From Dehalococcoidia bacterium (lineage in GTDB: Bacteria > Chloroflexota > Dehalococcoidia > JAUSIH01): a DNA stretch of 32,994 nt. A model generated the notes under the pieces. The model had not been told where the DNA came from and did no database searches. It saw only the letters and a program-made list of their open reading frames with translations. The translations under genes and the position numbers were made by a program. The DNA is taken from contig JAUSIH010000111.1 in assembly GCA_030648205.1 (NCBI GenBank), forward strand, positions 1 to 32,994, written 5' to 3'. Positions 1-32,994 of this stretch are shown here, in pieces; the stretch's first letter is position 1, and each line of letters opens with the position of its first letter.

Positions 1-41
1 TCCATGGCACCATCCTACTCCTGGTGCCAGACCGTACTCAA

Positions 42-719
42 TCACCTAACCATAATGGTCTGGTGCATGTTTCTAGTTTGCCTGGCAAGTTTGAGTTGAC
101 AGTTCGCCTTCTTCACATGTCTGACCAGTTCTGAGCGTTTATCACTACTAAGTCTCTCGGTATCCGCTGTCCACGCGCGCGACGAATCAACGAATATGGC
201 GCCTTTGTATATTGGCTTGGGGTGAAGTAAAGATGGATCGATCTTATACGCCGTCAACACGGTGCCCACCGGCATGAATCGAGCGAGTGGGTCGCCTTGC
301 TTCAAGGACTCCTGTATGTCACAAGTCGCTTGTGCTGCTTCTGCGCAGAGTCTTAGCGCAGTTTCCTCGAGCAAGTTCAACAGATCGTGTCGTTCGTGCT
401 GCCTGAATCTGAGTTGACCGCCATCGGGTACGTCCCATGAAAAATTGAAGAACCCTGGAAGCTTGTCAACAAGCCTTGGCTGAAGGTCTTCACTCAATCC
501 AGAGACAGCCACTTGTGCCTTTTCTTCCGCGCTGAGAGTAAGCTGCTTGACTTCAATCGCCAGTTCACGCGACTGTGAGTCCCTGCACACCCAATCCCAA
601 TTCCCCTGCCCAAGCAGGTTTGGATATACTGCCTCCGCCTTTCCTGTGACTGCAAAGGCGACCCCGTGGGCACGGTTGTATGCCCTGAGTACGCGCTGAA
701 CAAAGTCCTGCTCGCTCAA
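42..719 (-). CDS. Unrecognised 225-aa protein, possible PD-(D/E)XK nuclease-like core
   Basis: I do not recognise this family. Residues 40-60 contain a tryptophan-rich turn with Asp42, followed by a beta-strand-like segment ending Glu56-Val57-Lys58. The spacing resembles the D...ExK core of PD-(D/E)XK nucleases, but this is a motif resemblance only. The rest is mixed and soluble, with no signal peptide or membrane segment. The start chosen is a TTG at 719, only 5 bases after the stop of the HIT gene and with a GGAAGG-like Shine-Dalgarno overlapping that stop, so the two are probably transcribed together and may be translationally coupled. The gene is less GC-rich than its neighbours, which suggests acquisition. 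The C-terminus is at a normal stop near the window edge. Confidence 0.6.
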   Translation of the reverse strand: MSEQDFVQRVLRAYNRAHGVAFAVTGKAEAVYPNLLGQGNWDWVCRDSQSRELAIEVKQLTLSAEEKAQVAVSGLSEDLQPRLVDKLPGFFNFSWDVPDGGQLRFRQHERHDLLNLLEETALRLCAEAAQATCDIQESLKQGDPLARFMPVGTVLTAYKIDPSLLHPKPIYKGAIFVDSSRAWTADTERLSSDKRSELVRHVKKANCQLKLARQTRNMHQTIMVR

Positions 720-724
720 CCTTC

Positions 725-1066
725 CTACCCCATCCGGCCGAGGCGGTGGCCGCCCAGGACGTGGACGTGCAGGTGGGAGACCTCCATGCCGCTGTCCGGC
801 CCGCTGTTGACCACGAGTCGGTAGCCCGCCCCCGCGATGCCCTCGCGCCGCGCCACCGCGTTCGCCAGCGCCATCAGGTGTCCCACAAGCGCTTCCTGCG
901 CCGGTGTCATCTCTGCGATGGTCGGGATGTGCTCGCGGGGGATGACCAGGACGTGCGTGGGCGCCTTGGGGTTGATGTCGCGGATGGCGATGCCGCGCTC
1001 GTCCTCCAGGACACGCTCGCTCTTGATCTGGCCGCTGACGATCTTGCAGAAGAGGCAGTCGGGCAT
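725..1066 (-). CDS. HIT (histidine triad) family nucleotide hydrolase/transferase
   Basis: A 113-aa Hint/PKCI-like histidine triad protein. The N-terminal CLFCKI segment (Cys4, Cys7) and the C-terminal SHLHVHVLGG motif, with the triad at His98, His100 and His102, are diagnostic; the middle His of the triad is the family's nucleophile. Such proteins act on nucleoside phosphoramidates or related nucleotides in the cytoplasm, and the physiological substrate is usually unknown. I chose the ATG at 1066 because AAGGTG lies 9 bases upstream and Hint proteins normally start close to the CxxC segment. An in-frame GTG at 1078 is the alternative. It is followed after 5 bases by the 225-aa gene. Confidence 0.9.
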   Translation of the reverse strand: MPDCLFCKIVSGQIKSERVLEDERGIAIRDINPKAPTHVLVIPREHIPTIAEMTPAQEALVGHLMALANAVARREGIAGAGYRLVVNSGPDSGMEVSHLHVHVLGGHRLGRMG

Positions 1067-1080
1067 GGTGTCTGTCACCT

Positions 1081-1175
1081 TATCCCCCGGCCCCTTCTCC
1101 TCAAGGAGAAGAGGAGTTTAAACGAGATTCTGGGAGGACACCTCCCAGGCCCTCCGGCGGGCCGCAAGGCGGCCC
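1081..1175 (+). repeat. Three-hairpin dispersed repeat (family A), copy 1
   Basis: Three successive perfect hairpins occupy the left part of the gap between the HIT gene and the acyl-CoA dehydrogenase: 1094-1111 (CTTCTCC, loop TCAA, GGAGAAG), 1130-1148 (CTGGGAGG, loop ACA, CCTCCCAG) and 1059+100 to 1175, i.e. 1159-1175 (GGGCCGC, loop AAG, GCGGCCC). The same architecture recurs at 1331-1428 (inverted), 4395-4482 and 22788-22881 with different stem sequences. The unlabelled stretch 1176-1330 holds no gene I can support. Confidence 0.75.
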
Positions 1176-1330
1176 TGCACCCCCTTAAATACCTGTGCGG
1201 TATCCGGCTTCAGACAGTAAGCCCCTCTCCCTGCTCAGGAGGGTGTCACCATTGCTATGGCATTGCTTCCACCAGGCCCTTGTACCGCGGGACGACCACG
1301 GCTTCGCTTGTTCTCCGCGCGGGGGAGTCC

Positions 1331-1428
1331 AGAAGGGGTGTTCCCCTCTGGCGGGGGTTGGGGGGACACCCCCAAACCCCTTTTCCCTTCCCCCGCTCCC
1401 TGAGGGAGCGGGGGACCGAGGGGGTGAG
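1331..1428 (-). repeat. Three-hairpin dispersed repeat (family A), copy 2, inverted
   Basis: Read on the minus strand the order is hairpin 1 (1390-1414, an 11-bp stem with a 3-base loop), hairpin 2 (1358-1375, TTGGGGG paired with CCCCCAA) and hairpin 3 (1334-1347, AGGGG paired with CCCCT). The outer end reads CCCTCACC-like on the minus strand, as in the other copies. It faces copy 1 across about 155 bases, making a large imperfect inverted arrangement in a 370-base gap. Confidence 0.75.
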
Positions 1429-1440
1429 GGCAGCGCCCCC

Positions 1441-2574
1441 CTACAGCCCCATCTGCTGGGCGACGCGCTCACGGTGGAAGTCGGCGTCGCCGTAGGCCAG
1501 CTCCGCGGCCTTGGCCCGCCGGAAGTAGAGCTGCATGTCGTGCTCCTTCGTGAAGCCGATGCCGCCGTGTATCTGGTGCCCCAGCGCTGTCACCCGCCGA
1601 TAGGCCTCGCTCGTCCATGCCTTGGCCATGGAGACCTCCTTGGCGCAGGGCAGCCCCTCTTGGAGGCGCCACGCGGCCTCGTACGTCACGAAGCGCGCCC
1701 CGTCCACGTCGGTCACCATGTTGGCGCAATAGTGCTGGATGGCCTGGAAGCTGCCGATGGGCCGCCCGAACTGCACCCGCTGCTTGGCGTACTCCACCGT
1801 CATCTCCAGCACGCGCTGCGCGCCGCCCACCATCTCCGCGCACTTGGCCACCGCCGCCCGCTGCAGGGTCTTCTCCACCACGGGCCAGCCCTTGTTCAGC
1901 ACGCCCACCAGGCTCCGGGCGGGCACCGCGACGCCGTCGAAGACGACCTCGCACTGCTTGTCGGACGCGATGGTCTTCAGCACGGTGTGCGTGATCCCCG
2001 GCGCCTTGCCGCTCACCAGGAACAGGGAGACGCCGTTCTCCGGCTTCGCGCTCCGGCCCGTCCGCGCGACCACGATGATGTCGTCGGCCACGTGCGCGTC
2101 CGGCACGAAGAGCTTGGTACCGTCCAGGATGTAGTCCGCGCCCTTCGCCTTCGCCTTGAGATGGACGCCCTTCGCCTCCCAGGTGGCGCTCGGCTCGGTG
2201 AGGGCCAGCGTCATGATGCGCTCGCCCCGGGCGACGCGCGGCAGTATCTCCTTCTTCTGCTCCTCCGAGCCCGCCTCCAGCAGGGTGCAGGCGCCGAGCA
2301 GCACTGTGGAGAAGAACGGCCCCGGCAGGAGCGCCCGCCCCATCTCCTCCAGCAGGACGCAGAGGTCGAGGAAGCCGCCGCCGCTGCCGCCGTACTTTTC
2401 GGGCAGGGCCAGCCCCAGCCAGCCCAGTCCCGCGATCTTCTCCCACGTCTCCGGGGTGAAGCCCCTCTCGTCTTCTTCCATGGCCCGCACGTAGGACTTG
2501 GGCGCTTCCCTGTCCAGGAAGTCGCGGGCCATCTTTTTGAGCATCTCCTGCTCTTCCGTCAGGCTCAGGTCCAT
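1441..2574 (-). CDS. Acyl-CoA dehydrogenase family protein (possible non-catalytic partner subunit)
   Basis: A 377-aa member of the acyl-CoA dehydrogenase family: alpha-helical N-terminal domain (LTEEQEMLKKMARDF start), middle beta-domain with the ALTEPSATWE region in place of the usual TEPxAGSD FAD/substrate segment, and C-terminal helical domain ending near RRAKAAELAYGDADFHRERV. At the position of the canonical catalytic Glu of medium-chain enzymes (YEG) this protein reads YGD, so the usual base is missing. It lies 212 bases downstream of a second acyl-CoA dehydrogenase on the same strand. Heteromeric alpha2beta2 acyl-CoA dehydrogenases encoded by adjacent unlike genes are known in steroid side-chain degradation. 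A heteromer here is inference; the substrate cannot be read from sequence. Confidence 0.85.
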   Translation of the reverse strand: MDLSLTEEQEMLKKMARDFLDREAPKSYVRAMEEDERGFTPETWEKIAGLGWLGLALPEKYGGSGGGFLDLCVLLEEMGRALLPGPFFSTVLLGACTLLEAGSEEQKKEILPRVARGERIMTLALTEPSATWEAKGVHLKAKAKGADYILDGTKLFVPDAHVADDIIVVARTGRSAKPENGVSLFLVSGKAPGITHTVLKTIASDKQCEVVFDGVAVPARSLVGVLNKGWPVVEKTLQRAAVAKCAEMVGGAQRVLEMTVEYAKQRVQFGRPIGSFQAIQHYCANMVTDVDGARFVTYEAAWRLQEGLPCAKEVSMAKAWTSEAYRRVTALGHQIHGGIGFTKEHDMQLYFRRAKAAELAYGDADFHRERVAQQMGL

Positions 2575-2607
2575 ACGCTCATCTCCCTCAACCGGCTTTG
2601 CTCATGA

Positions 2608-2704
2608 TGTCATCTGAGCGCAGCGAAGAATCTACCTCTGTCTTGAGCTTACCTAGACCCTTCACGGAGCCTGTCCTGAGCGAAGCCGAAGGGTTCAGGG
2701 TGAC
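2608..2704. repeat. Dispersed palindromic repeat (family B) between the two acyl-CoA dehydrogenase genes
   Basis: About 97 bases that begin TGTCATCTGAGCGCAGCG and end GGGTTCAGGGTGACA, so the ends TGTCA and TGACA are inverted. The inner part CTGAGCGAAGCCGAAGGG resembles interspersed repeats common in bacterial intergenic regions. It occupies much of the 212-base gap (2575-2786) and interrupts what otherwise looks like one transcription unit. Confidence 0.6.
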
Positions 2705-2786
2705 AGTGGCTCCGCAGGCGCTTTTTGTGCAAGACTGGGATACCCCCAGGCCCCCGCCGTGCTCGCTGCGCCAGACCCCGCGGGGC

Positions 2787-3962
2787 CTACGCGCGCGGCA
2801 GGCCCAGGCCCTTGTCCGCGATGATGTTGCGCTGCACCTCGGACGAGCCGGCGTAGAGGGTGGGCGCGACCGTGTACAGGTAGTACGACCGCAGGACACC
2901 GTCCAGCACCGCGCGCGGGGACCCCTTCTCCAGTTGCGCGTGCAGGCCCAGCACCTGCATCCCCGTGTTGGCGATCCTCTGGTTCAGCTCAGTGCCGAAG
3001 ACCTTGGACACGGAGCTTTCGTACGCGGGCACCTGGCCCTTCGACTGGAGCCACGCGACGCGATAGGCCAGGGCGCGCGCCACCTGCGTCTCCACGGCCC
3101 GCTCCGCCAGCTTGTGCCGAACGATGGGGTCGGCGGTGAGCGGCCTGCCGTCGCGCAGCGTCTCCCGCGCCGCCCGCGTGATGTCGTCCAGGAGCCGACG
3201 CGCCGCGCCCACGTGCTCCACGCCGGACCGCTCGAAGCTCAGCAGCGCCATAGCGACGTACCAGCCCCGGTTTGTCTCGCCGACGACGTTCGTGCACGGC
3301 ACGCGCACGTCGTCGAAGAAGACCTGGTTGAAGGCGTGGTCGCCCACCATGTTGACGAGCGGTCGCACGGACACTCCCGGCGACCGCATGTCCATCAGCA
3401 GGAAGGTGATGCCCTTGTGCTTTGGCGCGGCGGGGTCGGTGCGGGCCAGCAGGAACATCCAGTCGGCGCGATGGGCGCCGGTGGTCCACGTCTTGGAGCC
3501 GCTGACGACGTAGTCGTCGCCGTCCCGCGTGGCGCGCGTCTGCAGCGAGGCGAGGTCGGAGCCGGCGCCCGGCTCGCTGTAGCCCTGGCACCACAGTCGC
3601 TCTCCTTTTGCGATGCGCGGCAGGTGCTCCCTCTTCTGCTCCTCCGTGCCGAAGAGCATGAGGGTGGGGCCGAGCATGCGCAGGCCGAACTGGTCGCGGC
3701 CGGGCGCGCGGTGGTAGAGCATCTCCTCGCCGAAAATGGCCTGGGCGACGGGGCCCGCGCCCATGCCGCTGTACTCTCGGGGCCAGCCCATGGTGAGCCA
3801 GCCGCGCGCGGCCAGCTTCTTCCGCATCTGCTGGGCCACGGGGAAGACATCGTTGTCCCAGTCCTCCCTGCCGCCGGTCCAGCCGCGCGGCAACTCGTTC
3901 CGAAGGAAGGCGCGCAGGTCCTCCCGGAAGGTCTGCTCCTCGTTGGTGAAGCTGAATTCCAT
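2787..3962 (-). CDS. Acyl-CoA dehydrogenase family protein
   Basis: A 391-aa acyl-CoA dehydrogenase. Visible landmarks are the N-terminal FTNEEQTFREDLRAFL helix, the GYSEPGAGSDLASL segment at the FAD/acyl-CoA cleft, the KTWTTGAHRADW beta-domain strand, FERSGVEHVG, and the C-terminal YAGSSEVQRNIIADKGLGLPR. That tail is typical of actinobacterial FadE-type enzymes, and the position of the medium-chain enzyme Glu is Ala here, so any base must be elsewhere. I chose the ATG at 3962 because homology begins at MEFSFTNEEQ; the longer frame to 3995 adds a basic, non-homologous stretch. It is probably FAD-dependent and cytoplasmic, oxidising an acyl-CoA to its enoyl-CoA. It probably works with the related gene downstream. 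Confidence 0.92.
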   Translation of the reverse strand: MEFSFTNEEQTFREDLRAFLRNELPRGWTGGREDWDNDVFPVAQQMRKKLAARGWLTMGWPREYSGMGAGPVAQAIFGEEMLYHRAPGRDQFGLRMLGPTLMLFGTEEQKREHLPRIAKGERLWCQGYSEPGAGSDLASLQTRATRDGDDYVVSGSKTWTTGAHRADWMFLLARTDPAAPKHKGITFLLMDMRSPGVSVRPLVNMVGDHAFNQVFFDDVRVPCTNVVGETNRGWYVAMALLSFERSGVEHVGAARRLLDDITRAARETLRDGRPLTADPIVRHKLAERAVETQVARALAYRVAWLQSKGQVPAYESSVSKVFGTELNQRIANTGMQVLGLHAQLEKGSPRAVLDGVLRSYYLYTVAPTLYAGSSEVQRNIIADKGLGLPRA

Positions 3963-4040
3963 TGATGCTCTCTTTTTTCTGGCGCGGCGCGGCACGGAAA
4001 CCCCGTAGTTTCCGTGCCGGGACGCCTCAAGAGGACTGGA

Positions 4041-4280
4041 CTAGGGGATGGGCACGACCAGGCAGGTGATGGTGCGAACGATGCCGGGAACCGTGTGCAC
4101 CTTCTGCGTCACCGTCTCCCCCACGGAGTTGAGGTCGGCGGCCTCGATGACCGCCACCACGTCATAGGGGCCGGTCACCGCCTCCACGGTCTTCATGCCC
4201 TTGACCTGGCGCAGGGATGTCACCACGTCGCGGGTCTTGCCCACGGCCGTCTCGATGAGGATGAAAGCGCGGGTAGCCAT
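4041..4280 (-). CDS. Stand-alone Lrp/AsnC ligand-binding (RAM) domain protein
   Basis: A 79-aa protein consisting only of the alpha-beta RAM domain found at the C-terminus of Lrp/AsnC regulators. It shows the pattern AFILIET, then a VKGMKTVEAVTGPYDVVAVIEA core, then VHTVPGIVRTITCLVV. There is no DNA-binding helix-turn-helix. Such stand-alone domains form ring oligomers and may bind amino acids or related effectors. The ATG at 4280 has GGAGGT 7 bases upstream and is preferred over the in-frame GTG at 4289. It lies 78 bases upstream of the acyl-CoA dehydrogenase pair on the same strand, so it may sense a product of that pathway, which is inference. Confidence 0.88.
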   Translation of the reverse strand: MATRAFILIETAVGKTRDVVTSLRQVKGMKTVEAVTGPYDVVAVIEAADLNSVGETVTQKVHTVPGIVRTITCLVVPIP

Positions 4281-4394
4281 GACGTCCACCTCCTTGGAGT
4301 AAGGATTTCGCCGGACGGTGAGGCGCGCTTATTCTAGCCCGGCGCGTATTGGAGTGTCAACCTGGGGATACATCCCCTCTGGCGGCGCAGATAC

Positions 4395-4482
4395 CTCACC
4401 CCCTAGCCCCCTCTCCTGTAGGAGAGGGGGAAAAACAATCTGGGGGATTCCCCCAGACCCCCGACAAAGGGGCTGTGCCCCT
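4395..4482 (+). repeat. Three-hairpin dispersed repeat (family A), copy 3
   Basis: Begins CTCACCCCC and holds three perfect hairpins in series: 4407-4430 (CCCCCTCTCC, loop TGTA, GGAGAGGGGG), 4439-4457 (TCTGGGGG, loop ATT, CCCCCAGA) and 4468-4482 (AGGGGC, loop TGT, GCCCCT). It lies in the 426-base gap between the RAM gene and the luciferase-like gene, which contains no gene I can support. Confidence 0.8.
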
Positions 4483-4523
4483 CTGGACTCCTCAAACCCG
4501 CTGTCCGAAGGAGGTCCGCCACC

Positions 4524-4633
4524 GTCATTCCGGCGCAGAGCTTGCCCCGTACCCGATACGGGGCCGGAATCCAGTGTCGCCCGTCTCGGGTGAGCTTGTG
4601 TTCCTGGGCTCCGGCTTTCGCCGGAGCGACGAG
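4524..4633. repeat. Dispersed palindromic repeat (family C), variant copy
   Basis: Starts GTCATTCCGGCG and ends with CTCCGGCTTTCGCCGGAGCGAC, with an internal GGCCGGAATCCAG. It is a longer, diverged relative of the 71-base copy at 5872-5942. It sits immediately after the family A element in the same gap. Confidence 0.6.
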
Positions 4634-4706
4634 GGGACGAGCCCTTTGCGGTTTGCCATGTCCATGAGTACGTGAGAAGGGACTAGACGCGATTGCCCTG
4701 GGGGCG

Positions 4707-5720
4707 TCAGCCCCCCGCCTTCCGGGGCGCGAACGTCTCTATCGTCGTGCGGATCATATCGCGCGGGACGCCGTGCGCCAGCGCGATGATGGGCAGGGTG
4801 ACGCCCCGGGCGCGGTACTCCTCCAGCTTTTCATGGACCTGGCCTGGCGACCCCGCCAGGCTCACGTCGTCCAGCATGACGTCGGGCAGCGCGGCGGCGG
4901 CCCCCTTCCGGTCGCCCTTCTCCCACAGCTCCTTGATGCGGGCCGCCTCCTCCACGTAGCCGTAGCGCTGCATGAGGTTGTTGTAGTAGACGCCCATGCC
5001 GCCCACGTAGTACGCGACGTGCGCCCGCGCCAGCGCCCGCGCCGTCGCCGCGTCGTCGTCGGAGACGCAGCTTATGAGGTACGGCGCCACCTCGATCTCC
5101 GCGAGGGAGCGGCCCGCCGCCTTCGCCCCCTCCTCCAGCACCTTAAGCTGCACATCGCCGCGCGTGCGGGAGAAGTACGTCGGCATCCAGCCGTCGGCCT
5201 TCTCCCCCGCCATCTTCGTGTTCAGCGGCCCCAGGCTCGCCACGTAGATGGGAATGCGGGCGCGCGGCGGCTTGAACGGCAGCCGGAAGTCCTTCAGGTG
5301 GAATATCTGTCCATCGTAGTTCACCCGCTCGCCGGAGAGGGCCAGCCGGACGATGTCAATGTACTCGCGGGTGCGCTGGATGGGCTTCTCATAGGGCACG
5401 CCGTGCCAGTTCTCAATGACCCGCTGGCCGCTGGTGCCCAGCCCCAGGAGGAAGCGTCCCCCTGATAGCTCGTCCAGCGTGGCCGCCGCCTGGGCGATGG
5501 CCCCCGGCGTGCGGGAGAAGACGTTCACGATGCCCGTGCCCAGATGCAGCCGCTTCGTGTTGCAGGCGAGCAGCGCGAGGGTGACGAAGGCGTCGCGGCC
5601 CCACGACTCCGGCACCCACAGGGCTTCGTACCCCAGCTCGTCAATGCGCCGGACGAACTCGACGGCCTCGCTGCGAGGCAGGTCCTCCGTGCGCGGCTGC
5701 GTGATGGCGATGCGTTGCAA
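4707..5720 (-). CDS. LLM-class (luciferase-like) flavin/F420-dependent oxidoreductase
   Basis: A 337-aa TIM-barrel protein of the bacterial luciferase-like superfamily. Recognisable parts are VRRIDELGYEALWVPESW near the N-terminus, LGTGIVNVFSRTPGAIAQAAATLDELSGGRFLLGLG, the RTREYIDIVRLALSGE segment, IPIYVASLGP and the C-terminal AGSPGQVHEKLEEYRARGV. The overall pattern is closest to coenzyme F420-dependent members (methylene-H4MPT reductase-like), although FMN use cannot be excluded. The start is a TTG at 5720 with GGGAGG 8 bases upstream; no better start lies nearby. The substrate is unknown. It is the first gene of the leftward block, separated from the next by a repeat-filled gap. Confidence 0.88.
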   Translation of the reverse strand: MQRIAITQPRTEDLPRSEAVEFVRRIDELGYEALWVPESWGRDAFVTLALLACNTKRLHLGTGIVNVFSRTPGAIAQAAATLDELSGGRFLLGLGTSGQRVIENWHGVPYEKPIQRTREYIDIVRLALSGERVNYDGQIFHLKDFRLPFKPPRARIPIYVASLGPLNTKMAGEKADGWMPTYFSRTRGDVQLKVLEEGAKAAGRSLAEIEVAPYLISCVSDDDAATARALARAHVAYYVGGMGVYYNNLMQRYGYVEEAARIKELWEKGDRKGAAAALPDVMLDDVSLAGSPGQVHEKLEEYRARGVTLPIIALAHGVPRDMIRTTIETFAPRKAGG

Positions 5721-5871
5721 GCTGTTCCCTCCCTGCTTGTGCTCATGGGGACGCGGGGGCCTTCGTGTATTCTACGGCTTTCCGCCCGCGGATGACACCC
5801 GCGCGCGGCGCGAGACGGGTGCGGACGCTGGCCCCGCTGAGCGTGATAGACGAGCGTCCCGTCCTCTTACC

Positions 5872-5942
5872 GTCATTCCGGCGTATGCCGGAATCCAGCG
5901 TACCCCGGCGCTTCCCTGGATACCGGCTTCCGCCGGTATGAC
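5872..5942. repeat. Dispersed palindromic repeat (family C), 71 bp
   Basis: A short element with imperfect terminal inverted repeats, GTCATTCCGGCG at the left and CGCCGGTATGAC at the right. Each end is itself a small hairpin (CCGGCGTATGCCGG and CCGGCTTCCGCCGG), joined by GAATCCAG and CTGGATACC. It has the organisation of MITE-like or REP-like palindromes. It lies in the 420-base gap between the divergent luciferase-like gene and the restriction-modification operon; the only other thing I see in that gap is the promoter at 6037. Confidence 0.8.
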
Positions 5943-6036
5943 ATAGAGGCATCCGCGCTGTCGCCGCTGAGCGCGGAGGAGACGGACCTCGTGCTCAGCC
6001 TGTTCCGGTAGGCGCGGGCCATCCCCCTCGCTCCCC

Positions 6037-6064
6037 TTGACACGCCGCAGGCGCGGGGTATAGT
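6037..6064 (+). promoter_or_regulatory. Sigma-70-type promoter of the type III restriction-modification operon
   Basis: A perfect -35 TTGACA (6037-6042), 16-base spacer and -10 TATAGT (6059-6064), with transcription expected near 6071 and a leader of about 70 bases before the mod GTG. Confidence 0.65.
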
Positions 6065-6140
6065 GACGGCGTAGGGAGCGCAGCGTCGCAAGAGGGCGGG
6101 CGCTACATGGTTACGCGAAAATCACCTGTGAGGTATATCC

Positions 6141-8068
6141 GTGTCTGGGCATAAGCGAAAGGCGAATCCGGTGGCGCGGGAGTCGGCGAACATCGCCGCC
6201 GAACAGATCGAGAAGCTTAGGGACGCGTTCCCAGAGGCCGTCAGCGAGGGCAAGGTTGACTTCGACAAGCTCCGGGCCGTTCTTGGAGAGGCGGTAGATG
6301 AGCGACCAGAACGGTACTCCTTCACGTGGGCCGGCAAGCGCGACGCCATCCAAATGCTCCAGACGCCCAGCCGCGCGACTCTGGTGCCTGCTCCCAACGA
6401 ATCAGTCAACTTTCAGGAAACGGGCAACATCTTCATTGAGGGCGAAAACCTGGAGGTGCTAAAACTCCTCTACAAGCCTTACTACGGCCGTGTGAAGATG
6501 ATTTACATTGACCCCCCTTACAATACGGGCCATGACTTTATCTACCGCGATAACTACACCGACCCTCTTGACACCTACCTGAAGCTCACGGGCCAAAAGG
6601 ACGGCAATGGCAACCTCTTGACCAGCAACCCCGAAACCAGTGGCCGCTACCACTCTGCGTGGCTTTCCATGATGTACCCCCGACTGTTCCTCGCGCGCCA
6701 GCTTTTACGTGAAGACGGCGTGATATTTGTAAGCATCGATGACCACGAGGTTCACAACCTGCGTTTGGTGATGAATGAGGTTTTTGGAGAGGAAAACTTC
6801 GTGTCCCAAGTCATTGTTCAGAGCAATCCCAGGGGAAGGCAATCCGATCCTTTTCTGGCAACAGTTCATGACTATGTCCTGATTTGGGCGCGCAATGCCG
6901 AAGAATGCGTTCTCGCTGGGGCTGAGCTCTCCGAGGCCCAAGCGGGTGAATTTGATTTGACCGACGCCGACGGAAAAAATATCGACTGCTGGGCCTTAGA
7001 CAGCGCGGATCGGCCTCGCGTAGGGAAGATCGACCAGATATGTTCTTCCCAATCTATGTGAACCCACAATCGCTGAAGGTCTCATTGACCAAAGACGGAG
7101 ACTTCCAGGTGGAGGTATGGCCCAGGAAATCCACTGGACAGAATGGCCGTTGGATGTGGGGGCACCAAAAGGCTGAAAGTGACATCTCGCTCTTGGAGGC
7201 CAGACTGGTCAAGCGCCGTGGTGAATACGACATCTTCGTCCGTGACTACCGCGAAAGGGAGGGCAAAGAAAGGACGCGCAAGTTTAAGACGATCTGGGAC
7301 GCCAAAGAGTTGAACACCCAGGACGGAACGCAAGAGGTGAAGGCGCTGATCGGGAGCGACGCGATGCCCTATCCCAAGCCGGTCGCCCTTCTTAAGGACA
7401 TAGTGACAATGGGGGCTGAAGATGACTCGATAGTTCTGGACTTTTTTGCGGGGTCTGGCACTACTGCCCACGCTGTCCTTGATCTTAACAAACAGGATGG
7501 AGGGGACCGCAAGTTCATCCTTGTCCAGCTTCCCGAGCCTACAGGTCGCACGGATTACCCAACTATCGCTGACATTGGCAAAGAGCGCATCCGTCGGGTT
7601 ATCGCCAAGATGCAAAAGGGAAATGAAGGTAAATTGCTGACCGAGCGCGAGACGCCCTACGACTTGGGGTTCAGGGTGTTCAAGCTGGCGACCTCTAACT
7701 ATCGCTCTTGGGCAGGTGTGTCCGAAAGCACGCCACAAGCCTACGGCGACCAGATAGCCCTGTACGCCGATCCCCTGGTAGAGGGATGGACAGCGGAGAA
7801 CGTGCTGTACGAGGTGGCTATCAAAGAGGGCTATGGGCTGAACTGCGAGATGGAACAAGTACACGGCATCAAGGGTAACACTGTCTATCGCGTGGCTGAC
7901 CCCGACAAGGGACAGTGGTTCCACATCTGCCTTGACGACGCGCTCCAACCTGCGACACTGAAGGCGTTGGACTTGACGGCGGATCGCCTGTTCATTTGCC
8001 GCGACAAGGCCTTGGACGACAAGGCTGCGGCCAATCTCGCGCTGCAATGCCGCCTCAAGACCATTTAG
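6141..8068 (+). CDS. mod: Type III restriction-modification methyltransferase (Mod), split by an apparent one-base frameshift
   Basis: Adenine-N6 DNA methyltransferase of the beta class, the modification and recognition subunit of a type III system. The first frame (6141-7061) carries catalytic motif IV DPPYNTG (residues 124-130) followed by the Mod-typical NYTDPLDTYL and SMMYPRLFLAR segments. The second frame (open to 8068) carries RREDRPDMFFPIYVNP and SAM-binding motif I DFFAGSGTT. Reading the second frame backwards, Mod-like sequence (KYRLLGLRQRGS) continues to an A-tract at 6974-6979 (six A). One extra A there would join the halves into a 642-aa protein of normal size. The GTG start has GAGG 7 bases upstream. 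The break may be an assembly error, a phase-variable off state, programmed slippage or a real mutation. Confidence 0.88.
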
Positions 8069-8076
8069 GGACAAGC

Positions 8077-10785
8077 ATGGAATTCAAGTTTGACGCCAAC
8101 CAAGAGTTCCAAATCAACGCTATTGCGGCGGTAACCGGCCTTTTTGAAGGCCAGCCCCGCAATGAGGCGAGCCTTACCTTTGCGTCAAGTGCAAGCTTTG
8201 CCGCGGTCGCCAACCGCTTGGATTTGGATGAGGGGGCGCTTCTAGCAAACCTGCAATCCGTACAAGAGCAGAATGGCGTGGCGCAAGACCCCGCCCTGCA
8301 ATGTATAGAAGAGACCATTGAGACGGCAGCAGGGCCAAAAGCCGTGCGCTTTCCCAACTTCTCCATTGAGATGGAGACTGGCACGGGGAAAACCTATGTC
8401 TACTTGCGCACCGTCCTAGACCTTAATGGGCGGTATGGCCTGAGAAAGTTCATTGTGGTTGTGCCATCCGTCGCCATCCGAGAGGGCGTGCTCAAGACCC
8501 TTGCGATAACGGAGAAGCACCTGAAGGAACTGTATGGCAACCCGCCCTATCGCTACTACATTTATGATTCTGAGAACCTTTCCTTGGTGCGGCAGTTCGC
8601 GCTCTCCGACGGCATAGAGATCATGGTGATGACCATTGACTCTTTCAACAAGGCCTCCAATGTTATACGTCAGACCACGGACCGCCTCCAAGGGGAAACG
8701 CCCATTCACTTGGTGCAGGCGGCCCGTCCCATCCTGATCCTGGATGAACCGCAGAACATGGAAAGCGAACTGCGGGTCAAAGCCCTGGCCGCTCTTGATC
8801 CGCTCTTTGCCCTGCGCTATAGCGCGACACCCCGCAACCCCTACAACCTTGTCTATCGCCTGACGCCCTTTGAGGCATATCGGCAAGGGCTGGTCAAGCG
8901 GATTGAGGTGGTGGGTGTGGAGGAGAAAGACAACGCCAACCTCCCGTTCCTCCGGCTGGACGACATCCGAAGCGAGAAAAAGACACTCACGGCTCGGTTG
9001 GCCGTTCACAAATTGATGAAGGATAGCAGCGTCAAGGAGCAGGTGGTGGTGGTCAGGCCGGGTGATAACCTGGAGGGGAAAGCCAACCGCTCCGAATATG
9101 CCGATTTCACTGTAGACGAAATCAGTCTGGCGGGCGGCTTTGTGCGCTTCAGCAACGGTGTTGAGCTTCGCAAGGGCGAAGCACAGGGCGCTGACAAAGA
9201 GGCAATTTTTGAGGCGCAGATACGTTTCACCATTCAGGAGCACTTCCAAAAACAGCAGCGACTCAAGGAGGCAGGCATCAAGGTGCTGTCGCTGTTTTTC
9301 ATTGACCGCGTAGACAACTACGCCCAAGTGGACGGCGTCATTCGTCGGTTGTTTTACAAGTGCTTCAACGAACTCCAAGAGAAGTATCCCTACTGGAAGG
9401 GCATTGACCCTGAGAAGGTGCAGGCGGCTTATTTCGCGCAACGGCGCACCAAGACGGGAGAAGTCATCTTTGAAGACAGCAAGACCGGCGAGGCGGAGAA
9501 AGACAGAGAAGCCTACAACCTGATCATGAAGGACAAAGAGCGTCTGCTTGCCTTTGAAGAGCCAACGTGCTTCATTTTCTCCCACTCTGCGTTGCGGGAA
9601 GGATGGGACAACCCGAATGTTTTCCAGATTTGCACCCTGAATCAGACGGCATCTGAGGTGAAGAAGCGCCAGGAAGTGGGACGGGGGATGCGGCTGGCGG
9701 TGAACCGCTCCGGCGACCGTGTGCATGACGAACGCGTGAACATCCTAACCGTTGTGGCAAACCAGAGTTACCAGAGCTACGTGGAACGATTGCAAACAGA
9801 AATCCAGGAAGAATATGGCGTTGACGGCGCACCGCCACCACCTCCCAACGCCCGCAAGCGGGGCGTGGCGCGGCTACGCAAAGCGTACACGCTGAAGCCT
9901 GAGTTTAAGGAACTGTGGGAGCGGATTAAGCACAAGACCCGCTATGCTGTGACCATAGACACCGAAAAGTTGCTTGCCGAGGTTGTCGAGGAACTGGACA
10001 GGGCCGAGATACGCAAACCGCACATCGCCATTACCAAAGCACAGGTACAGGTAGGGGCAGAGGGAACCTTTGAAGCCATGCAAATGAGCGGGGCCAAGAA
10101 CGTGTTAGACCTCGCAGGCCGCTATCCTCTGCCGAACTTGGTTGCCATCATGGAAAACTTGATGGAGCGCACCACGCCGCCAATGCGCCTGACGCGCCGT
10201 ACCCTTTTAGAGGTCTTCCGCAGAGCCAAGAATAAGCAAGCTGCGCTGGACAACCCCCATGAATTCGCCCTGGTTGCCGTAGGCATTATCAAACGCAAGC
10301 TCGCCGATCACCTGGTCAACGGCATCCAGTACGAGAAGATCAACGAATGGTATGAAATGACGCAACTCGCCGATATCCCGAGCTATGAAGAGTACCTGGT
10401 GCCAAGTCAAAGACCTGACGGGAGCGACGGTGCGTCGCTTTATGACCAGGTGGTTTGGGAGTCTGAGATCGAGAAGCAGTTTGTTGAGGATATGGAGAAG
10501 CGCGATGATGTGAAACTGTACCTCAAATTGCCGTCCTGGTTCACAGTGCCTACTCCCGTAGGTGAATACAACCCGGACTGGGCCATTGTCATGGAGGAAC
10601 GAGACGAACACGGCCAGCCGACGGGGAAGTCGTTGCTCTATCTCGTCCGAGAGACCAAGGCTGAGAACTGGAAAACAGCACTTCGCCCAGATGAACTGCG
10701 AAAGATCACTTGCGGGGAGCGGCATTTCAGGGACGCGCTGAAGGTGGATTACAAGGTTGTCACTAAAGCCGCTGATCTCCCTTGA
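8077..10785 (+). CDS. res: Type III restriction enzyme, Res subunit (helicase-nuclease)
   Basis: A 902-aa ATP-dependent restriction subunit. Walker A is ETGTGKT at residues 100-106 and motif II is DEPQ at 223-226. The motif III SATP box is visible in LRYSATPRNPY and motif VI in KKRQEVGRGMRLAVN. The C-terminal PD-(D/E)XK nuclease has Pro-Asp at about 832-833 (YNPDWAIV) and Glu859-Thr-Lys861 (VRETKAEN). All elements needed for translocation and cleavage are present and the frame is uninterrupted. The ATG at 8077 is 8 bases after the mod stop with AGGGAC upstream; an earlier in-frame ATG overlaps mod and lacks homology. It acts as a complex with Mod, so a non-functional Mod would normally leave it inactive. 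Confidence 0.95.
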   Translation: MEFKFDANQEFQINAIAAVTGLFEGQPRNEASLTFASSASFAAVANRLDLDEGALLANLQSVQEQNGVAQDPALQCIEETIETAAGPKAVRFPNFSIEMETGTGKTYVYLRTVLDLNGRYGLRKFIVVVPSVAIREGVLKTLAITEKHLKELYGNPPYRYYIYDSENLSLVRQFALSDGIEIMVMTIDSFNKASNVIRQTTDRLQGETPIHLVQAARPILILDEPQNMESELRVKALAALDPLFALRYSATPRNPYNLVYRLTPFEAYRQGLVKRIEVVGVEEKDNANLPFLRLDDIRSEKKTLTARLAVHKLMKDSSVKEQVVVVRPGDNLEGKANRSEYADFTVDEISLAGGFVRFSNGVELRKGEAQGADKEAIFEAQIRFTIQEHFQKQQRLKEAGIKVLSLFFIDRVDNYAQVDGVIRRLFYKCFNELQEKYPYWKGIDPEKVQAAYFAQRRTKTGEVIFEDSKTGEAEKDREAYNLIMKDKERLLAFEEPTCFIFSHSALREGWDNPNVFQICTLNQTASEVKKRQEVGRGMRLAVNRSGDRVHDERVNILTVVANQSYQSYVERLQTEIQEEYGVDGAPPPPPNARKRGVARLRKAYTLKPEFKELWERIKHKTRYAVTIDTEKLLAEVVEELDRAEIRKPHIAITKAQVQVGAEGTFEAMQMSGAKNVLDLAGRYPLPNLVAIMENLMERTTPPMRLTRRTLLEVFRRAKNKQAALDNPHEFALVAVGIIKRKLADHLVNGIQYEKINEWYEMTQLADIPSYEEYLVPSQRPDGSDGASLYDQVVWESEIEKQFVEDMEKRDDVKLYLKLPSWFTVPTPVGEYNPDWAIVMEERDEHGQPTGKSLLYLVRETKAENWKTALRPDELRKITCGERHFRDALKVDYKVVTKAADLP

Positions 10786-10874
10786 GCTAATCGTAAGTGA
10801 ATCTAACCCGACTGGTTTTTCCGCCTCTACTCCCCCCGCGACCCCCTGCGCCGCAGCCGCCGGACCCGGGCCGT

Positions 10875-11843
10875 TCAGCGCACCGTAGCGCCCATGCGCC
10901 GGATGACGCGCTCGGCGTCGCCGACAATCCGGTCAACCAGCTCCCGCACCGTGGGGATATCGTGGGTGAGCCCGACCCCCTGCCCGCACGACACGGTGCC
11001 CGCGTCAATCTCCCCTTCGGTCAGCGCCTTGCGCCCGTGCAGTCCGCTGATCAGCGGCAGGAGCTGCTCCAGGGTAGCGCCCTTCGCCTCCATCTCCATC
11101 ACCTGCTCCGCCCGCTTGTTCCGCATGACCCGCGAGGGATTCCGGATGGATGCCTGAATGAAGGCGGTGTCCGTCTCCTTCGCCTGGACCATCCACTCCT
11201 TGATGTTCGTGTGGACGAGCGACTCCCTGGTCGCCATGAACCGCGTCCCCATGAGCACGCCTTCCGCGCCCATGGCGAGGGCCATCGCCAGGCCGCGCCC
11301 GTCGCCGAAGCCGCCGCCCACGATGACGGGGATGCTGACCGCGTCCACCGTCCGCGGGCCGAGGACGACCGTGCCGATCTGCTCCATGCTGGGGTGGCCG
11401 CCGCACTCGAACCCGACGATGGACACGGCGTCCACGCCCATGCGCTGGGCCGTGACGGCGTCGCGCACGCGGGCCACCTTGTGCACGTGCTTCGCCTTCC
11501 CCTGCTTGATGCGGGCGACCTGCGCCTCGGTGATGCGCCCGGACGTCTCGATGGCGTCCACGCCTTCCTCGAGGACCACGTCGAAGAACGCGTCAATGGG
11601 CACCGGCCTCGCGGTGGGCAGGAGCGTGATATTGACACCGATGGGCTTGTCGGTGAGCGACCTCGTCTTGCGGATTTCGTCGCGGAGAGCCTCCGGCGTA
11701 TCGTGCGTCAGGGCGGTCAGGAACCCGATGGCCCCGGCGTTGGCGACGGCGGCGACAAGCTCCGCGCGGGATACCCACTGCATTCCGCCGCAGATGATGG
11801 GGTGCTGGATGCCGAACAGTTGTGTCACCCTTGTCGTGAACAC
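10875..11843 (-). CDS. Nitronate monooxygenase / NAD(P)H-dependent flavin oxidoreductase family protein
   Basis: A 322-aa FMN TIM-barrel protein of the 2-nitropropane dioxygenase/FabK family. Landmarks are IQHPIICGGMQWVS at the N-terminus, ANAGAIGFLTA, the GFECGGHPS segment, IPVIVGGGFGDGRGLAMALAMGAEGVLMGTRFMAT (phosphate-binding region) and CGQGVGLTHDIPTVREL near the C-terminus. Members oxidise nitronates or act as flavin-dependent enoyl reductases, and sequence alone does not decide which. The GTG start at 11843 has AGGAGG 7 bases upstream. It is the last gene of the operon with the LiaF-like gene and fmt (50 bases after fmt). Confidence 0.9.
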   Translation of the reverse strand: MFTTRVTQLFGIQHPIICGGMQWVSRAELVAAVANAGAIGFLTALTHDTPEALRDEIRKTRSLTDKPIGVNITLLPTARPVPIDAFFDVVLEEGVDAIETSGRITEAQVARIKQGKAKHVHKVARVRDAVTAQRMGVDAVSIVGFECGGHPSMEQIGTVVLGPRTVDAVSIPVIVGGGFGDGRGLAMALAMGAEGVLMGTRFMATRESLVHTNIKEWMVQAKETDTAFIQASIRNPSRVMRNKRAEQVMEMEAKGATLEQLLPLISGLHGRKALTEGEIDAGTVSCGQGVGLTHDIPTVRELVDRIVGDAERVIRRMGATVR

Positions 11844-11893
11844 GGATGCGCCTCCTGCACTGATTTTTGGGAGTACTCCGCACGGCGGAGCGG

Positions 11894-12862
11894 TCAGCCC
11901 GCGCCGACGCTGTCCTTGCGCTCCGGAAGGGGCAGGACCGCGCCGACGAAGCCGCGCGCGCCCTGCAGGAACTCCTGCGCCATCATCGCCTTGCGCCCCT
12001 CAAGCTGCACGCGCCGCAGGCCGAGCACGCCCCGGCCGGTCGCAACGCCCACGGGCATCGCCGCGCCCTCAAGCGCGACCACCGTCCCCGGCGCGGCGCT
12101 GTCCGGCCCAGGGAGGGCCACGACCTGCAACACCTTGAGCGCCTTGCCCTGCCAGCGGGTGAACGTGCCCGGCCACGGGTCATAGGCCCGCACGCGCCGG
12201 GCCAGCTCCTCCGCGGGCAGCCGCCAGTCAAGCTCGCCTTCCTCTTTCTCGACGAGCCGGGTCACGGTCGCGAGGGCGTTGTCCTGGGGCTGCGGCGTCA
12301 GCCAGCCCTGCTTCAACTGCGCGAGCACGCCGGGCAGCATGTCGGCGCCCAGCCGCGCCAGGCGCTCGCCCAACTGGCCCGCCGTCTCCTCCGGCCCCAG
12401 GGACGTGCGGACCTGGGCCAGCATGGGGCCGGTGTCCATGCCCTCGTCCAGGAGCATGATGGTCACGCCCGTCTCCGTCTCTCCGGCCAGAATGGCCCCC
12501 GCGATGGGCGACGGCCCACGCTGGCGCGGCAGAAGGGATGGGTGGACGTTCACGCAGCCCAGCGGCGGGATGCGGAGCACATCCGGCGGCAGCAGCTTGC
12601 CGTACGCCACCACGACGATGGCCTCAGGCCGCAGGGCTGCAAGCTCCTCCGGCGCGGGTGGCTTGCGCAGCGTGGGCGGCTGGAAGACGGGCAGGCCCCT
12701 TGCAACAGCCAGCGCCTTGACGGGCGAAGGGGTGAGCTGGCGTCCGCGGCCCGCCGGCTTGTCCGGCTGGGTGTACACGCCGGCGATGTCGAAGCCCGCC
12801 TCCAGCAGCTTCCCCAGGGAGGGGACGGCGAACTCAGGCGTCCCCATGAATACAACGCGCAT
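11894..12862 (-). CDS. fmt: Methionyl-tRNA formyltransferase
   Basis: Formylates initiator Met-tRNA using 10-formyl-tetrahydrofolate. The 322-aa sequence starts MRVVFMGTPEFAVPSL. It carries the formyl-transfer core NVHPSLLPRQRG (Asn105, His107; the SLLPRxRG signature at 109-116) and ETGVTIMLLDEGMDTG with the catalytic Asp at about 143. The C-terminal tRNA-binding OB domain includes RVRAYDPWPGTFTRW and the closing EGRKAMMAQEFLQGAR. I chose the ATG at 12862 by homology; a TTG at 12892 in the same frame would add ten residues. It follows the LiaF-like gene by 34 bases. The usual partner def is not in this window. Confidence 0.96.
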   Translation of the reverse strand: MRVVFMGTPEFAVPSLGKLLEAGFDIAGVYTQPDKPAGRGRQLTPSPVKALAVARGLPVFQPPTLRKPPAPEELAALRPEAIVVVAYGKLLPPDVLRIPPLGCVNVHPSLLPRQRGPSPIAGAILAGETETGVTIMLLDEGMDTGPMLAQVRTSLGPEETAGQLGERLARLGADMLPGVLAQLKQGWLTPQPQDNALATVTRLVEKEEGELDWRLPAEELARRVRAYDPWPGTFTRWQGKALKVLQVVALPGPDSAAPGTVVALEGAAMPVGVATGRGVLGLRRVQLEGRKAMMAQEFLQGARGFVGAVLPLPERKDSVGAG

Positions 12863-12896
12863 GGGTGCGGTCCGCCCTCTGTCGGAGGTCAAGTCC

Positions 12897-13868
12897 CTAG
12901 CGGATGGTGACGGACGAGGTCCCGGCGTCCAGGTCCAGGTCCAGCCGGTTCTGCGCCGAGTCGAATTTGCTGGAGATGTAGAAGCCGTCCCGCTTCTGGA
13001 ATCGGTCCCCGTCGATGCTGAGGGATGCGAGGCCCAGGTTGGCCTTGATCCGCGCCTCCACGTTCTTCGGGATGTCCAGGTTGATGCTGGACGTGGCGCC
13101 CGCCTTGATGGTGATGGCGGTGCGTCCCGCCTCCTGGGGGAGGCGCACGTCGAGCTTGCTGGCTTCCACTTCCACGCGCAGGCTGCGCAGCTTCATGTCG
13201 GTCAGCGAGAGGCGTCCGCTTATGGCCCCGCCCTGAATGATCAGGTCCAGCGGGATGCGCGAGGTCAGGCCGAGCGTCCATGAGTCGTCCTTGCCGCTCG
13301 CCAGGAAAGACCGTTTGCTATCCGGCGACGCAATCTGCAGGTACCCCTTGCTGTCGGTCTCGCGGAACTCATTCGTCGGCTCCTTGCCGCCCTGACGGTA
13401 GGAGAGCTGTCCCTCCGCCAGAAGCGTGGAGTAGGAGGGCAGGCTTTCCAGCGCAAGGTCGCCGGCGGAGAAGTTCAGGCGCACCTCGCTCTCCCTCAGG
13501 GACCCCAGGCTTTTCTCAAGGCGCACCGTGCGGGAGTCCGCGGCCGTGACCGGAAGCCGCCCCTGCGACAGCGTGCTGACGGCCACCACGGCCAGGACCA
13601 CCGACAGCCCTATCGCAATCCCTATCCACCAGCGGGACCCCTTGGCCAGAAGAAGGATGACGCCAATGAGCACCAGAAGAAGGGGCCAGAGACGCGTGGC
13701 GCGGGAGAGAATCTCTGTGATGTCGCCGCCGAAGAGGCCCATGTTCAGGACGAAGAATATCCCGCCGAAGACCATGAGGGCGACGGAGAGGACGAGTTGA
13801 AGAAGGCTGGGGCCGCCCTCGCGTCCGCCGTGAGAGCCTCCCGCGGAGTGTCGCCGTGCGCCCGCCAT
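12897..13868 (-). CDS. LiaF/LiaI-like membrane protein with C-terminal beta-rich domain
   Basis: A 323-aa protein. A short basic N-terminus is followed by three hydrophobic segments at about residues 21-47 (a LiaI-LiaF-type transmembrane region rich in Phe-Gly and Leu-Trp-Pro), 60-76 and 82-100. After them comes a soluble, strand-rich region of about 220 residues with repeated alternating hydrophobic patterns, such as LRSLRVEVEASKLDVRLP and ARIKANLGLASLSIDG, resembling the stacked-strand domain of cell-envelope stress (LiaF, DUF5668-type) proteins. It is probably a cytoplasmic-membrane sensor or scaffold. It heads the operon with fmt and the flavoprotein, and its gene has a TATAAT-containing promoter about 105 bases upstream. 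No two-component partner is adjacent. Confidence 0.72.
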   Translation of the reverse strand: MAGARRHSAGGSHGGREGGPSLLQLVLSVALMVFGGIFFVLNMGLFGGDITEILSRATRLWPLLLVLIGVILLLAKGSRWWIGIAIGLSVVLAVVAVSTLSQGRLPVTAADSRTVRLEKSLGSLRESEVRLNFSAGDLALESLPSYSTLLAEGQLSYRQGGKEPTNEFRETDSKGYLQIASPDSKRSFLASGKDDSWTLGLTSRIPLDLIIQGGAISGRLSLTDMKLRSLRVEVEASKLDVRLPQEAGRTAITIKAGATSSINLDIPKNVEARIKANLGLASLSIDGDRFQKRDGFYISSKFDSAQNRLDLDLDAGTSSVTIR

Positions 13869-13969
13869 AGCCTACCTTCTTCTCCGTGGCGCGGGTTCCG
13901 CCTTTGCCGCCCGAACGCTCGCCGGGCGCGGTGGCGGGGTCCGCGCTCCCCGGGCCACCATTCGAGCCG

Positions 13970-13998
13970 ATTATAGGCCAACTACACGCACAAAGCAA
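13970..13998 (-). promoter_or_regulatory. Putative promoter of the LiaF-like/fmt operon
   Basis: On the minus strand a TTGCTT (13998-13993), 17-base spacer and consensus TATAAT (13975-13970) lie about 100 bases before the LiaF-like start. Confidence 0.5.
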
Positions 13999-14063
13999 GC
14001 AGCTACACATATAGATAGGAGTAAAGTCCTAAAAAACTGGCCTCTTTTTGGAACATCCGACCC

Positions 14064-14081
14064 TTGACCAACCGTGGTCAA
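14064..14081. promoter_or_regulatory. Perfect palindrome upstream of dnaA (possible operator)
   Basis: TTGACCA, spacer ACCG, TGGTCAA: a perfect 7-bp inverted repeat in the 407-base gap between the divergent LiaF-like gene and dnaA. Its left arm could also serve as a -35 (TTGACC) with TATTGT about 18 bases downstream, toward dnaA. The rest of the gap (13869-14275) contains the minus-strand promoter and a small hairpin before dnaA, and no gene. Confidence 0.5.
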
Positions 14082-14235
14082 AGCCGTTATTGTTGGAACA
14101 GTTTGCCCGCCGCCACCATGCCGCGCCTCAGGCGGCAGGGGCGGACGGGACGGGGTGAAGCTCCGTCACCGAAGGCGGACCAGCTAAGGACTTATGCGTA
14201 TCCCTACCCCTCGACCCGAGTATTCGTCTGTCTTT

Positions 14236-14268
14236 TCCGGTTTTTTTACCGGAGGTATTGTCCGGAGG
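14236..14268 (+). promoter_or_regulatory. Leader hairpin and duplicated Shine-Dalgarno before dnaA
   Basis: TCCGG (14236-14240), an eight-base U-rich loop and CCGGA (14249-14253) can pair and would cover a first GGAGG. A second GGAGG (14264-14268) lies 7 bases before the chosen dnaA ATG. The duplicated CCGGAGG motif could modulate translation, but this is not tested. Confidence 0.35.
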
Positions 14269-14275
14269 ATGCACC

Positions 14276-15655
14276 ATGACCAGCAAGCCTGCCCGCGAGA
14301 TCTGGGAAGCGGCGCTAGGGGAGTTGCAACTGCAAGTAACGCGTCCCAACTACGAGACCTGGCTCAGGGACACAGTCGGCGTATCCGCGGCGGATGGCCA
14401 GTTCGTCGTGGGGGTGCCCACTCCCTTCGCGGCTGAGTGGCTCTCCAAGCGCATGTCCGTAGTAATAGAGAGGACTCTCTCCCGCGTCCTGAAGTCATCT
14501 GTTCGCGTGTCCTTCCAGGTCCATCGGAACGCGGACGCCGATGGACACAGCGTCCCGGCCCCGTCCAGCGAGACGGCGGCTGACGCGCGCCCGCCTGTGC
14601 CCACGTCCGCCGCGTCGCGGCTGGGCCGCCTGAACCCCCGGCTCACGTTCGCCTCTTTTGTGGTGGGCGACTCGAACCGCGTGGCCCACGCGGCGTCGCT
14701 GAGTGTAGCCGAGCGCCCCGGCGAGGCCTACAATCCGCTGTTCATGTACTCCGGTGTCGGCCTGGGCAAGACGCACCTGCAGCACGCCATCGGGCACCAT
14801 GCGCTGTCCCTTGGCCGCAAGGTGCTCTACGTGAGCAGCGAACGCTTTGTCAACGACTTCGTGACCGCCGTCAAGGAGCACGCGGACGAGGACTTCCGCC
14901 AGAAGTACCGCACGGTGGACGTGCTGCTGGTGGACGACATTCAGTTCTTCGTCGGCAAGGAGAAGACCCAGGAGGTCTTTTTCCACATCTTTAACGACCT
15001 GCACAACGCCGGTTGCCAGATCGTCGTCACCAGCGACCGCCATCCTCGGGACCTGAGCCTGCTGGAGGACCGTCTGACGTCGCGCCTGGTCTGGGGCCTC
15101 GCGGCCGAGATCTATCCGCCCGACTACGAGACGCGCCTGGCTATCCTTAAGGCCAAGGCGGAGCACATGAAGGAGGTCATCCCTCCGGACATCCTGGACC
15201 TGCTGGCGCGCCGGATGCAGCGGAACATCCGTGACCTGGAGGGCGCCCTCAATCGGGTGGTCGCCTACGTGCGCCTGTCCCGCCTGCCGCTTAACCTGGA
15301 GACGGCCAGCCAGGCCCTGGCGGACCTGACAATGGACAGGTCCCGGCCTGCGACACCAGAGGCGGTCATTCAGGCCGTCGCGGCCTACTTCGGCATGGAG
15401 GCCGAAGCCCTCCGCGGCAAGCGCCGCGACAAGCGCACCGCCGCCGCGCGGCATGTGGCCATGTACCTCCTGAAGGAGGATGTGGCCCGGTCCTTCGTGG
15501 AGGTGGGCCGGCTGCTGGGCGACCGTGACCACACCACGATCATGTACGGCTGGGAGAAAATCGCCAGCCAGATCAACACGAATCCCCGCATGCGGAGCGA
15601 CGTGCTGGAGATACGCACATCTCTGGCTGAGCCCCGCCTCAAAGCCTCGGGCTAG
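14276..15655 (+). CDS. dnaA: Chromosomal replication initiator protein DnaA
   Basis: A 459-aa replication initiator. Domain I (residues 1 to about 85) includes the REIWEAAL and YETWLRDT helices. A Pro/Ala/Ser-rich domain II linker follows, then the AAA+ domain with Walker A GVGLGKTH (about 160-167) and Walker B LLVDDIQFF (about 217). Domain IV carries the DNA-binding signature GDRDHTTI (about 415-422). The ATG at 14276 with GGAGG 7 bases upstream is preferred over a TTG 18 bases earlier. DnaA binds DnaA boxes and opens oriC; a candidate oriC with two boxes follows immediately. gyrB is about 4 kb away, but dnaN and recF do not follow dnaA here. Confidence 0.98.
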   Translation: MTSKPAREIWEAALGELQLQVTRPNYETWLRDTVGVSAADGQFVVGVPTPFAAEWLSKRMSVVIERTLSRVLKSSVRVSFQVHRNADADGHSVPAPSSETAADARPPVPTSAASRLGRLNPRLTFASFVVGDSNRVAHAASLSVAERPGEAYNPLFMYSGVGLGKTHLQHAIGHHALSLGRKVLYVSSERFVNDFVTAVKEHADEDFRQKYRTVDVLLVDDIQFFVGKEKTQEVFFHIFNDLHNAGCQIVVTSDRHPRDLSLLEDRLTSRLVWGLAAEIYPPDYETRLAILKAKAEHMKEVIPPDILDLLARRMQRNIRDLEGALNRVVAYVRLSRLPLNLETASQALADLTMDRSRPATPEAVIQAVAAYFGMEAEALRGKRRDKRTAAARHVAMYLLKEDVARSFVEVGRLLGDRDHTTIMYGWEKIASQINTNPRMRSDVLEIRTSLAEPRLKASG

Positions 15656-15693
15656 TCCTCTGGCGCTCCCTCACCCGCCCCGTCCACTTGACC

Positions 15694-15702
15694 TGTGGAT
15701 AA
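15694..15702 (-). promoter_or_regulatory. DnaA box 1 (TGTGGATAA)
   Basis: Exact reverse complement of the consensus TTATCCACA, within the 15-base direct repeat CTGTGGATAACTGGC (15693-15707). Confidence 0.75.
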
Positions 15703-15734
15703 CTGGCTGTTTCCTGGGGATAGCTCGTCGTCGC

Positions 15735-15743
15735 TGTGGATAA
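15735..15743 (-). promoter_or_regulatory. DnaA box 2 (TGTGGATAA)
   Basis: Second exact box inside the second copy of the same 15-base direct repeat (15734-15748), 41 bases after the first, which is about four helical turns. Confidence 0.75.
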
Positions 15744-15923
15744 CTGGCGTGGAGTTATGAAAAATCTCATGGACTCCCATGTTTCCCCACCGCTTATCGC
15801 TGCCCTTCACCTCACCCTCCACCCACTGTCCCTGCCTTGCGGCCCTACGTCCTCCCCATATTTCCTGCTTACTATATACTACGTCTAGAGCACCAAAATC
15901 TGTCTGAGGCTTCAAAGGTACTT

Positions 15924-17192
15924 ATGCTTGATAGCGTTGAAATTTATGTACACGCGGGGGATGGGGGTGACGGAGCTATCAGCCTGAGGCATGAGAAGGC
16001 TGTGCCGAGGGGAGGACCGGACGGGGGCGATGGAGGAAGAGGTGGGCATGTCTTTCTGCTGGCCGACCCCGGGTTCAACACTCTGGGTGTGTTCCAGCAT
16101 AAGCGTCAGTGTGAAGCGAGCGAGGGTGGACCTGGACTAGGCCGGGACATGCACGGGAAGAATGGCAAAGACCTCACGATTAGTGTGCCTGTAGGAACAG
16201 TGGTTTACAGAGTGCGGCCTGGAGGGGAGCCGGAGATGGTCGTGGACCTGGCCCAGCCTGGCCATGCTGTTCTGCTGGCGCGAGGGGGAGATGGGGGACG
16301 CGGCAACGCCCACTTCTCTACAACTAGAGACCACGTGCCGAGGATAGCGGAGGCGGGAGAACGAGGCGAAAGCGGCACGTACGTTCTCGAGCTTAAGCTA
16401 TTGGCTGATGTGGGCATCATAGGCTTTCCCAATGTCGGGAAGTCGTCTCTGCTGGCGGCGGCGTCCGCGGCGCGGCCCAAGATAGCGAACTATCCGTTCA
16501 CGACGCTGGAGCCGAACCTGGGCGTCGCAAACGTTGGTTGGCGGACGCTGGTCATGGCGGACATCCCCGGCCTGATTGAGGGGGCGCACGAGGGCAAGGG
16601 CCTGGGACATGACTTTCTGCGGCACATCGAGAGGACGCGCCTTCTGGTCCATATCGTGGATGGAGAGTCGCCACATCCGGCCCGCGACGTCGCGGCCGTG
16701 AACCGTGAGATGGCGCTGTTCAACAAGGATCTGGGCGAGAGGCGCCAGTTGGTCGTGGTCAACAAGATTGACCTGCCGCACGTCCGCGAGCGGATCCCGC
16801 GCCTGCGGGTCTGGCTGCGGCGCTATCAGCCCCTGTTGTTCGTGTCCGCCGCCACCCATGAGGGCGTGGCGGAGTTGATAACAGCCGCCGCGCGTTACCT
16901 GGACAGTCTTCCAAAGGCTCCTCCCGCGGCGCCTCTCGTCCGCCGCCAGGCGCTCATTCCGCCACGCACGCGCGAAGTCCCGCAGGTGGTGCAACAGGAC
17001 GGCGCCTTCATCGTGTGGCACTCCAGGGCGGAGCGGCTCGCCGCGCGCTCGGACACGCATCACCCGCAGGTGCTGGGGCAGCTCTGGGAGCAGTTCCGGC
17101 GCATGGGCGTGGTCAAGGCCCTGGAGAGAGCAGGCGCGACGCCGGGCGCGGCCGTCCGGCTGGGCGAGGTCACGCTGCGATGGTGGCTGTAA
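15924..17192 (+). CDS. obgE: GTPase Obg/CgtA
   Basis: A 422-aa Obg-family GTPase involved in ribosome assembly and stress control. The glycine-rich Obg fold spans about residues 1-158 (GDGGDGAISLRHEK, GGPDGGDGGRGG). The G domain has G1 GFPNVGKSS (about 167-175), G3 DIPGLIEGA (about 213) and G4 NKID (about 279). The tail is a full OCT domain (FIVWHSRAERLAARSD to AVRLGEVTLRWW). The ATG at 15924 has AAGG 6 bases upstream, and Obg homology starts exactly there (MLDSVEIYVHAGDGG). It is followed by nadD after one base, so the two are co-translated. Confidence 0.97.
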   Translation: MLDSVEIYVHAGDGGDGAISLRHEKAVPRGGPDGGDGGRGGHVFLLADPGFNTLGVFQHKRQCEASEGGPGLGRDMHGKNGKDLTISVPVGTVVYRVRPGGEPEMVVDLAQPGHAVLLARGGDGGRGNAHFSTTRDHVPRIAEAGERGESGTYVLELKLLADVGIIGFPNVGKSSLLAAASAARPKIANYPFTTLEPNLGVANVGWRTLVMADIPGLIEGAHEGKGLGHDFLRHIERTRLLVHIVDGESPHPARDVAAVNREMALFNKDLGERRQLVVVNKIDLPHVRERIPRLRVWLRRYQPLLFVSAATHEGVAELITAAARYLDSLPKAPPAAPLVRRQALIPPRTREVPQVVQQDGAFIVWHSRAERLAARSDTHHPQVLGQLWEQFRRMGVVKALERAGATPGAAVRLGEVTLRWWL

Positions 17193-17193
17193 C

Positions 17194-17832
17194 ATGAAGG
17201 TCGGCGTGCTGGGCGGCACCTTCGACCCGGTGCACATCGGCCACCTCATCATCGCGGAGGAGGCGCGGGTGCGTCTGGGCCTGGCCAGGGTGCTCTTCGT
17301 ACCAGCCGGCCGGCCCTGGCTGAAGCCCGCCCGCCGCGTGTCGGCCGCCCGCCACCGTCTGGCGATGGTCCGCCTCGCCATCGCCTCGAACCCCTTCTTC
17401 GAGCTCTCGACCGTGGATGTGGACAGGCCCGGCCCTTCCTACACGGTCGACACGCTCGCCGACCTGCGCATCCAGGCGGGGCCACGGGGGACGCTGTACT
17501 TCATCATGGGCTACGACGCGCTCCTCGATCTGCCGCGCTGGCATGACCCGGCCCGCCTGGTGCGGATGTGCCGCCTGGTAGTCGTCCGCCGACCGGAATA
17601 CGGCGACCACGACCTTGCGTTTCTGGACAGAGAGGTGGCGCCGGGGGCGTCACGCAGGGTAACCCTGCTCGACAGGCCGCTCGTCGGCGTCAGCGCGTCG
17701 GAGTTGCGCCGGCGGGTCGCGCGCGGCCAGAGCATTCGCTACTGGGCGCCGGACGGCGTGGAGGAGTACATCCGCGAGCACGGTCTGTACCGCGCCCCAG
17801 GTGGCAGGAAAACGAGGCGGGCGACTAGGTAG
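17194..17832 (+). CDS. nadD: Nicotinate-nucleotide adenylyltransferase
   Basis: A 212-aa enzyme joining nicotinate mononucleotide and ATP to make deamido-NAD. The nucleotidyltransferase signature GGTFDPVHIGH is at residues 7-17. PSYTVDTLADLR and the FIMGYDALLDLPRWHDP segment are typical, and the C-terminal VSASELRRRVARGQSIRYWAPDGVEEYI supplies the second nucleotide-binding motif ([I/V]SxSxLR). It starts one base after obgE, an arrangement seen in many bacteria (obg-nadD). Its last 8 bases overlap the 3' end of the convergent PIG-L gene. Confidence 0.96.
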   Translation: MKVGVLGGTFDPVHIGHLIIAEEARVRLGLARVLFVPAGRPWLKPARRVSAARHRLAMVRLAIASNPFFELSTVDVDRPGPSYTVDTLADLRIQAGPRGTLYFIMGYDALLDLPRWHDPARLVRMCRLVVVRRPEYGDHDLAFLDREVAPGASRRVTLLDRPLVGVSASELRRRVARGQSIRYWAPDGVEEYIREHGLYRAPGGRKTRRATR

Positions 17833-18580
17833 AGGATGACGAGGGCGACAGCAGAGTCGTGTCCCTGCGCTTGCCTCTCGGCCAGGCCCGCACGAAGCAC
17901 TCCTGCGTCAGGTCCCCGCTCGCCTTCCACTCTTTCGCATGGGCAAGGAACGACCGGGCGTCCTCCTGGCTCTTGTGGCAGGCGATGGCCTTCAGCTTTA
18001 CATCAAGGAATCGGGAGATATCCACGGCAGCCGTGATCTGGTCGTCCGGGGTGTACATGAGGGAGTCGCCGGAACGGAAGGCCCTGCGCCGACTCTCCGG
18101 CAGCGCCACGTAGTAGAGCCGACGCGGGTAGCGATAGCCCTCCCGGCGTCGGACCCGGTGGAACGCGGCGGTCGCCGCGCGGCCCACGGCCACGTGGTCC
18201 GGGTGGCGCGTCACGCCGTCCGGGCCGAAGGTCACGACGGCGTAGGGCCGCACCCTGCGAATGACCGCGGCTAATTTCTCCGCGAGATCATTGGGGTCTG
18301 CCTTGTCCAGATCGCCGTCCATGTAGCCCAGGAACGAGATATTCTTGACGCCCAGGGCGGCGCAAGCCCTGCGCAGCTCGCCCTCGCGGATGGCGCCGAG
18401 CTTCTGGCCGGTGAGCGCGGAGTCCTTCGTGCCGCGCTCGCCCTTCGTGGCGCAGACGAGGTGCACGGGCGTCCCTGCGGCAGCGTACAGAGCGGCGGCG
18501 CCGCCGACGCCGAAGCTCTCATCGTCCGGGTGCGCGAAGACGAGGAGAAGGGGTTGGCCGTTGGCTCTGCCGGGTCGCAT
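17825..18580 (-). CDS. PIG-L (LmbE-like) family deacetylase
   Basis: A 251-aa zinc-dependent N-acetylglucosaminyl deacetylase-family protein. It has the metal-binding HPDDE motif at residues 17-21 (LLVFAHPDDESFG) and the second motif TRHPDHVAVGRAA. Relatives deacetylate GlcNAc-inositol or GlcNAc-malate in mycothiol and bacillithiol synthesis, or act on antibiotics and lipids; the substrate here is not determinable. The start is either ATG 18580 or ATG 18589. I favour 18580 because a TATAAT (18593-18588) ends just before the second codon choice, so the transcript could begin at or near 18580. The frame continues upstream, but that part is a shadow of vapB. Convergent with nadD, 8-base overlap. 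Confidence 0.88.
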   Translation of the reverse strand: MRPGRANGQPLLLVFAHPDDESFGVGGAAALYAAAGTPVHLVCATKGERGTKDSALTGQKLGAIREGELRRACAALGVKNISFLGYMDGDLDKADPNDLAEKLAAVIRRVRPYAVVTFGPDGVTRHPDHVAVGRAATAAFHRVRRREGYRYPRRLYYVALPESRRRAFRSGDSLMYTPDDQITAAVDISRFLDVKLKAIACHKSQEDARSFLAHAKEWKASGDLTQECFVRAWPRGKRRDTTLLSPSSSST

Positions 18581-18647
18581 GCGGGCCATTATACCGTAAG
18601 TGGGGCTGGAGCAGGCCAGCAGCCATGTGAGCCACACGAAGTACAAC

Positions 18648-18676
18648 TTGCGCTGTGCAGTATGACTCTTTATGAT
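18648..18676 (+). promoter_or_regulatory. Putative vapBC promoter
   Basis: TTGCGC (18648-18653), 17-base spacer, TATGAT (18671-18676), about 30 bases before vapB. The AACATGTAAC region just downstream contains a small palindrome (ACATGT) that could bind the antitoxin. Confidence 0.5.
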
Positions 18677-18706
18677 AACATGTAACACAGGAACAGGAGT
18701 TATACC

Positions 18707-18982
18707 ATGCCCGTGGTGGGAACAAAGGGACAGGTCGTCATCAGCAAAGAGATTCGCGAAAAGCTCGGCATCAAGCCGGGCTGGCTGGCGCTGGAGCGCG
18801 TGGTGAGCGACCGCGTGGAGATTATCTTCCTGCCGCCGGAGCATGGCCGCTCGCTCGCGGGGGCGCTGGCCAAGTACGTCACAAAGGATATCCCGCGGGG
18901 CGAGGAGTGGGAGAAGCTGCGTGAGCGGGCGTGGGCTGAAGCCGCCGCTGGAGCCACGCTTCAACAGGACGACAACCAGTGA
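18707..18982 (+). CDS. vapB: VapB-type antitoxin (AbrB/SpoVT fold)
   Basis: A 91-aa antitoxin. The N-terminal swapped-hairpin DNA-binding domain is visible in VGTKGQVVISKEIREKLGIKPGW. The C-terminal part (EEWEKLRERAWAEAAA) is an acidic helix of the kind that wraps the toxin. The ATG has AGGAG 7 bases upstream. It overlaps the toxin gene by 4 bases (GTGA), ensuring coupled translation. The family represses its own promoter together with the toxin. Confidence 0.9.
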   Translation: MPVVGTKGQVVISKEIREKLGIKPGWLALERVVSDRVEIIFLPPEHGRSLAGALAKYVTKDIPRGEEWEKLRERAWAEAAAGATLQQDDNQ

Positions 18983-19407
18983 GCGGCTTTTTGGACACGA
19001 GCGTGGTTATCCGCTATTTCTCCGGCGCTCCGCCCGATCTCGCGGGCGAGGCGGCCCGGATCATAGACAGCGGCGAGCGGCTTTTTCTTACGGACGTCGT
19101 CGTGGCGGAGGTCGCGTACGTGATGAGGTCGTTCTATCGCGTTCCGCGCGAGGAGGCCATTGAGGCGCTCATCGGGCTTGTAAGTCGGAACAACATCGCG
19201 ACGGTGGGCGCTGGCAAGGAAGAGGTGCTGCGCGGTCTCGCTTTTTGCCTGCCGTCGGGCAGAGTCGCGGTCGCGGACGCGATGGTCTGGGCAGCCGCGT
19301 GCTCTTCCCGGGACAGGGTGGTGTACTCGTTTGACGAGCGGTTCCCTGCGGACGGCGTGGATGTGCGTCGGAAACGCTCCGAGGCCGAAAAAGAAAAGGG
19401 GCCGTAA
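18979..19407 (+). CDS. vapC: VapC-type PIN-domain toxin ribonuclease
   Basis: A 142-aa PIN-domain endoribonuclease. The four acidic metal ligands are recognisable: Asp6 (FLDTSVV), Glu44 (VVAEVAYV), Asp100 (VADAMVW) and Asp119 (SFDERF). VapC toxins cleave tRNA or rRNA and are held inactive by VapB. All catalytic residues are present, so it is probably functional. The GTG start lies inside the antitoxin stop. Its lysine-rich tail and stop codon are encoded by the sequence that forms the gyrB terminator on the other strand. Confidence 0.9.
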   Translation: MSGFLDTSVVIRYFSGAPPDLAGEAARIIDSGERLFLTDVVVAEVAYVMRSFYRVPREEAIEALIGLVSRNNIATVGAGKEEVLRGLAFCLPSGRVAVADAMVWAAACSSRDRVVYSFDERFPADGVDVRRKRSEAEKEKGP

Positions 19408-19420
19408 ACCGACGGCCCCT
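19388..19420 (-). terminator. Intrinsic terminator of gyrB, embedded in the vapC 3' end
   Basis: Perfect 9-bp stem AGGGGCCGT / ACGGCCCCT (19397-19405 and 19412-19420) with a 6-base loop. On the minus strand it is followed by TTTTCTTTTT, the U-tract. The gyrB stop lies about 23 bases upstream. The stem also contains the vapC stop codon on the plus strand. Confidence 0.85.
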
Positions 19421-19443
19421 CCTGTCGTAACGTTACCCCCGCG

Positions 19444-22426
<2,983 letters not shown>

Positions 22427-22432
22427 AGGGCA

Positions 22433-22462
22433 ATTGTACCATAGCGCCAGGGGGAAAGTAAA
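22433..22462 (-). promoter_or_regulatory. Putative promoter of the membrane protein-gyrB unit
   Basis: Minus strand TTTACT (22462-22457), 18-base spacer, TACAAT (22438-22433). The predicted transcription start falls on or next to the GTG at 22426, suggesting a leaderless message. Confidence 0.45.
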
Positions 22463-22567
22463 GCTATTCTTCAACGTGGTATTAGACCAAGTCATGGAAC
22501 CAGTGCTATACATAAGAACGCCGACCCGGAGGGCGGACGATGAAGCGGCGGGAGCGGTAGCGCGGCG

Positions 22568-22780
22568 TCAGGTGTACACCGCCGCCACGACCGCGTCCTT
22601 CGGGTTGCTGTCGCTAAAGAACAGGACGGTGCATTGCCGTCCGGCGACCACCTCGCTGGCGGGGATGTTCCGCGCCACGGGCAGGCCGGTGAGCCAGACG
22701 GATAGGCTGCCCGCCATCTGGACTGTGGCCGTGTAGCTCGTCGCGTCAAACGCCTTGATGACTCCGCGCTTCATGTCCAT
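22568..22780 (-). CDS. Small phage OB-fold/baseplate-like protein
   Basis: A 70-aa protein of strand-rich pattern (GVIKAFDATSYTATVQMAGSLSVWLTGLPVARNIP, then CTVLFFSDSNPKDAVVAAVY). This fits a minimal OB-like domain of the kind found at the start of phage spike or baseplate proteins; the identification rests on pattern and position. The ATG at 22780 has TGAGG 7 bases upstream. It is the last gene of the phage-derived cluster, separated from the large tail protein by a family A repeat. Confidence 0.6.
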   Translation of the reverse strand: MDMKRGVIKAFDATSYTATVQMAGSLSVWLTGLPVARNIPASEVVAGRQCTVLFFSDSNPKDAVVAAVYT

Positions 22781-22787
22781 GAGTGGC

Positions 22788-22881
22788 CTCACCCCTGTAT
22801 TCCCCTCTCCTCAGGAGAGGGGAAGTGAAAGGAAGACGGGGGACACCCCCGTCATCCCCCGGCTGGAAACCCACGGTTTCC
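22788..22881 (+). repeat. Three-hairpin dispersed repeat (family A), copy 4, inside the phage cluster
   Basis: Starts CTCACCCC. The hairpins are 22802-22822 (CCCCTCTCC, TCA, GGAGAGGGG), 22835-22853 (GACGGGGG, ACA, CCCCCGTC) and 22865-22881 (GGAAACC, CAC, GGTTTCC). It fills the gap between the last two phage genes. Confidence 0.8.
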
Positions 22882-22901
22882 CGCGCCTTCCCGTGACGCC
22901 T

Positions 22902-24896
22902 CTATACTCCGCCCAGAGTGATGCGCTGCGCGTACCGCGCGCGGCGGCCCGACCGCCTGTAGTGCATCTCCAGCCCCAGCACGCGGCGCCGCGCCGCCAC
23001 AAGCCCCGCGCGCGCGTCCGTCACCTCCACCACGTCGTAGAGCTCTTGGCCGCAGTTGACGGGCACGAGGATGTCCCCGGACACCGCGTCTAACTCCTCC
23101 CGGCGCAGCTCCGCGGCGCAGCGCGCCTGCGCCTCCTCCACGGTGGTCAGGTTGCGGTCCTGCACCTGCCGCAGCCGCTCCGGCACGCGTTCCACCTCGT
23201 CCCACGCGAAGGACTCGCCCACGACCGTCTGGCCGTACACCTGCACGCGATTGGCGCGGCGGCGCCGGCTGGCGTAGAGGCCCTCCGCGATGGCGTGGTC
23301 CGTGCCGTAGGCGTAGTCCGCGGGGTCGCTGGGCTGGGTGTCCCTGACCAGGGCTGTGGCGCCCCGGAAGGAGAGCGTGTCCGGCGCCAGGGCCAGCAGT
23401 CGCCGGACGGCGGCGCTGCCCTTCTCGCCGGGGTGCAGCGTGAACGCCGGCGTGAGCGTGGTCAGCGCGCTGCTGCCGCCCGTCACCTGGAGGACCAGCC
23501 CGGCGCGGCCCAGCAGGTAGGCGAGGATGTCCTTGACGCTCGCCTCGCCGGAGGCCCAGGCGTACTGGTACCGCGCGACCCACGCATCCAGCAGGCCCCA
23601 GGCGTCGCGGGCGTGCAGCGTCAGGCGCGACGCGTCGCCCTCCGCGGCGTGCTCCCACCCCTCGATCCAGAAGCTCAGCCCGGGCGAAACCTCTCGCCCC
23701 GCCGACGTCTCGTAACCCGGGCCGACCCGCGCCTCCGCGCCCGCGTCGAGCGCAGCCAGAACGCCGGAGCCGGGGCTGCTGTAGCGGCCGTCGTCGTTGC
23801 GCAGCGTCACGCTCAGCGCGCCGCCCGCCGGCCCCTGCGTCATCCGCATCTCCAGCACGTCGTCGGTCAGGTCCAGGGGCTGGGACGAGGTCTGCGCCCG
23901 CCAGACGCCGCTCGGCGTCGAGAGCCACCCTTCCGCGGAAGGGCCGTCCAGCGCCAGGGCCGCGCCGTACGAGGATGCCAGATTAAACGGGCCCGGCTCC
24001 CGCCACAGGCCCTGCGTGAAGGCGCTGCCGGGGACGAGGTGCGAGAGATTCGGACGGCTGTAGGGCGCCTGGCCGCTGTACGCCTCCACGAAGCTCAGCC
24101 GCGGGGGAGACCCCCCGGCCAGAAACGGCGCGCGGAAGCTCACGCCGGCCCCCGCGCTCGCCTGGACGATGACCTTCGGCGATGACCACTCGCCCACCGG
24201 ATAGGCCGAGCCGTCGCCCAGGACCACCGACCGCAGCCTGGCGTTGCCCGGGCTGTCCACTCCCGCGACGATAAGGCGCCAGTCCCCGTCGTATGCGCAC
24301 GCCAGCCCCGTGATACTGGAGAAGGTCTCCAGCCAGAGGAAGGGCGTCTCCCAGCCCGCGGCCGTCCGCCGGACGCCCCAGACCCTCGCGGGGGATGTGG
24401 TTGCGTACAGCAGCAGGGCGCGGTCGGCGTCCTTGAAGGCGGCGGCCATCCACCGGACGGCGCTGTCGCCGTTCGCCACGTTTAGCGGGCTGCCGAACGT
24501 GGCGCCGTAGTCCGCGCTCTCCCGCACGTAGATGGAGTACTGGTTCTGGCCCACGGAGCACAGCGCCACCCTGCTGCCCGCGCTCGCCAGGGCAATGCCG
24601 GAGTCGCTGGAGATGTCCGCCACCAGGGTCCACGTCCCGAAGTCAGAGCCGGGGCCGGGCGCAGTCGTCCGCTGGCGGTACAGGCGGTAGTCAGAGGCGC
24701 CCACGCGCGCCCGCACCAGCGAGCCGTCCCCGGCAAGAATGGCTGCGTGGTGGAAGTCCGGCTCCGTCCCCGTGTACAGGCGCGACCAGGCCAGGCGCGG
24801 CACGCCCGCCCGGGCGTCCACGACCTCCACCCGTGCGTAGGGTACCGAGGACGCGGCCCTCTGCGCGGCCAGGAGTGTCGAGCTGAGCGGACGCAT
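22902..24896 (-). CDS. Phage tail/baseplate protein with N-terminal propeller-like region and C-terminal hub-like region
   Basis: A 664-aa structural protein. Residues about 30-330 are strand-rich and repetitive, with an Asp-box-type SADYGATF (the SxDxGxT[W/F] motif of sialidase-like beta-propellers). Residues about 340-664 contain ALSVTLRNDDGRYSS, a GWEHAAEG-LTLHARDAWGLLDAW segment and a final strand-rich module (QELYDVVEVTD), a pattern typical of phage tail hub or minor tail proteins. The ATG at 24896 abuts the upstream stop with no gap, so translation is coupled to the adaptor-like gene. The frame is intact over 2 kb. Receptor or glycan binding by the front half is inference. Confidence 0.7.
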   Translation of the reverse strand: MRPLSSTLLAAQRAASSVPYARVEVVDARAGVPRLAWSRLYTGTEPDFHHAAILAGDGSLVRARVGASDYRLYRQRTTAPGPGSDFGTWTLVADISSDSGIALASAGSRVALCSVGQNQYSIYVRESADYGATFGSPLNVANGDSAVRWMAAAFKDADRALLLYATTSPARVWGVRRTAAGWETPFLWLETFSSITGLACAYDGDWRLIVAGVDSPGNARLRSVVLGDGSAYPVGEWSSPKVIVQASAGAGVSFRAPFLAGGSPPRLSFVEAYSGQAPYSRPNLSHLVPGSAFTQGLWREPGPFNLASSYGAALALDGPSAEGWLSTPSGVWRAQTSSQPLDLTDDVLEMRMTQGPAGGALSVTLRNDDGRYSSPGSGVLAALDAGAEARVGPGYETSAGREVSPGLSFWIEGWEHAAEGDASRLTLHARDAWGLLDAWVARYQYAWASGEASVKDILAYLLGRAGLVLQVTGGSSALTTLTPAFTLHPGEKGSAAVRRLLALAPDTLSFRGATALVRDTQPSDPADYAYGTDHAIAEGLYASRRRRANRVQVYGQTVVGESFAWDEVERVPERLRQVQDRNLTTVEEAQARCAAELRREELDAVSGDILVPVNCGQELYDVVEVTDARAGLVAARRRVLGLEMHYRRSGRRARYAQRITLGGV

Positions 24897-25538
24897 CTAA
24901 GGCCCCCAGTCGGTGGACTGGCCCTTCCACGGAAGGGGCGTGGCGGGAGCGTACAGGTGACGGACTCGCAGGGCGTTCTTGCGGCTGTGCTGCGCCAGGC
25001 CGCGCAAGAAGGCCGCCATCCGGTCCTGCCCCCAGGCCAGGTAGTTCTGCCAGGTAGTGTCGCCGCCCACGTTGATCCTATTCGTCGCGAAGCTGGCCCA
25101 TGCCAGGGCGGCGTAGGCGGCGGCCCCCAGCGCCGCCAGTTCCTCCAGCCTGGATGGCAGAGTGGAGGAGCCGGCGTCCAGGGTGTGCAGCTTGCCGTAA
25201 TAGACCGTCACCTGCCCTCCGGCGGCGGGCACGCCGTCCACCAGAAGCGTCAGCGTCGCCTCCCACTGGCGGAACGGCACGTAGCTTGCCGGATACAGTC
25301 CCGCGGGGTACTCGACCGCCTCGATGGCCACCAGCCCGGCCAGCGCCGCAACCGAGATGTCGCGCCCGCCGCCGGACGTGGCGAGTGTGGCCTTGGCTTG
25401 CAGCGGCGCGGCGACGCCCACGTCGCGCACCGCGTGGTCAATGTGCCTGTCCAGCTCCGCGTCCGTCCACCGGTAGCTGGAGCTGTCCGTGTCCCGCAGG
25501 TCCTGGCGGACCCGCGTCCGCATTTCGCTCAGGTTCAT
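24897..25538 (-). CDS. Phage head-tail adaptor-like protein
   Basis: A 213-aa protein starting MNLSEMRTRVRQDLRDTD, with a RWTDAELDRHIDHAVRDV helix. That opening is typical of phage connector or adaptor (gp6-like) proteins, which begin with a helical DNA-packaging gasket region. The middle is strand-rich (VTVYYGKLHTLDAG) and the C-terminal half is helical (LEELAALGAAAYAALAWASFA). The ATG at 25538 has TGAGGT close upstream. It is 7 bases downstream of the 79-aa gene, and its stop touches the start of the tail gene. Confidence 0.65.
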   Translation of the reverse strand: MNLSEMRTRVRQDLRDTDSSSYRWTDAELDRHIDHAVRDVGVAAPLQAKATLATSGGGRDISVAALAGLVAIEAVEYPAGLYPASYVPFRQWEATLTLLVDGVPAAGGQVTVYYGKLHTLDAGSSTLPSRLEELAALGAAAYAALAWASFATNRINVGGDTTWQNYLAWGQDRMAAFLRGLAQHSRKNALRVRHLYAPATPLPWKGQSTDWGP

Positions 25539-25545
25539 GGCGACC

Positions 25546-25785
25546 TCACCCCTTGTGTTCCGTCTGCATGGGAGGCGCCAGGGCGATCTCCCCGGTGCGC
25601 AGGTCTACCATGGCGTCCGCCAGGGCCAGCCCGTGCGCCTCCTCCAGCGCCAGCAGCAGCCTGCGCAGCGCCACGTGCGCCAGCCGGGCGCGCAGGACTG
25701 TCTCCTCCGCGTCCAGGTGCGCTCGACGCAGGCCCGCCAGCTCTCCCGCCGTCAGGGCCGGCGCCACACCCGCCCGCATGCTCAC
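25546..25785 (-). CDS. Small helical phage-cluster protein
   Basis: A 79-aa Ala/Leu/Arg-rich protein with a long amphipathic helix (LAGLRRAHLDAEETVLRARLAHVALRR) that could be coiled-coil; the family is not recognised. The GTG start overlaps the stop of the upstream 77-aa gene by 4 bases (GTGA). It lies between two phage structural genes, so a virion or assembly role is likely. Confidence 0.6.
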   Translation of the reverse strand: MSMRAGVAPALTAGELAGLRRAHLDAEETVLRARLAHVALRRLLLALEEAHGLALADAMVDLRTGEIALAPPMQTEHKG

Positions 25786-26015
25786 GCCCCCAGCTCCTCG
25801 ACTTGCACCGCGCCGAACACGTCGTCGTACATGGTCGAAAGCGCGTCCCGCTGGGTCGTGGAGAGCAGCGCCGTCACGTCCTTCGACTCGCTGCGGACCA
25901 CCTCGGCGCCGGCCAGCACCCGATAGTTGGCCTGGACCGTCACCTGGCCCGCCGTGTCCTTGAAGACGTTGACGCCGCCCCGCTGGACGCTGTCCAGAAC
26001 GAGTTGCTTTGGCAT
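25782..26015 (-). CDS. Small phage-cluster structural protein
   Basis: A 77-aa strand-rich protein (QLVLDSVQRGGVNVFKDTAGQVTVQANYRVLAG), family not recognised. The start at 26015 is marked by a strong AGGAGGAGA 6 bases upstream; the longer open frame reads into a dispersed repeat. It is translationally coupled to the next gene. Confidence 0.65.
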   Translation of the reverse strand: MPKQLVLDSVQRGGVNVFKDTAGQVTVQANYRVLAGAEVVRSESKDVTALLSTTQRDALSTMYDDVFGAVQVEELGA

Positions 26016-26063
26016 GTTGTCTCTCCTCCTCGCTCGTGTGGTGTCCCCGAAGTCTGCCGCAAT

Positions 26064-26167
26064 GTCATTGCGAGGCCCGACGAAGGAGGGCCGTGGCAAT
26101 CTGGGGGCGGTCCATCCCTCTTCCAGATTGCTTCGTCGTCCTTCCGCGAAGGACTCCTCGCAATGAC
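26064..26167. repeat. Dispersed repeat with 11-bp perfect terminal inverted repeats (family D), inside the phage cluster
   Basis: A 104-base element bounded by GTCATTGCGAG (26064-26074) and CTCGCAATGAC (26157-26167), with inner GGCAATCTGG and CCAGATTGC arms also paired. It is MITE-like. It occupies the 183-base gap between two phage genes without disrupting either. Confidence 0.8.
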
Positions 26168-26198
26168 AATTTCGTACGCGTATTTCGGTTACAGGACA

Positions 26199-26831
26199 TT
26201 AGGTGAGGGCCAGCGTCCCCGTATAGACCACGCCTCCGCTCTTGACCTTGGCTACCAGCTTCCGCGCGCCGCCGACCTCGGCCAGGTACAGGATGCCCTC
26301 GCCATCGTTGCCGGGGTCCAGGTCAGCCGTGCGGAACTTGAAAAAGACGGCCTTCTCCGTGGGATTCAGCGCCACCTGCCAGCTCCCGGAGTCGATGTCG
26401 TCCCACGCGTCAATAGGCCCGGCGCAGCGCAGGGCGTCGGCCACCGCCACGGCGCCGCCGTCCGCCGAGCCGGAGTTGTAGAGGCGGGCCTGGCAGTCTA
26501 TCTTCCCGCCGCCGGGGATGAGTGCGATGTCCCTGCTGCCCGTCGTCCGCATCTCAATTGAGCCGCTGCCGCCCGCCCCCACGTCAACGTACACGTTCGC
26601 GTTCTCGCCCTGCACGCGCTCCGCGCGGACCTTGTCCGGCAGGCGCAGCGTGCCTGCGGCGCTTCGGTACAGGGCGGCGTCCCCGCCGAGCAGCAGGCCC
26701 TTCGCCGCGGACGTGGCGTCGGGCAGCTTCAGGGAATACCCGCCGTCGGGCGCTTGCACCTCCCGCACCCAGCCCTGGCCGTCTAGCCCCAGGACAGCCG
26801 TTTGGTCTTCACCCGCAAGCCGTAGTGGCAT
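26199..26831 (-). CDS. Phage fibre-like or virion-decoration protein
   Basis: A 210-aa protein. The N-terminal half is a repetitive strand pattern (GYSLKLPDATSAAKGLLLGGDAALYRS, LPDKVRAERVQGENANVYVDVG) as in fibre shafts. The C-terminal half (DDIDSGSWQVALNPTEKAVFFKF to ARKLVAKVKSGGVVYT) looks like a compact beta domain. The assignment is by pattern and position. The ATG at 26831 has a perfect AGGAGG 6 bases upstream; the upstream extension reads into a G-rich repeat. Confidence 0.55.
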   Translation of the reverse strand: MPLRLAGEDQTAVLGLDGQGWVREVQAPDGGYSLKLPDATSAAKGLLLGGDAALYRSAAGTLRLPDKVRAERVQGENANVYVDVGAGGSGSIEMRTTGSRDIALIPGGGKIDCQARLYNSGSADGGAVAVADALRCAGPIDAWDDIDSGSWQVALNPTEKAVFFKFRTADLDPGNDGEGILYLAEVGGARKLVAKVKSGGVVYTGTLALT

Positions 26832-26854
26832 ACGTACCTCCTTGTGACAGGGTT

Positions 26855-26926
26855 TAGGGATTGGGGGCTGGGGGTTGGCGATACGCCGCCCCCAAATCCC
26901 CAACCCCCAACCTCTAATCCCTTTAC
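26855..26926. repeat. G-rich/C-rich inverted repeat (family E), inside the phage cluster
   Basis: A G-run half (GGGATTGGGGGCTGGGGGTTGG, here given in two parts: 26857-26868 and 26869-26878) faces a C-run half (CCCCAACCCCCAACC, 26898-26912, then CTAATCCC). The arms can form a long imperfect hairpin, and the G-run half could form a quadruplex. Confidence 0.6.
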
Positions 26927-27303
26927 GACACCGCGCAGTCCGCGCTCAGGCTGAACGACGTCCCCTGGAACGCAGTCACCTTCAGGAACACGGCGCTCCC
27001 GCGCGCCTCCACGGCCAGGGCGTGGCGTCCGGCGGCAGTCAGCGTGCGGGACGCCCCGCCGAACCACTGGCCCAGGCGCGGGTTCCAGAACAGCGCCTGC
27101 ACGTCCAGGCTCACGATGCCGACGCCCGACAGCGTTATGTCGAAGCGGCACTGCTGGAAGCCCGCGCAGTCCACGGCCCCGGACGCGTCCGCGGGGTCCG
27201 CGGCGTCCACCGCCGTCACGTTCTGCCGGTGGACAGCCGGGGCCAGCGGCTCAAAGCAGGGGCCTTTGGGAATACCGTTGGCGTCAATACGCACGTTCGC
27301 CAT
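26923..27303 (-). CDS. Phage-cluster structural protein, unrecognised
   Basis: A 126-aa strand-rich protein (VRIDANGIPKGPCFEPLAPAVHRQNVTAVDAADPAD, CRFDITLSGVGIVSLDVQALFWNPRLGQWFGG) with a possible beta-sandwich fold. It has no strong family match that I can name. The ATG at 27303 has GAGAGGT 5 bases upstream. As the first gene after the capsid gene it could be a head decoration or completion protein, which is inference from order. Confidence 0.6.
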   Translation of the reverse strand: MANVRIDANGIPKGPCFEPLAPAVHRQNVTAVDAADPADASGAVDCAGFQQCRFDITLSGVGIVSLDVQALFWNPRLGQWFGGASRTLTAAGRHALAVEARGSAVFLKVTAFQGTSFSLSADCAVS

Positions 27304-27326
27304 AATCACCTCTCGTGGCTCGTGGT

Positions 27327-27396
27327 TCGACTGGCTCACCACGAGCGTAAGGTCGCACCCGCTCACCCTGAGCCCGTCGAAGGGCGAGCGGGTCAG
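27327..27396. repeat. Dispersed palindromic repeat (family F) after the capsid fragment
   Basis: Starts TTCGACTGGCTCACCACGAGC and ends with CTCACCCTGAGCCCGTCGAA followed by GGGCGAGCG, so TTCGAC and GTCGAA are inverted. It resembles interspersed repeats seen in many high-GC genomes. It lies between the capsid fragment stop (27409) and the 126-aa gene. Confidence 0.6.
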
Positions 27397-27408
27397 ACAG
27401 TGCGGCTC

Positions 27409-27972
27409 CTACGGCCGCACGCCGGTGAGCCGCGCCAGCTTCACGCCGCTGAACACCGCCACCGCCACGTACCACTTGACCCGCGTGCGGCTGGCGTCCT
27501 TCGTCTCCAGGCTGCCGATGCGCTCCGCCTGCAGCCCGCCCGGCGCGGTCAGGCCGGCCACGGCCCCCTCGCCGAGCTGCAGCGCGTGAATCGTGGAGCA
27601 GTCCGCGCTGGAGCCGACGGTCTTCGCGTCGCTTATCCAGTCGTTGACGGCCACGGGGATGCCGTCGTAGTACTGCACCATCTGGCCGAACTGGTTGCGG
27701 TCCGTCTCCAGCACCCCGCTGCCGGTGGCGCGGGCCAGCCCGGAGAGCGTCCGGCGGGAGCGGCGACTCATCAGCAGCAGGTGCGGCTTGCCGCCCTTGA
27801 CCCGGTCAATCAGCTCGTCGAGCTTGTCCAGGGTGAGCGTCGCGCCGTTCGTGCCCATGCTGACCGACTGGCCCGACGGGCACAGCTTATCCACGCCGTC
27901 GAAGCTCTTGGCGTCGGCGGACGCGTCGCCGTTCACGAACGTGTCCACTAACCGGACAACTTGACCATACAA
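27409..27972 (-). pseudogene. Major capsid protein, 5'-truncated
   Basis: The C-terminal part of a phage major capsid protein, 187 codons open. Capsid-like segments are DTFVNGDASADAKSFDGVDKL, LDKLDELIDRVKGGKPHLLLMSRRSRRTLSGLARATGSG, VQYYDGIPVAVNDWISDAKTVG, LGEGAVAGLTAPGGLQAERIGSLETKDASRTRVKWYVAVAVFSGVKLARLTG. Family members recalled from general knowledge carry about 120-130 further N-terminal residues, which are absent here. Homology-like sequence stops near 27955, and only 16 bases beyond the open frame lies the terminator of the XRE gene. No Shine-Dalgarno or credible start is present, so the product is probably not made. Confidence 0.72.
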
Positions 27973-27980
27973 ACCGGTTG

Positions 27981-28015
27981 GAAAAAGAAGGGGTGGGCTA
28001 CACAGCCCACCCCTT
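27981..28015 (-). terminator. Intrinsic terminator of the XRE regulator gene
   Basis: A perfect 12-bp stem AAGGGGTGGGCT / AGCCCACCCCTT (27988-27999 and 28004-28015), loop ACAC. On the minus strand it is followed by TCTTTTTC. It lies 50 bases after the XRE stop and abuts the truncated capsid gene. Confidence 0.85.
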
Positions 28016-28065
28016 CCCCTTTCATTGCCAGTCGTTCACCCTTGGCGCGGCTCCCGATCTCTACA

Positions 28066-28494
28066 TCAGGTCGGTGATGCAGGCGGGTTGTTGTCTCTCC
28101 GATTTCCCTTCCAGCGAATGTACTCGAGGAAGGGAAGTAATTCACGCTTCTCAAACTCAGTCAACCTTGCGAACGGGTCAGATGGCCGAGGTTCCTGTCT
28201 CAGAGTGTCGACAAAGTCCATCGGTATGCGGTCCACGCACTTCCACATTTCTTTCTCAGGCAATCGGTAGGCACGTGCCCAAGCGCTGAAATGACCGTCC
28301 TTCGGCTTCCTCAAGCCCTTTTCCACCAAATAAACGAAATTTGGCTTAACCCCTACGCGCATGGCAATGGACTCCACAGACAAACCACTTGTCTTGCGGC
28401 TGTCTTTGAGAAGAGTGCCCAAACCGGCGTAGGTGCGACGCCCAGGCGACTTTCCAGACCTACGACTTTTAGAGGGTGATTCAGGCGGCAGCAT
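28066..28494 (-). CDS. XRE-family helix-turn-helix transcriptional regulator
   Basis: A 142-aa protein. A basic Ser/Arg/Lys-rich N-terminus is followed by a Cro/C1-type helix-turn-helix at about residues 25-80 (LGTLLKDSRKTSGLSVESIAMRVGVKPNFVYLVEKGLRKP). A C-terminal acidic/aromatic helical part ends in FEKRELLPFLEYIRWK. The ATG at 28494 has AAGGGG about 10 bases upstream; the open frame continues farther but through the promoter region. It is divergent from the pyrE-like gene and probably controls both through the palindrome at 28557-28572. The gene is AT-richer than the host-type genes around it. Confidence 0.88.
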   Translation of the reverse strand: MLPPESPSKSRRSGKSPGRRTYAGLGTLLKDSRKTSGLSVESIAMRVGVKPNFVYLVEKGLRKPKDGHFSAWARAYRLPEKEMWKCVDRIPMDFVDTLRQEPRPSDPFARLTEFEKRELLPFLEYIRWKGNRRDNNPPASPT

Positions 28495-28548
28495 GCATGG
28501 CACGCCCCTTTTTATACCAGAGGGACAATAACTGCAATGCGGCAGATA

Positions 28549-28576
28549 TTGACAATTATACCATTTGGTATATAAT
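28549..28576 (+). promoter_or_regulatory. Consensus promoter of the pyrE-like gene with operator palindrome in the spacer
   Basis: TTGACA (28549-28554), 16-base spacer, TATAAT (28571-28576): both boxes are perfect. The spacer holds the palindrome TATACC-ATTT-GGTATA (28557-28572). On the minus strand the same palindrome overlaps a TATAAT (28560-28555) that could be the -10 of the XRE gene. A further half site TATACC is at 28513-28518, within the XRE leader. Confidence 0.75.
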
Positions 28577-28719
28577 ACAGCCACAGTGAGTAGCAACAGA
28601 TCGCTTCAAGTACCTCACCTGCCTCTTGGCCTCTCCATGTCCTCAAAAAAGCCCACTTACCTTGAACCGCGATGTGCATCCCCTTCGTGCTTTGCAGCCA
28701 TCAACGAGGAGGTTGTATA

Positions 28720-29361
28720 ATGGTTGCCTGTCAAGGGAGGCGAGAAGTGGGAAAAGAACAACGTAGAGAGAGAATCAAAACGCTGATCGAGAAACTCGCC
28801 ATGCGGTATGGCGATTTTGTGCTTTCCTCCGGGCAAAAGAGCAAATATTACTTTGACGGTAAGATGGCTACAACCGACCCGGAAGCAGCCACTCTCATAG
28901 CCGAAGAAATCTTCGAAGCGCTCCGGAATGTCGACGTCAAAGCTGTTGGCGGATTGACGATTGGCGCTGCGCTGATGGCTCCTGCGATCTCCTTGATAGG
29001 TCGCCGTGAAGGGAGACTAATCCCAGCCTTCGTGGTCAGAGATCAGCGCAAAGAACACGGAACCAAGAAGTTCATAGAAGGGTACTTGCCCAAGGGGCCG
29101 GAAGCGAAGGTCGCCATCATAGATGACGTAATTACTGGTGGGGGCTCGGTCCTTAAGGCAATCGATAAGGTTGAGGAAGAGGGGTGTGAAGTCGTCAAGG
29201 TTATTGTCCTTTTGGACCGGCATCAAGGCGGCAGCGAGGAAGTGAGACGCCGGGGCTACGATTTTGTCGCGATCCTCCACGCGGATTCAATGGGGAGGGT
29301 GACCGTTGACGAACCTTCAACAAATTCGCGGCGAACTGCTCAAGGGGTTCTATCTTCGTAA
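28720..29361 (+). CDS. pyrE: Orotate phosphoribosyltransferase-like protein
   Basis: A 213-aa type I phosphoribosyltransferase closest to PyrE, which converts orotate and PRPP to OMP in pyrimidine synthesis. LAMRYGDFVLSSGQKSKYYFDGK is the PyrE N-terminal signature. VVRDQRKEHGTKKFIEG is the flexible catalytic loop (Lys and His-Gly-Thr), and VAIIDDVITGGGSVLKAID is the PRPP-binding motif. The ATG has GAGGAGGT 7 bases upstream. No other pyrimidine gene is nearby. Orphan PyrE-like enzymes can have salvage or regulatory roles, so the substrate is not certain. It is controlled by a consensus promoter with an operator-like palindrome shared with the XRE gene. Its last 56 bases overlap the next ORF. 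Confidence 0.88.
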   Translation: MVACQGRREVGKEQRRERIKTLIEKLAMRYGDFVLSSGQKSKYYFDGKMATTDPEAATLIAEEIFEALRNVDVKAVGGLTIGAALMAPAISLIGRREGRLIPAFVVRDQRKEHGTKKFIEGYLPKGPEAKVAIIDDVITGGGSVLKAIDKVEEEGCEVVKVIVLLDRHQGGSEEVRRRGYDFVAILHADSMGRVTVDEPSTNSRRTAQGVLSS

Positions 29362-29647
29362 TCTGGACGCTTTGGCGCGTCTCTGCAATAAAACGGCAAC
29401 GGATTCCGCAAGACCGTTGCCGTTTTTTGTTATGCAATGCATATTCCTTAGGGTTGCCGCCGATTGGCGTGAGCGTCCGATGACTCCAGAAGAAGCAAGC
29501 CAGTGGAAACAATGGCTGGGGAAACCTCTTGAGGACGTTATCGCAGGACTTGAGAACGGTGCCCCTGAGAATGAGATGTATGACATCTTGAATAAGCTTG
29601 TTTCCGCCTACTCGGTTGCTGAGACCTTTTCTTCAAGATTCAGGTAG
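29306..29647 (+). CDS. Small ORF of unknown function overlapping pyrE and containing a terminator
   Basis: A 113-aa frame, TTG start at 29306 with GGGAGGGTG about 6 bases upstream, inside the 3' end of the pyrE-like gene. The protein looks natural and helical (LLKGFYLRNLDALARLCNKT, then PLPFFVMQCIFLRVAADWRERPMTPEEASQWKQWLG, then DILNKLVSAYSV), so I think it is real, but the family is not recognised. A strong intrinsic terminator lies within it (29391-29429). An alternative is a shorter protein from the ATG at 29432, after the terminator. Function unknown. Confidence 0.5.
   Translation: MTNLQQIRGELLKGFYLRNLDALARLCNKTATDSARPLPFFVMQCIFLRVAADWRERPMTPEEASQWKQWLGKPLEDVIAGLENGAPENEMYDILNKLVSAYSVAETFSSRFR
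29391..29429 (+). terminator. Intrinsic terminator after pyrE, within the small ORF
   Basis: A perfect 12-bp stem AAACGGCAACGG / CCGTTGCCGTTT (29391-29402 and 29414-29425) with an 11-base loop and a run of six T ending at 29428. It lies 30 bases after the pyrE stop. Confidence 0.88.
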
Positions 29648-30344
29648 ATGTCAACGACTGTCTAGCCCCTTCCAAATGTGGAAAACGGGGAACCTCTCGG
29701 CCCCATGTGTAGTCGCTTGCCTGTCTCTCACTGCCAAGTACTATGAACGCCGAGAAGCAGCGTCCTCTTGCATCTCGGTTGGTCGTTCGCTGTTCGCGAA
29801 CGTGAACTTCACCAATGTCAATCCACATGCAAGAGAACTGGCGGAATGGGGGGAGTACGCTATTCAGCGCGGGGTCGGCCCGGTCCTCCGCCCTGGGGAG
29901 CGGCGTCTGCGCAGGTAGCGCACGAGGAACAGTCCGGAGTCGATGATGACGACGCTCACGTAGGTGATGGAGCGGTCCAGCAGGATAACGGAAAGCGCCG
30001 CCATCCCTGCGCCGCCGACTGTCGCGGACCAATCCGCGCCGCTCGGAACGCGCCGTGTCTCTCCTGTCTCCGGCTCTGAGCCGATGTCCAGGGCAGCGAA
30101 AGGCGAAGCGGCGAGGCTCGTGGCGCGTCGTCTACCGCCACGGGCATGAAAACAGGGGCGCGCGCCCCCCGCGCGAGCATGGTGCTCCGGCGCACGATCC
30201 CGTCGGCCAGCACAAGCAGCACCCGCGCCCGCCACAAGGCACGCGCGGCTCTGTTCGGGGCCTGCCCGTGCAGAGGGCGGCCTGGGCCTATCAGGGGCCT
30301 CCCTTGCGATTCCAGGCCACGCGCATCACCATTCGCCCGCATCA
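29648..30344. other. Gene-free region, no supported feature
   Basis: About 700 bases. The left third is AT-richer, like the pyrE cassette; from about 29860 the composition becomes host-like and GC-rich. Minus-strand frames around 29864-30387 contain short plausible stretches (for example AALSVILLDRSITYVSVVIIDSGLFLVRYLRRR, a possible membrane segment, and ARVLLVLADGIVRRSTMLARGA) in two different frames. A decayed, frameshifted membrane protein gene is possible. I cannot support an intact gene. Confidence 0.4.
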
Positions 30345-30373
30345 TTGACACGCGGCCCGTCGCGGCATATAAA
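30345..30373 (+). promoter_or_regulatory. Promoter of the second restriction gene
   Basis: Perfect TTGACA (30345-30350), 17-base spacer, TATAAA (30368-30373). The start of transcription would be near 30380, giving a leader of about 125 bases. Confidence 0.65.
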
Positions 30374-30505
30374 GAGGGCGTTACCACGCAACCGGGACTC
30401 GGCCCTCTCCGAAAGGGAGTATCCCAGGAGCAAAGCTACAAAACGCTCAAAAAGGTGCACTCCAGAGAGCCTACGTTTGTTCGCATCGGACTAGGGAGAG
30501 ATAGC

Positions 30506-32994
30506 GTGGCTAACGAATTCTTTGAGCACCCCATCCTCAACTCCCCCTATGAATACCCGGCACGGCACTGGGAGCTTGATGCCCAGGGCCAGCCAACCCA
30601 GCGAATCATTGAGAGTCGCCGCAAGGCGGAGTTCATTACGCCGATTCCTAAACCCAGGAAGCGTAGGGCGGTCGCGGCTCAGCCACAAATGGTATTCGAC
30701 GAAGGCAAAGGTCTTTCCACCAAGGCTCAGCAATACGATCCCACTTCAAACATCAACGAGGTGCGCCAAAACGTCGACGCGTGGCGAGCGTTGCCCAACC
30801 CAAGCCAATGGCAGGTCAGCACGGAGACGGCACGCCTGCTCCAGCACTGGCGGCACCACAAGTTCGGCGGCGTCCGCCCGTTCTTCTGTCAGGTGGAAGC
30901 AGTCGAAACTGCTATCTGGCTGACCGAGGTTGCTCCCCAATCCAAGAGTGGCAAACGATTGCTCGACTACCTGGCGAGCGCCAACAAGGACGCCAACCCT
31001 GAACTCATGCGCTTTGCGCTGAAACTCGCAACCGGCGCGGGCAAGACCACCGTCATGGCCATGCTCATCGCGTGGCAGACAATCAACGCGGTGCGTCGAC
31101 CCGGCAGTAAGCACTTCACGCGCGGCTTCCTCGTCGTCACCCCAGGCATCACGATCAAAGACCGTCTTCGCGTCCTCCAGCCAAATGACCCGGACAGCTA
31201 CTACGCCAGCCGCGAGCTGGTACCAGACGATATGCTGGACGACGTGAACCGCGCCAAGATCGTCATCACCAACTTCCACGCATTCAAGCCCCGCGAGCGC
31301 GTCGATCTCTCCGCCGGAGGACGTGCGCTGTTGAAAGGCCGCACCGGCGACGAGCTGAACACCATCGAAACCGAGGGCCAGATGATCCAGCGCGTCATGC
31401 CCGACCTCATGGGGATGAAAAACATTCTCGTGTTGAACGACGAGGCCAATCACTGCTACCGCGAAAAGCCCAACACGGACGAAGACGACGATCTAAAAGG
31501 CGACGAGAGGAAGGAGGCGGCAAAGAATAGCGAAGCCGCCCGCCTTTGGATTTCCGGCCTCGAAGCCGTCAATCGCAAGCTCGGCCTCGCACGCGTTATC
31601 GACCTCTCGGCCACCCCGTTCTTTCTCAGCGGCTCGGGCTATGTCGAGGGCACCTTGTTCCCGTGGACCATGAACGACTTCTCACTCATGGACGCCATCG
31701 AATGCGGCATCGTAAAGCTGCCACGCGTTCCTGTCGCCGAGAACATTCCTGGCAACGAGATGCCGATGTATCGGAATCTCTGGGAGAACATCCGCAAGGA
31801 CATGCCCAAGAAAGGCCGAGGCCAGGGCGAGGAACTCGATCCCCTCAAACTTCCCACCCGACTGCAAACTGCTCTCCAGGCTCTCTACGGCCACTACGAG
31901 AAGACCTTCAAGCTGTGGGAAGAAAAGGGCATTCGTGTGCCGCCCTGTTTCATCATCGTCTGCCAGAACACCGCCATCTCGAAACTCGTTTACGACTATG
32001 TCTCAGGATTCTTCCAGAAGGATCAAAACGGTCTGCCGAAGCTGGTGAATGGCCGCCTTGACCTCTTCCGTAACTTTGATGAGCACGGCAACCCTTTCGC
32101 CCGTCCGAACACCCTGCTTATCGACAGCGAGCAACTCGAATCCGGCGAAGCATTGGACGACAACTTCCGTGGTATGGCCGCAGATGAGATTGAACGCTTC
32201 CGTCGCGAGATCGTGGAACGCGGCGGCAAGCTCGCTAATGAACTTCAACAGGGCAAGGAACTCGACGACGTGACGCTTCTCCGCGAGGTGATGAATACTG
32301 TCGGCAAGTACGGCCAGTTGGGCGGAGCGATTCGCTGCGTCGTCTCCGTTTCCATGCTCACGGAAGGCTGGGATGCGAATACCGTCACTCACGTCCTCGG
32401 CATTCGCGCCTTTGGCACCCAGCTCCTGTGCGAGCAGGTCATTGGGCGCGCGCTCCGCCGCCAGTCCTACGAACTGAACGAAGACGGTCCGGACAAAGGT
32501 CTCTTCAATGTCGAATACGCCGATGTTTTCGGCATTCCCTTCGACTTCACGGCCAAGCCGGTCATCGCCCCGCCGCAACCGCCGCGGGAGACGGTTCAGG
32601 TCAAAGCCATCCGCCCGGAGCGCGACGCGCTCGAAATCCATTTCCCCCGCGTCGAAGGCTATCGCGTCGAACTGCCCGAAGAACGCCTCACTGCCAGCTT
32701 CAACAACGATTCCATTCTCGAACTCAGCCCCGACCTCGTCGGCCCGTCCATCACGCGAAACTCCGGCATCATCGGCGAAGGCGTGGATATGAACTTGGAA
32801 CATCTGGGAGACATGCGGCCCTCCACGCTGCTCTTCCACGTCACCCAGCGCCTGCTCTACACGAAATGGCGCGACCCCGGCGAGGAGCCGAAGCTCCATC
32901 TCTTCGGCCAGCTCAAGCGCATCACCAAGCAGTGGCTCGACACCTGTCTCGTCTGCAAGGGCGGCACCTATCCCGCCCAGCTCAGGTATCAGGA
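30506..32994 (+). CDS. Type III-like restriction helicase (BPTD_3080-like), 3' end beyond the window
   Basis: A partial frame of 829 codons, open to the window edge. It begins VANEFFEHPILNSPYEYPARHWELD, then has a superfamily 2 helicase core: Walker A TGAGKTT (about 176-182), motif II NDEANH (Asp312-Glu313-Ala314), motif III LSATPFF (about 367) and motif V/VI SMLTEGWDANTVTHV and QVIGRALRRQ (about 645-653). The architecture matches a type III restriction subunit family known as BPTD_3080-like; the nuclease part would lie past the edge. The GTG start has GGGAGAG 5 bases upstream. It differs strongly from the Res at 8077 and is a separate system. Its methyltransferase partner is not seen in this window. 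Confidence 0.88.
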   Translation, partial: MANEFFEHPILNSPYEYPARHWELDAQGQPTQRIIESRRKAEFITPIPKPRKRRAVAAQPQMVFDEGKGLSTKAQQYDPTSNINEVRQNVDAWRALPNPSQWQVSTETARLLQHWRHHKFGGVRPFFCQVEAVETAIWLTEVAPQSKSGKRLLDYLASANKDANPELMRFALKLATGAGKTTVMAMLIAWQTINAVRRPGSKHFTRGFLVVTPGITIKDRLRVLQPNDPDSYYASRELVPDDMLDDVNRAKIVITNFHAFKPRERVDLSAGGRALLKGRTGDELNTIETEGQMIQRVMPDLMGMKNILVLNDEANHCYREKPNTDEDDDLKGDERKEAAKNSEAARLWISGLEAVNRKLGLARVIDLSATPFFLSGSGYVEGTLFPWTMNDFSLMDAIECGIVKLPRVPVAENIPGNEMPMYRNLWENIRKDMPKKGRGQGEELDPLKLPTRLQTALQALYGHYEKTFKLWEEKGIRVPPCFIIVCQNTAISKLVYDYVSGFFQKDQNGLPKLVNGRLDLFRNFDEHGNPFARPNTLLIDSEQLESGEALDDNFRGMAADEIERFRREIVERGGKLANELQQGKELDDVTLLREVMNTVGKYGQLGGAIRCVVSVSMLTEGWDANTVTHVLGIRAFGTQLLCEQVIGRALRRQSYELNEDGPDKGLFNVEYADVFGIPFDFTAKPVIAPPQPPRETVQVKAIRPERDALEIHFPRVEGYRVELPEERLTASFNNDSILELSPDLVGPSITRNSGIIGEGVDMNLEHLGDMRPSTLLFHVTQRLLYTKWRDPGEEPKLHLFGQLKRITKQWLDTCLVCKGGTYPAQLRYQ

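What the first reader, a model, noticed from the sequence alone, without database searches (positions are those of the whole stretch)
1081..1428. Composite three-hairpin repeat with compensatory stem changes between copies
Four copies (1081-1175, 1331-1428 inverted, 4395-4482, 22788-22881) keep the same order: an outer CTCACCCC-like edge, hairpin 1, hairpin 2, hairpin 3. Stem sequences differ yet stay perfectly paired. Hairpin 2 reads CTGGGAGG/CCTCCCAG, TTGGGGG/CCCCCAA, TCTGGGGG/CCCCCAGA and GACGGGGG/CCCCCGTC. Covariation of this kind suggests the folded form, as RNA or as single-stranded DNA, is what is kept. The element may be mobile (REP/MITE-like) or act at transcript ends.
Basis: seen in the sequence. 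Interest (0 to 1): 0.62.

Follow-up and report, generated by a model that had tools for sequence, protein, structure and literature searches.

The report
Mobile cassette of three DNA triplex motifs
The repeat is real and occurs about 94 times in this genome and in many related Chloroflexota; each of its three hairpins has an extra C-rich strand beside it that changes in step with the stem, as expected if the DNA folds into three short triple helices, and some copies sit inside miniature transposons of the IS5 type.

Summary
Confirmed and extended. Stem changes are compensatory (206 double-change cells against 54 in shuffles, and 6-19 when the pairing is slid).

The "CTCACCCC edge" and the C-runs after hairpins 2 and 3 are mirror images of the neighbouring pyrimidine arm and covary with it in parallel orientation (no shuffle reaches the observed value in the own genome; for hairpin 3 the antiparallel control shows nothing). 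GGGAGG goes with CCTCCC and CCCTCC; GAGGG with CCCTC and CTCCC. This is the code of intrastrand DNA triplexes, known from the proteobacterial TMECO motif, which was never linked to transposition.

GACCAT-subtype copies lie in ~150 bp MITEs: terminal repeats CAGGSTGYTGAAAAA, 4-bp YTAR target duplication. Full-length IS5-family elements with the same ends and duplications occur in relatives. The window's four copies are CTCAC subtype and lack such ends, so their own mobility is inferred. No Y1 (REP-type) transposase in the genome, no enrichment at transcript ends. Triplex folding in the cell is untested.

The parts
1079..1087 (+). copy 1: third strand of hairpin 1 (CTTATCCCC)
   Evidence: code tested
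1091..1114 (+). copy 1: hairpin 1 (CCCCTTCTCCT / AGGAGAAGAGG)
1130..1148 (+). copy 1: hairpin 2 (CTGGGAGG ACA CCTCCCAG)
1150..1155 (+). copy 1: third strand of hairpin 2 (CCCTCC, parallel complement of GGGAGG)
1159..1175 (+). copy 1: hairpin 3 (GGGCCGC / GCGGCCC)
1178..1184 (+). copy 1: C-rich edge 3' of hairpin 3
1420..1430 (-). copy 2: third strand of hairpin 1 (CCCTCACCCCC)
1390..1414 (-). copy 2: hairpin 1 (CCCCCGCTCCCT / AGGGAGCGGGGG)
1358..1375 (-). copy 2: hairpin 2 (TTGGGGG / CCCCCAA)
1353..1357 (-). copy 2: third strand of hairpin 2 (CCCCC)
1330..1350 (-). copy 2: hairpin 3 (CAGAGGGG / CCCCTTCTG)
1322..1328 (-). copy 2: third strand of hairpin 3 (ACTCCCC)
4394..4403 (+). copy 3: third strand of hairpin 1 (CCTCACCCCC, mirror of CCCCCTCTCC with A for T)
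4407..4430 (+). copy 3: hairpin 1 (CCCCCTCTCC / GGAGAGGGGG)
4439..4457 (+). copy 3: hairpin 2 (TCTGGGGG / CCCCCAGA)
4458..4462 (+). copy 3: third strand of hairpin 2 (CCCCC)
4465..4485 (+). copy 3: hairpin 3 (CAAAGGGGC / GCCCCTCTG, one mismatch)
4487..4492 (+). copy 3: third strand of hairpin 3 (ACTCCT)
22787..22795 (+). copy 4: third strand of hairpin 1 (CCTCACCCC)
22802..22822 (+). copy 4: hairpin 1 (CCCCTCTCC / GGAGAGGGG)
22835..22853 (+). copy 4: hairpin 2 (GACGGGGG / CCCCCGTC)
22856..22860 (+). copy 4: third strand of hairpin 2 (CCCCC)
22865..22881 (+). copy 4: hairpin 3 (GGAAACC / GGTTTCC)
22886..22892 (+). copy 4: C-rich edge 3' of hairpin 3 (CCTTCCC, weak match to the code)

Best explanation
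The element is a cassette of three intrastrand triplex motifs that spreads as the cargo of miniature IS5-type transposons. Each motif is a hairpin plus a pyrimidine segment that is the mirror image of the hairpin's pyrimidine arm: 5' of hairpin 1, 3' of hairpins 2 and 3, with a linker of about 3 nt. On the complementary, G-rich strand each segment is an antiparallel purine-motif third strand (G.G-C, A.A-T or T.A-T). Shown by computation: the family, its stems, the three-way covariation, the terminal repeats and YTAR duplications of the GACCAT subtype, and full-length IS5-family elements with the same ends. Inferred: IS5-type transposases moved the small elements in trans; the triplexes form when the strand is single (replication, transcription, possibly transposition); such folds stall polymerases and make the site unstable, as proposed for the E. 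coli motif. The window's four copies (CTCAC subtype) have no recognisable ends. They are old, end-eroded copies or came in other carriers; some CTCAC copies elsewhere in this genome have different ends (CTAGTGTCCTG).
For: Stem covariation. Third strand of hairpin 2: among the purine runs containing A, the parallel complement follows at offset 3-4 in all but one (which has CCTTCC) and the antiparallel copy fits none of them; GAGGG->CTCCC occurs in two different genomes (one listed row, GAGG in L012, is a mis-parse and is not counted; three rows are hairpin-3-type stems). Shuffle tests: hairpin 1 Z=7.4 own, 7.9 class; hairpin 2 Z=9.3 own, 3.6 class; hairpin 3 Z=4.7 own, 6.7 class, antiparallel control Z=-0.2 and -1.8; within subtypes Z=8.2, antiparallel -2.0. 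Code: 156 of 170 arm-T positions have T/A and 374 of 394 arm-C positions have C in the edge; linker mode 3 nt. Near-identical copies bounded by CTAGCAGG...CCTGCTAG in another genome. TSD: 72 elements, equal letters 190 against 175.8 shuffled, P=0.004; inverted-repeat reading P=0.24. Autonomous IS: same TIR, TSDs CTAA, CTAG, TTAG, ATAG; seven identical copies in one genome; NF033581 IS5 family. YTAR is the IS5 TSD (PMC10359306).
Against: None of the four window copies has the IS5-type ends (best match 4-6 mismatches in a 14-letter consensus) and only 7 of 24 GACCAT copies and 0 of 54 CTCAC copies in the genome keep a left end. No matching transposase in the own genome, and genomes with the IS are not preferentially those with the cassette (6 of 17 have both; 73 of 245 overall have the cassette). 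Shuffles do not model descent, so the number of independent third-strand changes is uncertain. For the E. coli motif, double-stranded DNA and in vivo footprinting showed no stable triplex (PMC4666352).
Confidence: 0.72

Rival explanations
1. Plain hairpin MITE/REP-like repeat: only the stems matter; the mirror C-runs are inherited decoration or a by-product of C-rich composition.
For: All copies are related by descent, and C-runs make mirror matches easy. For hairpin 2 in the own genome the antiparallel control also rises (Z=7.7), because run lengths are shared.
Against: Asymmetric runs fit only the parallel order. For hairpin 3 the same copies give Z=4.7-8.2 parallel and -0.2 to -2.0 antiparallel, also within subtypes. 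Copying of one arm from the other during replication can perfect a palindrome but cannot write a mirror image.
Confidence: 0.17
2. Transcript-end or RNA element (bidirectional terminator or mRNA stabiliser).
For: Stable GC-rich hairpins, intergenic in 80 of 82 classifiable copies; in tandem gene pairs the G-rich strand is the sense strand in 40 of 60 (P=0.013).
Against: No enrichment between convergent genes, no T-tract; no Rfam match in the window; third strands use A opposite T almost as often as T (71 against 85), which fits a DNA purine motif on the other strand, not a pyrimidine motif on this one. The related TMECO showed no promoter or terminator activity (PMC4666352).
Confidence: 0.08
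3. REP/BIME element mobilised by a Y1 (RAYT) transposase.
For: Palindromic intergenic repeats in high copy; GTAG REPs have been reported in Chloroflexi (PMC3733652).
Against: No PF01797 match in a 95% complete genome, with five control genomes ringing; IS5-type TIR and TSD instead.
Confidence: 0.03

Closest known systems
TMECO / PIT intrastrand triplex motif (Holder et al. 2015, PMC4666352)
   Same: Hairpin 1 plus edge has the same order on the G-rich strand (C-stem, short loop, G-stem, about 3 nt, G third strand), the same T-then-A code in the third strand, and an intergenic location.
   Different: The published consensus has no exact match here. TMECO was reported from proteobacteria; E. coli copies occur singly or as inverted pairs, while here three motifs are strung together, two with the third strand on the other side. 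TMECO was never found with transposases; here a subtype is framed by IS5-type ends.
IS5-family MITEs
   Same: About 150 bp, no gene, terminal inverted repeats equal to those of a full-length IS5-family element, 4-bp YTAR duplication.
   Different: The interior is a covarying triple-motif cassette that also occurs with other ends (CTAGTGTCCTG, TTGTCTCAAAAG) and without ends.
REP / BIME elements with RAYT transposases
   Same: Short intergenic palindromes in high copy.
   Different: No Y1 transposase in the genome; different ends.
H-DNA / mirror-repeat triplexes
   Same: Arm and third strand form a pyrimidine mirror repeat.
   Different: Here the hairpin carries both duplex strands on one chain, so the fold needs only single-stranded DNA.

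Membership tests
TMECO triplex motif | matches CCCTCNCCC N3-6 GGGNGAGGG N3 GGGNGAGGG | tested here: not met
   0 exact matches in own-genome or other loci
Intrastrand triplex motif (general) | hairpin plus adjacent third strand obeying the purine-motif code | tested here: met
Intrastrand triplex motif (general) | folds into a triplex as single-stranded DNA (CD/NMR) | not testable with these tools
   bench experiment needed
MITE (IS5-related) | terminal inverted repeats shared with an autonomous element | tested here: met
   GACCAT subtype; not met for the four window copies
MITE (IS5-related) | target-site duplication of the parent family (4 bp, YTAR) | tested here: met
   for the small elements, for the IS
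MITE (IS5-related) | moved in trans by the IS transposase | not testable with these tools
   transposition assay needed
IS5 family (partner element) | transposase of the family | tested here: met
   NF033581 at 256-263 bits, cut-off 140
REP/RAYT | Y1 tyrosine transposase in the genome | tested here: not met
REP/RAYT | GTAG tag at one end of the palindrome | not tested
   no dedicated count was made
Transcription terminator | enrichment at gene 3' ends / between convergent genes | tested here: not met

The most novel reading that the evidence does not exclude
Natural selection keeps the triple-helical fold itself: third strands coevolve with duplex arms in three separate motifs of one mobile cassette. 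This would be comparative evidence, independent of chemistry, that intrastrand DNA triplexes form and matter in cells, and would show that they spread by transposition.
Probability: 0.45. Interest if true: 0.85.

Novelty: new variant of a known kind. Interest (0 to 1): 0.66.

Why it matters
Bacterial triplex motifs have been known as abundant, stable in the test tube and associated with unstable loci, but without in vivo evidence of folding and without a way of spreading. Here hundreds of natural variants act as a mutational scan of the fold, and a transposon explains the spread of one subtype. Both open questions become testable.

Tried and rejected
First alignments by MAFFT misplaced the stems; replaced by an ungapped seed and covariance model. 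REP/RAYT: rejected. Shifted Watson-Crick alternative pairing of the G-run with the downstream C-run: possible for GGGAGG but not for GAGGG/CTCCC, rejected. The 4 terminal letters CTAG as part of the inverted repeat: rejected in favour of a duplication. Searching existing loci for a transposase between two ends gave none; a targeted family search did. Genus, family and order of the own genome hold only this genome, so empty sites in close relatives could not be read. Five E. coli TMECO loci have no IS5-type ends. No paper linking MITEs with Dehalococcoides or triplex motifs with transposons was found in the held library.

Full report
Observation. The four copies are present as described, including the quoted stems. 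blastn with one copy finds over 50 places in the own genome. A covariance model of hairpins 1 and 2 built from an ungapped seed finds 96 places at E<=1e-3, about 94 distinct copies. On 92 distinct copies, 96.1% of pair cells are standard against 84.3% in shuffles; 17 of 18 pairs show changes on both sides; 206 cells are double changes against 53.7 in shuffles and 6-19 in slid registers. The stems are therefore truly compensatory.

Distribution. The model finds 73 of 245 genomes of the class (61 of 159 genera) at E<=1e-6, but few elsewhere in the phylum. A pattern for hairpin 2 with its downstream C-run hits mostly records titled Chloroflexi or Dehalococcoidia. The class of the window genome is thus probably Dehalococcoidia; this is inferred. 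Its order holds no other genome in the collection.

Third strands. In the own-genome copies the C-run after hairpin 2 changes with the stem: GGGGG/CCCCC/CCCCC, GGGAGG/CCTCCC/CCCTCC, GGGG/CCCC/CCCC, GAGGG/CCCTC/CTCCC. Among runs containing A, the parallel complement follows at a fixed offset of 3-4 nt in all but one, and the antiparallel sequence fits none of them (three of these are hairpin-3-type stems, and the GAGG row of L012 is a mis-parse not counted as support). The edge of hairpin 1 is the mirror of its 5' arm: CCTC[A]CCCCC with CCCCCTCTCC, CC[A]TCCCCC with CCCCCTTCC, CCTC[A]TCCCC with CCCCTTCTCC; at arm-T positions the edge has T or A in 156 of 170 cases, at arm-C positions C in 374 of 394 (copies with a match below 0.7 were left out of this table). 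Hairpin 3 behaves likewise (AAGGGGG/TATCCCCC, AGGGA/ACCCT, AGAGGGAG/ACACCCTC). Pairing each arm with its own third strand scores above nearly all shuffles: hairpin 1 Z=7.4 own and 7.9 class, hairpin 2 Z=9.3 and 3.6, hairpin 3 Z=4.7 and 6.7, hairpin 3 within subtypes Z=8.2; 0 shuffles reach the observed value except 2 of 1000 for hairpin 2 in the class set. The antiparallel control, which shares the same ancestry, gives -0.2, -1.8 and -2.0 for hairpin 3, 2.6 for hairpin 1, and, less clean, 7.7 for hairpin 2 in the own genome.

Reading of the third strands. Mirror-image pyrimidine segments next to a hairpin are the sequence of an intrastrand triplex. Because A is almost as common as T opposite arm T, the better fit is the purine motif on the complementary, G-rich strand, where these letters are T and A. 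That is the code of TMECO, 5'-CCCTCNCCC N3-6 GGGNGAGGG N3 GGGNGAGGG-3', which forms a stable triplex in vitro, is intergenic, is associated with variable loci in E. coli and had no promoter or terminator activity and no link to transposases (PMC4666352). Our copies do not match its consensus exactly, but share order, linker and code. That triplexes form in the cell is not shown here, nor was it for TMECO.

Mobility. In one genome (G022) several copies are 97-100% identical over about 150 bp and end precisely at CTAGCAGG...CCTGCTAG. Across 72 elements the ends are CAGGGTGTTGAAAAA and CAGGCTGCTGAAAAA inside 4-letter flanks CTAG, TTAG, CTAA. The flanks match each other as a duplication (P=0.004), not as an inverted repeat (P=0.24). 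A search for DUF772 transposases in cassette-bearing genomes found full-length elements of about 1.36 kb with the same ends, in G022 itself and in G056, assigned to the IS5 family (NF033581). A wider search found more, among them seven identical copies in one genome with duplications CTAG, CTAA and ATAG. YTAR is the known IS5 duplication (PMC10359306). Hence the GACCAT subtype is an IS5-type MITE. Movement in trans is inferred.

Limits for the window. All four window copies are of the CTCAC subtype and have no such ends. In this genome 7 of 24 GACCAT copies keep a left end against 0 of 54 CTCAC copies. A few CTCAC copies have other end pairs (L120 CTAGTGTCCTG, L246, L207 TTGTCTCAAAAG), which suggests that the cassette has ridden in more than one carrier. 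The own genome has no DUF772 or close IS5 transposase and no Y1 transposase, so its copies look like remains. Genomes with the IS are not preferentially those with the cassette.

Context. With a codon-usage gene finder, 80 of 82 classifiable copies are intergenic although only 23% of the sequence is non-coding; neighbours are tandem, convergent and divergent in the background proportions; in tandem pairs the G-rich strand is the sense strand in 40 of 60. In the window the elements lie between a HIT-domain gene and an acyl-CoA dehydrogenase (copies 1, 2), an AsnC-type and a luciferase-like gene (copy 3), and two predicted genes without a Pfam match or not tested (copy 4).

Verdict. A new variant of a known kind: a composite of three triplex motifs with third-strand covariation, in one subtype packaged as an IS5-type MITE. 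The strongest new claim is the three-way covariation; its main weakness is that shuffles do not count independent events.

Noticed in passing
L192, L206, L219, L231, L233, L243, L250, L254 (Streptomyces, Nocardia): The 24-mer TCTGGGGGAYACCCCCAGACCCCC (hairpin 2 plus its third strand alone) occurs in actinobacteria, apparently inserted inside genes (for example an SMR-type transporter in L206), often after GTGTTY; same motif as in the Chloroflexota cassette.
   Followed up: partly
L095, L104, L106, L012, L017, L091, L128: A second repeat (about CTCCTTCGGCTTCGCTCAGGACAGGC) is inserted at the tip of hairpin 2 or hairpin 1 in several copies, as if it targets hairpin loops.
   Followed up: no
L120, L246, L207: The same cassette framed by other terminal inverted repeats (CTAGTGTCCTG..., TTGTCTCAAAAG...), possibly other MITE families.
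   Followed up: partly
own genome, 60 tandem gene pairs: Orientation bias: the G-rich strand of the cassette is the sense strand in 40 of 60 (P=0.013).
   Followed up: partly
L325, L341, L345, L347-L350 (G123): Seven identical 1304-bp IS5-family copies, nearly all with clean 4-bp duplications, in a one-contig genome that has no cassette hits.
   Followed up: yes
L364-L368 (E. coli K-12): TMECO copies come as inverted pairs about 85-130 bp long, without IS5-type ends.
   Followed up: partly
window 1079-1087: The third strand of copy 1 abuts the predicted start of the HIT gene (1078), so the cassette lies where its promoter or ribosome site should be.
   Followed up: no

Follow-up and report, generated by a model that had tools for sequence, protein, structure and literature searches.

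Very few gene transfer agents (GTAs) are known outside Alphaproteobacteria. Their discovery by sequence is presented as an open problem in the review PMC11841831. The agent of Rhodobacter capsulatus (RcGTA) is described in PMC11409702 and PMC11841831 as siphovirus-like, with 24 genes distributed over five loci. For the agent of Faecalibacterium prausnitzii (FpGTA), PMC12946183 reports a compact set composed of a small-terminase-like gene, terminase, portal, scaffold and capsid, a further operon ~125 kb away that holds genes for baseplate and lysis, a tail that is short or not visible, and near-ubiquity in the genus, documented by microscopy and proteomics. Our own literature search, judged by titles, returned no report on a GTA in Chloroflexota.

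Here we analyze a stretch of 32,994 nt from a Dehalococcoidia bacterium (hereafter "the window") that carries a block of phage-type genes on its minus strand. We consider it likely that this block represents the capsid-to-hub module of a particle of phage descent that has been domesticated, most plausibly a GTA, and that is inherited within the class of the host, because its modules recur class-wide in single copy, are under purifying selection and have few and distant phage matches, and because of the predicted fold of the tail hub. Among the known GTAs, the short-tailed, two-operon FpGTA would be the closest likeness. Compared by description and not by homology, the two have in common the packaging and head gene set, a far-off second operon and a short tail, which for the present set is predicted; however, in PMC12946183 FpGTA belongs to one genus and its particles have been seen, whereas the present set is class-wide, more dispersed and known from its genes. 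RcGTA, again likened by description, resembles it in the multi-locus arrangement and the restriction to structural and packaging genes, and its vertical inheritance in a large clade may be a further likeness, but the genes found here differ from it in that they include an SU10-type adaptor and no recognized tail-tube or tape-measure gene.

The capsid-to-tail block reported by the first-pass annotation of this DNA at 22568-27972 is real: it comprises a fragment of the major capsid protein gene, small head genes, the adaptor (PF24175), a 664-aa tail protein and a 70-aa protein (Table 1). All seven frames 3' of the capsid fragment are open in the ORF listing and their junctions are tight or overlapping, in agreement with the earlier description of them as intact. 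Pfam and PHROG searches with the 70-aa protein gave zero matches, and its name "OB/spike-like", of which the OB part is the earlier label, is a putative one, taken from its position after the hub; the Pfam search with the 210-aa protein returned no match, and the 126-aa protein is named decoration-like by position, with a putative function. Neither the Rfam search nor the tRNA search of the window returned anything. Four gaps of the block had been said to hold four dispersed repeats. Three of them do contain DNA repeated in the genome, namely the two repeats of Table 1 and 22787-22889, which was found at 2 places (in all these counts the two halves of a single copy may in some cases be listed as separate places), while for the inverted repeat 26856-26922 in the fourth gap the genome-wide comparison gave no copy elsewhere.

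Table 1. Features of the window, with coordinates, strand and the evidence or remark for each
Feature	Position	Strand	Evidence or remark
70-aa small protein, 3' of hub	22568..22780	-	ORF; homologues after hub in most relatives
664-aa tail hub, predicted N-terminal beta-propeller and C-terminal Mu gp44/VgrG-like hub	22902..24896	-	AlphaFold and Foldseek
213-aa SU10-type head-tail adaptor	24897..25538	-	PF24175, E 1.2e-9; phrog_399
79-aa small protein	25546..25785	-	ORF; homologues in several relatives
77-aa small protein	25782..26015	-	homologues in G002 and G058
Dispersed genome repeat	~26018..26220		40 further places in genome
210-aa protein	26199..26831	-	weak profile match; counterpart gene at equal position in relatives
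126-aa decoration-like protein	26923..27303	-	directly 3' of capsid gene, conserved; 43-73% identity in relatives
Second dispersed genome repeat	27317..27391		12 further places in genome
Major capsid protein fragment, codons ~118-294 only	27409..27948	-	phrog_212, E 1e-35
6-bp core, right-hand attachment site within capsid gene	27941..27946	-	common with other junction, C98:9540-9545
Window share of ~15 kb element	27947..32994		resumes on C98:1-9540 after ~0.35 kb gap
17-nt arm	27954..27970	-	inverted copy at other junction on C98
XRE-type regulator within element	28066..28596	-	PF13560
Orotate phosphoribosyltransferase (pyrE-like) within element	28672..29361	+	TIGR00336, above cut-off
BPTD_3080-family restriction endonuclease, 3' end beyond contig	30521..32992	+	NF046055, profile 1-796

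The major capsid protein belongs to a family common with YuA/Ab18-like Pseudomonas phages and other phrog_212 phages (~40% identity). These phages are, however, complete, having genes for tape measure, lysis and replication, and their other genes are no close match to the present set. Among 50,697 phage records we found no match for the hub or the adaptor, only distant matches for the portal described below (11 records, identity up to 24%) and a single distant match for the terminase (31% identity, one phage). In IMG/VR the portal has 331 relatives, and fragments of the block type are entered there as viral. This listing, together with the phage-type character of every gene, speaks for the blocks being remnants of temperate phages widespread in the class, in the form of decaying prophages that differ in age. 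We regard this reading as unlikely, since the best 80 of the 331 portal relatives all lie on contigs of at most 27.2 kb, with no long viral contig among them, and the 50,697 phage records hold no close relative.

The AlphaFold model of the hub (pLDDT: 74.6, pTM: 0.61), compared with the PDB by Foldseek, found 3cdd, 1wru and VgrG as the best structural matches, in addition to propellers of lectins and neuraminidases, and we predict a VgrG/Mu-gp44-like hub carrying a lectin-like propeller. Hubs of this type are those of injection devices, which could point to a domesticated particle used for killing or protein delivery and not for moving DNA (PBSX-like or injection-system-like), the more so as DNA transfer by the present set is itself a prediction. 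The first-pass annotation had considered a tail-like device and had noted the lack of terminase and portal genes. They are indeed missing locally, but the search for the head genes elsewhere in the same genome revealed both on contig C38, along with a small ORF that precedes the terminase, a small HTH (regulator-like) protein and a scaffold-like protein, and in relatives terminase and portal co-occur with the capsid gene. The retention of terminase and portal, the low dN/dS of the latter (see below) and the lack of a recognized sheath or tube gene in the clusters examined make a device without DNA improbable.

A survey of 294 genomes of a class of Chloroflexota, probably Dehalococcoidia, identified the portal in 138, the capsid protein in 132 and both in 117 (Fisher P ~10-42), nearly always as single-copy genes. 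The two lists disagree in 36 genomes (21 with portal only, 15 with capsid only), partly due to draft gaps, and GTA-type genes are missing from about half of the class. Hub and portal reside on one contig in 19 genomes, within ~10 kb of each other in 12 and 53-255 kb apart in 7, although 6 of these 7 come from one family (f33) and are not independent. The closed genome G059 has GTA-type genes at no fewer than 5 places, so that they occupy several chromosomal sites, and within family f14 the genera g14 and g63 have a common chromosomal site for the set. Analysis of the loci examined revealed that the modules, clustered or dispersed, sit among ordinary genes with host-like flanks and encode phage-type structural and packaging proteins (terminase, portal, capsid, adaptor and hub) without replication or integration genes. 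No integrase, regulator or replication gene was recognized beside the modules in the annotated loci, where the only recombinases noted were those of elements inside the capsid gene; a capsid-forming satellite was rejected on the absence of integrase and replication genes from the loci examined. Single-copy presence in nearly half of the class, a site conserved in a family and modules that lie far apart yet co-occur all argue against decaying prophages; on the other hand, a few genomes (G013, G048 and G043) retain remnants only, as decay would leave them.

Judged by dN/dS values well below 1, the genes are under purifying selection in most pairs, which is also at odds with decay. The values are 0.07-0.08 for the capsid gene and, by NG86 among the pairs listed for g63, g56 and g77, 0.04-0.37 (all <0.4), with 0.04-0.17 for the portal; high values were obtained in two wider pairs (f17: hub 1.2, terminase 0.52; g4: 70-aa protein 0.81). 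Relatives thus keep the set by selection, while it is broken in the window's own genome. Complete prophages with neutral substitution, named beforehand as evidence against a domesticated particle, were not what the relatives contained: these have compact clusters or dispersed modules. As vertical inheritance would predict, trees of the modules agree with the rpoB tree in 0.56 of quartets, a value above that of every one of 200 label shuffles (maximum 0.448), and the two modules' trees agree with each other in 0.64 (rpoB frames for trees and distance tests were chosen by homology). None of the Mantel tests against rpoB was significant (capsid: -0.24; hub: 0.04; adaptor: 0.07; portal: 0.18; terminase: 0.27), which is in line with decaying prophages and makes some transfer or very uneven rates possible. 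Altogether, the domesticated particle already suspected from the block gains support from its class-wide recurrence as a single-copy, selected set, often away from the packaging genes.

The capsid gene, called truncated in the first-pass annotation, is only a fragment locally, but it is split and not simply truncated: codons 1-120 are located on contig C98 of the same genome (9539-9898, minus strand), and a ~15 kb integrative element lies between the two parts. What had been taken for host flank to the right of 27946 is this element, and its insertion accounts for the short gene, for which a young deletion in an older prophage is not supported as the cause. The element carries a large serine recombinase, with Resolvase, Recombinase and zinc-ribbon domains all found by Pfam, and a restriction system. 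These three domains, the core shared by the junctions and the inverted arms are as expected of large serine recombinase elements, and an intein or intron as the cause of the split was dropped in their light. The window and C98 parts form one element, because the restriction gene is cut by the end of the window's contig and continues from the beginning of C98 (NF046055 profile 903-969). The genome is a draft of 120 contigs, without reads, and block and element might in principle be an artefact of assembly or binning; this is very improbable, given the common core and matching arms at junctions on different contigs, the one restriction gene that spans both contig ends, and five further independent recombinase elements in the capsid gene of other records, one of them with both junctions on a single contig.

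Class-wide, six different large serine recombinases break the capsid gene, at three positions. This count leaves out G248 (adjacent frames), G293 (an IS3-like transposase, recognized by eye only) and the in-frame insertions in G142, G209, G281, G117 and G092. The arrangement resembles the XisF fdxN element, where a large serine recombinase adjoins the junction, a host gene is split and the flanks join in frame; the present recombinase scores against the XisF profile (NF041201), below its cut-off. The sigK skin element and the comK prophages are likewise serine-recombinase elements that split a host gene, with the recombinase at the junction and in-frame rejoining. Unlike in these three systems, the target here is a GTA capsid gene, and control by excision is a prediction.

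Shuttling of DNA between cells is the probable role of the set, as deduced from its sequences. The terminase would load host DNA into portal-bearing heads, the adaptor would connect the portal with a very short tail, for which the hub and the 70-aa protein would be the building parts, and the lectin-like propeller would bind the recipient cell; release would occur by lysis, and some relatives have an amidase gene behind the block. In the present genome the system is probably inactive and particles are probably not made now, because the capsid gene is split by the element and the terminase frame is broken. Excision of the element would rejoin the capsid reading frame.

The many fragments of this kind held under a viral label are a warning for the use of collections such as IMG/VR. 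Because the candidate occurs in single copy in nearly half of a large class, for which closed genomes exist, the prevalence and persistence of GTAs become directly testable. Since six different recombinases have captured the capsid gene, mobile elements and GTAs appear to be linked by a kind of conflict or switch that has gone unreported. We tentatively speculate that, in an ancient class-wide GTA lineage of Chloroflexota, capsid-splitting elements may both control production of the agent and be in conflict over it: unrelated serine-recombinase elements repeatedly target the capsid gene, would block lytic particles by splitting it and could restore it on excision.

The first-pass annotation noted that the phage-type block in the window lacks terminase and portal; a query with the terminase-portal region of G041, a relative with a compact cluster, located both on another contig (C38) of the same genome, a 2.69 Mb draft in 120 contigs. 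On C38 a small HTH gene sits between them and a scaffold-like gene lies ~2.6 kb after the portal. Near residue 406 the terminase switches from one frame to another, adjoining a short tandem duplication (L081, i.e. C38:12001-32000, about 12790-12810), unlike in relatives, where it occupies a single frame; either a genuine break or an assembly error may account for this. In most relatives a conserved small HTH protein is encoded between the two genes (L046:3678-3959 is one example); its weak match to late transcriptional activators makes it a candidate regulator. A dispersed repeat of ~170 bp lies at window positions 26018-26220 and at 40 further places in this genome.

Genes of the two modules in the present genome
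Feature	Location	Strand	Order or basis
Major capsid gene, C-terminal 177 codons	within 22568-27972	minus	first in transcription order
Decoration-like gene	within 22568-27972	minus	directly after capsid fragment
Three small genes	within 22568-27972	minus	between decoration-like gene and adaptor
SU10-type adaptor	within 22568-27972	minus	after three small genes, before tail protein
664-aa tail protein (hub)	within 22568-27972	minus	after adaptor
70-aa protein	within 22568-27972	minus	last in transcription order
Portal	C38:22591-23883		G041 terminase-portal query
Terminase	C38:24635-26019		G041 terminase-portal query

The set is class-wide, the class being probably Dehalococcoidia. In a panel of 60 relatives, in which most families are represented by a single genome, the hub was found in 30, the terminase in 35, the portal in 32 and the capsid in 26. 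In a larger class sample of 294 genomes, each at least 90% complete, portal (138) and capsid (132) occur together in 117 (Fisher P about 1e-42); G104 and G181 each have two divergent full-length capsid homologues, versus the usual single copy. In a sample across the phylum the portal profile matched 56 of 300 genomes, 25 of them being the same class or the present genome; among the others, a few further families gave full-length matches, and about 20 matches were weak and partial. Some other Chloroflexota families have capsid, portal, adaptor and terminase near one another in a changed order (loci L155-L159; e.g. G563, G418), and on these loci hub profile A2 was without match except in G444.

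The arrangement of the genes varies among relatives. In G041, G031, G021 and others a compact cluster of ~10 kb has the order small gene, terminase, HTH, portal, scaffold, capsid, adaptor, hub, 70-aa protein; elsewhere (e.g. G033, G018) a solitary capsid-to-hub module stands amid host-like genes. Where hub and portal share a contig, they lie within about 10 kb in 12 of 19 genomes and 53-255 kb apart in seven (six from family f33, one from f76); in G050, outside this count, the distance is about 182 kb. The closed genome G059 keeps capsid and terminase together, with portal, scaffold, hub and adaptor at separate places over ~200 kb.

Ratios of dN/dS (NG86, closest three pairs per gene) were 0.066-0.081 for capsid, 0.115-0.171 for portal, 0.098-0.168 for adaptor and 0.195-0.231 for hub in genus g63; 0.044-0.064 for portal and 0.140-0.374 for hub in g56; and 0.073-0.096 for portal and 0.216-0.317 for adaptor in g77. 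Wider pairs gave less reliable values (family f17, 0.21-1.21; g4, 0.08-0.81). Maximum-likelihood trees were built for 29 genomes. Of 3000 quartets, a fraction of 0.56 had the same topology with rpoB as with the concatenated set, against a mean of 0.335 and a maximum of 0.448 in 200 shuffles, and the capsid-to-hub and packaging modules agreed at 0.64; Mantel tests of set genes against rpoB were not significant. In family f14, genera g14 and g63 have the same neighbouring genes to the left and right of the cluster, which is reduced to remnants in g14 (G013, G093, G048) at the site where g63 keeps it intact.

The capsid gene had been described as truncated: the gene in the window is indeed short (full homologues in relatives are ~295 aa), but it is not a simple truncation, since codons 1-120 are found on contig C98, adjoining a 527-aa large serine recombinase that has all three Pfam domains of its kind. 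The two junctions have a common 6-bp core and inverted arms matching at 16/17 positions; their combined palindrome scores 20/25 (against a maximum of 19 over about 65,000 centres in the window), and the capsid flanks, once joined, read in frame. A restriction gene of the BPTD_3080 family leaves the end of the window (profile 1-796) and continues at the start of C98 (903-969), with a gap of ~345 bp estimated from a plasmid homologue, so the inserted element measures about 15 kb. It contains an XRE regulator, a pyrE-like gene, the restriction enzyme, a type III methyltransferase, a primase-like gene and the recombinase. On the host side, just upstream of the capsid start, lies a CAP12/Pycsar-type TIR gene (L102:10047-10907; PDC-S35 in PADLOC).

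Large serine recombinases also stand at capsid-gene breaks in G259, G251 (twice) and G255 of the class sample and in IMG/VR contigs L016 and L175, the recombinase of L016 being that of G259. Counting the present genome, six different recombinases (mutual identity 19-48%) interrupt the gene, near codon 47 (four), 89 (one) and 119 (the present genome). A profile built from two of the six matched these six loci only among 274, a sample biased to loci of this set; PF07508 gave 61 matches in 26 chosen genomes, five within the capsid gene, all in four genomes known beforehand. No comparable split was seen among the portal matches listed in the class survey. By eye, G293 has IS3-like transposase genes (L266:18-1225), not a serine recombinase, at a break near codon 89. 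In five genomes (G142, G209, G281, G117, G092) the capsid gene is one longer frame, encoding about 317-370 aa and carrying an insertion that keeps the frame near codon 143.

Among 50,697 phage records, hub and adaptor had zero matches at E 1e-3, the portal 11 (23-24% identity), the terminase one phage (two records, 31%) and the capsid 251 (~40% or less among the matches listed). IMG/VR holds 331 portal relatives, the best 80 of which are all on contigs of at most 27.2 kb. Judged by these sequence comparisons, the set is not a known phage. The hub model combines a beta-propeller with a hub domain (pLDDT 74.6, pTM 0.61); among solved structures it matches hubs best (Mu-type gp44, VgrG and those of injection systems), and the propellers of neuraminidases and PLL-type lectins rank further down. 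In some relatives the propeller half has inserted domains (e.g. DUF2341 in G041), which would fit a receptor-binding part.

The nearest described case is the gene transfer agent (GTA) of Faecalibacterium prausnitzii, FpGTA. According to its description (PMC12946183), a first operon of 10.5 kb encodes small terminase, terminase, portal, scaffold and capsid; another operon of 5.5 kb, ~125 kb away, encodes baseplate and lysis genes, and the particles, of 40 nm and with no visible tails, package DNA of 8.4-8.9 kb. For the present set the analysis establishes which genes it has, that they co-occur and are dispersed, that selection acts on them, and where the element joins the capsid gene; its particles would package DNA and deliver it, and release may be by lysis. 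In G018 and G015 the block is followed by an Amidase_2 gene, and the query that detected it found none in the present genome. Excision of the element might exert some control. A review (PMC11841831) takes packaging of random host DNA as the defining feature of GTAs and lists as further features the presence of only packaging and structural genes, several loci and vertical inheritance; of these latter features the present set has the first two in the loci annotated, and it may share the third, with quartet agreement above all shuffles but non-significant Mantel tests.
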